Shown here one piece after another: positions 1 through 64,000 of a DNA stretch of 64,000 nucleotides. The notes under the pieces are model-generated. The model did not search any database and was not told the DNA's origin. It saw nothing but the letters and a program-made list of their open reading frames with translations. Every line of letters starts with the position of its first letter. Within the stretch, counting starts at the first letter, position 1. Position numbers and translations under genes: made by a program. The stretch is taken from NCBI GenBank assembly GCA_002085445.1, contig NBMI01000016.1, forward strand, positions 1 to 64,000, given 5' to 3'. This DNA comes from Candidatus Parabeggiatoa sp. nov. 2 (GTDB lineage: Bacteria; Pseudomonadota; Gammaproteobacteria; Beggiatoales; Beggiatoaceae).

Positions 1-1911
1 AAACTGATCAAGGTTATGCGCTATTTAATGTGTTTAGTCACAGTATTACCCTTGTCATTATGTTGCCAGCGACGATTTGTGCCGGCATGACACTGCCATT
101 ACTCACTTATTATTTAATCTCCAAGGGATATGGTGAAGGTTCGATAGGTGGCATTTATGCCGCCAATACACTGGGAGCGATTATCGGGATTGCCCTTGGT
201 GTGCAAATTATCATGCCGGCGTTGGGTGTTAAGAACTTAATCACCATAGGAGGTGGATTGGATATTCTGCTGGGTTTGGCGCTCCTGTGGTATGCGGGTA
301 AAGGATTCAATAAGATACGCTGGAGTTTTGTTGCGACAGCAAGCAGTGCTATTTTGATAGCCAGTGTTATCTGGGTGGAATTAGATCCCGTAAAAATGGC
401 ATCAGGTGTGTTCAGACATGGAGTCATTAGTGAGGATCGGCAAGTGATATTCCACAAGGATGGCAAAACCGCTTCTATTGATTTAATCCAATCCAAATCA
501 GGAAAACTGACCATTAGTACGAACGGTAAACCCGATGCATCGATTAGTCAAAAAAACCCGTCAGCAGACGAACCGACTATGATCTTGCTTGCCGCTTTGC
601 CGTGGGCCATTCACGATCAAGCAAAAACCGTGGCTACCATAGGCTTTGGCTCTGGAATGACCAGTCATGTCCTATTATCCATCCCATCAATCGAAAGAGT
701 TGATACCATTGAAATTGAACCGGCTATGGTAGAAGGCGCTAAAGGTTTTGGTGAGCGCGTAGCCAATGTTTTCAACGATCCCCGTAGCCATATTCATCTT
801 GAAGATGCCAAGGCATTTTTTACTAACCACCAAAAAAAGTATGATATCATCATTTCCGAACCTTCAAACCCGTGGGTTGGTGGGGTAGCGGGACTGTTTT
901 CTCAAGAATTTTACCATCAAAGCACTGTCAACCCATTTTGAAGACTACGCCATCTATTTTTCGGCGGAAGGCGATCTACTGATTATTGCCAGCAAGCACG
1001 GTAAAGTGGGTACACCTAGCGACAAGCTATTTGATATACCTGAATTAGCGGCAGAGCTGACTCGCATAGGCATCTTTAACCAACAAGATATTTTGCTACG
1101 CAAAGTGGGTAGCAAACAAATCCTTGGGCCGCTGTTTAATTCATACAATATTGTGGCCAATTCTGATTATTTCCCCGTTCTGGATTTGGGCGCAGTGCGG
1201 ACGCGGTATCTGGAGAAAAATGCACTAGAGTTGCACAGATTGCGTTTGGTGGCAGCACCCTTGATTGAAACCTTGGAAAGCCAACCTATTCGCACTGCAC
1301 CTTTGTCCATTAACGAAAACATCCATTTACGGATTGGAGAGGCCGCACGGAAAGCTATGGTTATCCACCAATATTTTAAGTGGGTGACGGACAACCAAGT
1401 GCCACCGTCTTTGCAGATGGACGGAAACACCGTCGCAACGGTTCGTAATGTAAGAACTCTCCATCACCAGCAATGTCCTTCCGTTGAAAAGGAAGACGAA
1501 TGGTTTTCTTTTGAAATGAAAGAAGGTTGGCTACCTTACTTGCATTTTCTAGCCAAAGATACTTTGCCCTATTTGTCACCGACAGAAATGGAGATTATTT
1601 GGGCCGATATCGAGGCCGCCCCCTGTTTTACTCGTTTACCGGAAAATATCCGTCACTGGTTCAACTTGTATAAAGCGGTAGGCAACCGCGATTTTGAGCA
1701 AGTTTGGCAATTTTCCAAACTGTTGCTCCCTGACGGGAAAATTCAAGCGTCGGAAAATAACAACTATTTGTTAATGGTATCCATGTTGGCTCATATCGCT
1801 TTGAAGCGTTATGAAGCTGCGCTGGCGTTATTGAGGCGGTATAATCGGCGAGCGGAACCCCCTATTGAGATACGATTGCTTGGCACTATTGCGGCACAAC
1901 AGCGTTTGTGA
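1..1911 (+). pseudogene. Broken, 5'-partial membrane protein with spermidine synthase-like domain
   Basis: The frame is already open at the left edge, so the 5' part lies outside the window. The first segment (to the stop at 939-941) has hydrophobic helices (SITLVIMLPATICAGMTLPL, then TLGAIIGIALGV) followed by a SAM-methyltransferase-like fold typical of spermidine synthase: glycine motif IGFGSGMTSHVLL, acidic strand end DTIEIEP, and the signature IISEPSNPWVGGVAGLFSQEF. Reading resumes in another frame at about 919 with KALSTHFEDYAIYFSAEGDLLI and runs to 1911. In this family roughly 30 residues normally separate the SQEFY region from the ALxTHF region. They are missing here, so the break looks like an internal deletion plus frame change, not a single-base slip. 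Without the whole synthase fold it should be inactive. The substrate of such fused transporter/synthase proteins is generally unknown. Confidence 0.75.
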
Positions 1912-2128
1912 CGAGTTGACTGGAATGCCTTCGCCCCGAAAAACGACAAGGATTGTTTATGAGCAAGGATAATCCCGGCTTATATTTAATCCTTGTCGTT
2001 CCTTTTTTTGATCGTAACGGATGAAAGTTGATACCCTATAAATTGGCTTTTTGCTAAGTTTTAAAAGGGATGGTATTTGTGGGAAACGCGCTGGGAACAG
2101 ATACTATCTGGGGTGATGAAAATTGTGA

Positions 2129-2170
<42 letters not shown>

Positions 2171-2397
2171 AATTGTGAAGCTTTGACGCAAGAGAGATTT
2201 TCTGGTTATTTAGACTACCTGATTTAGGGGCCATAAAATGTTTTGAATGGTTTCAAATTGAGTTATGGCCCCCAATTGCGCCTCATTAGCCGTAGTTTTT
2301 GTAGGTGTTTTTATGACAACGAGAGCATCTCGAATTTTGATAACGCCTAATCTCACCTGTTTCTCTTACATATCAGAACATTAAGTTAAGCTATCCA

Positions 2398-2504
2398 AGT
2401 ACAACGGATACGCTTTCCGAAACGGATTGGGGAAATTCATAATTTTTGTAACCTTATGATTTTTTGACTTTTTTTATCCGTTAATTTCGAGTATCCGTTG
2501 TACT
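2398..2504. repeat. Short inverted-repeat element, agtacaacggata ends
   Basis: Perfect 13-bp terminal inverted repeats, agtacaacggata at 2398 and tatccgttgtact ending at 2504, enclose an AT-rich core. The same end sequence occurs at 7832, 35391-35556 (full element), 56304 and 57548, so this is a dispersed family. No coding capacity. Confidence 0.75.
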
Positions 2505-2593
2505 ACTTTAATAAAATAAGTCAGTGATTTTTAGATTTTTTTTTCATTTTTAATTCGTATAGCAAAGCTTCCCTTCTGTTTGTTCCTCAGCCT

Positions 2594-2684
2594 GACTCCA
2601 AACTAAAGTTTGGACTCCTGCCAAACTAAAGTTTGGACTCCTGCCAAACTAAAGTTTGGACTCCTGCCAAACTAAAGTTTGGAC
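2594..2684. repeat. 23-bp palindromic tandem repeat (ccaaactaaagtttgg)
   Basis: Four copies of a 23-bp unit whose core ccaaactaaagtttgg is palindromic and could form a hairpin. Single or diverged copies lie near 4650, 6840-6900, 8050-8140, 35580-35640, 40570-40650, 41430, 42070-42100 and 43010-43107, usually just downstream of genes. This makes it the commonest intergenic motif of the window. Confidence 0.85.
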
Positions 2685-2732
2685 GAATTTAAGACTTATG
2701 TTACCCGTCAAAACAATGTTGACAGACTACTA

Positions 2733-3001
2733 ACGTGAGTTCGACTTTTCAATAACTTATATAAATCTTATGTTAATCAAGTTGTTGATTACAATTAATT
2801 GATTAAAAACACATTTTTATTAGTTAAGATACCCTTAGCATTAATACGTGAATAACCCTTATTTGTGGGCCATCAACTGGAATGAACCAGTACAGCTTAG
2901 GTGTTTTGTTTTTAACTGATTTAATGATGTCATTATCACTAAACAATTGATATAACTAATAATTTTATAACCGGCCTTGATATTTAAAGTCGAACTCACG
3001 T
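2733..3001. mobile_element. MITE-like element, family 1, copy a
   Basis: A 269-bp non-coding element with inverted ends: acgtgagttcgactttt on the left, aaagtcgaactcacgt on the right. TA dinucleotides flank both ends (2731-2732 and 3002-3003). The interior includes a stretch near 2865-2900 (ctggaatgaaccagtac) that is shared with the 58.4-kb copy. An inverted copy lies at 4754-5024, and the ATPase/nuclease gene pair sits exactly between them. TA flanks and size suit a non-autonomous derivative of a TA-targeting transposon. No transposase is present in the window. Confidence 0.8.
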
Positions 3002-3010
3002 TACTAGAGT

Positions 3011-3532
3011 TTAATTGTCATCTACCGTCCAATACTTATGTGTTGCCAGACTATTCTGATCAACTACCAATGGGTGGGCATCTATGGCTTTTAGTCGCTG
3101 CTTCAGTTTCTGTTTCACATTCGCCGGGTTTATCGCCTTGGGAAACAATTTAGAATGCTTAGCTGGTTGTTCCATATGTAAAACCACACGGATACTTCTT
3201 AAATGTTCTTGTAGTGCCAACGTGGCAAACTGTTTTTCATCCTGAACATTCGCATTAACTTTTGCCGCAACCAACCCAGCCAACGTGTCACGAACCTTGA
3301 AGGCAATTTCATCGCCAATATCTACCGGTTTGGTTCGGGGGTGGGCACGATAATCCTTAATTTCGATCAACCAGGTAGTGTTATTGGTGACACAAAGAAT
3401 ATCGACGGCTTTGGCGGAGCCACAGGTATTTTGGAACTGGTTGCGATAAAAAGACCAGTTATCGTATTGACTGGCACAACAGTCTTCACAAAAAGTAAAT
3501 TTCAACTTACCTTCTATAATAACTTTCTTCAC
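3011..3532 (-). CDS. PD-(D/E)XK nuclease-like partner of AAA ATPase
   Basis: A 173-residue protein with an early Cys cluster ([12 protein letters not shown]) and a core [21 protein letters not shown]-like segment at about residues 42-62, which fits the D-x(n)-ExK pattern of PD-(D/E)XK nucleases (Asp in AVD, then EIK). The rest is helical and basic, ending about 10 bp from MITE copy a. Its start overlaps the end of the upstream ATPase frame by 4 bp (3529-3532), so the two are translationally coupled. ATPase plus small nuclease pairs of this layout are common among anti-phage systems. I cannot match it to a named one. The nuclease assignment rests on the motif only. Confidence 0.6.
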
Positions 3533-4567
3533 GCCGATTCTCCTGCCATAAACCGATCAGACTGTTGAAGTTCCTCATCCAACAACATTAGCGGATCAAC
3601 CTCTTCTATTGAATGACCCTGATGGACATTCACGCCCTGTTCCGTCTGTTCCAAAGCAAAATAGCGTTGCTTTACTTTTTTGAACGGTTTGTTAGCAGAA
3701 AGAATTTCTAGTTCACGCACAAAAAACAAGTTATGGGTTGCCACGAAAACCTGTATGCCATTGTTGCATAGATGCAAAATGGTACTCGCTACTAGGCGAA
3801 TTAACTTAGGATTAAGATTGGTTTCCGGCTCATCCCAAAACAGGCAGCCTTTATCCAATAGGGAACCGGTAGAAATGAGTCTTGCTACCATAGCCAGTTT
3901 TCGCAATCCTTCTGCGAGCAGTGGCATCTCTATATTGCCGGTGCCAGCGAGCTTTAAATAAAAACGACCATTTTTATCCAGTATAACACTACCGCCCATC
4001 GCTTCTTCCAAGGGTTGCAACAATTTTTTAACCACTTTTTCTCTTGGGCCTTTCAGCAATGGCGCCCCAAGTAGTAAACAGATATCTCTATAAGTTTCTT
4101 CAAATTCGAGGTAGTGGTTTTCGTAAACTGAAACAAAACTAGGATAGATGGTTAACCGGCGACTTATCCTGCCATGTTGAAGGTATTTTTTGAAGGGTGA
4201 CTTCAGATTTACTCCGTGTGGCAAAACTAAAAGTCGTCTCTAATAAATCATCCTCAAAGAAAAGTGAAATTGTACATCGCTTTCGACCTTGTCGCAAGCG
4301 GCGTGCCATGCGTCCAAGTGATTCTGGTCGTATAACATTAATGAGTTTAGTGGCTAATCGGGTTGCAAGCAGTGATTTTGTTGGAACAGTGGCGTTCGGC
4401 TTTTTTCCTTCTGCCGCGCTGACTGATAATACCGAGTAAGCCAGTTTCAACAAGAGAGATTTACCCGTGCCGTTTTCACCGATAATGACATTGAGTCCTG
4501 ATGCAAAATCCAGTTGTGCTTTTGGAAATGCAGTAAAGTTTTCTACGGAGAGTTGCTTGAGCATCAT
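3529..4567 (-). pseudogene. AAA (ABC-type, AAA15/AAA21-like) ATPase, frameshifted
   Basis: Two overlapping frames together spell one ATPase of about 350 residues. The upstream frame (from 4567) has the Walker A region NVIIGENGTGKSLLLKL near residues 27-43. The downstream frame (to 3529) has [14 protein letters not shown], a signature-like region ([17 protein letters not shown]), Walker [13 protein letters not shown] and the switch His in VFVATHNLF. The change of frame lies between about 4150 and 4175, where homologues usually carry a short P-T/S-R motif, so a few residues may also be lost. The start is set by a TAACTGA heptamer run immediately upstream (4573-4610); the alternative is the second of two adjacent Met codons. 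Coupled to the nuclease-like gene. The frameshift would separate Walker A from Walker B unless it is a sequencing error. Confidence 0.75.
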
Positions 4568-4572
4568 TTGCC

Positions 4573-4610
4573 TTATCAGTTATCAGTTATCAGTTATCAG
4601 TTATCAGTTA
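4573..4610 (-). repeat. TAACTGA heptamer array before the ATPase start
   Basis: About five copies of taactga, read on the minus strand, end a few bases before the ATPase start codon. The same arrangement (array directly before ATG) is seen for argG and for the kinase at 36043. Such repeats are described as abundant in marine Beggiatoaceae and have been proposed to be regulatory. Confidence 0.85.
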
Positions 4611-4753
4611 TATTTCACAGCGTTTTCGAGCGAAGCAGAAAGGAGTCCAAACTTTAGTTTGGCAAAATTCGTTCAGGAGCAATATTAGCTGCTGTACCAG
4701 TACTCTGTCAATGTTCTATTGACGGGTTTTAGTCGTCGGCCAGTTTTATACTT

Positions 4754-5024
4754 ACGTGAGTTCGACTTTAAATATCAGTGAGTTATAGAATTATTAATTT
4801 ATATCAAATTAGTTAGTTATAATGAATTTTAAATCAATCAGTTAAAAAAACAAGCTTTACTGGCTCATTTCATTCTATGGCCCACAATTTTCCGGTTATT
4901 AACGTATTAATGTTAAGGGTTTAATAGTCAAAAAAAAAGATTTTTTTTTAACTAATTACTTGCAAACTCTTGACTCTTGATTAATATAAAATTTATATAA
5001 CTTATTGAAAAGTCGAGTTCACGT
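4754..5024. mobile_element. MITE-like element, family 1, copy b (inverted)
   Basis: A 271-bp element in opposite orientation to copy a, with ends acgtgagttcgacttta and aaaagtcgagttcacgt. The right end is followed by TA; the left by tt, so the flank is not perfect. The core is AT-rich with a long A/T run near 4930-4950. Together with copy a it brackets the ATPase/nuclease pair like a composite element. The remaining sequence to 5180 shows no gene. Confidence 0.78.
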
Positions 5025-5180
5025 TAATAAATAGAACGTACAGATGCTGCCTTTTTAGAAAGGCATAAGACGGTAACGAAAATCTGCCTAAATATTTACC
5101 AAAGGCACTCAAAAATGCCTATAACAACTCACCCCAAAGGCTAAATCGGCAACCACAATTACCAATTACCAAACAAAGAC

Positions 5181-5546
5181 ATGAGTAATATTGCCAACAC
5201 CATTTATCAAGCCATTGTCTCACATACCGCATGGAAAAAGCGATTGCGTGATATTATTGACACTGGCGAAAACAAATACGATGTTGACGCTGAACAGTGT
5301 AAGTTTGGCAAATGGCTTAAAGAAAATACAGACGGGTTGTTAAGTATATATGAACATTACCCACAAGTTGTGCATTTACATGATCAGTTTCATAAGGAAG
5401 CTGATAAAATTATTCGACTCGCCTTATACGGAAAACTTCAGGAAGCCAACACAGCCGTTGGGTATGGCGGAGATTTTGACCACATTTCGCAAGAATTGGT
5501 GCGAGCCCTCATAGCTTGGCATGATGTTGTGATAGGCAAGAAGTAA
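5181..5546 (+). CDS. Stand-alone CZB (chemoreceptor zinc-binding) domain protein
   Basis: 121 residues made entirely of a CZB domain. The zinc ligand pattern is visible: His in SHTAWKKRL (residue about 15), Cys in AEQCKFGKWL (about 39), and the two His of VVHLHDQFHKEA (about 65-71). CZB domains usually sit at the C-terminus of soluble chemoreceptors or in diguanylate cyclases, where zinc or HOCl/redox state alters signalling. As a separate protein it may act in trans on a receptor or cyclase. No chemotaxis gene is adjacent; the nearest signalling proteins are the kinases after 21 kb. No clear ribosome binding site precedes the ATG. Confidence 0.85.
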   Translation: MSNIANTIYQAIVSHTAWKKRLRDIIDTGENKYDVDAEQCKFGKWLKENTDGLLSIYEHYPQVVHLHDQFHKEADKIIRLALYGKLQEANTAVGYGGDFDHISQELVRALIAWHDVVIGKK

Positions 5547-5624
5547 GTACAGCAGATTGACGGATAAAACCGATTTTGGTTAGTACAGCGGCTTGACGAA
5601 ATCAACGGATTTCTTGTTTGATAG

Positions 5625-5684
5625 CTGATAACTGATAACTGATAACTGATAACTGATAACTGATAACTGATAACTGATAACTGA
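5625..5684 (+). repeat. TAACTGA heptamer array before argG
   Basis: Eight to nine perfect tandem copies of taactga end 6 bp before the argG ATG at 5691. No Shine-Dalgarno sequence is seen between array and start, so the array occupies the place of the leader. Copy number of such arrays can vary by slippage, which could change spacing or expression. Confidence 0.9.
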
Positions 5685-5690
5685 AAAACT

Positions 5691-6823
5691 ATGAGTGAGA
5701 TAAAAAAAGTTGTTTTAGCCTATTCGGGCGGCCTCGATACTTCTATTATTCTTAAATGGTTACAAGACGAATACCACTGCGAAGTGGTTACCTTTACCGC
5801 CGACATCGGACAAGGCGAAGAACTTGAACCAGCCCGTGCTAAAGTACCATTTACGAGGGCGAATATCTGCTCGGCACATCCATTGCGCGTCCATTGATTG
5901 CTAAGCATTTAGTCGAAATTGCTAATCAAACCGGGGCCGATGCCATTTCGCACGGCGCAACGGGGAAAGGTAATGACCAAGTCCGTTTTGAATTAGGCGC
6001 TTATGCCCTAAAACCAGACATCAAAGTCATTGCGCCTTGGCGCGAATGGGATTTAAATTCACGCAAAAAGCTCTTAGCTTACGCTGAGCAGCACGGCATT
6101 CCCATAGAAATGAAACGCGGCAAACAATCGCCCTATTCAATGGATGCCAACTTGCTGCATATTTCTTATGAAGGTGGCCCCCTTGAAAATCCTTGGCTGG
6201 AGCCAGAAGAAGAGGTATGGCGTTGGACAGTTTCTCCCGAAAAGGCCCCCGATAAGCCCACAACGCTAGAATTAGAATTTGCCAAAGGCGATATTGTCGC
6301 CATCGACGGCCAAGCCATGATGCCGGCCCAAGTGTTAGCCCACTTAAATAAAGTCGCCGGCGAAAACGGCATTGGGCGACTCGATTTAGTGGAAAACCGC
6401 TATGTTGGTATGAAATCACGCGGTTGCTATGAAACCCCCGGCGGCACCGTCATGCTTAGAGCACACCGCGCCATAGAATCGATCACGTTAGATCGAGAAG
6501 TGGCCCACCTCAAGGACGAACTCATGCCTCGTTATGCCAACCTCATTTATAACGGCTACTGGTGGAGTCCTGAACGGAAACTCTTACAAGAATTGATTGA
6601 TGCTTCACAAGTCAATGTCAACGGCAAAGTTCGTTTGAAGCTCTATAAAGGCAACGTCATTGTTACCGGGCGCACTTCCGATAACAGTCTTTTTGATACC
6701 AGCATCGCCACCTTTGAAGACGACGAAGGGGCCTATAATCAAAAAGATGCCGAAGGGTTTATCAAACTCAACGCGTTACGGATGCGAATAGCGGCGCGAC
6801 TAACACGGAATTCAAACCCTTAG
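5691..6823 (+). pseudogene. argG: Argininosuccinate synthase with internal deletion and frame break
   Basis: ArgG joins citrulline and aspartate with ATP in arginine synthesis. The first frame (5691-5897) has the family start [18 protein letters not shown] (ATP pyrophosphatase P-loop) and [17 protein letters not shown]. The second frame picks up at about 5853 with [19 protein letters not shown] and continues with the expected [23 protein letters not shown] and the C-terminal [15 protein letters not shown], ending at 6823. Between LEPARAK and YEGEYLL the family normally has about 35 residues (ending FRANAxYEG). They are absent and the frame changes. Everything else is well conserved. An assembly or sequencing fault is possible, because arginine synthesis should matter to this organism; otherwise the gene is dead. 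Confidence 0.9.
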
Positions 6824-7225
6824 GTTTGACATGGAGTCCAAACCTTTAGGTTTGGACGGATTTAAGGGCACTGCCAAACTCAAGTTTGGACTCCTGCCAA
6901 ACTCTCCTTCACACCCTCGGAGTGCATGTTTTCTTGCCAGTTGCCCTGAACGTTCTATTAAATCGGTATTAACTTCTACAACATCTACTTTTTCCCATTG
7001 TTCCTGAAATGTTGTTATCATTGCCTCAAAATCTTCTTCACTTATGCGTTGTCCGCGGTAAGCTCGTGTCAATGTGGCAATCATTTCCGCATAAGTCACT
7101 GCCGAGGTTGCAAAAATATTCTCTTCATCGGGCGGGTATTGGAGAATAAAATGTTGGATTCTCAAAGTACCCTCTTCATTGAGGAAATATTTCACCCACG
7201 CTGAGGTATCAAGGAAAATAACCAT
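6812..7225 (-). pseudogene. VapC-like PIN toxin, C-terminus replaced by repeat sequence
   Basis: Residues 1 to about 100 are a typical VapC PIN ribonuclease: MVIFLDTSAWVKYF with the first acidic residue, SAVTYAEMIATL with the second, and ARKHALRG before the expected DAxHLA motif. At that point (about 6905) the frame enters the palindromic repeat family (caaactcaagtttgg), giving a foreign tail. The third/fourth acidic site is lost, so catalysis is unlikely. It overlaps the end of argG by 12 bp on the opposite strand. Its antitoxin lies 2 bp upstream. Confidence 0.8.
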
Positions 7226-7227
7226 AA

Positions 7228-7488
7228 TTACTCCCTATCTTGAATAACCATTTCTGAAGCACTTGGGCCTTTCCCGTTCATTTTTACTGCTTTGAACGGG
7301 TTAAATGGCATTTGACTTCCTTTCTGGAGCAATCGCCGTTTTGGTGTCGGTGGTGAGTTGGGTGTTTGCATCCAGCGCGTAATGGCTTCTTCTACTATTT
7401 GCTTGACTCTTTGTTGTTGTTCTTTTGAAGCATTAAGGTATGCTTGAGCGAGTTCGTCATTTATGTCAGGGATGTATAACTGGGCCAT
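7228..7488 (-). CDS. Antitoxin of the VapC-like pair
   Basis: 86 residues: an N-terminal helical part (DINDELAQAYLNASKEQQQRV) and an unstructured basic C-terminal half (PPTPKRRLLQKGS) as is usual for antitoxins that wrap a PIN toxin. Stop and toxin start are 2 bp apart, so the genes form one operon in canonical antitoxin-toxin order. Assigned by context more than by sequence. Confidence 0.6.
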   Translation of the reverse strand: MAQLYIPDINDELAQAYLNASKEQQQRVKQIVEEAITRWMQTPNSPPTPKRRLLQKGSQMPFNPFKAVKMNGKGPSASEMVIQDRE

Positions 7489-7608
7489 CGTTTTTTCTCT
7501 TTCTTAAATTGGGAATTGGGATTGATTTTCTGTTTGCCATTCACTCGGTTTTGGTTCCATAAGGTTTAATCTGTTTCATCGCCTCTTAAACGAAAAGGTG
7601 TAATGATA

Positions 7609-7729
7609 TACTCAACGTGGGCATAACTTGGATTTCCTGGGGCGCTGCCCCAGGCTGTATTAATATCGCCCCGTTGGGGCTTTTCGGATTTTTTTTCTCA
7701 AAAAGTCCAAGTTGTTCCCTTCTTGGGTA
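7609..7729. mobile_element. 121-bp MITE, family 2, TA-flanked insertion with empty site
   Basis: Imperfect terminal inverted repeats (tactcaacgtgggcataac on the left; the right end reads tacccaagaagggaacaac on the other strand) with TA on both sides (7607-7608 and 7730-7731). The interior holds two hairpins, ggggcgctgcccc and gccccgttggggc. The flanking DNA is duplicated at 9655-9740, where the same sequence runs through without the element (gtgtaatgataacggtg), leaving a single TA. This is direct evidence of insertion with TA duplication. Confidence 0.88.
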
Positions 7730-7732
7730 TAA

Positions 7733-7800
7733 CGGTGTAGCGAGCGTGTTCATCATTAATCCGATACTTGGAAATGGATTAGGCCGAAACTTCCGTTGGC
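7733..7800. repeat. Duplicated non-coding segment, copy 1
   Basis: The stretch starting acggtgtagcgagcgtgttc is repeated almost identically at 9667-9730. Both copies follow a remnant of the antitoxin tail encoding LRGDETD, so a larger block including a gene end was duplicated. From about 7800 to 8160 only palindromic repeats are visible. Confidence 0.75.
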
Positions 7801-8196
7801 ACTTTAATACAAAAATACGGTGTGGGTAAGTACAACGGATACGCGAAATAAACGGATAAATCATAACAACGAAAACGGTTTTCTTAACAGTCTAAAAAGG
7901 GCCGATTTTGAACTTATTATTTTAATGACTGATTCCGAGATCAGTGTTCGGCCTCACCCTGGCCCACTTCTGGTAGGAAATTTTGGGTGAGGGGCAGATA
8001 AAGTCGGCACCGTTGGGAGAGCTACCGAGCCGTACTTTAGTCGGAGGCCGTCCAAACTAAGTTTTTGAAGCGAAAAACTGGAGCAAAGTTTGGACTCCTT
8101 CCGTCCAAACTAAAGTTTGGACTTCTTTCGCCCAAACTTAAGTTTGAACTTAGTAATTGGTCATTGAAAATTCACTCGGTTTTGGTCCCATAAGGT

Positions 8197-8418
8197 TTAA
8201 TCGGTTTCATCGCCTCTGAGGCGAGATACCCATACTTGTGCATCTTCACCGTTTAATAGGTTAGGCGCGGAACCACGAATACTACGCCATTTGCGACGTG
8301 CTTTTTGTGGTTGAGTTTCTTGTTGTTTAACCTGTTCATCTAAAAAGGTTAACAGTATCTTTTGTTCAGGGTACGTCAAATGGTTAGCTTGTTTTAGTAA
8401 ATACTGAAGATTGGGCAT
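8197..8418 (-). CDS. Small antitoxin-like protein ending EDAQVWVSRLRGDETD
   Basis: 73 residues: helical N-terminus (MPNLQYLLKQANHLTYPEQKILLTFL) and a C-terminal RKWRSIRGSAPNLLNGEDAQVWVSRLRG tail, a pattern of antitoxins found next to PIN or MazF toxins in cyanobacteria and relatives. A GGGAG ribosome binding site precedes the ATG. Downstream, a short frame that begins at an ATG just after the stop (MGPKPSEF) runs into repeats, which may be the stub of a lost toxin. A PIN gene lies upstream instead of in the canonical downstream place. Confidence 0.6.
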   Translation of the reverse strand: MPNLQYLLKQANHLTYPEQKILLTFLDEQVKQQETQPQKARRKWRSIRGSAPNLLNGEDAQVWVSRLRGDETD

Positions 8419-8459
8419 GGTAACAACTCCCTTTATTAGAGGGCAATGGAATGTTTTAA

Positions 8460-8934
8460 TTAGTGTTTGATGTTAAGTTCCGCTTCTATTTCATTCAACA
8501 GTACTACTCTGAGTTCTTCTGGTAGCCCAATAACCTTTTTAAGCTTAGCGTCATTGGTTAGAAATAAATCACAATGATGTTGTATGGCAACGGCAAGATG
8601 TTGAGCATCGAATTTTTTAAGGGATTCATTGATTGCTCTCAGCTTTGCCACGGTGATGGCGGCCTCTTCATCTAATATAGGGACATATTCGGTGTTTTCA
8701 CCTGAACTTAACATTTTACGATAATATTCTACCAAATCCATCCGTCCTAGACGATAGGGCATCACCAAAACTTCAGACAACGTGATGGATGAAGTGACCG
8801 CTGTGAATTGACCTTCATCTATCATATCGAAAATGAGTTGGGCGTGCGAATTCTTCATTTCCTTCAATTTGATAGATGATAGGTGCAGAATCTAAATAAA
8901 TACGTTTGACACCTTCTAATATTTTTATAGACAC
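8460..8934 (-). pseudogene. PIN-domain toxin (VapC-like), frameshifted near its N-terminus
   Basis: The start GTG at 8934 follows a GGAG site and encodes the PIN opening KRIYLDSAPIIYQIEGNEEF with the first acidic Asp. At about 8850 the frame changes, and the rest (QLIFDMIDEGQFTAVTSSITLSEVLVMPYRLG, then KKFDAQHLAVAIQHHCDLFLTND) is a complete remaining PIN domain with its Glu and Asp sites. A methionine inside the second frame could start a protein lacking the first Asp, which would be inactive. It lies 41 bp upstream of the antitoxin-like gene. Confidence 0.78.
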
Positions 8935-9122
8935 TAGAGAAACTCCAAATTAATAGGTTGCCTCAAGGTAGTCCCTACTTCATTGAGCAGGTTTTGAAAA
9001 TTTTAAAACAAAAACCCTGTCAAGAAACTTGGTTTTTTTTCAGGCCACTGTTTTTTAGAAACTGTCCAAGAAAAACCTCTAGGTAGTTACACTGGCTTTA
9101 ATAATACGCCCCTTTGGGGCTA

Positions 9123-9245
9123 TACTCAACGCGGTCACAAATTGAACTTTTCTGTCATTTCGGTGAGTGCGAAAAATCTTGAGCCAGTTAAGATTTCTCG
9201 CGTAGCGAGAAATGACAAAAGCGCAGATTATGCCCGTGCTGAGTA
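9123..9245. mobile_element. TA-flanked 123-bp MITE-like element
   Basis: Ends tactcaacgcgg and (other strand) tactcagcacgg are flanked by TA (9121-9122, 9246-9247). Size and ends resemble family 2, but the core carries an imperfect hairpin around gatttctcgcgtagcgagaa instead of the gcccc hairpins. Probably a related derivative. Confidence 0.65.
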
Positions 9246-9844
9246 TAATAGAGGTTTTAAAGTCAGCCCCAGGCAAGCGAAATTAATATAGCCAATGTAA
9301 CTACCTGGCTTTGGGTTAGGAATGAAAAAAGTGCATGCTGAGTATAGTTAGTGGCTGAACGAAAACCCCTTACCTATAGCGCGTACCAGATGACTTTACG
9401 CTAAAAATATAGCGTTAAGTGTATGTAATGCTTGACATTTCGTTTCTGAGTTTACCGCATAGTCATGTGATACAAGCTATAAGTGTCATTTCGACGAGAG
9501 GAGAAATATTAACACATTGATAACCAAAAGATTTCTCCCTTTGCTCGAAATGACAAAGATGGTTTTCGTCCAAGCACTAGTTAGTAATTGGTCATTTAAA
9601 ATTCATTCGGTTTGTCTCAAGTGGGTTTAATTCGTTTCATCGTCTCTTAAACGAAAATGTGTAATGATAACGGTGTAGCGAGCGTGTTCATCATTAATCC
9701 AATACTTGGAAATGGATTAGGCCGAAACTTACCATGCGAATTAAGGGTTGAATTAAATATTATGAAATCAATCATTTATAAAAACGTATTGATTGAAAGT
9801 GATTTTATAAGTCTACATTTTTCATTTTTAGATCGATATTCGCA

Positions 9845-10112
9845 TTAATAAGCATCCCACGTAAGGGATAACGCCATTGAGGGCCATATGATTGTAAGTA
9901 TTAGCTCAACTTTTGCCAAAACCTCAGTTAATCAATCAGATTAATAAGCATCCCACGTAAGGGATAACCCCATTGAGGGCCATATGACTGATTAGCTTAA
10001 GTCAACTTTTGCCAAAACCTCAGTTAATCAATCAGATTAATAAGCCTCCCACGTAAGGGATAACCCCATTGAGGGCCATATGACTGATTAGCTTAAGTCA
10101 ACTTTTGCCAAA
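9845..10112. repeat. 96-bp tandem repeat, 2.8 copies
   Basis: Three copies beginning ttaataagc at 9845, 9941 and 10037, exact period 96. Each holds cccacgtaaggg, an imperfect hairpin, and ends with ggccatatg and tcaacttttgccaaaa. Copies 2 and 3 differ at few positions, copy 1 more. The last copy ends 100 bp before aroE. No frame runs through all copies. Confidence 0.9.
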
Positions 10113-10211
10113 ATTGGACTTTTTTTTTATCGGAGTTATAATAAAATAATTATTTGAATTATAATAAAAAACAACGTTTTTCTCTGTCTCCCTTTGTCCG
10201 TGTGTCTAAAA

Positions 10212-11063
10212 ATGACTACCCAACAATTTTCTCAAATCGATCATTATGCCGTCATGGGCAATCCCATTGCCCATAGTAAATCTCCTCTTATTCATGCGGC
10301 CTTTGCTCAACAAACGGGGCAAGTTTTGCAATATAATGCCAATTTGGTAGGCACCCAAGAAGGCGAATTTGCCCAAGCGGTGCAAGCGTTTATCACGTCA
10401 GGTGGAAAAGGCCTGAATATTACAGTACCTTTTAAACAAGCGGCGTGGGTATTGGCAAATCAACGCAGTGAACGCGCCGAGCGTGCTGGGGCCGTTAATA
10501 CGTTATGGTTTGATGAACAAGGGCGGTGCCTCGGAGAGAATACTGATGGCGTTGGCTTAGTGCGTGATTTAATTCAAAATCATGGCGGCCAGATTGAAGG
10601 GCGGCGCGTGTTGATACTCGGTGCCGGCGGCGCAGTGCGTGGCGTGTTGGGGCCGTTACTTGAGGCGGTGCCTTTGCTGTGTGTGATTGCTAATCGTACC
10701 GTATCTAAGGCCGAGGCTTTGGCTGAGTTGTTTGCCGCGTTGGGCAATGTGACGGCTTGTCCTTATGACGCTTTACAAGGACAATCGTTTGATTTGATTA
10801 TTAATGGCACGTCGGCGAGTTTGCAAGGACAGTTGCCGCCTTTGCCCGATGGTTTACTGGTTGACGGCGGTTGGTGTTACGATATGATGTATGCCAGCAC
10901 GGCCACTGTTTTTGTGCAGTGGGCACAATCGCAAAGAGCCGCGTTTGCGTTGGATGGTTTGGGCATGTTAGTAGAGCAAGCGGCCGAGTCATTTTATCTC
11001 TGGCGCGGCGTGAGGCCTGAAACGGCCCCCGTGATTCAACAAGTCCGTGAGCTTCTGCAATAA
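10212..11063 (+). CDS. aroE: Shikimate dehydrogenase (NADP+)
   Basis: AroE reduces 3-dehydroshikimate to shikimate with NADPH in chorismate synthesis. 283 residues, normal length. Visible landmarks: YAVMGNPIAHSKSPLIHAAF with the substrate Ser pair, KGLNITVPFKQAAW with the catalytic Lys, AGAVNTLW, GENTDGVG with the catalytic Asp, the NADP glycine loop LILGAGGAVRGVLG followed by IANRT (Arg for the phosphate), and DGLGMLVEQAAESFYLW near the end. I chose the ATG at 10212, where homology begins, over an in-frame TTG 18 bp upstream. It stands alone between repeat regions. Confidence 0.97.
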   Translation: MTTQQFSQIDHYAVMGNPIAHSKSPLIHAAFAQQTGQVLQYNANLVGTQEGEFAQAVQAFITSGGKGLNITVPFKQAAWVLANQRSERAERAGAVNTLWFDEQGRCLGENTDGVGLVRDLIQNHGGQIEGRRVLILGAGGAVRGVLGPLLEAVPLLCVIANRTVSKAEALAELFAALGNVTACPYDALQGQSFDLIINGTSASLQGQLPPLPDGLLVDGGWCYDMMYASTATVFVQWAQSQRAAFALDGLGMLVEQAAESFYLWRGVRPETAPVIQQVRELLQ

Positions 11064-11420
11064 TTACAAGGATTAGACTAATGAAAAATGAAAATACTGA
11101 TAAGTCTATAATTTTGTTATGAAAAATTTTAAAAGTTCATTTTGTCATTTTCACGGATTTGAAGTACGTTCCGTATATTTGCATCAATACAGATTTCATT
11201 GCTAAGTATTTTTCATTTTAGTTAGGAACGATAGCCACGAAGGATTCTGTTCAAACGGCCTTGGCGACGGATACTATCCCTCAAAGACAATCCGGTTCGT
11301 AGGGGCAATCCCACGTGCAAAGCCCTTAATTTCATTTTTTTGTCCTGTACTTAGAACTCTTTGTTCATTCTACATTTTTCATTTTTCATTCTTAATTCGC
11401 ATTTAGGGAGTCAATCAATT
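11064..11420. other. Intergenic region between aroE and sdhC
   Basis: No gene. It carries a copy of the dispersed motif gtaggggcaatcccacgtgc (about 11300), also found near 25890 and in shorter form near 16575 and 16620, and an AT-rich tail with aaattttcatt-like runs. Promoter elements for sdhCDA must lie here but I cannot pin them down. Confidence 0.5.
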
Positions 11421-11819
11421 ATGATAATGACACATAAGCGACCACTATCGCCACATTTACAAATCTATCAGCCACAATTGACTTCAATGATGTCAATTCT
11501 GCATCGCGCAACCGGTGTTTTTTTATCAGTCGGTATTTTAGTTCTGGCATACTGGTTAATTGCAGCCGCTGATGGGACAGAAACTTATCAACAGGCACAA
11601 AGCTTGTTGGGTTCTTGGTTAGGATTATTATTGTTGTTTGGATGGTCATTCTCCCTGTTTTACCATTTGTGCAATGGCATCCGTCATTTATTTTGGGATG
11701 CCGGCTTGGGCATGGACATCAAAACGGCTTATGCCACGGGCAAGGTGGTATGGGTAGCGACTATCATTTTAACGGCATTAGCTTGGGTATTGGCTTTCAG
11801 TCTGAAAGGAGGTGGGTAA
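11421..11819 (+). CDS. sdhC: Succinate dehydrogenase cytochrome b556 subunit
   Basis: Membrane anchor of complex II that binds haem b and ubiquinone. 132 residues with three membrane helices. N-terminal family signature RPLSPHLQIYQPQLTSMMSILHRATGVFLS and the haem-ligand region FYHLCNGIRHLFWD are present. The start at 11421 follows a GGGAG site. An upstream in-frame start at 11361 would add an unlikely leader. The stop overlaps the sdhD start (TAATG), so the two are translationally coupled. Confidence 0.95.
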   Translation: MIMTHKRPLSPHLQIYQPQLTSMMSILHRATGVFLSVGILVLAYWLIAAADGTETYQQAQSLLGSWLGLLLLFGWSFSLFYHLCNGIRHLFWDAGLGMDIKTAYATGKVVWVATIILTALAWVLAFSLKGGG

Positions 11820-12205
11820 TGGAGAAGTTTCGTACTCCTTTATCGCGTGTACGTCTGTGGGGTTCTGCTAAGGCGGGTAGTGGCCTTTTTGTGGCACAAC
11901 GCCTCACCGCTATCGCTTTAGTGCCAATCTCATTATGGTTTGTGGCTTCTGTCATTTTTTTCATTGTCAAGGCTGATCATGCCGCGTTAGTGGCTTGGCT
12001 GCAATCTTCTTGGAATGCTGAAATACTCATTTTGTTGATTTTAGCGATGTTCTATCATGGCTACCTCGGTGTACATGAAGTGGTGGAAGATTATGTGCAT
12101 CATGAAGTTGTTAAAGCGATTACTCTGGTTTCGATGAAATTTGTCATCATTGCTATTACTGTCGCTTCGGTATTGGCTGTGTTACGGATTGCTTTGGGAA
12201 CGTGA
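11819..12205 (+). CDS. sdhD: Succinate dehydrogenase membrane anchor subunit
   Basis: 128 residues with three hydrophobic helices and the SdhD pattern: an early RVRLWGSAKAGSGLFVAQRLTA-type segment near the quinone site and the haem-ligand region FYHGYLGVHEVVEDYVHHE. The ATG shares bases with the sdhC stop. It forms, with SdhC, the quinone-reducing membrane domain. sdhA follows after 58 bp. Confidence 0.93.
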   Translation: MEKFRTPLSRVRLWGSAKAGSGLFVAQRLTAIALVPISLWFVASVIFFIVKADHAALVAWLQSSWNAEILILLILAMFYHGYLGVHEVVEDYVHHEVVKAITLVSMKFVIIAITVASVLAVLRIALGT

Positions 12206-12263
12206 ATAAGTCGCTAAAGCGACTACTACAAACGTGAAGGGAAATTCTACGAAGAATACAAAT

Positions 12264-14054
12264 ATGTCTACTGCTTATAAGATTATTGACCATCGTTATG
12301 ATGTCGTAGTCGTTGGGGCCGGCGGGGCCGGCTTACGCGCCAGTTTAGGCATGGCCGAAAAAGGCCTGACAACGGCTTGTATCACTAAAGTCTTTCCAAC
12401 TCGCAGCCATACTGTTGCAGCCCAAGGTGGCATTAGTGCTTCACTTGGCAATATGGGGCCTGATGATTGGCGTTGGCATCGCTATGACACCGTCAAAGGT
12501 TCTGATTGGTTGGGCGATCAAGATGCGATTGAATACTTATGTCGAGAAGCCGTGCCGGCAATCATTGAGTTAGAACATTATGGTGTGCCCTTTTCGCGTA
12601 CTGAAGAAGGGAAAATTTATCAAAGGCCGTTTGGTGGGATGACGACCAATTACGGTGAAGGCATTGCCCAACGCACTTGTGCGGTCGCTGATCGGACGGG
12701 ACATGCTATTTTACACACGCTTTATCAGCAAAGTCTCAAAAACCAAGCCGAATTTTTTATTGAATACTTCGCGCTGGATTTAATCATGGATGATGAAGGC
12801 GAGTGTCGGGGCGTGATGGCGCTGAATATGACCGATGGAACTCTCCACCGTTTTAGTACACATATGGTAGTGCTGGCAACGGGTGGTTATGGACGTACCT
12901 ATTTTTCGGCCACTTCCGCTCATACTTGCACGGGCGATGGTAATGGCATGGTGCTACGTGCTGGTTTGTCATTGCAAGATATGGAATTTGTGCAATTTCA
13001 TCCAACGGGTATTTATGGTTCTGGGTGCTTAATTACCGAAGGTACGCGAGGAGAAGGTGGTTATTTGGCTAACTCGGAAGGTGAACGTTTTATGGAGCGT
13101 TATGCGCCTAATGCCAAGGACTTAGCTTCGCGTGATGTTGTTAGTCGCGCCATGACAATGGAAATCCGCGAAGGGCGCGGTGTCGGTGAACAAAAAGACC
13201 ATATTGATTTACATCTTGAACATTTAAGCGCGGATATCATCAATGAACGATTACCCAGCATTGCACAATTGGCGCGAATTTTTGCTGGCATTGATGTTAC
13301 CAAAGAACCTATCCCGGTTTTGCCCACTGTGCATTACAACATGGGTGGCATTCCCACCAATCATTATGGAGAAGTTGTCTGCCTCAAAGAGGGTAATCCT
13401 GAACGGGTAGTGCGTGGTTTAATGGCAATTGGTGAATGTGCCTGCGTTTCGGTGCATGGCGCTAACCGTTTAGGCTCCAATTCTCTGCTTGACATCATCG
13501 TGTTTGGACGAGCAGCGGCGATACGCTGTGCCCAACTACTCGCACGCCGAGCACCACACCACCCTTTACCTAAGAATGCTGGAGAAGTCACATTAGCGCG
13601 TTTAGACAAATTGCGCTATGCCAACGGCAGCCATAACACAGCCGATATTCGCCTCCAAATGCAGCGCGTCATGCAAGAACATGCGGCCGTTTTTCGTACT
13701 GGCGAAACACTTCAAGAAGGCGTACAAAAAATGACTGACGTGTTCAATTCCTTCTCCGATGTTAAAATCACAGATCGATCACTGATTTGGAATTCGGACT
13801 TGATTGAAACATTGGAATTAGACAACTTGCTAGGGCAGGCAGTGGTGGCAATCAATTCTGCTTTAAACCGCACCGAAAGCCGGGGCGCACATGCCCGTGA
13901 AGATTATCCCAAACGTGATGACGAAAACTGGCTAAAACACACGCTTGCTTGGTTAGACGCACAAGGACAAGTTAGCATAGATTATCGTCCGGTACACATG
14001 TACACGCTGACTAACGATGTAGAAGTGATTCCGCCGAAGGCGCGTGTTTACTAG
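12264..14054 (+). CDS. sdhA: Succinate dehydrogenase flavoprotein subunit
   Basis: FAD-bearing subunit that oxidises succinate to fumarate. 596 residues. Seen: dinucleotide loop [18 protein letters not shown]; the covalent-FAD His in [11 protein letters not shown]; substrate and catalytic elements [22 protein letters not shown] and the Arg within [35 protein letters not shown] near the flavin; and the C-terminal R-G-A-H-A-R-E-D-Y motif. The ATG at 12264 matches family N-termini; a GTG 30 bp upstream is in frame but less likely. sdhB would normally follow directly but is separated here by a repeat array. Confidence 0.97.
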
Positions 14055-14061
14055 GGCTCAC

Positions 14062-14400
14062 ATTAATCCTTTATTATAACGAATCCTTGTAGTTATTAAT
14101 CCTTTCTAATAACGAATCCTTGTAGTTATTAATCCTTTCTAATAACGAATCCTTGTAGTTATTAATCCTTTATTATAACGAATCCTTGTAGTTATTAATC
14201 CTTTATTATAACGAATCCTTGTAATTTATAACGACTCCTTGTAGTTATTGTTGAAAAGCAACTACAAGGATTAGTTATAAGAAGGGATAACAAATCCGTT
14301 GCTTATGAAGGGATAAAAAATTCGTTATAAGAAGGGATAAAAAATCCTTTATTATAACGAAACGAAGTTCAGCGGAGCTAATCCTTGTCGTTATTACATA
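14062..14400. repeat. 33-bp repeat array splitting sdhA from sdhB
   Basis: Five to six head-to-tail units built from attaatcctttmwtataacgaatccttgtagtt, followed by two inverted partial units (caactacaaggattagttat at about 14262) and degenerate ends. Inverted and direct copies could fold into a long hairpin in the sdh transcript. Related half-units occur near 1955-1995, 44440, 44700 and 53395. Confidence 0.88.
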
Positions 14401-14421
14401 TTAAATTACTAGGTAACAAAA

Positions 14422-15201
14422 ATGGCTCAATTCACGCTACCCGCTAACTCGGTGATAAAAAAGGGCAAAGCCGTCAACAAAGTTGAGGCCGCCAAAAATG
14501 TCAAAAAGTTCATGATCTACCGTTGGAACCCTGAAACAGAAGAAAATCCGCGCCTTGACACTTACGAAGTGGATTTAGACAACTGTGGGCCGATGGTGCT
14601 TGACGCGCTCATCAAGATAAAAGACGAAATAGACTCCACCCTAACATTTCGCCGCTCCTGCCGTGAAGGGATTTGTGGCTCCTGTTCCATGAATATTGAC
14701 GGTACCAACACGCTCGCCTGTACCAAACCGATTGAAGACATCAAAGGCGCTGTCAAGGTTTATCCACTACCACATACGGACGTGGTAAAAGACTTAGTGC
14801 CTGATTTAACGCACTTTTTTGCCCAATATGCCGCTATCGAACCGTGGCTACAAACCCAAACACCGCCCCCACCTGACCGCGAAATGCTGCAATCGAAGCA
14901 AGATTGGGCCTTGCTAAATGGTTTATATGAGTGTATTTTATGCGCCTGTTGCTCAACCAGTTGTCCGAGTTACTGGTGGAATGGAGATCGCTTTTTAGGG
15001 CCAGCGATTTTGTTGCAAGCTTACCGCTGGATAGCAGACAGTCGGGATGAAATGACGGGAGAGCGTTTAGACAACCTTGAAGATCCGTTTCGTTTATATC
15101 GCTGTCATACGATAATGAATTGCACCAACACCTGTCCCAAGCAGTTGAATCCTGCCAAAGCAATTGTAGAAATCAAGAAAATGTTGGTGCAACGACGCTA
15201 A
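14422..15201 (+). CDS. sdhB: Succinate dehydrogenase iron-sulfur subunit
   Basis: Carries electrons from FAD to quinone through three Fe-S centres. 259 residues, slightly long by an N-terminal extension. Cys sets visible: [16 protein letters not shown] with later CTKP for the [2Fe-2S] centre; [16 protein letters not shown] and [13 protein letters not shown] for the 4Fe and 3Fe centres. Note that the helix before the second set reads [14 protein letters not shown] as in proteobacterial enzymes. It starts 368 bp after sdhA, beyond the repeat array, with no obvious strong ribosome binding site. Confidence 0.96.
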
Positions 15202-15241
15202 TTTTCAGCGAACCCCACCATTTTAAATAAAATATTTAGAA

Positions 15242-15499
15242 ATGAGCGAACTGTCAAAATTAAAATGGCGTTGTCGGCGCGGCATGAAGGAATTGGATGT
15301 TTTGCTGACGCGCTATCTTGAACAAAGGTATGAGCAAGCACCGATAACGGAACAGATGACATTTCAAGCTTTGCTAGAATTGCCCAATATTGACTTGTAT
15401 GACTATTTAATGGGACAAAAAAAACCGGCCGACAAGGAGTTAGCCTGTTTTGGTGGGAAGGATGAGACAACTTTGTTAATAATGCGAATTAAGGGTTAA
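15242..15499 (+). CDS. sdhE: SdhE, FAD assembly factor for succinate dehydrogenase
   Basis: 85 residues with the diagnostic R-G-x-x-E motif in KWRCRRGMKELDVLL, required for covalent flavinylation of SdhA, followed by LLELPNIDLYDYLMG typical of the family (formerly YgfY/CptB, DUF339). It is 40 bp downstream of sdhB, so all complex II biogenesis functions are together. The C-terminus (ETTLLIMRIKG) ends in an aattaagggtt-type motif also seen at 9740. Confidence 0.92.
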   Translation: MSELSKLKWRCRRGMKELDVLLTRYLEQRYEQAPITEQMTFQALLELPNIDLYDYLMGQKKPADKELACFGGKDETTLLIMRIKG

Positions 15500-15872
15500 A
15501 TTGAATCATAAAAAATCAATGACTTATAAAAACGTCTTTAAGATAAGATAAGTGATTTTATAACTCTTTCTTCATTCTAGGACTTACGCATTGACAGATG
15601 ACCAATTTCATGATCCATTTTAAATACAAGGCATTACAAATTTTTCGTTTTCGGTCAATTTTGACAGGTTTAATCGTTGGTAACATTTTCATAACCTTAT
15701 GATATTTATCATGAAAACAAAAAAGTGCGTTTGTCAAGGCGTAAGTTCTACATTCTTTTCAGTTTTCATTTTTCATTCTTAATTCATTTAGGGGTGTGTT
15801 TTTAGTCCGGTATTTAGCCGCGCAAAAATATCCACCTTGACATGATTCGATTACTCGTTTAGGAGATTTGAA
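15500..15872. other. Intergenic region after sdhE
   Basis: No gene seen. AT-rich; contains two gacttacgc/gcgtaagt half-sites near 15580 and 15735 facing each other (about 160 bp apart) that may mark another small inverted-repeat element, and a run tttttcattcttaattc found also before sdhC. Confidence 0.45.
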
Positions 15873-16451
15873 GTGACTCAAAAAAAATCGGCCCCCGAAG
15901 AGACTCAAAAAAAAACGGCCCCTGAAGAAGAAAAAGATGCCGAAAGCCGTACTGAAGAGAATGGAGAAAAGGAGCTATACAACTCAGCGCCCTCCATGTT
16001 TCGTAACCGGCCTTTTTTGTTCACCATCTCTGTCTTAGCGATGGTGGCTGGTTTGATTGGATTGATTGTTTGGAAACCTGATGAATCATTCGGCAATGCT
16101 TTCCTGTCTGTTTTGGCGATGTTGTGTGGTTTTATTGGAATGATTATTTTGTTCTTTTGGTGGCTGGAAGTCATCAACACTAGACTCACCGCCACAACTG
16201 AAAGGGTCACACTGAAAATCGGCATTCTCGACAAGAATATACGCGAAGTCTTTTTGTCAGACATTCGGAGTGTGCAGATAAACCAACGTTTGCTGCAACG
16301 GATTTTGAGGACTGGTCATGTGGAAATATCGAGTGCCGCAAGCTCCGATGCTGAAATTAAAATTGATGGCATACCAAATGCCTATAAGGTAAAAGAAATC
16401 ATAGATGAAAATCGTCGTAAAACTCGGCGTGTGATGGCCCCAGATGAATAG
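15873..16451 (+). CDS. Membrane protein with bacterial PH-like (bPH2/YdbT-type) domain
   Basis: 192 residues. Residues 1-45 are charged and repetitive (two copies of QKKxAPEE), then two membrane helices (FLFTISVLAMVAGLIGLIVW and AFLSVLAMLCGFIGMIILFF), then a PH-like domain starting INTRLTATTERVTLKIGIL and including FLSDIRSVQINQRLLQRILR and VEISSAASSDAEIKIDGI. This is the usual DUF304 layout with the PH fold facing the cytoplasm. Function is unknown for the family. The GTG start follows AGGAG by 7 bp. Confidence 0.82.
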   Translation: MTQKKSAPEETQKKTAPEEEKDAESRTEENGEKELYNSAPSMFRNRPFLFTISVLAMVAGLIGLIVWKPDESFGNAFLSVLAMLCGFIGMIILFFWWLEVINTRLTATTERVTLKIGILDKNIREVFLSDIRSVQINQRLLQRILRTGHVEISSAASSDAEIKIDGIPNAYKVKEIIDENRRKTRRVMAPDE

Positions 16452-16731
16452 TGGCTGAAGGAGCAAGGTGAAAGGAGAAAGGTAAATCTAGCCCCTTTCC
16501 CCTTGTTCCTAGTGCAGGCTCGTTCCAGTCCCCGTACCACCACCGCCATGAGCGGTTCCTCTGCGCATCGACAGTAGGGGCAATCCTTGTGGTTGCCCCC
16601 TACCCTAAGAGGGTGGCATGTAGGGGCAATCCCTTGTGGTTGCCCCTAAACTAGGTGGTATATTAATTTTTTGGAGATGATGCTGTTGGCTGAGGTAGTT
16701 TTTCTATTGGAGCGATCCGGCACTAGCCCCT
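16452..16731. repeat. Intergenic repeats, taggggcaatcc motif
   Basis: Two copies of taggggcaatcctttgtggttgcccc-like palindromic motif (about 16575 and 16620). A ggagcaaggtgaaagg stretch near 16459 resembles sequence found inside the GAF-coding part of two kinases. Confidence 0.6.
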
Positions 16732-19406
16732 TTAGTCTAGCTTTTTCCTTTCAGTCAGCAACTCACGCACCCTCTCGTTGGCATTCTCCAATCTCAATCG
16801 CCCCGTTTTCTCCCGCCCAATATAAAGCAAACAAGCCTTAAGCATGTCGTTGTCTAATGCGAGCAATTGCGCTTCATAACGACTTTCATCTATCTTCAAG
16901 TGCTCTGAAAACAGCGCAACATAAATGCGATTGACTGCTTTAAGATCACTCAAACGTTCATCATAGTACTTAAGCACCCTTAATACCAAATACTTTTCCC
17001 TCGCATTAGACAGCACCTCCAAAGCATTGCCTTGATTAGCGCGACTTAACGACTGTAAACCCCGACTGACTCTTTGAAAAAACTCTATATTTTGCTCAGA
17101 AGCAAAAGTGATAATGGTGAGGACATGGTGCAAATGCTCTTCCCCGATTTCTTGCAATACTTTCGCTATCAAATCATGCGCTTTGCTGGTGTGCCCTAAA
17201 GATTCATGCAATTTTAACAAACCATTCACCTGAATGAATTTTTTTAACGCCTCATCGGCCCCTTGCTGCAACTGTTGGCGTTGTTCATCATTGAATTTAG
17301 AATAAATCAGCGACAAAATCTCAAAGCGTTGTTGCACTGATACAGTCTCAGAAAACACTTTTTCGAGAAGTGCCGGTTTGCACGCGCCCAAACTGAGTCG
17401 CAATAACTCTTTGCTTTCTGTAACCAAGGCACGATCTTTCGCCCCCAGCAACCGAATAATAGGCGACCAATCATCCAAAGATTGACATTCTTTGAGCGCC
17501 CGCAAGGCCGCAATTTTCATATTCTTATCAGGTGAAGAAAGCGCCTTGATAAGGCGATGTTTGTGAGGCTCCAGTTGGCCCTCAAGCATACGAATAAACG
17601 CTGTAAAGGCCGCCAACCGTACCTCGGACTTTTCGCTCTCAAGGAAAGGCAAAACCGTATCAACATAGTGCGACTGACGTAACTCACCCAACGCAGACAA
17701 ATAAAGTGCCGTCTCCGGTGATTGAGGATTCGTAAGACGTGCCAGAATTTTATTCTCAATTAATTGCTTACGCAGATAGTTTGGATGATTATACAAACAC
17801 AGGCAAGCCTCAACAAACACTTTTGGTGCCGGGTGTGTTAAGTGTTTTTCTATCGTGTTATTGAAGTTGACTGATTTGAATTGTGCCAGATTTTTTAGAA
17901 TTAATGGCAAAACTTGGGCATCTTTTTCGGTTTGCAATGCCTCTACCAAATAGGTGACACTGGATTGATACTGCGGTAGTGCGGTTAAGGTATTGATACA
18001 AGACTCTTTGATTTTAAACCCTTGAGTTCTGAGTAGCAAATTGCCGACTTGATTGACAAAATCATTCAATCTCAGGACACGAATCATCTCCAAAGCCGCA
18101 ATCACATGGTATGGATCGCTACTATTCAACTTTTGCTGTATCATCTGCTTGAGGCTGTTTTTACCACCAACGTCACCTGGGGAGGGCTGATCACCAAATA
18201 AACCTGGCTTGAGTAGGTTAATCATGCCCTTGTCATACGCACCCCATTGCGGCCAAGCAACCAAAATCCCCACGAATGAAACTATCAGAACAATCAAGGG
18301 TAACAGATAGGCTATTTCCGAATCGGCACTGCTTTTTGTTAGCAGAATCAAGAAAGTCCCGGCAATGAGCGTTGACAGCGGATGCTTCCCAATATCAACA
18401 TCACTGCGTAGCTATCGCCTTGCGCTTTCAAGTAAAAATAGAGAAAGAGTACCAACGCCACAACCGCAGACAGCACCGGATAAACCATATTACTCCCACC
18501 GATACCCCATCTCATCACGAAACGTGAGGTAAAAAGTAATTGGACAAACAGCAAAGCGAGATTGGCAAATACTTCGTAGATTGCGAAAAACGTGGCTCGT
18601 TCAGTTTCAAGATTAAAAAGCTTAATATAAATAATAGTTTGATAGTGATATTCCAACAGTTTGTTGGCAATCACAAATAATACCAAACCCACAGACATAT
18701 AAAACATCAACTTAGAACCGATGATGTATTTAAAGGCTGCTCTCAATTCGCTTACAGGATTTTGATGGCCTCTCAAATCGGCGTTTCCAGCACGCACCGG
18801 ACTTGAACGCGCATTAATGATGCGTAATAGCCCAAACGCGCCCAGACAAGTCCCGCCCAACACCACAATCAACTGTTGCGGCTGAAATTGAAAAACACTT
18901 AACAAGACAAATAAGGTACCCCCCCCCAAAGCGCCGCCAATAGGAATACCCGCATTGACAACCGGCGTTACGCGCTTAACTTGATGCGCCGTGAAATAAG
19001 AAGCCACCACACTGGTGGTGTGTATGGAAATTAAAATGTAAAAAAAGAAAAAGCCGACGAAGAAAAATCCATACACCCAGTTTTGCTTCGTCAAAACAAA
19101 CAATAATTGTGCAATGATCGAAAAAATGGCCGTAGACAACAGGAAAAATCCCAAAATCTTCAACCCACTGAATTTCTTGGTATAGTGAGCATACACCAGA
19201 GAACCCACCATGACGGCCAAGTCTATGAGGATGAACATGAGAGGCAACTTGTCACCACCTAATTTTCCAACCAACAAGGTCATGCCAATGCTACGCGCAA
19301 AGCTGGCACCGAAGGAAAACACCAGCGAAACCAGAAAAAAGTAAAATACTCCATCCCGCTCATTGGGTCTGATGGATAAAAACTTGCCAAGGTAACGTGC
19401 TAGCAT
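16732..19406 (-). pseudogene. NTT/MFS-like transporter fused to HEAT repeats, frame-broken
   Basis: The upstream frame (19406 to 18348) has about ten membrane helices resembling the nucleotide-transporter/MFS fold: FLSIRPNERDGVFYFFLVS, SIGMTLLVGKLGGDKLP and a central loop. The downstream frame opens before 18351 with STLIAGTFLILLTKSSAD, another two helices, and then some 450 residues of HEAT repeats (VIAALEMIRVLRLNDFV, AAFTAFIRML). In relatives one polypeptide carries both, with a loop and helix (often ...R-T-P..N-x-L-Y-N...) between them. That stretch of very roughly 40 residues is absent at about 18372, with a change of frame. Such proteins often include or neighbour a cNMP-binding domain, as here. 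Substrate unknown; regulation of transport by the HEAT part is speculation. Confidence 0.75.
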
Positions 19407-19578
19407 AACCAATGATAAGTGTATGTTAATTGTTAATCTAAGAATGCGAATCAAGGATGTTTATTTGATTTTTGTAAAGATAAAAAAATGAGTCAATTAC
19501 TAAATTTACTAACTAAAAAATAAGGATTTAGTCCGCTCTGGTTCATTTTTCTTGCGAGTAATAACCCTTATCTACTCG

Positions 19579-20046
19579 TTACTCTTGGCTTTTTTCAAGA
19601 ACCATGTCACGCATACGGCTAATCAACACCTTGATAAAACCAAAGGCAATTGCCGGATATTCGTGGGCTAACTGTTCCATATCATTGCGTTCAATCACCA
19701 AAAATGTGCATTGACTAGAGCAACGAGCGGTGGCCGTACGGGTTTCGGCATCAAACAATGACAATTCGCCTAGAACACTATTTTCTTTTAAGGTTGCCAG
19801 ATGTTTATCCGAGCCATCTTTATTTTTTTGAAGAATCCTCACCTCACCAGACACGACAATAAACAACCTATCACCAATATCCCCTTCATAAAATAAGGTA
19901 TGTCCATCCTCGTAAGCCTCTTCAGTGGCAATCGTCGATATCATGTGGATATCCTCCGTTTTCAACATTGAAAACAAGGGTATCTTATTGAGAACAATGA
20001 TTTTTTCTAGTGGGAGCATCATGCCAGATTCGTAATGTCGGTTCAT
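19579..20046 (-). CDS. Cyclic nucleotide-binding domain protein
   Basis: 155 residues forming one cNMP-binding beta-barrel: LNKIPLFSMLKTEDIHMIS, LFYEGDIGDRLFIVVSGEVRI, the phosphate-binding cassette VLGELSLFDAETRTATARCSS with Glu and Arg, and LVIERNDMEQLAHEYP. No DNA-binding domain follows, so it is not a CRP-type regulator. It lies upstream of, and in the same direction as, the NTT/HEAT gene. In related bacteria a cNMP domain is fused to that transporter, so a regulatory subunit is a reasonable guess. Confidence 0.85.
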   Translation of the reverse strand: MNRHYESGMMLPLEKIIVLNKIPLFSMLKTEDIHMISTIATEEAYEDGHTLFYEGDIGDRLFIVVSGEVRILQKNKDGSDKHLATLKENSVLGELSLFDAETRTATARCSSQCTFLVIERNDMEQLAHEYPAIAFGFIKVLISRMRDMVLEKSQE

Positions 20047-21184
20047 AATTCGAGCTTCAAGCCTTTTTCAAAGCTCGCCCAAAAAGCCTGTTAGAGTGTA
20101 CTATACTGCAAACTGTTATGATTTTTATAACTTGAACCTCCCGTTTTTAGCCGTGCCAAGTATCATCTACGTTTTTTCCCGCCCTTTCCCGTTTTACTGA
20201 GCATCGCCATAAACATATACTTTGCAAATTGCGCGCTCAAGTCATTTCGTTTTCATGGCTGAGCGTGTTCCGCTGCGTGAGACATGACAAAAAACTCAAG
20301 GATGATCGAGTCTAGTATAGCTCTTTCTGTCATTTCGACGCTATGAGAAATCTATAGCTATAGCCAGTCAAGTATCGATTCCTCAATCCAAAGAAATGAC
20401 AAAAACGCAAATTGTGTAAAAAAATATAAAGGCATTTTGATGGGCGACATGCCGCCGTTTGAGCCTTTTTGTCAACTTTTATGACGGTTTATTTTGTACT
20501 AGAGTTTGTAATTGTAAGAATAATATTTTGGTAGCTCAAAACTGCCAAACCTCGAAGCTTAAGCCCCACGGATTTTTGTGAACAACTCTATCAATACGCG
20601 AGTCGTGAAAATCTCACCCGTGTTCAAAACGTGTGAGCTTTCCCTTCAAAAACCAAGTTTTTTTGGGTGGAACACTACGCTCTTACTCATGGCTCTGCAA
20701 AATGGTGACCAATTGTTATCAGTTATCAGTTATTTGGGTACATTAGAGTGGATGTGACTTCATAAGATGATAGGATAAATTAATTATTAGAGTTGTCCTA
20801 AAATAAGGGTTTTCTTAATTTAACGGCTTCCCGCCATTCTCTTCCCGCCACCTTCCAGGTAGATACACTGGCTATATTAATGTCGTACCAAAGGGGCTTT
20901 TCTATTAGCCCCTTCGGTATGTGTTATTAAAGCCCCTAGAAAACGCCCCTGGCTTTCTTATTTATTTACGGACAAGTCTATTAATAATTAATAATTAATA
21001 ATTGCCTGTGCGGATATTGCTATTATTTTAATGGACATTATGATGCCATAGATGGACGATAATGAGGCTATTTAAAAATTAATATTAACACAAGAACGCA
21101 CAAGTCAACTACTCATTATCGATTATCGCCCATGCAGCACAGCCATTACCAATTACCCATTACCAATTCAAACCGGAGAACGTG
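20047..21184. other. Gene-free stretch before the kinase cluster
   Basis: No coding frame is convincing. Present are copies of the tgtcatttcgacg motif with inverted partner (20330-20405), a ttatcagttatcag fragment (20716), copies of aggtagatacactggctat with gccccttcggtat/accaaaggggc hairpins (20860-20930), and a gatattgctattattttaatggacattatgatgcc fragment at about 21013 that resembles a kinase receiver-domain coding end (LMDIMMP), then a run of taataatta copies. Confidence 0.55.
21010..21070 (+). pseudogene. Shred of a receiver-domain coding sequence
   Basis: The bases from 21013 read in one frame as DIAIILMDIMMP(stop)MDDNEAI, almost the phosphorylation-site strand of the third receiver domain in the kinases ([17 protein letters not shown]). 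One codon is a stop and both sides lack homology. A leftover of an earlier kinase gene or of recombination among paralogues. Confidence 0.65.
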
Positions 21185-24100
21185 ATGCAATTGTTTAAAA
21201 CAATGACTCTGAAAAGCCAATTAACCGTGGGATTTTCCCTCATGGTGGCAATTATCGCACTGGTGGTGTTCATCAACATCGCGCAAGTGCGTCATGCCCC
21301 AGAATTATCACACCGCATAACCTACATACGCACCCCAACGGCAAAAAACAGCATGATCATGTTGAACGGAGTCAAGCATGCGTTAGCCGCGCTGCGCGGT
21401 TGGATGCTGCTAGGACAGGAGAAATATAAAAAAGAAAGGGCCCAAGTTTGGTCACAAGAACTCCATGCGCCGCTTTTGCAAATGAAAAAACAGGCGCTCA
21501 ACTGGACTCAGCCAGAAAACGTCACCCGACTCCTTCAAGTGGAAGGAATACTTTTCAAGTTTGAACAATTTCAACAAGACATTGAAGACATTGCCCAAAC
21601 CCCAGACAATACGCCAGCCCTCAAAATGTTCTTTGAACAAGCCGTGCCTTTAGAAACCCATATGTCGGACAATATTATCCAAATGATTGAATGGGAAGCG
21701 AGCGAACCGGCGAGTGATGAGCGCAAAGCTAAAAAATAACATCGCCCTTCTTAGCCCAGAACAACTCAAGGCTTTTAAAGCATTTTCAACGGCCCGCGAG
21801 ACTTTTTCGCCTCTATGCTCACAAATTTTCCAAATGCGCCGTCAACCCGATTGGAATCTTGGCAACTACTGGCTCGCCACTCAGGCCGCCCCGCTGGCTG
21901 ACCAATTAATTACTATATTAGAACAAATGACGGACAGTCAGCAACAATTATTGCAAGATGATGGCCACGCTATCGAAAATATTGCGCATAAACTCATCCA
22001 TATCGAATGGATTTTGTTAGGGCTAGGTGCCTTGCTGGCGGGATTTTTCGGAAGGTCTATTACTCGTAGCATTTTAAAGCAAGTCGGTGGGGAACCTGCT
22101 GAAATTGCACAAATCACGAAATGTGTGGCGGCTGGCAATTTAGAGGTGCCGTTTGGACTCCACGGCAAGAAGGCTACCGGTATTTATGCCTCCCTCCAAG
22201 ACATGGTTAAGGCGCATAAGGAGATCGTCAACCAAGCCAATCGACTGGCTCAAGGTGATTATTCCGTACATATTGTACCCCGCTCCGAAAAAGATATCTT
22301 GGGTAAAGCACTTTTTGAAATGACCAAACGGCTGGGAGAGATTACCACCATTTCTGAAGCCATTGCCGCCGGCGACTATAGCCGTAAAATTGATAGCAAA
22401 GGCAAAAGCGATTTGCTTGGACAAGCCATCAATCAGATGACCCAAAAGTTGCAACAAGTCACTGATGAAAGCCAAAAATTGGATTGGCTCAAAACCGGGC
22501 AAACCGAATTGAATGAAAAAATGCGCGGTGAGCAAGAACTAAGCGCTTTAACGCAAAATATCCTCAGCTATATCGCGGATTACCTCAATGCACAAGTCGG
22601 CGTGTTTTTTTTAGCCGAAGGGGAAGGCTTCAAATTAGTGAGTAGTTACGCCTATAAACAGCGCAATGGTAACTACAATGAATTTAAAAGGGGAGAAGGT
22701 CTTATTGGGCAAGCAGCCTTGGAGAAAAAAAGTATTCTCTTCACCCAAGTTCCTAAAGAACATATCAACTTGTCTATCAATTCAGGTATGGGTGAATCCC
22801 CAGCGCGCGATATTTTTGTATTGCCCCTGATTTATGAAGAGCAAGTCTTGGGCGTTTTAGAATTAGCAACTTCTCGTCATTTCACCGCCGCCGAAATAGA
22901 ATTGCTTGACAGAGTTGCCGACAATATTGCTATTACTCTGAATTCGGCCCAGTCCCGCCTACGTATGCAAGCACTGCTGGACGAATATCAGAAACTCACA
23001 CACACGCTGCAAACCCAACAACAAGAAATCATTGAGAGCGAAGAACGTATCCGCGCCATTGTCGATACGGTCATTGATGCCATCATCACCATTGATGAAA
23101 AGGGAATTATCGAGTCCTTTAACCCCGCCGCTGAGCAACTTTTTGGCTATACATGGTCTGAAGTCATAGGCCAGAATATCAAAATGCTCATGCCAGAACC
23201 CTATCACAGCAAACACGACCAATACCTCCGTAACTATTTAAACACCGGCCACGCCAAACTCATTGGCAACCCGCGTGAAGCCATCGGCCAGCGCAAAAAC
23301 GGTTCTACCTTCCCGATAGATTTAGCCGTGAGTGAAATGATCGTCGGTGAGAAGCGCCTGTTTACAGGTATTATTCGAGATATTACCGAGCGGAAAAAGG
23401 CCGACGAAGCCTTGCGAGAGCAACAGGAAGAACTCCAGTCCACTAATGAAGAACTGCGCTCGCAACAGGAAGCGCTCCAAGAGGCCAATGAAGAACTACA
23501 AACGCAACAAGAAGAACTGGCCGCCAACAATGAAGAACTGCAAGAACAACAAGAAATACTCCTAGTTGCCAACACCAAATTAGAAGAGCGCACTAAAGCC
23601 TTAGAAGAAAGTCGGCATGCCATAGAAGAAAAAGCGCAGGCTTTAGAAATCAGCACCCGATATAAATCCGAATTTCTCGCTAATATGTCGCACGAACTGC
23701 GTACCCCCTTAAATAGCCTGCTGATACTCGCGCAACTGTTAGCCGAGAACAAAACCAGCAACTTGACTGACAAACAGGTAGAATATGCACAAACCATTTA
23801 CAGTGCCGGTTCAGACTTGTTGGCGCTCATTAACGACATCCTCGATTTGTCCAAGGTGGAAGCAGGCAAAATGGAAGTCCATACTGAAGACGTATCGCTT
23901 ACCGAATTGCTGGAAATGACTGAACATAAATTCCACCCTGTCGCTGAAAAAAAAGGGCTGGCTTTTAACATCACCGTTGCCGAAGACGTGCCGCCGGTGT
24001 TATACACCGACATACAGCGACTCAAACAAATCATCAACAACCTGCTCTCTAATGCCTTAAAATTTACCGGTGAAGGCGAAGTCAAGCTGACTGTGCAACG

Positions 24101-25808
24101 TCCCTCAAAATATCCCCAACTGACTTCGTCCCAATCGCTCAGTGGGGAAACGATCTCTCTCCTTTCACAACCGGCAGAAACGGTAGGGGAGGATTTTATT
24201 GATCCTAGAAAAATCATTGCGTTCAGCGTTGCTGATACCGGCATTGGTATTCCTAAAGAAAAACAAGACATTATATTTGAGGCCTTCAAGCAAGTAGATG
24301 GCACAACCAGTAGACGCTACGGTGGCACCGGGTTGGGTTTATCCATCTCCCGCCAGTTAGCCCAACGGCTCGGTGGCGAACTTCAATTGTCTAGTGAAGA
24401 AGGTAAGGGCAGTACCTTTACGCTCTATCTGCCTGAAATCCTTGGAAAGAGAAGTTCAGAAGTTCATGAGTTCATGAATTCAGTTATTTATGACTCAGAA
24501 GTTTCGGTGCCTTCAACGGATAAAACCCTGACAGCTGCCATCACCTCTGGTGAAACAGTGACTCAAACTGCGCCTAGCGAAGAAGCGACACCCACCGAGG
24601 AGAGCAAGGATGATAGAAACGATCTTGCCCCCTTTGACCAATTTATTTTGATTATTGAAGATGACAACCAATTTTCTCGCACCCTGATGGAATTGGCACG
24701 AGAAAAGCGCTTTAAGTGCATACTCGCCGCCGATGGTAAAACGGGCTTGCAACTGGCTGAACAATACCAACCCAATGCCATTATTCTTGATGTGGGATTA
24801 CCACAAATGGATGGCTGGACAGTCATGGACAAACTGAAAGACAATCCCGAAACGCGGCATATTCCGGTGCATTTTATCTCTGCCTCTGACGAAGAGATGG
24901 ACGCTAAAAAAATGGGCGCTATCGGATATTTACTCAAACCCGTCAGTCTGGCTGAACTTGGGAAAGCCTTCAAAAAGATAGAACAGTTTATTACCAAAAC
25001 TCTGAAAAATCTGTTAGTTGTGGCTGCTAACAAACCGCATCAACAAAATATTCTCGATTTAGTCGGAGGCTCTGATATCCAAACCACGCTGGCAGCGACA
25101 AAGGCGGAAGCCTTACAACAACTGCACACGGCCCAATTTGACTGTATTATCCTCGATTTAGATAGCGAACCGGGCGCTGGCATCCAACTGCTTGAGCCAC
25201 TGCACAATGAAGACAACCTCTCCCAGATACCGGTGATTATCTATGCGGATCGAGAACTCACACCGTCGGAAGAAGCGACATTACAGCGCTGTGCGAACAA
25301 TCTCACCATCAAAGCCGTGAGATCGCCAGAACGTTTATTAGACGAAGCCACTTTGTTTCTCCATCAGATAGAAGCCAACTTGTCTTCGGAAAAGCGCAAC
25401 ATGATTCGTATGGTGCATGACAAAGAGGCCATCCTGAAAAATAAAAAAGTCTTAGTGGTAGATGATGATATGCGTAATGTCTTTGCTTTGGTAACCGTAC
25501 TGGAGGACAAAGACATGGAAGCTGTCGTTGCACAAAACGGCCACGTAGCACTCGCATTATTGGAAAAACATCCTGATATTTCCCTCGTTTTAATGGATAT
25601 TATGATGCCAGAAATGGACGGCTATGAAGCGATGCAACAAATTAGAAAACAACCCCGCTACCGTCAACTACCCATTATCGCCCTCACAGCGAAAGCCATG
25701 AAAGGCGACAAAGCCAAATGTATCGAAGCAGGGGCGAATGACTACATCTCCAAGCCGGTAGATACAGACAAACTGATTTCACTGCTGCGAGTCTGGCTTT
25801 ATCAGTGA
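21185..25808 (+). pseudogene. Hybrid sensor histidine kinase 1 (4HB-HAMP-GAF-PAS-HisKA-HATPase-REC3), frame-broken
   Basis: Two frames spell one inner-membrane kinase. Frame 1 (ATG 21185 after GGAG) has a membrane helix and a four-helix-bundle sensor ending ASEPASDERKA. Frame 2 resumes LKNNIALLSPEQ near 21730. The family normally has about 40 more residues between these, so a small deletion is likely. Then follow helix 2 (WILLGLGALLAGFFGRSI), HAMP, GAF (about 22530-22950), a FixL-like PAS (23047-23410), a Q/E-rich coiled coil, HisKA with His codon at 23691, HATPase ([25 protein letters not shown]), and three receiver domains; phosphoacceptor Asp codons at 24789 (first) and 25596 (third). The second receiver is degenerate. 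If expressed from an internal start, the sensory part would be lost but the kinase core kept. Confidence 0.88.
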
Positions 25809-26073
25809 ATGAGTAATGGGTATATTAATGAAAAATTAAAAATAAGGGGCAACCATAAAGGATTGCCCCTACATGACACGACGGTTCGTAGGGGCAATCC
25901 CACGTGCAAAGCCCCTTTTGATTCCTGCAAAATACCTGATAATATGTATGTGCTTCGGTACTTAGTAGCTTTAGCCACTCAAAAGGCATTAGTTTGTAGC
26001 GACGATGGTGGGCAACACGTTGCCCACCCTACAACGTTTTTATATCTAATTTTTACCTATTGGGATATTAAAA

Positions 26074-29000
26074 ATGACGAACACAGCCACTTTTTCCCAG
26101 TTCGGCTCTGGAACACACATCAGTTTGTTTCGCTCACTGCGAAGCCAACTCATTTTGCTGTTCCTAGCCGTTTCGCTTATCCCGCTCATCACCGTGACGC
26201 TGCTGATCGACTATCAAGCTCAAAATGCGTTGAAGACGGAAGTTATCAATAAGCTGATCGCTGTACGTGACATCAAAGCCAACCAGATCGCCAAGTATTT
26301 TGAAGAACGCTTGGGCGACGTGAAAGTACTCTCTCAAAATTCCTCCACCGTCGCTGCTATACGCGCCTTTGACAAGGCAGTCGAGGCGAGCATGAAGGAT
26401 TTGGACACGAAAGAGGCTGGGGCTATAAACCACTATCGCTCTTTGTATGTGGGCAAACCAGAGTTCGCAAATGCGGAAGATGGCAGCGCCTATAGTGCCG
26501 CCCATGCACAATACCACCCGATGTTCAAAGCGTACAAGGAAGTCTATGGCTACTACGATATCTTCCTAGTGGAACCACACGCTGGGAACATCGTCTACAG
26601 CGTTATGAAAGAGGACGACTTTGGAACATCGCTGAAAAGTGGGCCATATGTAGGCACGAATATAGGCCATGTTTTCCAACAATCCGTCGTTGCCACCGAG
26701 CGTGATTTCACTTGGTTGGAAGATTTTGCCTATTACGAACCTTCCAAAGAGGCCGCCTCATTTGTCGCTTCGCCCATCTTTGATGACTCTAAGTTGATTG
26801 GTGTACTGATTTTTCAACTGCCTACGGCTCAGATCGATGCCATCATGCAAGAACATACCGGCCTCGGTGAAACAGGCGAAACCCTCCTCGTGAGTTCCGA
26901 CGACTTTTTACTGCGTTCAAATTCACGTTTTTTCGAGGAAAGCACCCTCTTCAAACAAAAGGTGGACAATGAGGCCACTCGCGCTTCGGCCGCTGGCATT
27001 GCCGGCGTAAAAGAAATTCTTGACTATCGCGGTGAACCAGCCATCATCGCCCACACACCACTGAAGATTTCCGGTGTCAGATGGTCGTTAAATGCCAAGA
27101 TAGATGAGGCAGAAGCCTTCGCGGCGGCCTACCAAATGCTTAATTTGATGTTAACCATCAGTGGTATTGGCGCGGTGATAGTGTTGGGCATCGCTTTCTT
27201 TGTTAGCAACTCCATAACCAAACCGGTGCGGGCTATGACCCAGATTGCCCGTCAGTTGGCAGGGGGCGACTTGAACCTGACCGTTGATATCAACAGACAA
27301 GACGAAATCGGCGTGATGGCTAACGCATATCGACAGATGATCGCTAACCTGCGTCAAGTCATTGACGATATTGTTCAAGTTTCTCAGGGATTAGCCAAAG
27401 GCCGCCTAAGCGTTACGCCTCAATCGAGAAACGGCCTTGTCCAACCAGCGGCAAGTGATTGAAGACATTGTTCAAGTCTCTCAGGGATTAGCCCAAGGCA
27501 TTCTTTCTATCAGTTCTCAGGCCGAATACCAAGGCGACTTTGTCCAAATCAAGGACGCTTTGGAGACAGCATTGACTGATCTACGGCGTGTCATTGAGGA
27601 CATTGTTCAAGTCTCTCAAGGATTAGCAGAAGGCGACCAAAACATCACGCCTCAAGCAGATTATCGTGGCGACTTCGTTCAGATTAAGAATGCCCTAGAA
27701 ACGGCCGCTGTCAAGTTAGCCGCGACAACGAAACAGAATGCCTCACAAGATTGGCTTAAAACCGGGCAAAATCAGCTCAATGACCAAATGAGCGGTGAAC
27801 CCAATCTCGTCGAATTGACCTATAATCTCGTTTCCTTTCTCACCCTTTATTTAGAAGCGCAGATTGGGCTATGCTATTTGGTTGAAGATTCCGCCAACCA
27901 CCACAATCGCCGTCTGAAACTGACTGCTAGTTATGCCCAAGCTCGGCGCAAAAATCTCGCCGATGAATTTGAATTCAGCGAAGGCTTAGTCGGGCGAGCC
28001 GCGCGGGAACAAAAAAGCCTCCTTATTACCATTGATGCTGGGCTAGAGGAAGAAACGGTACCTCGGCATCTCATTGTAATTCCATTTATCTATGAAAATA
28101 CCGTGAAAGGCGTAGTTTTAATCGCTTCGTCAGAGGTGCTTACCGAGATTCAACGGGATTTTATCCATCAAGTCATGCCCAGTATTGGGATAGCGGTGAA
28201 TTCTGTCGAATCACGTACCAAAATGCAAGAACTGTTGCAACAAACCCAAATTCAAGCACAAGAATTACAAAGCCAACAGGAAGAATTACAGCAAAGCAAC
28301 GAAGAATTACAAAGTCAGTCTGAGGAATTGCAAAGTCAATCCGAAGAATTACAAAGCCAAGCTGAAGAACTCCGTCAGACTAACGAAGCACTTGAAGCGC
28401 GTACTCAAGCGCTAGAACGGCAACAAGACGACATCCGCGAAAAGAACTTGGCACTAGAAAAAACCCAGCAAGTCATGGAAGCCAAGGCTCAGGAATTGGA
28501 ATTGGCGAGCAAATATAAATCCGAATTTCTCGCCAATATGTCCCATGAGTTACGCACGCCCTTAAATAGTTTGCTGATACTCGCACAACTGTTGGCTGAT
28601 AATAAAAAGGGCAACTTAACCGACAAACAAGTGGAATATGCACGGACGATTCACAGTGCCGGTTCCGACTTGCTCACGCTTATTAACGACATCTTGGATT
28701 TGTCCAAGGTAGAAGCCGGCAAAATGGAAGTTAACCTTGATGACGTACCACTGGCGGAATTAGTCGCTATTTTGGAACACAAATTCCGCCATGTCGCTGA
28801 AGAGAAAGGACTGACATTCAACCTCATGGTAGCCGAAAACTTGCCGCCCTTCGTAAAAACAGACGCGCAAAAACTCCACCAAATCATCAACAATTTGCTT
28901 TCCAATGCTTTTAAGTTTACCACTGAAGGCGAAGTCAAGGTGACGGTGCAACGGCCCAAATCTCCACAATGGCCCCTTTCGCAGCGCTCTCCCATTTCGC

Positions 29001-30651
29001 AAACGGGATCCGAGGGGGATTTCATTGCTATCAGCGTCACGGAGACCGGTATTGGTATTCCGAAAGAAAAACAACAACTTATATTTGAAGCCTTCCAACA
29101 AGTGGATGGTACCACTAGCCGTCGTTATGGTGGAACGGGACTCGGCTTATCCATCTCTCGCCAGTTAGCCAAACTGTTAGGTGGCGATATTCAACTGCAC
29201 AGTGAAGAAGGCAAGGGCAGTACCTTCACATTATATTTACCCGAAACCCTTGAAACGAGAAATTCAGGAGTCAACGGGTTCACAAGTTTTGGAGTTCAAG
29301 AGTTCAGTCTCTCAGGCGGAAAGGACTCAGAAGCTTCAGTGGCATCACAAACGGATGAAGGGCTGACACCCATAACCGCTGGCGAGAGAATAGAAACCCC
29401 GTCTTTCCAAAAAACGGGGTTTCTTGAGAGGAGCGAGGATATTGCTGATATTGCTGACGATAGAGAGAGTCTAAAACCCGAGGACAAATCCATTTTAATT
29501 GTTGAAGATGATCGCAAATTCTCCAATATTCTTATGGAAATCGCACGAGAAAAGAACTTCAAGTGCATTATTGCCGAAGATGGCCGAACCGGCTTACATT
29601 TAGCAGAACAATATAAACCCAATGCCATTATACTTGATATTGGTTTACCGCAATTAGATGGTTGGACAGTCATGGAAAGGCTGAAAGACAATCCCGACAC
29701 GCGACATATTCCGGTACATTTTATGTCGGCCTCTGATCAAAGTATGGACGCAAAAAAAATGGGGGCTATCGGTTATTTGCTCAAGCCCGCCAGTATGGAA
29801 CAACTTGGAACTGCCTTCCATTCGATAGAACAGTTTTTGGCTCAGACGGTGAAAAACGTGTTGGTGGTTGCGGATAACGAGCCGCGTCAACAGAACATTC
29901 TGGATTTAGTCAAAGGTGAAAATATTCAAATCACGCTGGCAATCACAAAAGCCGTCGCGTTGGAACACCTACAAATGAGATCGTTTGATTGTGTGATTCT
30001 GGATATGGATATAGAACAGAAGTCTGGTTGCCAACTGCTTGAACAAATGCAAAATCAAGAAGGCTTATGCCAAATTCCGTTGATTGTCTATGCAGACCAC
30101 GAATTAACCACCTCTGAGGAAACATTATTACAGCAATGTGCGGACAGTCTCCCAGTCAAATCGGTGAGATCGCCAGAACGTTTATTGGACGAAGCCACCC
30201 TATTTCTTCATCAAATAGCGGCCAACTTACCTAAAGAAAAACGCAACATGCTACGGATGGTGCATGACAAGGCGGCGATTCTAAGGAAAAAAAGAGTGTT
30301 AATTGTGGATGATGACGTGCGAAATGTATTTGCCTTGGCAACGGTGCTAGAGGACAAAGACATGGAAGTTGTCTGCGCTCAAAACGGTTACGAAGCACTG
30401 GCATTATTACCTACGAGGACATTGCCCTTGTTTTGATGGACATTATGATGCCCGAAATGGACGGTTATGAAGCCATGCGGCAAATCAGAAAGCAACCCCG
30501 CTATCGTCAACTACCCATTATTGCCCTCACCGCGAAAGCCATGAAAGGCGACAAAGCCAAATGTATCGAAGCCGGTGCGAATGACTATTTATCCAAACCC
30601 GTGGACACTGATAAACTGATTTCGCTGATGCGAGTGTGGTTATATCGGTAA
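26074..30651 (+). pseudogene. Hybrid sensor histidine kinase 2 (dCache-polyHAMP-GAF-HisKA-HATPase-REC3), two frame breaks
   Basis: Three frames form one protein of about 1520 residues, paralogous to the intact kinase at 36043. Domains: helix LILLFLAVSLIPLITVTLLI, dCache extracellular sensor, helix near 27130-27210, HAMP, three units of an about 45-residue HAMP-linked repeat ([12 protein letters not shown]...), GAF, coiled coil of EELQSQS repeats, HisKA (His codon 28544), HATPase, receivers with Asp codons at 29636 and 30439. Break 1 at about 27426: comparison with the 36043 gene shows 38 bp missing within a HAMP-linked unit. Break 2 at about 30412: a small indel just before the last receiver's LMDIMM strand. 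The middle frame alone could make a cytoplasmic GAF kinase without the final receiver. Confidence 0.9.
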
Positions 30652-30662
30652 CTACTAACGAA

Positions 30663-31075
30663 CGGCCTTGAATTGAGTTTGTAGTAGGCGTTTTCTTGAG
30701 TTTGTAGTAGGCGATTTATCGCCTAAGTGGCTAAAGCCACTACTACAAACTCTAACTAACGGCCTTTTCTTGAGTTTGTAGTTTGTAGTTTGTAGTAGGC
30801 GAAGTTTGTAGTTTGTAGTTTGTAGTAGGCGATTTATCGCCTAAGTGGCTAAAGCCACTACTACAAACAAGTGGCTAAAGCCACTACTACAAACAAGTGG
30901 CTAAAGCCACTACTACAAACTCTAACGAACGGCCTTTTCTTAAGTTTGTAGTTTGTAGTTTGTAGTTTGTAGTTTGTAGTAGGCGATTTATCGCCTAAGT
31001 GGCTAAAGCCACTACTACAAACTCTAACTAACGGCCTTTTCTTGAGTTTGTAGTTTGTAGTTTGTAGTAGGCGAC
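30663..31075. repeat. Palindromic repeat array, tagtaggcgatttatcgcc / gtggctaaagccac
   Basis: Alternating units of gtttgtagtagg, gcgatttatcgc and gtggctaaagccactactac, many as perfect inverted copies, fill the gap between kinase 2 and the convergent glycosyltransferase gene. The array overlaps the last codons of that gene. Related arrays are at 32145-32230, 34898-35290, and 62436-62905, with differing hairpin stems. Confidence 0.9.
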
Positions 31076-32131
31076 CTTCATTTTATCTAAAAACACTTCA
31101 GTCCGAAAACGCTGTGCTTGTGCCTGACAAGCCTCGCGCATTTTCAATGCTCTTTGTGGTGTCATGCTTTCTACTGCTTGACAAATCGCCTCAATGCTGG
31201 GCGGTGATTCCAGCAAAAGGCCTGTCTGTTCCGGTATTATAGTTTCTAATAGGCCTCCTTCGGCCACACCAATCACGGGTTTGCCGGCTGCCATCGATTC
31301 TAACGGCGACATGCCAAAATCTTCGTCCTTAGGTAAGTACAGTGTCGCAATAGCATTACCCACCAAAGCCGCTAATTGTGTCTCATCAAGCCAACCGGTC
31401 AAATGAATATTGGACGCATTTTTGGCAAGTCGTTGTAATCGCTGAAATTCTTCTCCGCCAGACGCGACGATAAGGCGTTTTTGGGGCATTTTCAAAAACG
31501 CGTTGATAATTAAATCGACTCTTTTTAATGGATCTAAGCGGCCCGTTGACAAGTAATAATCGCCTTGGCTTTGCCAAATAAAACGCGCGGTGTCGCAGGG
31601 CGGATATATTATTAGCGCGTCTTTGCCTAAATAGTGTTTAATGCGTCGGCGCACGTTTTGGGAGTTGGCAATCAGGATGTCCATCTGCGCTATCGCGTCT
31701 TCATAGCGAGGTTGTAGGTAATCAATAAAAGCTTGTAGGGCTGGACGTAAATAAAAAGGTAATCGCTCCAAATAAAAGTCACGTTGATCATAAATAAATC
31801 GGGGCGGTGTATGACAATATAATATATTACGTCCAGACGGATGGTGAGGCACCGCTAACGGGGTATAAAAGCCGCTATAAATCACCGTGTCGTAGTCTTT
31901 TAAAAAAGCGGTGCGCCGCGCAAACGTGCGAGCCAGTTTAAATTGTCGCCACAGCGGGATGGCGCTGTGGGCGCGTAAATCGTGTTGAGGTTGGGAGACA
32001 TTTAAAAAAGGGTGTCTAGCACGGGCAAAGCCGTAGCCTAAAGAGGCCGGTAATCCTTGAGCTAAAACGCTCGATAGTCGGCCGCCGCCTTCTAAGGATT
32101 CAAAATAGTCATGTAAAACAATCACTTTCAT
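31028..32131 (-). CDS. Glycosyltransferase family 4 (GT-B fold)
   Basis: 367 residues. N-terminal MKVIVLHDYFESLEGGGRLS with the acceptor-side glycine loop, ILYCHTPPRFIYD, ANSQNVRRRIKHYLG, then the C-terminal nucleotide-sugar domain: YYLSTGRLDPLKRVDLIINAF and the GT4 signature KDEDFGMSPLESMAAGKPVIGVAEGG with its E-x7-E pair, followed by GLLETI. It probably transfers a sugar to a polysaccharide or lipid at the cytoplasmic membrane face; donor unknown. The last dozen residues (YYKLQTTNSRKGR) are read out of the palindromic repeat array, so the original C-terminus was replaced. The catalytic domain appears complete. Confidence 0.9.
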   Translation of the reverse strand: MKVIVLHDYFESLEGGGRLSSVLAQGLPASLGYGFARARHPFLNVSQPQHDLRAHSAIPLWRQFKLARTFARRTAFLKDYDTVIYSGFYTPLAVPHHPSGRNILYCHTPPRFIYDQRDFYLERLPFYLRPALQAFIDYLQPRYEDAIAQMDILIANSQNVRRRIKHYLGKDALIIYPPCDTARFIWQSQGDYYLSTGRLDPLKRVDLIINAFLKMPQKRLIVASGGEEFQRLQRLAKNASNIHLTGWLDETQLAALVGNAIATLYLPKDEDFGMSPLESMAAGKPVIGVAEGGLLETIIPEQTGLLLESPPSIEAICQAVESMTPQRALKMREACQAQAQRFRTEVFLDKMKVAYYKLQTTNSRKGR

Positions 32132-32144
32132 GTAGGCCCTACTT

Positions 32145-32230
32145 CTCCGTTTGTAGTAGGCGATTTATCGCCTACCGTTTGTAGTAGGCGATTTATCGCC
32201 TTTCGTGGCTAAAGCCACGACTACAAACAA
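32145..32230. repeat. Short palindromic repeat cluster upstream of glycosyltransferase
   Basis: Two copies of gtttgtagtaggcgatttat with a final inverted copy gtggctaaagccacgactac, directly upstream of the glycosyltransferase start on the minus strand. Same family as 30663-31075. Confidence 0.8.
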
Positions 32231-32239
32231 ACTAAAAAT

Positions 32240-32835
32240 CCGTTTATTCCACTAATTATAAGTAAATATTTGATATGATTAATAATTATATTACTCACTG
32301 ATCTCACCACCTATCAGTTTGTCTAGTACAACGAATTACGCGGATAAACGAATTACCGGGATAAGTACAACGAATTACGCGGATAAACGAATTACCGGGA
32401 TAAACGAATTTCTTGGTTTGTCTAGTACAACGAATTACGCGGATAAACGAATTGAATTACCGGGATAAACGAAGTACAACGAATTACGCGGATAAACGAA
32501 TTGAATTACCGGGATAAACGAAGTACAACGAAACGCAGTTTTGGCCCGCCAATTACGCGGATAAACGAATTATTACCGGGATAAACGAATTAAAATTTCC
32601 TGTCTTAATAAATCCACTTAGGATTAGGGGAGATCACTCCTTGTTAATGATCCCTTAAAAAGGGCGAAGGACTGGAAAAATCCGCTAAGTCCCAAATCCG
32701 TTGTACTAGATTAGCTCAATACGCCTCAAAATCAAGGAGTGATATCCCCTAATCCGTTGTACTTAATATTCAATGAGTTATCAAAAACTGATAGGTGGTA
32801 AGACTCACTGAGATTTAAAGTCGAACTCACGTTAT
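32240..32835. mobile_element. MITE family 1 remnant (copy d), split by a later insertion
   Basis: The right end gatttaaagtcgaactcacg (to 32835) and a left part (tttgatatgattaataat, about 32269-32301) match the terminal 70 bp of copy b, reverse-complemented. Between them lies a 501-bp element with target duplications. The left terminus itself is not recognisable. Confidence 0.72.
32302..32802. mobile_element. 501-bp non-autonomous element with 9-bp target duplication
   Basis: Terminal inverted repeats: accacctatcagttt (32306-32320) pairs with aaactgataggtggt (32785-32799). Immediately outside are identical 9-bp sequences actcactga at 32293-32301 and 32803-32811, and the joined flanks restore the MITE family 1 sequence. 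The interior is an array, not a gene: about six units of gtacaacgaattacgcgg plus gaattaccgggataaac between 32326 and 32595, then a segment with aatccgttgtact ends. A 9-bp duplication rules out the TA-type mechanism of family 1 and 2. Confidence 0.82.
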
Positions 32836-32874
32836 TATTATGTTCAGCTACTTCACTGATAATTGATAACTGCT

Positions 32875-34896
32875 ATGAACACTTTTAACAACTTAAAAGT
32901 CGGCACCAAAATAGTTGTCGGCTTTGTTATTATGTTAGGACTAATGACAGTCATTGGTGGCGTGGCCCTATTCCAGATTACCCAAATCAAGGCCACCGTG
33001 ACTGATTTGGCTGACAACCTCGCCAAGGATCAACATTTGTCTGACCAAATGGTTGCCAGGATTTTGCTGGCTCGCTTCTATGCCAATAAATACATTCGAG
33101 GCCAAAACCCCGATGACTTAAATCGCTTCAATGAAGAGTTCGCCAACTTTAAAGAACTCTTGGCACAGGCCGATCAAGAAATCACTAAGAATGAGCGAGT
33201 CAAAATGCTCACCAGTATCAAGGCTGGCGTACAAGACTACGGCAACCATTTTGCCCAAGTGACTCAGCTCATGGATAAACGGCGTAAAACGCTATTGGAG
33301 GTACTTGATGTCCAAGGGCCGATGGCCGAAAACCAGTTGCAACAACTGCGCGAAAGTGCCTTCCAAGCGAAAGATGCCACCGCCTCATTCTACGCCGGCC
33401 ATGCTCAGCGTGCGTTGCTGTTGATGCGCCTAGATGCTTTCAAATACCTCGATCAAGGTGACACGCAATGGGTACAAAAGTTTGAAAAACGTTACCAAGA
33501 GGCCCAAGCCGCCTTTAAAAAGCTTGACGAAGAACTTCAAGACGCGACTCGTCGCCAACTGGCCCAAAAAGCCCAAGCGGCTGTCAATCGGTACCATAAA
33601 AGTTTCAGTGGACTCCAAGCCGACTACGTTCAACAAAACCAAGCCATTGAGAGCCAATTGAACGTGATTGGGCCGCTGGTACGAAAAACGGCCTCCGAAA
33701 TGTCGGCCAGCGTCAGTGCTGACTTTGATGAAGCCAATCAGGCTACCCAAGCACTCGTTGCCCAAACATGGACGGGATTGTTGATCACGATGATTATTGC
33801 TACCCTCGTTGGCTTAGGCTTAGGTTTTGCCATCTCGCGTAGTCTCACCCTCCCACTGGCAACCGTGATTAAAATGACCGACAAAATGAGTGTTGGCAAT
33901 ATGAACCAAATGGTTGAGATGAAAAGCAGCCGCGATATTGACCAAATCACCGCTCGTCAGGACGAAATGGGTGACATCGGGCGAGCCTTCTACGCGTTAG
34001 CCGGTTATTTTAAGATCGTGATTGAAGATATTGTCCAAGTTTCTCAGGGATTAGCAGAAGGCCGTCTGCGCGTCACACCCAAGGCAGAATATCGAGGCGA
34101 TTTCCTCCAAATCAAAAAAGCCTTGGAAATCGCTTTATCCGATTTGGGGCAAGTGATTAAAGACATTGTTCAACTCTCTCAAGGATTGGCAGAGGGCAAG
34201 CAGAACGTTATGGCTCAAGCCGAATACCGAGGCGACTTTGTCCAAATCAAAAACGCGTTAGAAACGGCCGCTACCAAACTGGCCGAAGCCACGGCTAAAA
34301 ACGCTCTCCAAGACTGGCTAAAAACAGGGCAAACGCAGTTAAATGAACAAATGAGTGGTGAACAAGATGTCATTACACTGGCAAAGAACATCATCACTTT
34401 CCTCACCACCTATTTAAAAGCACAAGTCGGCGTATTTTATCTGCTTGAAGGCGAAAGGAGCAAGGTGCCGGGAGAAAGAAAACGGGAGCAAGGCGCAACG
34501 GAAAAGGGGGCCCTTAGTGACAGTGTCCGCTTAAAACTCATCGCCAGTTACGCCTATAGCCAACGCAAAGGCTTGCCCAATGAATATAAAATCGGCGAAG
34601 GACTCATTGGACAAGCCGCCCTAGAACAGGAAACTCTCCTCGTCACTGAAGTGCCAGAAGATTACATTTATATTCAATCTGGTATAGGAGAAGCTGTACC
34701 TAATAATATCCTTGTTATTCCATTTCTGTCTGAAAATGCTGTCAAAGGTGTTATTGAAATCGGCTCATTCCATGAAATCACCGAAGTTCAGCTAGAATTT
34801 CTTAAGCAACTCATGCCGAGTATTGGGATAGCAGTTAATACGGCCGACTCACGGACTCAGATGCAAGAACTGCTGCAAAAAACTCACTCAATTTAA
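32875..34896 (+). pseudogene. Sensor kinase 3, truncated after GAF by a repeat array
   Basis: 673 residues from ATG 32875 (a TTG 12 bp upstream is in frame). Helix VGTKIVVGFVIMLGLMTVIGG, a periplasmic helical bundle of about 270 residues, helix TWTGLLITMIIATLVGLGLG, HAMP, two HAMP-linked repeats ([24 protein letters not shown]), and a GAF domain. The paralogues continue [11 protein letters not shown]... into coiled coil and HisKA; here reading stops at QELLQKTHSI, where the repeat array begins. HisKA, HATPase and receivers are missing. What is left could act as a signal-binding protein but cannot phosphorylate. A loop in the GAF domain (residues about 530-550, SKVPGERKREQGATEK) looks like inserted repeat sequence. 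Confidence 0.85.
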
Positions 34897-34897
34897 A

Positions 34898-35290
34898 CAG
34901 TAGGTGCTTTAGCGCCTAAGTTTGTAGTAGGTGCGTTTTTGCGTTTGTAGTAGGTGCGTTTTTGCGTTTGTAGTAGGCGCTTTTTTGCGTTTGTAGTAGG
35001 CGCTTTAGCGCCTAAGTTTGTAGTAGGTGCTTTTTTGCGTTTGTAGTAGGCGCTTTAGCGCCTAAGTTTGTAGTAGGTGCTTTTTTGCGTTTGTAGTAGG
35101 TGCTTTAGCGCTTAAGCTTGTAGTAGGTGCTTTTTTGCGTTTGTAGTAGGCGCTTTAGCGCCTAAGTTTGTAGTAGGTGCTTTAGCGCCTAAGTTTGTAG
35201 TAGGTGCTTTTTTGCGTTTGTAGTAGGCGCTTTAGCGCCTAAGTTTGTAGTAGGTGCTTTAGCGCCTAAATTAGTAGGAGTTGTTTAGCG
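34898..35290. repeat. gtttgtagtaggcgctttagcgcc array that ends kinase 3
   Basis: Some fourteen units alternating gtttgtagtaggtgc, ttttttgc and the palindrome ggcgctttagcgcc, total about 390 bp, starting two bases after the kinase 3 stop. Units vary between a hairpin form and a ttttttgcg form. No unique spacers. The rest to 35345 holds a ccaaactaaag repeat. Confidence 0.9.
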
Positions 35291-35345
35291 CCTAAGTTGC
35301 CTTCCTTACGTTTGGACGACTGTTTGGACTCCGGCCAAACTAAAG

Positions 35346-35580
35346 GGGCGCATTCCCATTTTCACGGACAGTTAATTTTCACGGACAGTTAAGTACAACG
35401 GATACGCGCGCCGAAACGGATAAGGCTCTGTTGGAATTATTCGCACCGATAGATAAATAGCGGCAACTTTTATAAATAGTGGAGAATGAATGAATCACAA
35501 GACATCAGGATGAATCTTGTCTTTTTAGCCGTTTTTTTCGCGTATCCGTTGTACTTGTCCGTGAAAATGGGAATGCGCCC
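35346..35580. mobile_element. Nested pair of perfect inverted-repeat elements
   Basis: The outer element has perfect 24-bp ends: 35346-35369 (starting gggcgcattcccattttcac) pairs with 35557-35580. Nested directly inside, 35391-35556 has perfect 18-bp ends aagtacaacggatacgcg and cgcgtatccgttgtactt. The left outer end is partly repeated (ttttcacggacagtt twice), which may be a duplicated target. Both lack genes. The inner element belongs to the same family as 2398-2504. Confidence 0.85.
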
Positions 35581-36005
35581 AACTAAAGTTTGGACTCCTG
35601 CCAAACGTTAGTTTGGACGACTGCCAAACTAATGTTTGGACTCTTGTTGATCTCGCTTCGCTCGTTACTGCGTTTCGCTACGCTCTGCCCAGCCTACATG
35701 AAAATCTGTTCACATCAAATGAAGTCACACTCATCCATTGATCTATACTAGTTCGTTATACTACACTAATCCGTTGTACTACACTAATCCGTTGTACTAG
35801 AGGGAATGAAAAGGGCCCAGACTCAATCCGTTTATACCGCTAAACTTCGTTCCGAGCGGAGCGAGATCATTCATTGTACACTGTCTTATATGATAAGGAT
35901 TGGCAAATAAATAACTTCCGCCAATAGCTAAAGCAATTGTCTAATAGATCAAGTACCCTAAAGGGCACTGAACCCATGAAGGGCAAGTTAAATTTTCTTC
36001 GATCC
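35581..36005. other. Intergenic region before kinase 4
   Basis: Palindromic ccaaac-type repeats (35580-35645), two aatccgttgtactacact copies (35765-35800), a ctcgcttcgctcgttactgc stretch with gagcggagcgagatc (35645-35865), no gene seen. Confidence 0.5.
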
Positions 36006-36039
36006 TAACTGATACTGATAACTGATAACTGATAACTGA
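36006..36039 (+). repeat. TAACTGA heptamer array before kinase 4
   Basis: Four to five copies of taactga (first one degenerate) end 3 bp before the ATG at 36043. Same placement as at argG and the ATPase gene. Confidence 0.85.
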
Positions 36040-36042
36040 CCA

Positions 36043-39000
36043 ATGAAAACACTATTCACTTTCATCAAAATGAAAATTTTCCGCTCTCTGCGGGGCAAAC
36101 TTATTTTACTGTTTTTGACTATATCACTGTTGCCACTCCTCACCATGGGCATCCTCGCTTACACGCAGGCTAAAAAAGCCTTGGAAACCCAAATGACTCA
36201 TCAACTGATTGCCGTGCGCGACATCAAGGCAAATCAAATCGAAAGGTACTTTCGTGAGCGACTCGAGGACGTAAAAGTCATGTCCAACAATCCCTCCACC
36301 ATCGCCGCTGTACGTGCCTTTCATAACGCGGTGAAAACGGGTATGAAAGCGTTGGACACCAATGAGGGAGAGGCCATAAAACACTATCGTTCTCTCTATC
36401 TCAATAAACCCAACCTTGTGAACGCCAACGATGGCAGTGCCTACAGTGCTGTACACGCTCAATACCACCAGATGTTCAAAGAATACCAAAAAGCGCACGG
36501 CTACCATGACATTTTCCTCGTAGAGCCGCACATTGGAGCCATCATCTACACGGTTGGAAAAGAAAACGACTTTGGCACCAGTCTTATCAATGGACTTTAC
36601 GCCAACACCAACCTTGGCGAGGCCTTCAAGGAAACCGCAGCGGCAACCCGTCGTGATTTCACGCTACTCAAAGACTTTGCCCACTATGCACCCTCCAATG
36701 GTGCGGCCTCATTTGTGGCTTCACCCATTTTTGATGAATCTCAATTAGTGGGCGTACTCCTCTTCCAATTACCCATTAACCAAATCGACACCCTCATGCA
36801 AGAAGGCAGTGGCTTGGGAGAGACAGGCGAAACCCTTTTGATTAGTTCCGACGACTTTATCCTGCGTTCAAATTCGCGCTTTTTTGAGGAAAGCACCCTG
36901 TTAAAACGCAAAGTAGACACCGAAGCCACTCGCGCTTCGGCGGCCGGCAAAACCGGTGTGAAAAGTATTATTGATTATCGCGGTGAACCCACCCTCATCG
37001 CCCACACACCCCTTTCAATTCCCAACGTCAAATGGTCGCTGAATGCCAAAATCGATCAAGCCGAAGCCTTCGCGGTAGTCCACCATATGTTAACCCTAAT
37101 GTTGCTCATCATGGGAATTATTGCCGTGATAGTCGTGACTGTGGCCCTATTTATTGGCAAATCCATCGTCAAACCAATACTGACGATGACTCAAATAGCC
37201 CGTCAACTAGCGGCCGGCAACATGAACCAAACCATTGAAATCAAAAGCCAAGACGAAATTGGCCTCATGGGCAACGCGTTCCAACAAATGATTGCTCATT
37301 TAGGCCAAGTCATTGATGACATTGTGAAAGTGTCTAAAGGACTCGCGGCCGGCAACTTACACGTCACGCCTCAAGCGGAATACCAAGGCGACTTTATCCA
37401 AGTCAAAAATGCCTTGGAAACCGGTTTATCCAATCTGCGGTTGGTGGTTGATGACATCGTCCAAATCTCACAAGGATTAGTAGAAGGTAAGCGGCGTGTC
37501 ATCGCTAAAGCAGAATATAACGGCGATTTTATACCAATTAAGAATAGCTTAGAAACGGCTTCTGTCAAGTTGGCGGAAACGACGGCCCAAAATAATATCC
37601 AAAACTGGTTGAAAACAGGGCAAACCCAACTCAATGACAAAATGCGTGGCGAACAAGATATCATTCAACTCGCCAAAAACATCATCACTTTCCTTGCCAA
37701 GTACTTAGAAATGTCGGTGGGCGTATTCTATCTGCTTGAAGAAGGGGAAATGGGAAAGGAGCCAGGGGAAAGAAGCCAGGTGCAACGGGAAACGGAAAAT
37801 GGGCCCGTTAGCGAAACTGCCCGCTTAAAACTTGTCGCCAGTTATGCTTATACCCATCGCAAAGGAATCAGCAATGAATTTATAATTGGCGAAGGATTGG
37901 TAGGACAAGCGGCCTTGGAGCAAAAACAAATCCTCATCACCAAAGTGCCGGAAGACTACTATATCCAAATTCAATCAGGCTTAGGCAAAGCCTTACCTCG
38001 CAACGTCCTCATACAACCGTTGAAGTATGAAAACGCCCTCAAAGGCATCATAGAGCTCGCCTCTTTCAAAACCCTCACCGACATTCAACTGGAATTGATT
38101 GCTCAGATAACGCCAAGTATTGGCATTGCTGTGAACACGGCCGAATCACGTTATCGCGTCCAAGCCCTGTTACAACAAAGCCAGACGCAAACCGAAGAAT
38201 TACAAAGTCAGGCTGAAGAACTACAAACTCAGAGCGAAGAATTACAAACTCAGAGCGAAGAACTACAAACGCAACAAGAAGAATTGACTCAAACCAACGA
38301 AGCGCTTGAACAACGCACCAAAGAATTAGAACAGCAAAGAAATGACATTCAAGCCAAAAATATCGCGCTGGAACAAAGCCAACAAACGCTTGAAACTAAA
38401 ATGCAAGAATTAAAACAAGCCAGTCAGTACAAATCAGAATTTCTCGCCAACATGTCCCATGAATTACGCACACCATTAAACAGTCTGCTCATTCTGGCAC
38501 AACTGTTAGCCGACAATAAAACCGGCAACTTGACTGACAAACAAGTAGAATACACCAAAACCATTCACAGTGCCGGCTCCGATTTGCTCACCCTCATCAA
38601 CGACATTCTCGACTTATCCAAAGTAGAAGCGGGCAAAATGGAAGTTCATCTCGAAGAATTATTGCTAACTGACTTGGTAGAGAGGTTTGAAAAGAAATTC
38701 CATCCGGTTGCAGAAAACAAAGGGCTGGCTTTTCATATCACCGTGGCTAAAGACTTGCCACCCGTCATCAACACCGACGTGCAACGACTCCAACAAATCA
38801 TAAACAATCTGCTCTCCAATGCCTTCAAATTCACCACGACAGGAGAAATCAAGCTTACCATGCAGCGTCCCTCAACTGGCGACAACCTCTCCGAAATGGG
38901 GCTTGATGTCGCTAAAACCATTGCGTTCAGCGTGACAGATACCGGCATAGGCATTCCTGAAGACAAAAAACGAGTTATCTTTGAAGCCTTTCAACAAGTG

Positions 39001-40533
39001 GACGGCACCACGAGCCGCCGCTATGGCGGCACCGGGCTCGGTTTATCCATTTCCCGTCAATTTGCTCGACTACTTGGCGGCGAATTACAATTACACAGCG
39101 AAGAAGGCAACGGCAGTACCTTTACCTTATATTTGCCAGAAACAAGGCCTTCAAAAGAAGAATTAGTTCAAAACAAGTTCAGCAGTTCAGAAGAACAGCA
39201 GTACCTGAGTTCAGACATTCAAGACTCAGAATCTCCTACGCCCTCACCAACGGAAAAAGCCCTGACACCCACAGGCACTCAAGTAGAAACCCCGTCTTTT
39301 GAAAAAACAGGTTTTCTTGAAACGACAGAAGAAATTATTGATGATAGGGCCCATATGACTTCAGAAGAAAAATCTCTGTTAATCATTGAAGATGACCAGA
39401 AATTTTCAACCATTCTCGCCGACTTAGCGCGGCAAAAAGGCTTTAAATGTATGATTGCCCAAGACGGCCGGACAGGCCTCCAACTCGCCGAAGAATATCA
39501 ACCCCATACCATTATCCTTGACGTGGGTTTACCCCAGCTAGATGGCTGGACGGTGATGGAAAAGCTCAAAGACAATCCCGACACCCGACACATTCCCGTG
39601 CATTTTATTTCCGCCTCAGAACCCAGTTTGGATGCCACAAAAATGGGCGCTATCGGCTATTTGCACAAACCCGTCAACATGGAGCAACTTGGAGAAGCTT
39701 TTAAAAAGATAGAACAATTTATTACCAAGACAATGAAAAATCTGTTAGTAGTTGTTGATAATGAAGTGCATCAACAACAGATTCAGGATTTAGTCAGCAG
39801 TGAAAATGTTAAAATCACATTCACTGCCACGAAAGCCGCGGCCTTACAACACCTACAAGAGGCCTCTTTTGATTGTATTATCCTCGATATGGATATAGAA
39901 CAACGTTCTGGCACTGGGCTACTTAAACAAATGCAAAATCAACAAGGCTTCTGCCAAACACCCTTTATTATCTACACGGAACGCGAATTGACCTCGTCCG
40001 AAGAAGCGCTACTCCTGCGCTGTGCGGACAAACTTCCCATCAAATCGGTGAGCTCGCAAGAACGTTTACTAGACGAAGTCACCCTCTTTCTCCACCAATT
40101 AGAAGCCAACTTACCCGTCGAAAAGCGCAACATGCTACGGATGGTACATGACAAAGCCGCGATTCTCAAACACAAAAAAGTCTTGATTGTGGATGATGAC
40201 GTGCGAAATGTGTATGCCTTGGCAACCGTTTTAGAAGACAAAGACATGGAAGTGGTTTGCGGTAAAAATGGCAAAGAGGCGCTGGCGTTATTGGAAGAAG
40301 AGATTGCCATTGTGCTAATGGACATTATGATGCCCGAAATGGACGGCTATGAAGCCATTCAAGAAATCAGAAAACAACCCAGCTACCGCAAACTACCCAT
40401 TATTGCCCTCACCGCCAAAGCCATGAAAGGCGACAAAGCCAAATGTATTGAAGCCGGCGCAAATGATTACTTATCTAAACCGGTGGACACTGAGAAACTC
40501 ATCTCACTGATGCGTGTCTGGCTCTATCGGTAA
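36043..40533 (+). CDS. Hybrid sensor histidine kinase 4 (dCache-HAMP-GAF-HisKA-HATPase-REC3), intact
   Basis: 1496 residues, the only unbroken member of the four. Order: membrane helix (15-40), dCache sensor (to about 345), helix (about 350-372), HAMP, two HAMP-linked repeats (DDIVKVSKGLAAG, DDIVQISQGLVEG), GAF (about 540-710), coiled coil of EELQTQS repeats, HisKA with phosphoacceptor His806 in [12 protein letters not shown], HATPase ([26 protein letters not shown]), receiver 1 (Asp1160 in [12 protein letters not shown]), receiver-like 2 (Asp1282, divergent) and receiver 3 (Asp1427 in [14 protein letters not shown]). It should sense a small extracellular ligand through dCache and relay phosphate among its own receivers. 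The output partner (an Hpt protein or regulator) is not in the window. A linker at about 1085-1098 (ETPSFEKTGFLE) is repeat-derived. Confidence 0.95.
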   Translation: MKTLFTFIKMKIFRSLRGKLILLFLTISLLPLLTMGILAYTQAKKALETQMTHQLIAVRDIKANQIERYFRERLEDVKVMSNNPSTIAAVRAFHNAVKTGMKALDTNEGEAIKHYRSLYLNKPNLVNANDGSAYSAVHAQYHQMFKEYQKAHGYHDIFLVEPHIGAIIYTVGKENDFGTSLINGLYANTNLGEAFKETAAATRRDFTLLKDFAHYAPSNGAASFVASPIFDESQLVGVLLFQLPINQIDTLMQEGSGLGETGETLLISSDDFILRSNSRFFEESTLLKRKVDTEATRASAAGKTGVKSIIDYRGEPTLIAHTPLSIPNVKWSLNAKIDQAEAFAVVHHMLTLMLLIMGIIAVIVVTVALFIGKSIVKPILTMTQIARQLAAGNMNQTIEIKSQDEIGLMGNAFQQMIAHLGQVIDDIVKVSKGLAAGNLHVTPQAEYQGDFIQVKNALETGLSNLRLVVDDIVQISQGLVEGKRRVIAKAEYNGDFIPIKNSLETASVKLAETTAQNNIQNWLKTGQTQLNDKMRGEQDIIQLAKNIITFLAKYLEMSVGVFYLLEEGEMGKEPGERSQVQRETENGPVSETARLKLVASYAYTHRKGISNEFIIGEGLVGQAALEQKQILITKVPEDYYIQIQSGLGKALPRNVLIQPLKYENALKGIIELASFKTLTDIQLELIAQITPSIGIAVNTAESRYRVQALLQQSQTQTEELQSQAEELQTQSEELQTQSEELQTQQEELTQTNEALEQRTKELEQQRNDIQAKNIALEQSQQTLETKMQELKQASQYKSEFLANMSHELRTPLNSLLILAQLLADNKTGNLTDKQVEYTKTIHSAGSDLLTLINDILDLSKVEAGKMEVHLEELLLTDLVERFEKKFHPVAENKGLAFHITVAKDLPPVINTDVQRLQQIINNLLSNAFKFTTTGEIKLTMQRPSTGDNLSEMGLDVAKTIAFSVTDTGIGIPEDKKRVIFEAFQQVDGTTSRRYGGTGLGLSISRQFARLLGGELQLHSEEGNGSTFTLYLPETRPSKEELVQNKFSSSEEQQYLSSDIQDSESPTPSPTEKALTPTGTQVETPSFEKTGFLETTEEIIDDRAHMTSEEKSLLIIEDDQKFSTILADLARQKGFKCMIAQDGRTGLQLAEEYQPHTIILDVGLPQLDGWTVMEKLKDNPDTRHIPVHFISASEPSLDATKMGAIGYLHKPVNMEQLGEAFKKIEQFITKTMKNLLVVVDNEVHQQQIQDLVSSENVKITFTATKAAALQHLQEASFDCIILDMDIEQRSGTGLLKQMQNQQGFCQTPFIIYTERELTSSEEALLLRCADKLPIKSVSSQERLLDEVTLFLHQLEANLPVEKRNMLRMVHDKAAILKHKKVLIVDDDVRNVYALATVLEDKDMEVVCGKNGKEALALLEEEIAIVLMDIMMPEMDGYEAIQEIRKQPSYRKLPIIALTAKAMKGDKAKCIEAGANDYLSKPVDTEKLISLMRVWLYR

Positions 40534-41000
40534 ATTCAGTGATCAGTTATCAGTGATCAGTTATCAGAGTTTGGCAGGAGTCCAAACTTTAGTTTGGCAG
40601 TCTAGGCATCCAAACTTCAGTTTGGCAGTCGTCCAAACTAACGTTTGGCAGTGCCAAGTTAAAACTGGCCGACTCCTGTTACCCGTCAATAGAACATAAA
40701 CCTCGGAGGCTTCCAGGTAGTTACACTGGCTTTCTTTAATAAAACGCCCCTTCGGGGCTTCCAGAAAGGGGCGTTGCCCCTAGCTTTAATAAGATGCCCC
40801 TTCGGGGCTAATAGAGGTTTTAAAGTCAGCCCCAACGGGGCGATATTAATATAGCCAGGGGCAACGCCCCTGGCTCTCGTTAAGGCAAAAAGGTGGGCCA
40901 TTAACAAAACTTAGTTTTTTAATTTTACAACCTGGCCCACTTTTTTCAAAGCCCTAGCGCAAAGCTCGGTGGTTTGTCCCAAAATGAGGTAAGAAATTAT
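40534..41000. other. Repeat cluster after kinase 4
   Basis: Contains gtgatcagttatcag heptamer-like copies (40540-40566), three ccaaactttagtttgg palindromes (40575-40650), gcccc hairpins with atattaatatagccagggg (40740-40875), and one copy (about 40878-40968) of the ggtgggccattaac repeat that is tandem at 41497-41985. No gene. Confidence 0.6.
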
Positions 41001-41108
41001 TTATTTTTTGGCGGCATCGTTGCTTATAATAACTGCCGGGCGTTGTTTTTGTATTTCTCCTCCAACAGAAGGCTCAAAATTAACCCACCACACTTCACCG
41101 CGTTTCAT
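41001..41108 (-). pseudogene. MazF/PemK-like toxin stub (35 residues)
   Basis: From the ATG at 41108, overlapping the antitoxin's last codons by 14 bp, the frame reads MKRGEVWWVNFEPSVGGEIQ and continues KQRPAVIISNDAAKK then stop. This is the exact start of the MazF/PemK endoribonuclease family (RGEVWWVxF, GxExxxxRPAVIIS) but only the first third; the rest is replaced by the ggtgggccattaac repeat region. Too short for activity. Confidence 0.85.
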
Positions 41109-41325
41109 CTTGTACATCTCCACAAGTCGCTTGTGCCCACTCTAAGGCTTCTGTTTCACGGGATTCATCCAATGCCATTTGACGATAGGCCGTTTCCAAA
41201 TCGGTTTCAATGACATGAGGACGCACTAAACTTTCAATAAATTGGCTGATATTTTGTTGCCCGATGATCAGGTGCAGTCCTTCGTAAATTTGTTCATCAA
41301 GTGTGATTGTCAGTGTTTTTGGCAT
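41095..41325 (-). CDS. Ribbon-helix-helix antitoxin of a MazF-like toxin
   Basis: 76 residues beginning MPKTLTITLDEQIYEGLHLI with the RHH strand TLTITLD, then NISQFIESLVRPHVIETDLE and LDESRETEALEWAQATCGDV, a pattern well known from chromosomal antitoxins paired with MazF. An AAGGAG site lies 6 bp upstream of the ATG. It overlaps the toxin stub in the normal antitoxin-toxin order. Likely still made, possibly repressing its own promoter, but without a working toxin beside it. Confidence 0.85.
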   Translation of the reverse strand: MPKTLTITLDEQIYEGLHLIIGQQNISQFIESLVRPHVIETDLETAYRQMALDESRETEALEWAQATCGDVQDETR

Positions 41326-41496
41326 ATCCGCTCCTTATAAGGCGCATTGTTTAGACTTAGGATTGACATCAACATTTTTCCATCAAGCGATTATCGGCGA
41401 TAAGTCAAATAACGGCGGTACAAATAGGAGTCCAAACTTTAGTTTGGCAGTGCCAAGTCAAAATTGGCCGACTCCTGTTACTCGTCAATAGAACAT

Positions 41497-41985
41497 AAAC
41501 TGAAGCGGTTTACCTTCCTTCCGATGTTTCTATCGTTAAGGCAAAAAGGTGGGCCATTAACAAAACTTAGTTTTTTAATTTTACAACATGGCCCACTTCT
41601 TTCCAAGCCCTAGCGCAAATTTCGCAAACTGAAGAGGTTTACCTTCCTTCCGTGGTTTCTCTCGTTAAGGCAAAAAGGTGGGCCATTAACAAAACTTAGT
41701 TTATTCGTTTTACAACCTGGCCCACTTGTTTCCAAGCCCTAGCGCAAATTTCGCAAAGAGGTTTCTCTCATTAAGACAAAAAGCTGGGCCATTAACAAAA
41801 CTTAGTTTATTCGTTTTACAACCTGGCCCACTTCTTTCCAAGTCCTCGCGCAAATTTCGCAAACTGAAGCTGTTTACCTTCCTTCCGAGGTTTCTCTCGT
41901 TAAGGCAAAAAGGTGGGCCATTCACAAAAATAAGGTTGTTAATTTTACAACATGGCCCACTTCTTTCCAAGCCATAGTACTCTGT
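41497..41985. repeat. Tandem 110-130-bp repeat with ggtgggcca / tggcccac stem
   Basis: Four consecutive copies, each with gtttctctcgttaaggc, aaaaaggtgggccattaac, a tacaacctggcccactt partner and ccctagcgcaaatttcgc. The gtgggcca/tggcccac arms can pair around a 30-nt loop. A fifth copy lies at 40878-40968. Antisense and sense readings give apparent frames, but these shift between copies and show no protein-like conservation. Confidence 0.85.
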
Positions 41986-42088
41986 CAATGTTCTATTGAC
42001 GGGTAACAGGAGTAGGCCTGTTTTAACTTGGCATTGCCAAACAGTCTCTGGTAGTGCATTCTTGGACGGATTTAAGGGCATTGCCAAA
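41986..42088. repeat. Dispersed repeats downstream of prmB
   Basis: The tcaatgttctattgacggg palindrome (also at 4708, 40683 inverted, 41480 inverted) followed by ccaaactaaagtttgg at 42084. The prmB reading frame terminates within this palindromic repeat. Confidence 0.65.
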
Positions 42089-43021
42089 CTAAAGTTTGGA
42101 CTCCTGCAGCTGCAATTGTTCGGCCGTGAGTAAAAAAACGCCTTCGCCACCGCGTTGAAAATCTATCCATGTAAATGGCACGTCAGGGTATTGTTCTATT
42201 AGGCGAGTTTGACTGAGGCCTACTTCAACAATGAGTACGCCGTGCGGTGTCAAATATTGGGCTGCTTCGCGTAGGATTTGTCCGACCAAAAACAGGCCGT
42301 CTTTTCCCGCTTCAAGGCCAATCCTTGGCTCGTGCTGGTATTCATCGGGCATGGCTTGCATCTCTTGGGCATCGGCGTAGGGAGGATTGCAGATAATTAA
42401 GTCGTAATGTCTCCCCGCCAAGCTGGAAAATAAATTGGAATACACCGTCTGTACGCGCTGTTCTAGTCCATAACGCTTGATGTTTTGTTGTGCCACCTCA
42501 AGGGCTTCTGATGACACATCCACCGCATCAATCTGGGCGTATGGAAAGGCTAACATGGCACTGGCGATGGCGATGCAGCCACTGCCGGTACATAAATCTA
42601 ACATTTGCTTAACCCGGTTGGCATCAATCCAAGGCTCAATGCGTTGCTCTATCAGTTCTGCCATCGGGGAACGAGGTATCAAAACGCGCTGATCAACATA
42701 AAAGCGTAAGCCAGCAAACCAGGCTTCATGAGTGATATAGGGCGCTGGAATTCGTTGTTGTACTCGCTTATTTAAGCATTCAAGCACGGCCAGCTTTTCT
42801 GAATATGTCAGTCGCGCGTGCCACAAAATATCGGGAATTTCCGGGGGTAAGTGCAACGCGTGTGAAACCAGCACGATGGCTTCATCTATGGCATTATCAG
42901 TACCATGTCCAAAAAACAATTGTGCTTTATTAAATTGGCTTGCGCCCCAGCGGATAAAATCACCCAGGGTGTGTAGTTCGTCAATGATGGGTTCCATAGT
43001 TTTGTCTTGCATGGAGTCCAA
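42089..43021 (-). CDS. prmB: Ribosomal protein L3 N5-glutamine methyltransferase
   Basis: PrmB methylates a Gln of ribosomal protein L3 with SAM. 310 residues from the first Met; the ninth Met codon (42997) is an alternative and starts the homologous part (IIDELHTLGDFIRWGASQF). SAM-binding motif MLDLCTGSGCIAIASA, acidic strand IDAVDVSSEAL, and the catalytic NPPY in YDLIICNPPYADAQEM distinguish it from other methyltransferases; APYITHEAWFAGLRFYVDxRVLIPRSP is the family's N-terminal half. The final residues (LQLQESKL) are from the palindromic repeat. Downstream of nrdB on the same strand. Confidence 0.93.
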   Translation of the reverse strand: MDSMQDKTMEPIIDELHTLGDFIRWGASQFNKAQLFFGHGTDNAIDEAIVLVSHALHLPPEIPDILWHARLTYSEKLAVLECLNKRVQQRIPAPYITHEAWFAGLRFYVDQRVLIPRSPMAELIEQRIEPWIDANRVKQMLDLCTGSGCIAIASAMLAFPYAQIDAVDVSSEALEVAQQNIKRYGLEQRVQTVYSNLFSSLAGRHYDLIICNPPYADAQEMQAMPDEYQHEPRIGLEAGKDGLFLVGQILREAAQYLTPHGVLIVEVGLSQTRLIEQYPDVPFTWIDFQRGGEGVFLLTAEQLQLQESKL

Positions 43022-43110
43022 AGCTTTAGCTTTGGAGTTGTCATGGAGTCCAAAGCTTCAGCTTTGGACTTGAAGAAACGGCAAACTGGCAAACTAAAGT
43101 TTGCACTCCA

Positions 43111-44301
43111 TCAATCCCACGTTAATTGACTACCGGTTTGGTATTCACGAACTCGTCCTTCAAAGAAGTTCACTTCTTGGTTTAGTTCGTATTCGCTAAT
43201 CCAAGGCATGGGGTGTTCCCGAATTCCAAATAGAGGTTTAAGTCCCAAGTTTTTGCATATGTTGTCAGCCACAAACCGAGCAAAGTTAATATAGGTGTTG
43301 ACCGGCATTCCCAAGATACCGCCATCTGGCATCACGACATGGGCATGAAGCGTTTCTAATTTCACCGCTTCATTCACAATGGCTCGGAGGCGATCTTGCA
43401 TCGCAGCATCCCAGATTTCAGGATTTTCCCGAATAATTTGCTGAATCAGCCATAATCCATTGCTGGAATGTAGGTTTTCATCTCGCCATATGAAGCTGTA
43501 CTGTTGCGCGGTGTTCCGAAGCTTGCCTTTTCGCGCCAACGCAAAGATTTGTGAGAAGCCCAGCGGGAAGAACAAGTATTCAAAGAGGTAGTAGCTGCTC
43601 AAGTCTTCCAGCAAGGCGCGGAGGGCTTCTGGTGAACCAAGAGGTGCGTCTGAGTTGACGACGTTGTTGGTAAATGTCAGATTCCAATTGACTTTTTCAA
43701 CCAGTTCTGGCATGTCTTGATACAGAGTAAAGATTTGTCCTTGCCCTTCTTCATCCAAACCAAAGGATTCTAATACGAACAGGTAGGATTCAATATGGTT
43801 AGCTTCCTCGCACATAACCCAGCGAAGATACTGTCTCATCTCGTTGGCGGTAATGTGTTGAAAAATCGCATTAACCAGATTATCAGGGACAAGGTTATCA
43901 CCGGCCGTGAGATAAGAAATGTTGGTTTTAAAGAGCCACATTTCTGCTTCAGTCAACTGGCCGGTATTCCATTGCAGTTTGTCTTCTCCCATTGGAATTT
44001 CGTTAGGTATCCAAAAGTTTTTACGGGCTGCTAAGAACCGCTCTCTCACCGAGGCGTATTTGACGGGTATCGGTTGCCGCAAGTCATAGCCACGCCCCCC
44101 AACAATCTTGATGTTATCGGAACTAGGTCGTTTGGCTCCGATGGTGATTGGATCTAAGCTGCTTGAGACGGGAAATATCATTTTTCTTCTCGATTTGCTG
44201 TGAGTGGGTTTATAATTTTGTCGTGGCGTAGAACCATAAGTCGATAAATCATCACTTGAGGTTTCTGTGCCGTCAAAATCCAACATAATGTCAATCTCCA
44301 T
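43111..44301 (-). CDS. nrdB: Class I ribonucleotide reductase, beta (radical-bearing) subunit
   Basis: 396 residues. The iron ligands are all visible: Asp in TAGDNLVPDN, E-x-x-H in CEEANHIESY, Glu in YLFEYLFFPLGF and E-x-x-H in RDENLHSSNG. The Tyr four residues after the first ligand His (HIESY) corresponds to the radical tyrosine, so a Tyr-type (class Ia/b-like) centre is expected. C-terminal WISEYELNQEVNFFEGRVREYQTGS carries the tail that docks on NrdA. The N-terminal 60 residues (with S/T-rich SKSRRK segment) are extra and poorly conserved. It is 449 bp downstream of nrdA. Confidence 0.95.
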   Translation of the reverse strand: MEIDIMLDFDGTETSSDDLSTYGSTPRQNYKPTHSKSRRKMIFPVSSSLDPITIGAKRPSSDNIKIVGGRGYDLRQPIPVKYASVRERFLAARKNFWIPNEIPMGEDKLQWNTGQLTEAEMWLFKTNISYLTAGDNLVPDNLVNAIFQHITANEMRQYLRWVMCEEANHIESYLFVLESFGLDEEGQGQIFTLYQDMPELVEKVNWNLTFTNNVVNSDAPLGSPEALRALLEDLSSYYLFEYLFFPLGFSQIFALARKGKLRNTAQQYSFIWRDENLHSSNGLWLIQQIIRENPEIWDAAMQDRLRAIVNEAVKLETLHAHVVMPDGGILGMPVNTYINFARFVADNICKNLGLKPLFGIREHPMPWISEYELNQEVNFFEGRVREYQTGSQLTWD

Positions 44302-44750
44302 TTGCCAACCCCGAAGGGGAAATTAACAATTAATCATTAATTATTAATCATTAATTATTATTCTCCCCGAAGGGGTTGAATGTGAAGGGCGCATTCGGTA
44401 TTTTTCGGGTAACGTCATTTTTAAAAGCCAATGCAATAACTACAAGGATTGTAAATCTCTGTACCGGACAAAAGTCCGTAACAAGCAAGATTTATGGTAG
44501 GGCCTATAACTAAGAATTTCTGCCGTCCAAAGCTGAAGCTTTGGACTCCACGGCCGTCCAAAGCTGCTTTTACTACATTTGTTATAAAAACGACAGGCCG
44601 ATTCGTTATAAAAACGGCTAAAAACAATAACGACAGGCCGATTCGTTATAAAAACGGGTAAAAATATAACTATCCGCTCTGAAAAACCTCCCTACTAAAA
44701 TCCTTTATTATAACGAATCCTTGTCGTTTTGGACTCCATTAGGTGGTTCC
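44302..44750. other. Repeat-filled gap between nrdA and nrdB
   Basis: aattaatcattaattatt repeats bounded by ccccgaagggg hairpins (44305-44375), copies of ataaaaacgacaggccgattcg (about 44583 and 44630) and aatccttgt repeats. No gene. nrdA and nrdB must be either co-transcribed through this or have separate promoters. Confidence 0.6.
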
Positions 44751-47700
44751 CTACTGACAAGCTTCACAGTCTTCACTTTCATCCACTGTACAGGCTTGGG
44801 GGCTTACGGCATTCACTTGAGGATTGTTAATAACTGTACTTTTTTGAACATGAGTGGCTCCCATGCTACGCAGATAGTAGGTAGTTTTGAGGCCACGCAA
44901 CCATGCCAATTTGTACAAGTGGTCAAGTTTGCGGCCGGAGGGTTCCAGCATGTACAGGTTGAGCGATTGAGCTTGATCGAGCCATTTTTGCCGCCGCGAA
45001 GCGGCTTCCACTAGCCATGTTGGGTCAATTTCAAAGGCGGTGGCATACAGTTTTTTGAGTTCATCAGGAATACGGTCAATTGAGCGAATGCTGCCGTCAT
45101 AGTATTTTAAGTCATTGACCATCACTTCATCCCAGAAGCCGAGTGCTTTGAGGTCTCGTACCAAATAAGGATTGAGGATGGTAAATTCGCCTGACAAGTT
45201 CGATTTGACAAACAAATTTTGATACATCGGTTCAATGGATTGGGATACACCACATACCGAGCTGATTGTCGCTGTCGGTGCTATCGCCATGGTATTGGAA
45301 TTACGCATTCCCACCGTTTTGACGCGCTCGCGCAGACTATCCCAGTCAAGGGTAGAGGTGGTGGACATTTCCAAATACTTACCACGCGCTTCGGCCAACA
45401 GTTGAATGCTATCAATCGGCAAAATGCCTTGACTCCAGAGTGAGCCTTCAAAGCTAGAATAAGGGCTACGTTCTTCTGCTAAGTCGCTGGAGGCGGAAAT
45501 AGCGTAGTAGCTAATCACTTCTTGGGCGTAATCAGCAAATTCCACCGCTTTTTGACTGGCATAAGGAATGCGTAGTTTATATAAAGCATCTTGGAAGCCC
45601 ATGACTCCCAACCCGATGGGGCGATGGCGCAAGTTAGCGGTACGTGCTTGAGGCACGGAGTAGTAGTTAATGTCGATGACATTGTCTAGCATCCGCATAG
45701 CTGTCCGAATTGTGCCTTGCAATTTGTCTGTATCTAGCTTGCCGTCTTTAATGTGGGCGGGTAGATTGACGGAACCCAGGTTGCAATTATGAACCACCAA
45801 ACCATTTGCGAGGAAGTTATGATCTTCAGGCAGACTGAGATCAAAAACCTCTTTTTCTTCTTTAGCCGAAATACTCACCACCGCGCTATTTGGGAAAACG
45901 TATTTGGCAAAAAAACGATTTTTGGCTTCCACTAATTTAGCATGTTTCGCCGGGCTTAAGCTGAATCCAATAAATTGGGCAAAATTCACAATCGAATCAG
46001 CCGTTGTGATTTCGTATTGCCCTTGCCAGCGTTCTTCACCACGCCTTCTGACATAACCACCGCGAATATAGCCATGTATGCCAAAAGCTTTCAGTAACAA
46101 CTGAACATCTCGCAGCAACGTGATACTGGTAGCGAACAAGGAAATACTGACTTGGCCCTTATTTTGAGGCTCAATAATAACATTGCCCTCTGCGGAAAAC
46201 AGGCCGGATAAAAAGCTACTGAGTTGATGCGGTTCAGCCGTTTTGACCGCTTGGCCGAGGTATTTTTCAGTGCTTTTCATCTGATGAAAATCAAACCGTT
46301 TTGCCACATAATCAATAAAGCTTTGACGCTCCGTCTGCCAGTTCATAACGCCATTGGATTGAATAAACGGGCTAGGCGCTTCATCGTCTGAGGCATTACT
46401 ACCCGGTTCCGACTGTTTATGCCAGCGGTTAAGAATAGGTAACACAAAGTCTTTGGCCGACGTTTCGTGTGGGCCAAAACAAGCACCATAACTGGAAGAC
46501 ATCCAGCCATTTCCTAGCATCCAGCCAGCGGCGGTAAAGTCCGCATCTTGAATACCCTGATCATCATAAACGGGCGCTGTGAATGGACAAACGATAAAAT
46601 CTCCCACCTGGAGCTCTGTTAATTTTTTCCAGTGATAAACGCGTGGTTTGTTACGAACAATCCGCGCCTGCACCAGAAAGGGATGTTCTTCCGTTGCTTC
46701 AATGACAATGCCGTTTTTAGTGACTAATTCATAAACCAGCTTGCTCCCCTGCGGGATAAGTTTGGCCGTTAAATATTTGTGTTGCGGCCGTAAAGATTCA
46801 CTAAAGGGTATCAAAACTTCTTGATTATCACAGGATTCAATCGGCATTTGCCCTTGCCGAGTCAGAATCGATGTCCCTTTGGGAAAACAAACGGCCACCT
46901 CTTCACCCGCTTTGGTATTCAAGGTAATTTCACAGCAAAGATTGGAGCTATGCACCACGCCGGCATGTTGTTGTGGACTCCGCAGATTGCAAGGATCTTT
47001 AAAGCAGAGCCAAGGATGTGCCGTTTCAAACAGCATGGTGAGCAATTTTCTCCACTGCCCCACCGCAGAAACGCGCTTCCATACCTTCATAAGGCCTTGT
47101 TCAGCGGCCGCTTCGTATTTTTCATAAGCTTCTTTAAAGGCTTTCCCATAAAGGTCGTGCAAATCTGGCACTTCATTCGGAGAAAACAGCGTCCATTCTC
47201 TATTTTCATGCACACGCTCTAAAAATAAATCCGGTATCCAATTTGCCGTATTCATGTCGTGAGTGCGGCGGCGTTCATCTCCGGTGTTTTTGCGGAGCTC
47301 TAAAAATTCTTCAATATCAATATGCCACGTTTCCAGATAGGCGCAGCCTGAACCTCGGCGTCGCCCACCATTATGAACCAAGGCCGCAGAAGTCATATAG
47401 GTTTCATCGCCTTGGACTTTCAGATCATAAAGAAATGGCACCGACGCTATTTCACGTTGGGCTTTAACGCGAGTAAAGAGACAGCCATGCCACTGAAACC
47501 AATTGTCTTTTGTAAGAGGTTGACAACCGACTAAACGTGCCAGTTCAGGCACAGCCGGAATGCGTAACTCATATTCGCCATTAGCACGAGTGCCGGTATG
47601 GGAGCACTCACGCTCACGGTATTGGCCCGCCACTGGAATGCCTAAACGGAGAGCTTGATAGCGTAGACCTTCAATCAAAGGTTGCGAGATATTGGTGAAA

Positions 47701-49769
47701 TAAATTTCTTTACCACGACTAACTCCCCCATCCGTTTCTATTAGCCCTTGAATCATTGCCAAAGTTTGCTTATGAGGAAGATGGGCGAAACGACGCACAA
47801 TGCGCTTTTGTCGATTTTCATCATAAAGATCATCAAAACTAAAGGGTAATACCGGCTCTCCGGCTATCAATTGCCCATTTGTGGCTTCCCGTGCGACACC
47901 GTGACTCAATGACCACTGCAATTGTAGGTTATATTGACCAACTTCCCGGTAGTGAATACCCCGTTCAGTGAGGTATGAGCGTACAAAATCTAAGTGCGTA
48001 GCCGTGCTTGGATTACCTGAAACACCCCACTCAAATTGTGTTTGACAACAATGACCATCCGCAAGCATAATTCCATAGAGCCGTGCGTCTTCTTCGGTAA
48101 AGCCGGGAACCGGAACAATCTCCGTTGGAATGACTTGTGCGACATAATCTCCCATTTTCAACCGTTCAGCTTCAACCCACGCCGGTTTGAGTTTGCCTTG
48201 TTCAAGCCATGCCATTGTGCGCTGAATACTTTGTGCCAGCGGCACATTCAAAATCGCCCAAAATGGATGGCCGGCAGTGACTTTCAGCGGCTCTATGGCA
48301 TGTTTAATCTCAATTTCAACCATCACGTCTAACTGGTTATAACGCAAGCATTCTTTCACTTCACGATATTGGCCGCGTTGCCCCAGCACTAAATCACCCA
48401 CCTTAATCTCTTTGATTTTTTGGATACCCTTGGCTGTAAATACCTTCGTATCTGGCGCAAAGCATTGGTTCACACCAACAAGGGTGTCATTAGCCACTTT
48501 TAAAAACGGCACCACTCCCTGCGATTTACCATTCGTCCCCTTAATATGCGAACCCATACCCCGCACCTGCGTCCAGTCATTACCCAAGCCCCCGGCAAAT
48601 TTAGATAACATCGCATTATCTTTAATCGCACTGAAAATGCCTTCTAAATCATCCGGCACCGTGGTCAAATAACAACTGGATAATTGCGAACGCAATGTGC
48701 CAGAATTAAACAACGTCGGCGTGCTGCTCATAAAATCAAAGCGGGACAATAAGTTATAAAATTCAATGGTGCGGGCCTCGCGGTTATCTTCATTGAGCGC
48801 AAGGCCCATTGCTACCCGCATAAAAAAGGCTTGGGGCAATTCAAAGCGCGTGTCCTCCCAATGCAAAAAATACCGGTCATACAAAGTTTGCAGTCCCAAA
48901 AAGGTAAATTGCAAATCCCTTTCTGCAACTAAAGCTTTGCCGAGTCTAACGAGATCAAATTCGGCCAAAGTCGGATTTATTAATTCATGGTTAATACCGC
49001 ACTGTACATAAGCTTTAAAGTAGTCTGGGTAATAATGCGCCATTTCAGCCGCAGTCGCCGTGGCTGAACCAAACTTGACAAAACCCAAGGCCTCTTTTCG
49101 CAGTTGTTCGAGCAACAAGCGGGCCGCGACATAAGTATAGTTCGGGTCTTTTTCAATCAAGGTGCGCGTACTCATCACCAAAACGTGGTTGACATCCCGC
49201 GATAAAATCCCATCAAATAGATTTCTTAAACTTTCTTCAACAATCCGCTCAGGGTTGACATCTTCTAAATTGGCGCATGCCTCGACTACAAGGGCCCGCA
49301 AACGATCTTCGTCCAAAGGGCGACGGTGGCCGGCGTTGTCTGTGACGTAGATGACGGTTTTTTCTGGTTTGTCAACACGTAAGTGAGCGTGTTCTTCGCG
49401 GTAAAGTACATAAGCACGCGCCACCTTATGAAAGCCGGCTCGCATGAGTGCCAATTCAACTTGATCTTGTATGTCTTCAATAGGCACTTTGCCTTCTTCG
49501 TGCAAATGCCTTGATATGCCCTTAATGGCTTGTTTGGTGAGGGATTCCACAGCATTCTGTATACGATTCGAGGCCGTCGCGGTGTCGCCTTCGACGGCTA
49601 AAAATGCTTGAGTCATGGCCGCGGCGATTTTTCTGGCATCAAAACTGGTCAATTGACCATTGCGCCGAATGACGCGATATTGACTCAGGGCAGCAAAGTC
49701 CAACTCGGTCATAGTGTTGTCTACAAGGGTCGTATTTGAGTCTGAGTTGGCAAGTTTATCTTGAGGCAT
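44751..49769 (-). CDS. nrdA: Class I ribonucleotide reductase alpha subunit with two inteins
   Basis: 1672 residues; about 939 remain after removing two inteins. Two ATP-cone regulatory domains open the protein (YRVIRRNGQLTSFDARKIAA and VIYVTDNAGHRRPLDEDRL). Catalytic landmarks: SSCYLTT (first active Cys), NLCCEITLNT, PTATISSVCGVSQSIEP, and the C-terminal CEAC thiol pair. Start: ATG 49769 with AGGAG 5 bp upstream; 22 upstream in-frame codons are disfavoured. Intein 1 interrupts VNQ/GGRRRG and intein 2 interrupts EVAV/CNLGSVNL, both at conserved active-site stretches, as usual for RIR1 inteins. Both must be excised for activity, so dNTP synthesis depends on protein splicing. Confidence 0.96.
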   Translation of the reverse strand: MPQDKLANSDSNTTLVDNTMTELDFAALSQYRVIRRNGQLTSFDARKIAAAMTQAFLAVEGDTATASNRIQNAVESLTKQAIKGISRHLHEEGKVPIEDIQDQVELALMRAGFHKVARAYVLYREEHAHLRVDKPEKTVIYVTDNAGHRRPLDEDRLRALVVEACANLEDVNPERIVEESLRNLFDGILSRDVNHVLVMSTRTLIEKDPNYTYVAARLLLEQLRKEALGFVKFGSATATAAEMAHYYPDYFKAYVQCGINHELINPTLAEFDLVRLGKALVAERDLQFTFLGLQTLYDRYFLHWEDTRFELPQAFFMRVAMGLALNEDNREARTIEFYNLLSRFDFMSSTPTLFNSGTLRSQLSSCYLTTVPDDLEGIFSAIKDNAMLSKFAGGLGNDWTQVRGMGSHIKGTNGKSQGVVPFLKVANDTLVGVNQCFAPDTKVFTAKGIQKIKEIKVGDLVLGQRGQYREVKECLRYNQLDVMVEIEIKHAIEPLKVTAGHPFWAILNVPLAQSIQRTMAWLEQGKLKPAWVEAERLKMGDYVAQVIPTEIVPVPGFTEEDARLYGIMLADGHCCQTQFEWGVSGNPSTATHLDFVRSYLTERGIHYREVGQYNLQLQWSLSHGVAREATNGQLIAGEPVLPFSFDDLYDENRQKRIVRRFAHLPHKQTLAMIQGLIETDGGVSRGKEIYFTNISQPLIEGLRYQALRLGIPVAGQYRERECSHTGTRANGEYELRIPAVPELARLVGCQPLTKDNWFQWHGCLFTRVKAQREIASVPFLYDLKVQGDETYMTSAALVHNGGRRRGSGCAYLETWHIDIEEFLELRKNTGDERRRTHDMNTANWIPDLFLERVHENREWTLFSPNEVPDLHDLYGKAFKEAYEKYEAAAEQGLMKVWKRVSAVGQWRKLLTMLFETAHPWLCFKDPCNLRSPQQHAGVVHSSNLCCEITLNTKAGEEVAVCFPKGTSILTRQGQMPIESCDNQEVLIPFSESLRPQHKYLTAKLIPQGSKLVYELVTKNGIVIEATEEHPFLVQARIVRNKPRVYHWKKLTELQVGDFIVCPFTAPVYDDQGIQDADFTAAGWMLGNGWMSSSYGACFGPHETSAKDFVLPILNRWHKQSEPGSNASDDEAPSPFIQSNGVMNWQTERQSFIDYVAKRFDFHQMKSTEKYLGQAVKTAEPHQLSSFLSGLFSAEGNVIIEPQNKGQVSISLFATSITLLRDVQLLLKAFGIHGYIRGGYVRRRGEERWQGQYEITTADSIVNFAQFIGFSLSPAKHAKLVEAKNRFFAKYVFPNSAVVSISAKEEKEVFDLSLPEDHNFLANGLVVHNCNLGSVNLPAHIKDGKLDTDKLQGTIRTAMRMLDNVIDINYYSVPQARTANLRHRPIGLGVMGFQDALYKLRIPYASQKAVEFADYAQEVISYYAISASSDLAEERSPYSSFEGSLWSQGILPIDSIQLLAEARGKYLEMSTTSTLDWDSLRERVKTVGMRNSNTMAIAPTATISSVCGVSQSIEPMYQNLFVKSNLSGEFTILNPYLVRDLKALGFWDEVMVNDLKYYDGSIRSIDRIPDELKKLYATAFEIDPTWLVEAASRRQKWLDQAQSLNLYMLEPSGRKLDHLYKLAWLRGLKTTYYLRSMGATHVQKSTVINNPQVNAVSPQACTVDESEDCEACQ
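45786..46889 (-). other. Intein 2 in NrdA (RIR1), with LAGLIDADG-like region
   Basis: 368 residues. Block A CFPKGTSILTRQG (Cys1), block B IEATEEHPFLVQA with T-x-x-H, block F DLSLPEDHNFLANG and block G LVVHN, followed by extein Cys (CNLGSVNL). All nucleophiles are canonical, so splicing is expected. The central part has FTAAGWMLGNGWM and LSGLFSAEGNVII, diverged LAGLIDADG helices; the first lacks its acidic residue (Asn), so the homing endonuclease may be inactive. Confidence 0.93.
47370..48464 (-). other. Intein 1 in NrdA (RIR1), +1 residue Gly
   Basis: 365 residues. Block A CFAPDTKVFTAKG (Cys1), block B LKVTAGHPFWAI, block F VPFLYDLKVQGDETYMTS, block G ALVHN. LAGLIDADG motifs LYGIMLADGH and IQGLIETDGGVS both keep acidic residues, so the homing endonuclease may be active. 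The extein resumes with Gly (GGRRRGSG), where canonical inteins need Cys, Ser or Thr. The codon at 47367-47369 reads ggt on the minus strand. Confidence 0.9.
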
Positions 49770-50479
49770 TGTGTCTCCTTGAGGCTTATTTTGAGATAAT
49801 TTGTACGGTAAATTCATCCCTAATTTAATTAACAATTAACAATTCACAATTAACAATTCACAATTTCAGGCTAAAGTTTTTCGGAGAAAAACTTTTGCCT
49901 GAAACACAATTCACAATTCACCATTCATCATTCACCATTCATACTTATTTTGCTAAAAATCCGATGCCTTTAAGACATCGGATTTTTTTAAAAGGCTTTG
50001 CGTGATCCTTTATTCAGAGGGGTTAACGCCCATCCGTACACGACTTTTTTAAATGATACCGTACCGGCAATAAAATTGCTAAGCCTGTATCTCATTGATT
50101 TTAAAGACTAAAATTCCTAATGCGCTGTTAGTGTTGGAAATTTTTAGGGCCGATTTTTCCGCTTTTATTAGCATAAAAAATATAAGGGAAAAGCGGTTAG
50201 ACAGTCATGTCGTCATTTTTCAGTGAGGGGCTGGAGCTGGGAAATTGATTGATATGGGTAGATATAAAATTTGAGTTGATGGGGTCATTGAAAAGGGGGA
50301 AATGAAATCGGGGAAAGTAGTTAGGGGACAGGAAATTGGGAAAATGGAAAAGAACAATTCGCTATTGCCAATTCGCTATAGATATTCAGATAATTATTTA
50401 GTCCCCTTTAGGGGACTTGAGCTTTCAGGCTGTTTTTAAATTATTGTTCTTAAAATCTATATTCCCAATTCCCAATTCT
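49770..50479. other. Intergenic region between accD and nrdA
   Basis: Contains aacaattcacaatt repeats (49825-49925) around a perfect-looking hairpin (aggctaaagttttt / aaaaacttttgcct, near 49866-49902), a terminator-like stem at 49954-49990 and a aagtcccctttaggggact hairpin near 50399. Otherwise no gene. The nrdA promoter should lie between the terminator and 49770. Confidence 0.55.
49954..49990. terminator. Bidirectional rho-independent terminator
   Basis: Stem aaatccgatg / catcggattt around a short loop, with A residues on the left and a run of seven T on the right, so it can act on both strands. It lies downstream of accD and upstream of nrdA, both on the minus strand. Confidence 0.75.
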
Positions 50480-51412
50480 TCAGTCTGCCGGGGCTGGCTC
50501 GGTGTTGTCAGGGGCCGGTTGCTGGGGCAGTATCACCAAGGGCTGTTTTTCAGGGACTGATTGGTGGGTTAACATAGTTAATAAGGAAACAATCCGTTTA
50601 CGCATATCACGGCGATCCACTATCATGTCGATAGCGCCATGCTGAAGCAAAAATTCGCTACGTTGAAAGCCTTCAGGCAAAGTTTCACGCACCGTTTGTT
50701 CGATAACACGCGGCCCGGCAAAGCCAATGAGGGCGTTAGGTTCGGCAATATTAATGTCCCCCAACATGCCAAGACTGGCCGAAACGCCGCCCATCGTCGG
50801 ATCGGTTAATACCGATATAAATGGTAGGCCTTTTTGGTTGAGGCGATTGAGGATAGCACTGGTTTTGCCCATTTGCATGAGCGAAAACAGGGCCTCTTGC
50901 ATACGCGCACCGCCACTGGCCGAAAAACAGACAAGGGGGATATGATCTTCAATGGCGGCTTTCGCACCGCGCACAAAGCGTTCACCCACGACGCTACCCA
51001 TTGAGCCGCCCATAAACTTAAATTCAAAAGCACAGGCAACCAATGGTACACCGAGGACTTGACCTTTCATAACCAATAGCGCCTCTTTTTCACCGGTGGC
51101 CTTTTGCCCTAGCGCGAGGCGATCCTTATACTTTTTGCTGTCACGAAATTTGAGCGGATCGGAGGAAGATAACTCAACACCAATCTCTTCGCGTGGATCA
51201 GAGTCGAGAAAACTTTCTAACCGTTTACGTGCGTTAATGCGTAAATGATGACTACATTTTGGGCAGACATTCTGTAAACGCTCCAATTCTGGGGTGTATA
51301 ATACTGCTTGACAGACGGGGCATTTGCTCCAAACGCCTTCTGGGACAGTGTGTTTACTTTTTTTGCCTTCGGTGCGGATGCGCGTTGGCAATAATTTTTC
51401 AAACCAACTCAT
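50480..51412 (-). CDS. accD: Acetyl-CoA carboxylase carboxyltransferase subunit beta
   Basis: Carboxyltransferase beta subunit making malonyl-CoA for fatty acid synthesis. 310 residues from [13 protein letters not shown] (ATG 51412; the frame opens five codons earlier). Zinc finger CPVCQ...[14 protein letters not shown]-type linker, then the crotonase-like core with [38 protein letters not shown] and [35 protein letters not shown]. The last 25 residues are Pro/Gln-rich. A TAACTGA-like cluster is upstream (51430-51478), again before a gene start. Confidence 0.97.
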
Positions 51413-51743
51413 ATGTTTTTTTATCATTGTTATCAGTGATCAGTTTTTTTCAGTTATCAGTTATCCGTTTTCAGTGATTAGTACCCCTTCGATTCGGCTA
51501 ATCTTGGCACACAAGTAAGTATGTTATTGAAAATAATCAAGCCAGCCTCGTTAATGAATGACTCACTTAGAGTTATTTAATAATTAGCTTATGTAACAAT
51601 TAATTATTAATTATCAAGACTTGTGTGCTTATGGTAGCCCTTGAGGGGAGTCGGGGGGGCATACGCACCATGAACAGTGATCCGTGAAAACTGAAAACAT
51701 TACAGTGATCACTGATAAATTGACAAAACCAATAGGAGACATT
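51413..51743. other. Divergent intergenic region accD / DUF3754 gene
   Basis: Degenerate heptamer copies (tcagttatcagttatcc, 51430-51478) upstream of accD and tacagtgatcactg copies (51665-51720) upstream of the rightward gene. Two promoters should face outward here. No gene. Confidence 0.5.
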
Positions 51744-53087
51744 ATGTCTGACGATTTACCAACAACCGAAAAACCAACCCCCGAAGCACCAACCCCCGAA
51801 GCACCAACCACTGAAGAGCCATTGGAGCGTTTTATCCCCATTGGCAGACAGGAAATTGTGGCCGATTTGTTAGCCGCGCCCCATTGGAGTGCTGAAGATA
51901 AAAAACAATTTGAGGAATTTTGCCAAATTTTTACGGCCCTTTATCATTACAAATTTCAGGTTCACTTGGAAGAGTGTGGCAGCCTCGTCGAGGAAATGCG
52001 TCGGTTGATCAACAATGCCAACTATGAAGAACTGACGAATGAGGCTCTCGATGACGCTATGAACACCGAGTCATTCTATGGGGTTAGTGTCGCCGTCGAT
52101 TTGGAAGATTTTGAGAAACTGATCGTCTATTATCGCGGCTCTCGCACGCAGGTTAAACACAAACGCGACTGGAAAACCCTCTTTCTGACCAAAATTCCGA
52201 TTGAAATCCCTATCTACCAACGCATGTTTATGCTACTGAAGTTTAAACCCGAAGACGAGCTGGCACAAGAGCGCGTTGAAAAATGGTTGGCAGCAGAGAA
52301 GGAAAGTGAAGGCGAAGCACAGCCCGAAGCGTCCGAAGAAGAGCGTCTTAAAGCTCAAGAAAAGGCCGCAAAGCGGAAATTAAAGCTTGAAAAGAAGGCC
52401 AGAAAGCAGATACGGAAATCTCGGCAAAACTTGCCTGATGACATCACCGAAGATCATGTCTTTCTGAAGTTGTTCAAAAATATTCCTCGCACTGATTTGG
52501 ACATGCTTTTCCCTAACCAGAATGTGCGATTCAGGTTGGTTGATAAAATCAAGCTGGGACTATCGGGGGGAAGCGGTGGTATTTTTGGTATTTTCTCCAT
52601 CCTTAGCAAGATTTTGTTGACTGCTGCTATTAGTCCGCTTGTCCTAATAGGTGCTTTTTTTGGTTTTATAGGAATGATCGTCCGTCAGGTTATGAATGTC
52701 TTCACACAGCGTACCAAGTACATGATGACGTTATCACGCAATCTGTACTTTCATAATCTGGACAACAACTTTGGCGTGATGAACTATCTCGTTGATTTGG
52801 CTGAAGAAGAAGAAGGCAAAGAAGCCATTTTGGCCTACTATTTTCTTCACATCAATCGCGACAAGAACTACAACCAAGAAGAACTGGACAAAGAAATTGA
52901 AAGCTATATCAAGGAGAAATATGATATATCCATGGATTTTGAAGTGGAGGACGGGCTGCGTAAATTGCGTGAAGAAGGCATTTTGACAGAGAATGAGGGT
53001 ATATTGAAAGTCCTTGATTTACAAGAAGCCAGTGTTTGCTTGGATAAACAATGGGACAATTTTTTCAATCCGGATAAGAGAACATGA
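51744..53087 (+). CDS. DUF3754 / TMEM143-like membrane protein
   Basis: 447 residues from ATG 51744, which has GGAG 7 bp upstream; 20 upstream codons are in frame but lack such a site. N-terminal TP-E-AP repeats, a soluble part with FTALYHYKFQVHLEECGSLV, SFYGVSVAVDLEDFEKLIVYYRGSR, then an acidic coiled coil (EGEAQPEASEEERLKAQEKA), the core HVFLKLFKNIPRTDLDMLFP and VRFRLVDKIKLGLS, and two membrane helices (ILLTAAISPLVLIGAFFGFIG). This matches the DUF3754 family, related to mitochondrial TMEM143. Function unknown. The stop overlaps the start of the next frame (ATGA). Confidence 0.85.
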   Translation: MSDDLPTTEKPTPEAPTPEAPTTEEPLERFIPIGRQEIVADLLAAPHWSAEDKKQFEEFCQIFTALYHYKFQVHLEECGSLVEEMRRLINNANYEELTNEALDDAMNTESFYGVSVAVDLEDFEKLIVYYRGSRTQVKHKRDWKTLFLTKIPIEIPIYQRMFMLLKFKPEDELAQERVEKWLAAEKESEGEAQPEASEEERLKAQEKAAKRKLKLEKKARKQIRKSRQNLPDDITEDHVFLKLFKNIPRTDLDMLFPNQNVRFRLVDKIKLGLSGGSGGIFGIFSILSKILLTAAISPLVLIGAFFGFIGMIVRQVMNVFTQRTKYMMTLSRNLYFHNLDNNFGVMNYLVDLAEEEEGKEAILAYYFLHINRDKNYNQEELDKEIESYIKEKYDISMDFEVEDGLRKLREEGILTENEGILKVLDLQEASVCLDKQWDNFFNPDKRT

Positions 53088-53353
53088 AGAAACGCGAAAA
53101 GGGAGAATCTGCCAATGTTTTAGATGAGCTGCCAACACGAGGAATCGATGCTTTAGCAGAGTTGCCGATACGAACAAGCGACACTTTGTCGAAGTTGCCG
53201 ATACGAACAAGCGACACTTTATCGAGGTTGCCGAAACGGGGAAATGACGTTTTAGCGAGGTTGCCGAAACTGGGAATTGACGTTTTAGCGGGGCTACCTA
53301 ACCACAGAAGACGACCAGAAAAACAGCGTCGACGTCGATACGCTAGATGGTAA
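53084..53353 (+). CDS. Small protein of five 11-residue repeats, coupled to DUF3754 gene
   Basis: 89 residues. After MKKREKGESANVLDE come five repeats of pattern L-P-x-R-x-x-D-x-L-x-x (LPTRGIDALAE, LPIRTSDTLSK, LPIRTSDTLSR, LPKRGNDVLAR, LPKLGIDVLAG), then a basic tail NHRRRPEKQRRRRYARW. Each repeat is 33 bp, two of them nearly identical at DNA level. The ATG overlaps the preceding stop (ATGA), favouring translation. It could form amphipathic helices. Alternatively the repeats are intergenic elements that happen to stay open; an antisense frame is open as well, so I am only moderately sure. Confidence 0.5.
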   Translation: MKKREKGESANVLDELPTRGIDALAELPIRTSDTLSKLPIRTSDTLSRLPKRGNDVLARLPKLGIDVLAGLPNHRRRPEKQRRRRYARW

Positions 53354-53669
53354 CGCCGGAGTCCAAGCTGGAGTCCAAGATTTATCTTGGACAAGGATTC
53401 GTTATAAAAAAGGATAAAACAACTACAGGAGTCCAAGATTTATCTTGGCAGGAATCCAAGATTTATCTTGACAGGAGTCCAATCTTCTCGTGCGTTTTCC
53501 ACAGCTATCATCCCTTTCTGGGATGGTATCTGTATTCTCGTGTGTTTTCCACATTTCGGTGCGCGTTTTCCACAGAGACAGTTCCAGTTTCCAAAAAAGA
53601 GGGTGTCAAAAAAAACTTGAACATCGAGTACAACAGTTTGCAGTATCTCTAACTCAAAGAGGATAACAG
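53354..53669. repeat. Repeats tccaagatttatcttgg and tctcgtgtgttttccac
   Basis: Four copies of gagtccaagatttatcttgg (53360-53480), palindromic around ccaagatttatcttgg, then three copies of a ctcgtgcgttttccac motif (53490-53575). A conserved aggataa site lies 10 bp before the next gene. Confidence 0.75.
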
Positions 53670-54026
53670 ATGGAACTAGTTGCGAAAGCTATTGAAACAA
53701 CGGGCATCGTAGAGGCACACCGTCGATTATTATTAGATGAGTCACTTCCAGTGGCTAAGAAAACTCGTGTGCGCGTGATTGTGTTGGTAACCGCGGACAA
53801 TGAGCATACAACACCACTTTCTCACGAATCCTTAGAACCCTTAACTCCAGCCATGCGGTTGGCAGCCGCTATTTATGGATATCAACGCAGTGAAATTTCT
53901 CAAGAAAAAGCTGCTGAACTTGCGGGATTAAACCGCCGATATTTTCTGTTGGCTCTTGCCCGTGAAAAATACGATGTATTTGCGGTAGATTTTAACGATT
54001 TAAAAAAGGAGTTGACTCGTGGTTGA
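53670..54026 (+). CDS. Antitoxin with UPF0175-type C-terminal domain
   Basis: 118 residues. N-terminal part MELVAKAIETTGIVEAHRRLLLDESLPV resembles small Phd-like/antitoxin beta segments; the C-terminal part AAAIYGYQRSEISQEKAAELAGLNRRYFLLALAREKYDVF is the UPF0175 helix-turn-helix type. An AGAGGATAA site precedes the ATG. Stop and next start overlap (54023-54026), typical of a TA operon with a DUF3368 toxin, which indeed follows. Confidence 0.8.
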   Translation: MELVAKAIETTGIVEAHRRLLLDESLPVAKKTRVRVIVLVTADNEHTTPLSHESLEPLTPAMRLAAAIYGYQRSEISQEKAAELAGLNRRYFLLALAREKYDVFAVDFNDLKKELTRG

Positions 54027-54503
54027 ATCCCGTTATTGATGCTTCTCCTTTGATATTTTTGAGTAAGGCTGGCAAACTTGATTTGTTACAACAAGTAGCC
54101 GCTGGCATGGATGTTATGGTACCGGTTGCAGTAGAAACGGAGATTCAACAATATGGGGAGGAAGATGTCACCGTGCAGGCACTTGCACATTGGTTAGTTG
54201 TTGTTGACACCCCGCCGATACCAAAAGTTATTCAATCTTATCATTTAGGTGCTGGCGAGTCAGCGGTTTTAACCGGGGCTTATCTCAATCCAAACACAGA
54301 AGCGATTATAGTACGATTTAGCAGCACGTCGCTGTGCCGCGGCTTTGGATATTCCAGTACGCGGTACCCTTGGATTAGTACTGACGGCTAAACAACGGGG
54401 CATTATTCCAGCGGCAAAGCCAATTATAGAACAATTGCACCAAGCAGGAATGTACCTTTCTGGCAACGTGATGAATCAAGCACTGGCATTAATTGGGGAA
54501 TAG
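54023..54503 (+). pseudogene. DUF3368 (PIN-like) toxin, frameshifted
   Basis: Starts at TTG 54023 overlapping the antitoxin stop. Frame 1 reads NPVIDASPLIFLSKAGKLDLL (first acidic Asp) to YHLGAGESAVLTGAYLNPNTEAIIV. From about 54313 the next frame gives DLAARRCAAALDIPVRGTLG and VLTAKQRGIIPAAKPIIEQL through to the TAG at 54501. All normal parts of a DUF3368 protein are present, so a one-base indel is the only defect. A sequencing error is possible; otherwise the conserved DLAAR...RGTLG nuclease part is lost. Confidence 0.85.
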
Positions 54504-54867
54504 ACTCAAACGACTTAGCACCGTTTGACACACCCCCTCTCAAGACTAATCTTTACCCACAAGTCGGTATGTTATTGAAAATAAGTCAGTGAGTGGTTAA
54601 TGAATCTTAAGGTGGGAACAAATTTTCAGGACTTTTTAAGAAACAAAAATAACCCAGTGTACCTATCTGGCAAGCCCCTTTGGTACGACATTAATAAAGC
54701 CAGGGGCAACGCCCTTGGCTTTTAGCCCCTTTGGTACGACATTGATAAAAATACGCCTTATATATTAACCCGTCATAAAAAAAATCCAAGTTATGACCAC
54801 GTTGAGTATATGCATACCTACTTATAGGTTAACCAAAATGAAAAACGACATTTAAGAACCTATTGAA
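54504..54867. other. Intergenic region with MITE family 2 fragments
   Basis: Fragments of the family 2 ends: gtgggaacaaattttcagg (54611) and ccaagttatgaccacgttga with gtata (54788-54813), around gcccctttggtacgac and gccaggggcaacgcc hairpin parts. So one degenerate family 2 element probably spans about 54605-54812. No gene. Confidence 0.6.
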
Positions 54868-55257
54868 ATGAATGAAAATCCTCTAATAACGTTGAAAAAC
54901 GCATTGGCTTCTTATAATGAAACTATCAATATCATAAATCAATTGTCTTTGGATGAGGAAAATCGTAAAACCTTAGCTGATGCTTATATCAATCGCGGTG
55001 ATGTCTTGCAAGCTTTGGGAAAATTGCAAAGTGAAGCCTTAGAAAAGGCATTGGTATCCTACGATAAAGCGATTCAGTTGGCAAAAGCATTACCTTTAGC
55101 GGTTGCTGAAAACCAAAAAATACTGGCACAAGCTTATATGAAGCGTGGTAATGTGTTACGTGTCACCGGCACGCAAGCACTCGATACAGTAGAAGAATTA
55201 GCACAGCGGCGCCAGCGTTATTCTGAATTAGCTTTTCTGTTACAAGAACGGTTATAA
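54868..55257 (+). CDS. TPR-like repeat protein
   Basis: 129 residues with two TPR-like helix pairs: LKNALASYNETINII...LADAYINRGDVLQAL and LEKALVSYDKAIQLAKALP...LAQAYMKRGNVLRVT. Cyanobacterial and Beggiatoaceae genomes contain many such short tetratricopeptide proteins that scaffold other proteins. After the stop the same frame stays open for 22 codons (NGDAEYDERVGSLLEQKLERP), so the gene may once have been longer or fused. Function unknown. Confidence 0.65.
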   Translation: MNENPLITLKNALASYNETINIINQLSLDEENRKTLADAYINRGDVLQALGKLQSEALEKALVSYDKAIQLAKALPLAVAENQKILAQAYMKRGNVLRVTGTQALDTVEELAQRRQRYSELAFLLQERL

Positions 55258-55323
55258 AATGGAGACGCTGAATACGATGAACGTGTGGGCAGTTTATTAG
55301 AACAAAAATTGGAAAGGCCGTTA

Positions 55324-55430
55324 TGATACGACTACTGTTGCTGGATACTAATATATGAAATTGCTTTGCTGGGCAAAGTTGAAGGCGTTCCGATAGGTTC
55401 ATGGCCCTAAAATAACGACTACTCTGTTAT
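55324..55430 (+). pseudogene. Remnant of a VapC-like PIN toxin
   Basis: ATG 55324 opens MIRLLLLDTNI then stop: the exact first strand of a PIN toxin with its Asp. A second frame just after reads EIALLGKVEGVPIGSW, resembling the internal YEIALLxxxG segment of PIN proteins. The rest is gone. Only a short similarity, so uncertain. Confidence 0.45.
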
Positions 55431-55656
55431 ACGTGGTGGGTGGGTCAATGCCATTAAGTTAAGAAATAAACGAGAAAGAGCCAAAGCTAAAGTCCCCTAA
55501 AGGGGACTGGTAAATTCCTGATTTTTTCATAAGCACACGATATGGAGACAAGCACCTGAGCGTGACGAGAAAAAATTTCTTTTTCGACATGCCTTTGGAA
55601 ATCTAAAAGGCGCTCATGCCACAAACCAATCAAAATGCCATCTGGAGTCACAAACA

Positions 55657-56226
55657 ATGCCTGTTGCCGAATCATTACCTAAAAAATATCCACTCACAAT
55701 AACCCATTTCAACAAAATGATTGAAATCGGGATTTTAGACGAAGAGGAACATATTGAACTCATTGAAGGAGAATTGATACTGATGGCACCCATTGGCCCG
55801 ATACATGCTGGTAAAACCAACCGACTCAATCGACTATTCTCTCTGTCAGTCGGCGATTCGGCTATCGTTGAAATTCAAGGGCCTATTGTTCTTGATGCTC
55901 ATTCTGAACCAGAACCTGATCTGGCCCTATTGCGCCCACGCCAAGATTTTTATGAAACCGCAAATCCAACCGTCGATGACGTATTATTGCTCGTTGAGAT
56001 TGCTGATAGCTCATTAAATCATGACAAAAATACCAAAATTCCGATCTATGCGCGTCATCGCATCCCGGAAGTTTGGCTCATCAATCTACCAAAGCAACAA
56101 GTTGAAATTTATTTAAAACCCTCTCCCGAAGGCTATCGACACATTTGGCTCCCCGAAAAACATGAATGTATTTCTCCCACGTTGTTGCCAGAGGTATCCG
56201 TTAAAATATCAGATATTTTTAGTTAA
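55657..56226 (+). CDS. Uma2-family (DUF820) PD-(D/E)XK nuclease-like protein
   Basis: 189 residues with the Uma2 landmarks: LTITHFNKMIEIGILDEEEHIELIEGEL at the N-terminus, a central SEPEPDLALLRP with the metal-binding Asp, and LLVEIADSSLNHDKNTKIP with E-x-A in place of ExK and the downstream K, then YARHRIPEVWLINLPKQQVEIY. This is the PD-(D/E)XK fold found in very many copies in cyanobacteria and filamentous sulfur bacteria. The biological role is not established. A terminator follows directly. Confidence 0.92.
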   Translation: MPVAESLPKKYPLTITHFNKMIEIGILDEEEHIELIEGELILMAPIGPIHAGKTNRLNRLFSLSVGDSAIVEIQGPIVLDAHSEPEPDLALLRPRQDFYETANPTVDDVLLLVEIADSSLNHDKNTKIPIYARHRIPEVWLINLPKQQVEIYLKPSPEGYRHIWLPEKHECISPTLLPEVSVKISDIFS

Positions 56227-56247
56227 AAAAACTTTTTTATTAAAAAA

Positions 56248-56280
56248 AAACCTGACAGGTTTCAAAAACTTGTCAGGTTT
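56248..56280 (+). terminator. Terminator after the Uma2 gene
   Basis: Stem aacctgacaggttt / aacttgtcaggttt with an A-run before and short T-run after, 22 bp downstream of the stop. Essentially the same hairpin (cctgacggttt/aaacctgtcagg) is found after the HTH gene at 59448. Confidence 0.75.
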
Positions 56281-56348
56281 ATACCACGGTTATAGACTGA
56301 TAGTACAACGGATACACGAAATAAACGAATAACAATCCGTGGGTTTAA

Positions 56349-57365
56349 CTACTTCTCTCCTTGAGAAACCTTTTTAATACTTTCCAAATCGAGTTCAAAC
56401 ACGAAAGAAGGGGCTTGTTGGTTTAACTCTACTTCATAAACAGTCACTTTGCCAAACGCATCTGGCACATTCACAAACGGAAGGTAAAGTTTCCCCTTAT
56501 TAGGATCGAAAGAGGCATTTTTCCCTTCTGAGGAAACGATATCGCATGAGGCTGGATTGGCTAAACACTCTTGTCTACCGGCTTCTTTCCCTTTATCATA
56601 ATCAGTTAACGGTTGTGGATTACTGAACGGAATATGACGAAACCCAAATCTTCCATCCATGTCAAGCAATGTGATATGAGAGGCTTGTGAAAAAACACCA
56701 TTAAAAATAATTTTGAACTCGGCTGGAACACCAGTAGTCAGTTGTTTCTTGACACTTCCGTTTGAGGTAAATTGTTTTTCTGAAGCTTGAAACTCATTAC
56801 CAAGATTGTCAAATAATCTTTTCCTACCGTAGTAGTGATTCAGTTCTCTATTTTGAACGCGGTTCGTTATGGTGAGCAAGCATGTAATCGTCGTGTCAAC
56901 CTTATTACAACCCCGAAGTTCATAAAAATAATTGTCATAAACAGTCTTTTGTGTCGTTTGGGGCTGCAATTCGGAAAAGGGCAAATTACTGAACTCTACT
57001 CTACCCAGAGAAAGTATGGCTATACTGGATGCTTGGGGAGATATACCATCGAACACAAACTCAACCTCTGCTGGAACACCACTGATGAGTTCTTTTTTGA
57101 TCAAACCGTTTGATGTGAACTTTTTTTCTGAAGTGGGAACCTCATTACCCATGTTATCAAACAGTTTTACCACGCCGTAATAAAAACTGAGTTCTCTCCT
57201 CTGTTTTTGGTTTGTAACCATAACAGAACAGGTTATCGTCGTTTTTATTCGGTAACAATTTTGAAATTGATACAGAAAGTCATCATAGGTAGCTTCTTGT
57301 GCAAAAGCACTGGCTACCAAACAATGAAAAACCAATATCACACCTAAAACAAAATTATTGTGCAT
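56349..57365 (-). CDS. Secreted protein with a duplicated Cys-containing domain
   Basis: 338 residues. Signal peptide MHNNFVLGVILVFHCLVASAFA. Two tandem copies of an about 120-residue domain (near 23-140 and 144-262): each has C...T-T-I-T-C, VTNxxxxRELxxYYG, LFDNxGNE, SEKxFTSNGxxKKxL, GVPAExxxxFxG. Two Cys per copy suggest one disulfide each. A third section (AGRQECLANPASC, then LYLPFVNVPDAFGKVTVYEVEL) resembles short C-terminal modules of other secreted proteins. I do not recognise the duplicated domain. Predicted beta-rich and periplasmic or extracellular. Confidence 0.8.
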   Translation of the reverse strand: MHNNFVLGVILVFHCLVASAFAQEATYDDFLYQFQNCYRIKTTITCSVMVTNQKQRRELSFYYGVVKLFDNMGNEVPTSEKKFTSNGLIKKELISGVPAEVEFVFDGISPQASSIAILSLGRVEFSNLPFSELQPQTTQKTVYDNYFYELRGCNKVDTTITCLLTITNRVQNRELNHYYGRKRLFDNLGNEFQASEKQFTSNGSVKKQLTTGVPAEFKIIFNGVFSQASHITLLDMDGRFGFRHIPFSNPQPLTDYDKGKEAGRQECLANPASCDIVSSEGKNASFDPNKGKLYLPFVNVPDAFGKVTVYEVELNQQAPSFVFELDLESIKKVSQGEK

Positions 57366-58040
57366 TCATCATTTCTCCCTATCTATTCAACATAACAGCG
57401 CGTCGCAAAATATTAAATGTGCTTTTTAAAAAAACAGCACCTTAACATTTTCACGATAAACGCCTTATGGCTATGTACCTAATCGCATGCTATCCTACCC
57501 AACCAATTTAATAACCACAACTAACGAACATTATCAATTATGTTATACTGATAGTACAACGGATACGCGAAATAAACGGATAATTAAAAAAGGTAGGCGG
57601 ACAAACTGTTAGTCTAGAAATTCTTTGAGCCAAGTCCCAACGGTGCGGCGCATTCTACGCGACCAAATCGCTAAAAAAAACTAACGCCGATTATCAATCA
57701 CGTTATCAAGTCGTTAGCCAATTGAAGTAACGAGAAATCAACTAACAACTACAAGGATTGGGTATAATCAAGGATAAGCGCGATAGCTTATTATAGATTT
57801 TCAGATAGACTCAAGATGGCAACAAATTGGACTTTTTGAGAAATAAAAATTCTAGGGGCGTTGCCCCTAGCAAGCCCCAACGGGGCGATATTAATATAGC
57901 CAGGAAGCCTGGGGCGATGCCCCAGGCTTTAATAACACTTACCGAAGGGGCTAACAAAAAAGCCCCAACGGGGCGACATTAATATAGCCAGGGGCATCGC
58001 CCCTGGCTACCTGGCAAGCCCTGTTGGCTGCCAAAAAAAA
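57366..58040. other. Gene-free repeat region
   Basis: A tagtacaacggatacgcg copy (57548), an antisense-free AT-rich stretch, then 57815-58030 with gggaacaaattggac-type family 2 end (57828), and a pile-up of gcccc hairpins with aatatagccagg links: ggggcgttgcccc, gccccaacggggc (twice), ggggcgatgcccc, ggggcatcgcccc. No gene. Confidence 0.65.
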
Positions 58041-58316
58041 ATTCCCATTTCTGAACTAGAGTCAAAGGCAACCCAACTTATCAAAAAGGCACAAACCACC
58101 AAACGTCCACTGATTATCACCGAAGGAGGCCGAAGTGCTGTGGCTATCATTGATATTGGTGAATTTCAATCATTAACAGAACAAGTCAACTTGATGTTGG
58201 ACATTTTAGATATAACTTATGCCGAGCAGGGCCATTTTACCGATCATGAAATCGTTAAAAAACGCTATGCTTGGTTATTCGAGAGTCTCCCCAATGCCAA
58301 TACCACGACAGATTGA
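58041..58316 (+). pseudogene. Phd/YefM-type antitoxin lacking its start
   Basis: An open frame without start codon reads IPISELESKATQLIKKAQTT, KRPLIITEGGRSAVAIIDIGEFQ, then a helical C-terminus to the TGA at 58314. This is the Phd/YefM fold (strand, helix, strand, RSAVAII). The first few residues have been replaced by the gcccc-hairpin repeat region ending at about 58035, so it cannot start normally unless from a non-ATG codon. The parE-like stub overlaps its end by 23 bp. Confidence 0.8.
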
Positions 58317-58371
58317 ATGGGCCGCACCGGCCCTCAAACAATTTTACAAAATTGTCACTTATTTACAATAA
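58294..58371 (+). pseudogene. ParE/RelE-like toxin stub cut by a MITE
   Basis: ATG 58294 opens MPIPRQIEWAAPALKQFYKI then VTYLQ and stop, i.e. the first helix of a ParE toxin (usually W-x-x-x-A-x-x-D/Q-F-x-x-I-x-x-Y-L). The stop is made by the end of MITE family 1 copy c, which starts at 58371. About 70 residues of toxin are missing. Confidence 0.8.
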
Positions 58372-58565
58372 ACGTAAGTTCTGCGTTATTTTTAAATAAT
58401 TTATATAAATATTATGCAAATAAATTAGTTGATTGCAATTAAGTGATTAAAAACACATTTTTATTATATGAAATACCCTTAGCATTAATACGTGAATAAC
58501 CCTTATTTGTGGGCCATCAACTGGAATGAACCAGTACAGCTTATGTGTGTTTTTTTAAACTGATT
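58371..58565. mobile_element. MITE family 1, copy c (right end missing)
   Basis: Matches copy a from its left end (acgtaagtt here, acgtgagtt there) through gattaaaaacacatttttat and ctggaatgaaccagtac to aactgatt, about 195 bp, then diverges. The right inverted end is absent. It interrupts a parE-like gene. Confidence 0.82.
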
Positions 58566-58858
58566 GATGTTTGTTGTCGCCAAATGCTCAAGTTTTTTTC
58601 ACCATACATATGTCATTTCAAACCCAGCGAAAAATCTTCATGTCATTTCAAACTCTTCATGTCATTTCGAGCTCAGCCAGAAATCTTTTTCCACTTGTCA
58701 CCTGTCAGATTTCTTTAGATTTCTCACTAAGTCGAAATGACAATCGAAACCTAAATGGACAAACTTAGCGTCGAAACCTAAATGACAATATTTCTTTAGA
58801 TTTCTCACTAAGTCGAAATGACATTTTCATTTTTCATTTTTCATTAGTATAAAGAGCC
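58566..58858. repeat. Cluster of tgtcatttc motifs
   Basis: Four direct tgtcatttc and two inverted aaatgaca motifs (58611-58825), with agaaatctt and gatttctcactaagtcg links. The same motif family occurs at 9160-9235, 9485-9550, 20330-20405, 62025-62090 and 62220-62270. Probably a dispersed non-coding repeat. Confidence 0.7.
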
Positions 58859-59371
58859 ATGATGATACCCACCCAAGAACCAGCGCCGTTTTCCGAAGCC
58901 GAAGCCGATTGGGATTTAAAACGTCTCTACCTAGACTTAACCGCCGTTAAAGGCAAAACTCTGTCACCGATTGAAAAACTACACTTGCGCGGCTTACTGT
59001 GTGGTTGCAGCCCAACTGATATTGCTTCAACGCGTCACAAAACGCCCAGAGCGATTAACGTCAATTTATGTAAAACCGTCTATCACTACGTCAAAATATT
59101 AGTCAATAGAGGTGATGAAAAAGTGGACAATTGGAGAAATATTCGTGAATGGCTTGAAGAAGCCGGTTATAAAATCCCATCGACTGAGCAATCTGTTACG
59201 ACTCAATCTATACCTATGGATGCTACAATTCACGTATCAAATACCAGTATAAAGACGCTCAATGTTGAAAAAAATACGATAACAGTGAATAGAGACAAAA
59301 ATACGATAACCATTGACATCAATATCCAATTAGTCGCCCCATTACCTACAGACTCATCAAAAGAAGACTAG
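58859..59371 (+). CDS. HTH-domain protein of the cyanobacterial/Beggiatoaceae type
   Basis: 170 residues. Region 15-105 (DWDLKRLYLDLTAVKGKTLS, IEKLHLRGLLCGCSPTDIASTRHKTPRAINVNLCKTVYHYVKILV, WRNIREWLEEAGYK) is a LuxR-like helix-turn-helix domain that in cyanobacteria and Beggiatoaceae often stands at the N-terminus of proteins with NB-ARC, WD40 or CHAT modules. Here it is followed only by a beta-rich tail with a duplicated KNTITV/KNTITI strand. It might be a truncated member or a stand-alone adaptor. An ATG one codon later is equally possible as start. Confidence 0.7.
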   Translation: MMIPTQEPAPFSEAEADWDLKRLYLDLTAVKGKTLSPIEKLHLRGLLCGCSPTDIASTRHKTPRAINVNLCKTVYHYVKILVNRGDEKVDNWRNIREWLEEAGYKIPSTEQSVTTQSIPMDATIHVSNTSIKTLNVEKNTITVNRDKNTITIDINIQLVAPLPTDSSKED

Positions 59372-59447
59372 ATAAAACGTACAACGAATTGGTGAACCGA
59401 AGATCAACGACGTTAAATAAACAGTAGTCCTAAACAAATCGTGATAT

Positions 59448-59482
59448 AAACCTGACGGTTTTTGAAACCTGTCAGGTTTTTT
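59448..59482 (+). terminator. Terminator after the HTH gene
   Basis: Stem aacctgacggttt / aaacctgtcaggttt followed by TTTTTT, 77 bp after the HTH gene stop. Same hairpin family as 56248-56280. Confidence 0.78.
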
Positions 59483-59574
59483 CAGAAACGACTGTTTTAC
59501 CACTACCAACTAAACAACGAATTACTGAAACAAACGAATTTGTCCTATTTGACTCAATAATGACTGCTTTCAGT

Positions 59575-59631
59575 TTATCACCGAAGGAGGACGAAGTGCT
59601 GTGGCTATCATTGATATTGGTGAGTTTCAAT
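59575..59631 (+). pseudogene. 57-bp shred of the Phd-type antitoxin
   Basis: Nearly identical (two substitutions) to 58114-58170, encoding ITEGGRSAVAIIDIGEFQ. Both edges are abrupt. Shows that pieces of TA genes have been copied into intergenic DNA. The following 170 bp contain cagtctgctaaagcagact-like and ggggataaatcccc hairpins only. Confidence 0.85.
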
Positions 59632-59802
59632 TTTTATTAGCATGGGGATAAATCCCCATGCTAAAAGCTCAAGTCTGCTAAAGCAGACTAAACCCTCAAG
59701 TTGAGTTTTCGCAGTGCCCTTTAGGTACCCCCGCTTTGAGCCATGAAGTTCAGCGCATGGCAGCGGTGATAAAACTTGATCATCGAGTATGATAACCGGT
59801 AC

Positions 59803-60440
59803 CAAAGGCTAACAATCGCCTACGACTAACCGGCCCACAAAAGGCGAGCAATCACCTACGACTAACTGGCCCACACGAACAATCGCCTACGACTAAGCGG
59901 CCCACACGAACAATCGCCTACGACTAACCTGCCCACAAAAGGCGAACAATCGCCTACGACTAACTGGCCCACAAAAGGCGAACAATCGCCTACGACTAAC
60001 TGGCCCACACGAACAATCGCCTACGACTAACTGGCCCACAAAAGGCGAACAATCGCCTACGACTAACTGGCCCACAAAAGGCTAACAATCGCCTATGACT
60101 AACCGGCCCCATAAAGGCGAGCAATCGCCTACGACTAACTGGCCCACAAAAGGAGGAAATCCAAGTTATGACCATGTTGAGTATAACAATCACCTACGAC
60201 TAACTGGCCCACACGAGCAATCGCCTACGACTAACTGGCCCACAAAAGGCTATACTCAAGAAGGGAACAAACGGGACTTTTTGAGAAACAAAAATAACTT
60301 TGAAAAGCCCCAACGGGACAGCCTGGGGCAGCGCCCCAGGAAATCCAAGTTATGACCATGTTGAGTATAACAATCACCTACGACTAACTGGCCCACAAAA
60401 GGCTAACAATCACCTACGACTAACTGGCCCACAAGGCGAG
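59803..60440. repeat. Array of 14 units caatcgcctacgactaactgg
   Basis: Core unit caatcgcctacgactaac followed by tggcccaca, spaced by either cgaa (30-bp period) or aaaggcgaa (36-bp period), 14 cores in all with a few substitutions. Family 2 MITE sequence interrupts it twice (about 60156-60187, partial; 60253-60367, complete). Spacers are repeats themselves, so this is not CRISPR. Apparent open frames are by-products of the period being a multiple of three. Confidence 0.92.
60253..60367. mobile_element. 115-bp MITE, family 2, inserted in the repeat array
   Basis: Ends tactcaagaagggaacaaac and (other strand) tactcaacatggtcataac. TA at 60251-60252 and 60368-60369. Removing the element and one TA restores the array unit aaaggctaacaatcacc, which is seen intact at 60397. 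Core hairpins gccccaacgggac and ggggcagcgcccc. Confidence 0.9.
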
Positions 60441-60534
60441 CAATTATTTTTAGCCTCATTCTCAACGACTGAAATTGTCACTTATTTCTGTGCTAGTCTA
60501 TCTAACACACAACTTAATAACCAGGAAAAAGACA

Positions 60535-60777
60535 ATGCCACCCATTGCAACCACAACTGAACACCTTTCAACACCACTTTCAAGCCAACTGCATAAAGTC
60601 TTACAACAGGCCGCCGATCTTGTAGGAACAACACTCAATCAATTTATGATTCAAGCCTCGCTTGAAAAGGCTCAAACGATTATAGAACAGGAACAAATCC
60701 TGCGCTTGAGTCAGCAAGATGCTGAAGTCAATGCCCTTGATAACACTCCTCACCAAACGAAAAATTTCAACGACTGA
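60535..60777 (+). CDS. DUF1778/TacA-type antitoxin
   Basis: 80 residues from ATG 60535 (AGGAAAA site 6 bp upstream). The pattern LSTPLSSQLHKVLQQAADLVGTTLNQFMIQASLEKAQTII, then LSQQDAEVNALDNTPHQTKNF, matches the ribbon-helix-helix DUF1778 antitoxins that pair with GNAT acetyltransferase toxins (TacT). No GNAT gene follows. The next gene is an ATPase 13 bp downstream, so the antitoxin is either orphan or serves a different partner. Confidence 0.82.
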   Translation: MPPIATTTEHLSTPLSSQLHKVLQQAADLVGTTLNQFMIQASLEKAQTIIEQEQILRLSQQDAEVNALDNTPHQTKNFND

Positions 60778-60790
60778 GCGTAGAAAAGTC

Positions 60791-61930
60791 ATGATTAAAA
60801 AACCTTTTCTTATTGATGCTTTCGAGCCGTTATGGTTAACGGTAGAAAATCTAGGCCCCTTTCGAGGATCACCCTATCAAGTGGATTTTACCGATGCCAA
60901 TAATCAACCCTGCAACCTCTTTCTATTAATGTCCAAAAACGGGCAAGGAAAAACGACCCTATTGGAAATCATGCGTGCTCTAATGCAACTGATTGCAGAA
61001 GCACATCCCACCCAATTCGGGCATGAAGATTTGGATTCTGGTGAAGGGCGCGCACAATGGGACATACGTGTCCAATTAGACAGGCAAGGGCAAAAGCACT
61101 GCATCGTCTTATCACTGTTAGCCGGCCACTTCGAGAATGGGCACCTCAAACATTGGACAGACGCCGATATCAACCAATATGAAGCCACCGCTTGGCACCA
61201 GTTCGGCTACCAACGCCACGCCTTGGGCCACTTAGAGCGTATCAACAAAGCGGATGATTTAGTAAACGAATTACTAGAAAATATACGCGCCAAAATATCG
61301 ACTTCCCCAGAAGGCTTTCAAGCACCTACCCTTTCTTTACCAACCTTGCTTTACTTTTCCGCCTATCGGAACATTGAACGCATAACCCATCATGAGCGCA
61401 CGATTACCAAACCAAAATGGTGGGGTTACTCCCCAGTGCATGACATCAGTGTAGACGGTGGTACATGGAACAGTTCCTTGGACAATCTTCTCGTTTGGCT
61501 CAAATGGCTAGATGATGGCCGGTTTGAACGGGCACTGACGCTTATCAATGAGCGCGTCTTCAACGGCGATTCCAAATTTATCAAAGACATACGTCGTGAT
61601 CCGCCAGAAGCCATTGTCATTAATGAAGGCCATCAACATCGTTTAGATCAATTAAGCAGCGGAGAAAAAAACCTTGTGCAAATGTTTCTTCGTCTCAGTA
61701 CACATCTAACCAATAATACCCTGATTCTGATTGATGATTTGGAAGGACATCTGCATTCTATCTGGCAACATGGCGTACTACGTCTCTTAAAAGAACTGGT
61801 GACAGAACATCCAGGCATCACGGTGATTGCCAGTACCCATTCGAGGGAAATACTAGAAGCGTTTCCGATGGATATTCCAGAACCCGGCATACGCAAAGGC
61901 GGTGATATTATAATGAAAAATGAAAAATGA
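60791..61930 (+). CDS. RecF/SMC-like AAA ATPase (AAA21-type)
   Basis: 379 residues from ATG 60791; 24 upstream in-frame codons overlap the antitoxin and are unlikely. LWLTVENLGPFRGSPYQVDF at the start, Walker A LLMSKNGQGKTTLLEIMRAL, signature-like LDQLSSGEKNLVQMFLRLS, Walker B TLILIDDLEGHLHSIWQ (with Asp-Leu instead of the usual Glu-Pro), and switch His TVIASTHSREILEAFP. A complete ABC-type ATPase of the kind used in OLD-like and other defence or DNA repair proteins, but with no nuclease domain. The C-terminal residues MKNEK come from an atgaaaaatgaaaaatg repeat. Downstream partner not seen. Confidence 0.88.
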   Translation: MIKKPFLIDAFEPLWLTVENLGPFRGSPYQVDFTDANNQPCNLFLLMSKNGQGKTTLLEIMRALMQLIAEAHPTQFGHEDLDSGEGRAQWDIRVQLDRQGQKHCIVLSLLAGHFENGHLKHWTDADINQYEATAWHQFGYQRHALGHLERINKADDLVNELLENIRAKISTSPEGFQAPTLSLPTLLYFSAYRNIERITHHERTITKPKWWGYSPVHDISVDGGTWNSSLDNLLVWLKWLDDGRFERALTLINERVFNGDSKFIKDIRRDPPEAIVINEGHQHRLDQLSSGEKNLVQMFLRLSTHLTNNTLILIDDLEGHLHSIWQHGVLRLLKELVTEHPGITVIASTHSREILEAFPMDIPEPGIRKGGDIIMKNEK

Positions 61931-62435
61931 AAAATGAAGAGATTAATTCTAAGTAAGTCAATAATTTGACTAATAATTTTATAAGCCTGTTGCAGTACCG
62001 GACATTTTGGCTCTTGTCATTTCTCCTGATGGATAAATCTGTTGGTTTCAACAGGTTAAGATTTTCCCATTGGTCGAAATGAGGCACTGGGGCCCTTGAC
62101 TGGGAACGCTATAAAATCAATAGGTTACAATGAGATTGGAACAGGTTCTAAGTCATTGATTACTTATTTATTGACGAATAACTTTTGTAAGGATTATCCC
62201 ATTGAACGGCCCCAGTGCCCGAAATGACAATCAATCATTTTTGATCTTGTCATTTCTCCTTGAGGAGAAATCTTTTGAATTTATACTAAAGATGGGAACA
62301 AATTGGACTTTTTGATAAAAACTCGTAATTCTTTGAATTAAAAACAGCCAATAGCGCAAAGCAGTAATCGAACCTAATTTATTGATTTTTCGTGATGAAA
62401 AGCGGCCTTTATGCCGAATTTTGCGGTATTGCAAA

Positions 62436-62905
62436 AAAAGAAATGTTTGTAGTAGTCTAGTAGTCGCTTTAGCGACTTAATCTAATGTTTGTAGTAATGT
62501 TTGTAGTAGTCATTTTAGCGACTTAATCTAATGTTTGTAGTAATGTTTGTAGTAGTCGCTTTAGCGACTTAATCTAATGTTTGTAGTAATGTTTGTAGTA
62601 GTCGCTTTAGAGCGTGTTTGAAAAGTCCAAGAATCAATCACTTATAAAATAGTTGATTGCTTATAAAACAATGAGTTAAGTCTAGTTTTAAAACACGCTC
62701 TTAGGCGCTAAAGCACCTACTACAAACTTAGGCGCTAAAGCGTCTATTACAAACTTAGGCGCTAAAGCGCCTACTACAAACTTGGGCGCTAAAGCGCCTA
62801 CTACAAACTTAGGCGCTAAAGCGTCTATTACAAACTTAGGCGCTAAAGCGCCTACTACAAACTTGGGCGCTAAAGCACCTACTACAAACGCACGCAAGAA
62901 AGCGC
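62436..62905. repeat. Two facing palindromic arrays around a MITE
   Basis: Left half (62440-62609): tgtttgtagtagtcgctttagcgacttaatc units. Right half (62701-62905): eight units of taggcgctaaagcgcctactacaaactt, in reverse orientation to the 34898 array. A 91-bp MITE (62610-62700) separates them. Units differ in stem (gtcgctttagcgac versus ggcgctttagcgcc), so stems co-vary. Confidence 0.88.
62610..62700. mobile_element. MITE family 3, short form
   Basis: Inverted ends gagcgtgttt and aaacacgctc; left interior aaaagtccaagaatcaatca, right interior cttataaaacaatgagttaa. A longer relative begins at 63733 with the same left interior and reaches the window's end with aataaaacaatgagttaagt; the short form lacks about 190 bp in the middle. 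Confidence 0.82.
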
Positions 62906-62979
62906 CTACTTAGCTTTCAACCTTATTATAATTAACAATGAGGCTTACATATGCGAGAAGTCAACAAGGAGAAAGATTT

Positions 62980-63399
62980 ATGCAAGAGCATCCATACCGA
63001 GTCTTAATCATAGATAGTGACAACGACATTCTTACCACTTATCAAAACTACCTCACTCAACAAGGTTTTGAAGTTGATACAGCGCAAGATGGTATTGAAG
63101 GAATTGAAAAACTCCGAAAAGATGAACCTGACGTAGCACTGGTAGAAATCAAACTACCGAAAATGAGTGGTATTGAAATCATTCGTCTGGTTAACGAAGA
63201 AGAGTTAGACACGGAAATAATTGTCTTAACTGAACATGGAAACAAAGAAGATGCTGTCACAGTACTCAACCTTGGCGTGGGTGCTTGGTTTGAAAAATCG
63301 AATATCGATAAAACTCAATTCTTGGAAAAAGTCCAAGATTTGTGCCAATTAATACCTACTGCTCAGATGAGACGCTACTTATCGGCGAGGCCCGGCTAG
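62980..63399 (+). CDS. Single-domain receiver protein with Glu at the phosphoacceptor site
   Basis: 139 residues from ATG 62980 (AAGGAG 9 bp upstream; 14 upstream codons in frame are less likely). Receiver fold: VLIIDSDNDILTTY, GFEVDTAQDGIEGIEKL, PDVALVEIKLPKMSGIEII, TEIIVLTEHGNKEDAVTVLNLGVGAWFEKS. The usual Asp of strand 3 is Glu56, and the acidic pair of strand 1 is reduced to Asp12-Ser13. Thr/Lys switch residues remain (Thr84, Lys106). No output domain. It should not be phosphorylated normally; Glu can mimic the phosphorylated state. It may act as a constitutive adaptor. Confidence 0.9.
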   Translation: MQEHPYRVLIIDSDNDILTTYQNYLTQQGFEVDTAQDGIEGIEKLRKDEPDVALVEIKLPKMSGIEIIRLVNEEELDTEIIVLTEHGNKEDAVTVLNLGVGAWFEKSNIDKTQFLEKVQDLCQLIPTAQMRRYLSARPG

Positions 63400-63732
63400 G
63401 ATTAGAGATTGCTAGGGTGGGTGGTTTTGTATTTGGAGCGAAACCCATCACATCCCTATAAATGGAACACCATGAAAAACCGCGAAAAATGAACCAATCA
63501 ATTGGCTTTTTTTTTAACGCCCAATTCATAGCTGTCGCTAGGGAATCATAACAAAAGTATGTATACTATCCGTTGAAAACAGATTTGATATTTTGATAAG
63601 AGGGTGTTTTAAATTACCATTATTTTTTTATGGGTATTGGCACTGGTTTGAGGGCCATAAAACCATTTGGAAGTTTTCAAACTTTTTGTGAAAGGTTTAG
63701 ACAAAGCTTGGACTCCAAACTGAAAGGTTTAT
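63400..63732. other. Intergenic region after the receiver gene
   Basis: No gene seen. A short aaagcttggactccaaactgaaaggttt repeat remnant lies near 63700-63730; the rest is AT-rich single-copy sequence. Confidence 0.5.
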
Positions 63733-64000
63733 AGCGTGTTTGAAAAGTCCAAGAATCAATCACTTATAAAATAGTCTATTACTTATAACCTAAAAATGGC
63801 AATTAACATTTCAACAAATTAACTTAACGCTTTAAATTTACTCTAAAAAAATTGGAGATTTCATTGAAATTTTGATCACCATTTGATGAGTAAAATTTCA
63901 ACGGATTGAGTTGAAATAATCTTATTTATTCAATTTTTTAATATAAATTACGAACATTTGAATTGCCATTTTTAGGTATAAATAAAACAATGAGTTAAGT
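63733..64000. mobile_element. MITE family 3, long form (runs off the window)
   Basis: Left end agcgtgtttgaaaagtccaa identical to the short form for 40 bp, then about 190 bp not in the short form, including an imperfect inversion (aatggcaattaacatttc near 63796; gaacatttgaattgccatt near 63950), and finally aaaacaatgagttaagt, which is the right interior of the short form. The expected right terminal repeat lies beyond 64000. Confidence 0.78.

Follow-up and report, generated by a model that had tools for sequence, protein, structure and literature searches.

A HEC-02 operon of an ATPase and a putative nuclease, flanked by independently inserted MITEs, in Candidatus Parabeggiatoa

The gene pair and its surroundings

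Within the 64,000-nucleotide stretch of DNA analyzed here (contig NBMI01000016.1 of Candidatus Parabeggiatoa sp. nov. 2, hereafter the window), two adjacent genes on the same strand encode an ATPase of the AAA15/21 class (ABC/Rad50-like), which is split over two overlapping minus-strand open reading frames (ORFs), and a small nuclease-like protein. MITEs in inverted orientation lie on either side, and the features of the locus are as follows.

2733-3001, plus strand: left MITE, 269 bp, with the target-site duplication (TSD) TACTA at 2728-2732 and 3002-3006
3011-3532, minus strand: HEC-02 nuclease-like protein, 173 aa, GTG start; putatively PD-(D/E)XK/NERD-type, with D44...E57-x-K59
3529-4224, minus strand: HEC-02 ATPase, C-terminal ORF, 231 aa, with Walker B/D-loop and the switch His of an ATH motif
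4139-4567, minus strand: HEC-02 ATPase, N-terminal ORF, 142 aa, with Walker A GENGTGKS
4155/4156, minus strand: frame-break junction in the ATPase, at which the window lacks 23 nt that relatives have (alignment to the related loci L041 and L042)
4573-4611, minus strand: repeated TAACTGA heptamers just ahead of the ATPase start codon
4754-5024, minus strand: right MITE, 271 bp, of another subfamily, with flanks TACTT and TAATA and an intact TSD absent

The first-pass annotation of this DNA had described a coupled AAA15/21 ATPase and a 173-residue protein with a D...EIK motif between two inverted MITEs, and both ORFs, their motifs and both elements were recovered. Its statement that the pair fills the space between the MITEs holds on the nuclease side, where the stop codon lies 9 bp from the left element, but 186 bp separate the right one from the start of the ATPase. 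This interval includes five TAACTGA heptamers, which stop just a few bases short of that start; a longer array of the same repeat (5619-5687) likewise comes to within a few bases of the start codon of argG. TAACTGA-type repeats upstream of start codons have been described for marine Beggiatoaceae (PMC4679880), and on this ground the host would be placed in that group. A separate repeat occupies positions 2598-2684, as tandem 23-bp units containing CCAAACTAAAGTTTGG, and is found many times in this genome and in its congeners.

The ATPase forms a single uninterrupted frame in relatives. For the frameshift in the window, decay, reversible inactivation and error had all been proposed; the break itself was confirmed, and reversible inactivation found no support. 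Two neighboring genes are also frame-broken in comparison with the sister species, namely the methyltransferase gene (3-1911), which is short by 89 nt at about 916, and argG (5691-6823), which is short by 88 nt at about 5845. Because three out-of-frame losses thus fall within 5 kb, one of them in a core gene, assembly or amplification error is about as likely as decay. We give even odds to the reading in which such an artefact produced the lesion and the organism itself has an intact copy: a search of the organism's own genome showed no second argG, and a core biosynthetic gene would hardly be lost, but the deletion lengths differ (23 versus 88 and 89 nt), and with a genome completeness of about 91% another argG copy may be missing from the assembly. 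A wider check at 10-22 kb revealed no clear further small deletion.

Family membership, gene coupling and genomic company

Both proteins match the HEC-02 models of PADLOC-DB 2.0.0. The 173-residue protein matches PDLC04145 (HEC-02A; E 9.1e-78, 258 bits, residues 3-171), and the two ATPase ORFs are complementary halves of the single model PDLC04146 (HEC-02B), the N-terminal ORF covering profile positions 1-130 of 344 (E 1.7e-46) and the C-terminal ORF positions 138-341 (E 1.2e-109). The ATPase also carries Pfam matches to AAA_21 (E 3e-12 in the C-terminal ORF) and AAA_15, its Walker A, Walker B and switch-His motifs are conserved, and the HEC-02A model is matched by all 21 aligned nucleases. 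The module, which had been taken as uncharacterized, is therefore already listed as a candidate system. HEC denotes Hma-embedded candidate, from a 2024 preprint by Payne et al. (doi 10.1101/2024.01.29.577857), cited here through PMC12988326 and PMC11411939; among the papers searched, none with an experimental test of HEC-02 itself was found. As an aside on the database, the A and B labels appear to be swapped between its HEC-02 model sets (PDLC04145/04146 versus PDLC04213-04229), PDLC04145 (A) being the nuclease and PDLC04213/04214 (A) matching the ATPase.

In each of the 23 related loci examined, the nuclease gene comes immediately after the ATPase gene in the same orientation. The same order is seen on plasmids of Paracoccus and Pseudanabaena, and the pair also occurs on one contig of a viral collection, next to a lysozyme-like ORF and among further genes of phage-like character (translations read by eye); a search of phage records gave no match, and a scan of viral contigs with the ATPase of the type found on contig C374 of the organism's own genome found nothing. 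Among genome contigs, the closest match is a Methylobacter metagenome-assembled genome (66% identity), whose locus reads HmaB, ATPase, nuclease, HmaC, which is the defining HEC arrangement, as the name implies. Other relatives have PtuB (L048) or PDC-S01 (L041) nearby, and on the Paracoccus plasmid the pair is close to genes of type ISP restriction-modification and of toxin-antitoxin systems. Beside the window copy itself, no defence gene was seen. On the proposed check of whether homologues lie in defence islands, several stand near HmaB/HmaC, PtuB or PDC-S01, and several copies are located among housekeeping genes. The description of a coupled two-gene module of candidate-defence type, made of an ATPase and a PD-(D/E)XK-like protein, agrees with the invariant pairing across the 23 loci and with the relatives beside defence genes.

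Two related loci have peculiarities of their own. In the Methylobacter locus, HmaB (1337-4906) bears an in-frame insertion resembling a REP-associated tyrosine transposase (read by eye), and at L045 (G028:C280, 559-3259) the ATPase-nuclease pair is followed in tandem by another ATPase of HEC-02 type, at which point the contig ends.

The organism's own genome holds two more pairs, on contigs C374 and C402, giving three copies in total. The C374 pair is complete, and its neighbors carry TIR and nSTAND1 domains; in the C402 pair, the ATPase is complete and the nuclease is shortened to 152 aa. Of 321 genomes sampled from the class, the one that contains the window was alone in having the nuclease. 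As a further member of a known candidate family the window locus is ordinary; it places HEC-02, with its invariant two-gene pairing, in three copies in a large, MITE-rich, sulfur-bacterium-like genome.

For the small protein, an alignment of 21 homologues shows D44, E57, K59, K79 and E121 (numbered as in the window protein) to be invariant. Pfam NERD is matched weakly by the window protein and by 13 of the 21 homologues, and Hjc weakly by four of them. A structure model built from five sequences (pLDDT 73.4, pTM 0.75) was used for structural comparison, an earlier four-sequence model having been poor (pLDDT 51). The best matches of the predicted model are Upx (Z 5.7, rmsd 4.3, 126 aligned) and FokI (Z 5.2, rmsd 4.2, 125 aligned), with all Z scores below 8; Hjc, BspD6I, EcoT38I, Can2, LmuA, HamA and Avs4 rank lower at low Z, and many PD-(D/E)XK enzymes appear among the further matches, likewise at low Z. 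Foldseek with the same model gave no match below E 0.001, and the nuclease profile gave no sequence match among solved structures up to E 1. Since the structural matches are weak, the case for the fold is a joint one, in which the motif, the NERD/Hjc-like sequence similarity and the predicted topology, taken together, support a PD-(D/E)XK-type nuclease.

MITEs and the question of mobility

The terminal repeat of the MITE family, ACGTGAGTTCGACTTT, occurs about 260 times in the 8.45-Mb genome (270 matches versus 11 for a reversed control), and the family has more than 100 copies. Genome-wide spacing was estimated by simulation, not by counting: random placement of 100-260 elements yields 1-8 inverted pairs at the spacing of the window or closer, so with some 260 terminal repeats chance alone should produce a few brackets of this kind. 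Closely spaced MITE pairs elsewhere in the genome surround a nucleotidyltransferase-like and a transglutaminase-like ORF (translations read by eye). In an alignment of 28 copies, the left and right elements, which are 78% identical, fall into different subfamilies, the left grouping with copies elsewhere at 94-97% identity and the right with another group at 91%. Most complete copies have 5-bp target duplications, and the left element has a perfect one, TACTA, at its inner and outer ends. Folding of the left MITE halves as RNA showed nothing unusual.

Additionally, the family is absent from the other HEC-02 loci fetched. A congeneric pair, from the sister species, with 84% nuclease identity lies in a different place among different neighbors and has no MITE on its nuclease side (its contig ends inside the ATPase). 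The proposed look for empty sites did yield flanks that lack HEC-02, namely CZB-argG in genomes G001 and G002 and, in G003, the methyltransferase, but their neighbors are rearranged and a clean empty site was not found.

The first-pass annotation had proposed that the pair is carried or captured by the MITEs. In its strongest form, the 2.3-kb unit would be a composite transposon that used the outer terminal repeats, with a transposase supplied in trans, to bring the HEC-02 pair here. The near-intact outer terminal repeats of the inverted elements fit such a unit, as do the outer flanks TACTA and TAATA, which agree at 4 of 5 positions; we nevertheless regard it as very improbable. A composite transposon would be marked by near-identical elements and by a target duplication confined to its outer ends; here the elements differ by 22% and belong to separate clades, and the left one has a TSD of its own, inner as well as outer. 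No such MITE accompanies the other fetched HEC-02 loci, and comparable pairs should arise by chance and do surround ordinary genes. From copy number, subfamilies, TSD and the absence from other HEC-02 loci it follows that the two MITEs are bystanders, inserted beside the operon independently; independent arrival, the outcome that the annotation had named as contrary to its proposal, is largely what the left TSD and the 78% identity show.

Inverted MITEs flanking a gene pair are accordingly weak evidence for a mobile module in such genomes, and copy number, subfamily and TSD should be checked first. A highly repeated MITE is also known from another giant sulfur bacterium, the hupL MITE of Ca. 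Thiomargarita nelsonii, with matches on 260 of 439 contigs, which is described with a 10-bp direct repeat and a 19-bp inverted repeat (PMC4853749). The window family is similar in its abundance but has 5-bp TSDs in place of the 10-bp direct repeat, the two having been compared by description only.

Movement of HEC-02 pairs as a naked two-gene cassette, by an unrecognized route, seems unlikely. In four comparisons between closely related pairs (84-93% identical), nucleotide homology breaks off at the operon ends or no more than about 70 bp from them, and the C374 pair and its counterpart on contig C27 of G002 are 92% identical with differing neighbors (both flanks read in this comparison). In Pseudoduganella aquatica, the pair has rng on one side and, on the other, a 431-bp repeat of the 3' end of rng with 98% identity to it (4438-4868 and 6514-6944), an arrangement that suggests insertion with duplication. 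Ordinary genes of the genus, such as the CZB gene, show similarly sharp homology edges, and fast-evolving spacers together with rearrangement may explain those of the operon.

Taken together, we place at about 0.88 the probability that the two genes form an operon of HEC-02, which is known as a candidate system against phages, and that the MITEs are independent insertions with no part in its function or spread.

Putative function and comparison with known systems

By analogy with Septu and other defence systems that pair an ATPase with a nuclease, sensing and gating would fall to the ATPase, and the nuclease would be the effector. The PtuA/Rad50-like ABC-type ATPase may use its ATP cycle to sense a cue of infection and then free or activate the partner PD-(D/E)XK nuclease, which would cut phage or host DNA and thereby stop the infection; nuclease activity, trigger and outcome are all inferred. 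Because the ATPase is interrupted in the assembly, the window copy would be inactive if the assembled sequence is correct, and the pairs on C374 and C402 could supply the function.

A role as a toxin-antitoxin or DNA-repair module, and not in anti-phage defence, would suit the Rad50/RecF-like ATPase, the Hjc-like similarities of the nuclease and the several copies among housekeeping genes. We consider it unlikely in view of the Hma embedding and the nearby PtuB and PDC-S01 in relatives, the plasmid and phage-like carriage, and the patchy distribution described above for the nuclease within the class.

The ATPase profile matches PtuA of retron Ec78 (E 1.7e-12) and Rad50 among solved structures. 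Septu (PtuA/PtuB, including the retron Ec78 PtuA) resembles the window pair in its layout, an ABC-type ATPase followed by a small nuclease, as well as in the ATPase profile. However, PtuB is of the HNH type, whereas the window partner has D...ExK and matches HEC-02A and NERD but no PtuB model, and the window ATPase is shorter (about 350 aa). PARIS (AriA/AriB), Gabija (GajA/GajB) and the OLD-family systems likewise join an AAA15/21-class ATPase to a nuclease effector. Their nuclease domains are of the TOPRIM type, and Gabija has a helicase too, whereas neither a TOPRIM domain nor a helicase was found in the window pair. The closest correspondence is to HEC-02, whose two models are matched near full length by the window proteins in the same gene order, and whose nearest relative here, in Methylobacter, is Hma-embedded; unlike that arrangement, the window copy lies outside Hma, its ATPase is frame-broken, and a Beggiatoaceae-type TAACTGA leader is present.
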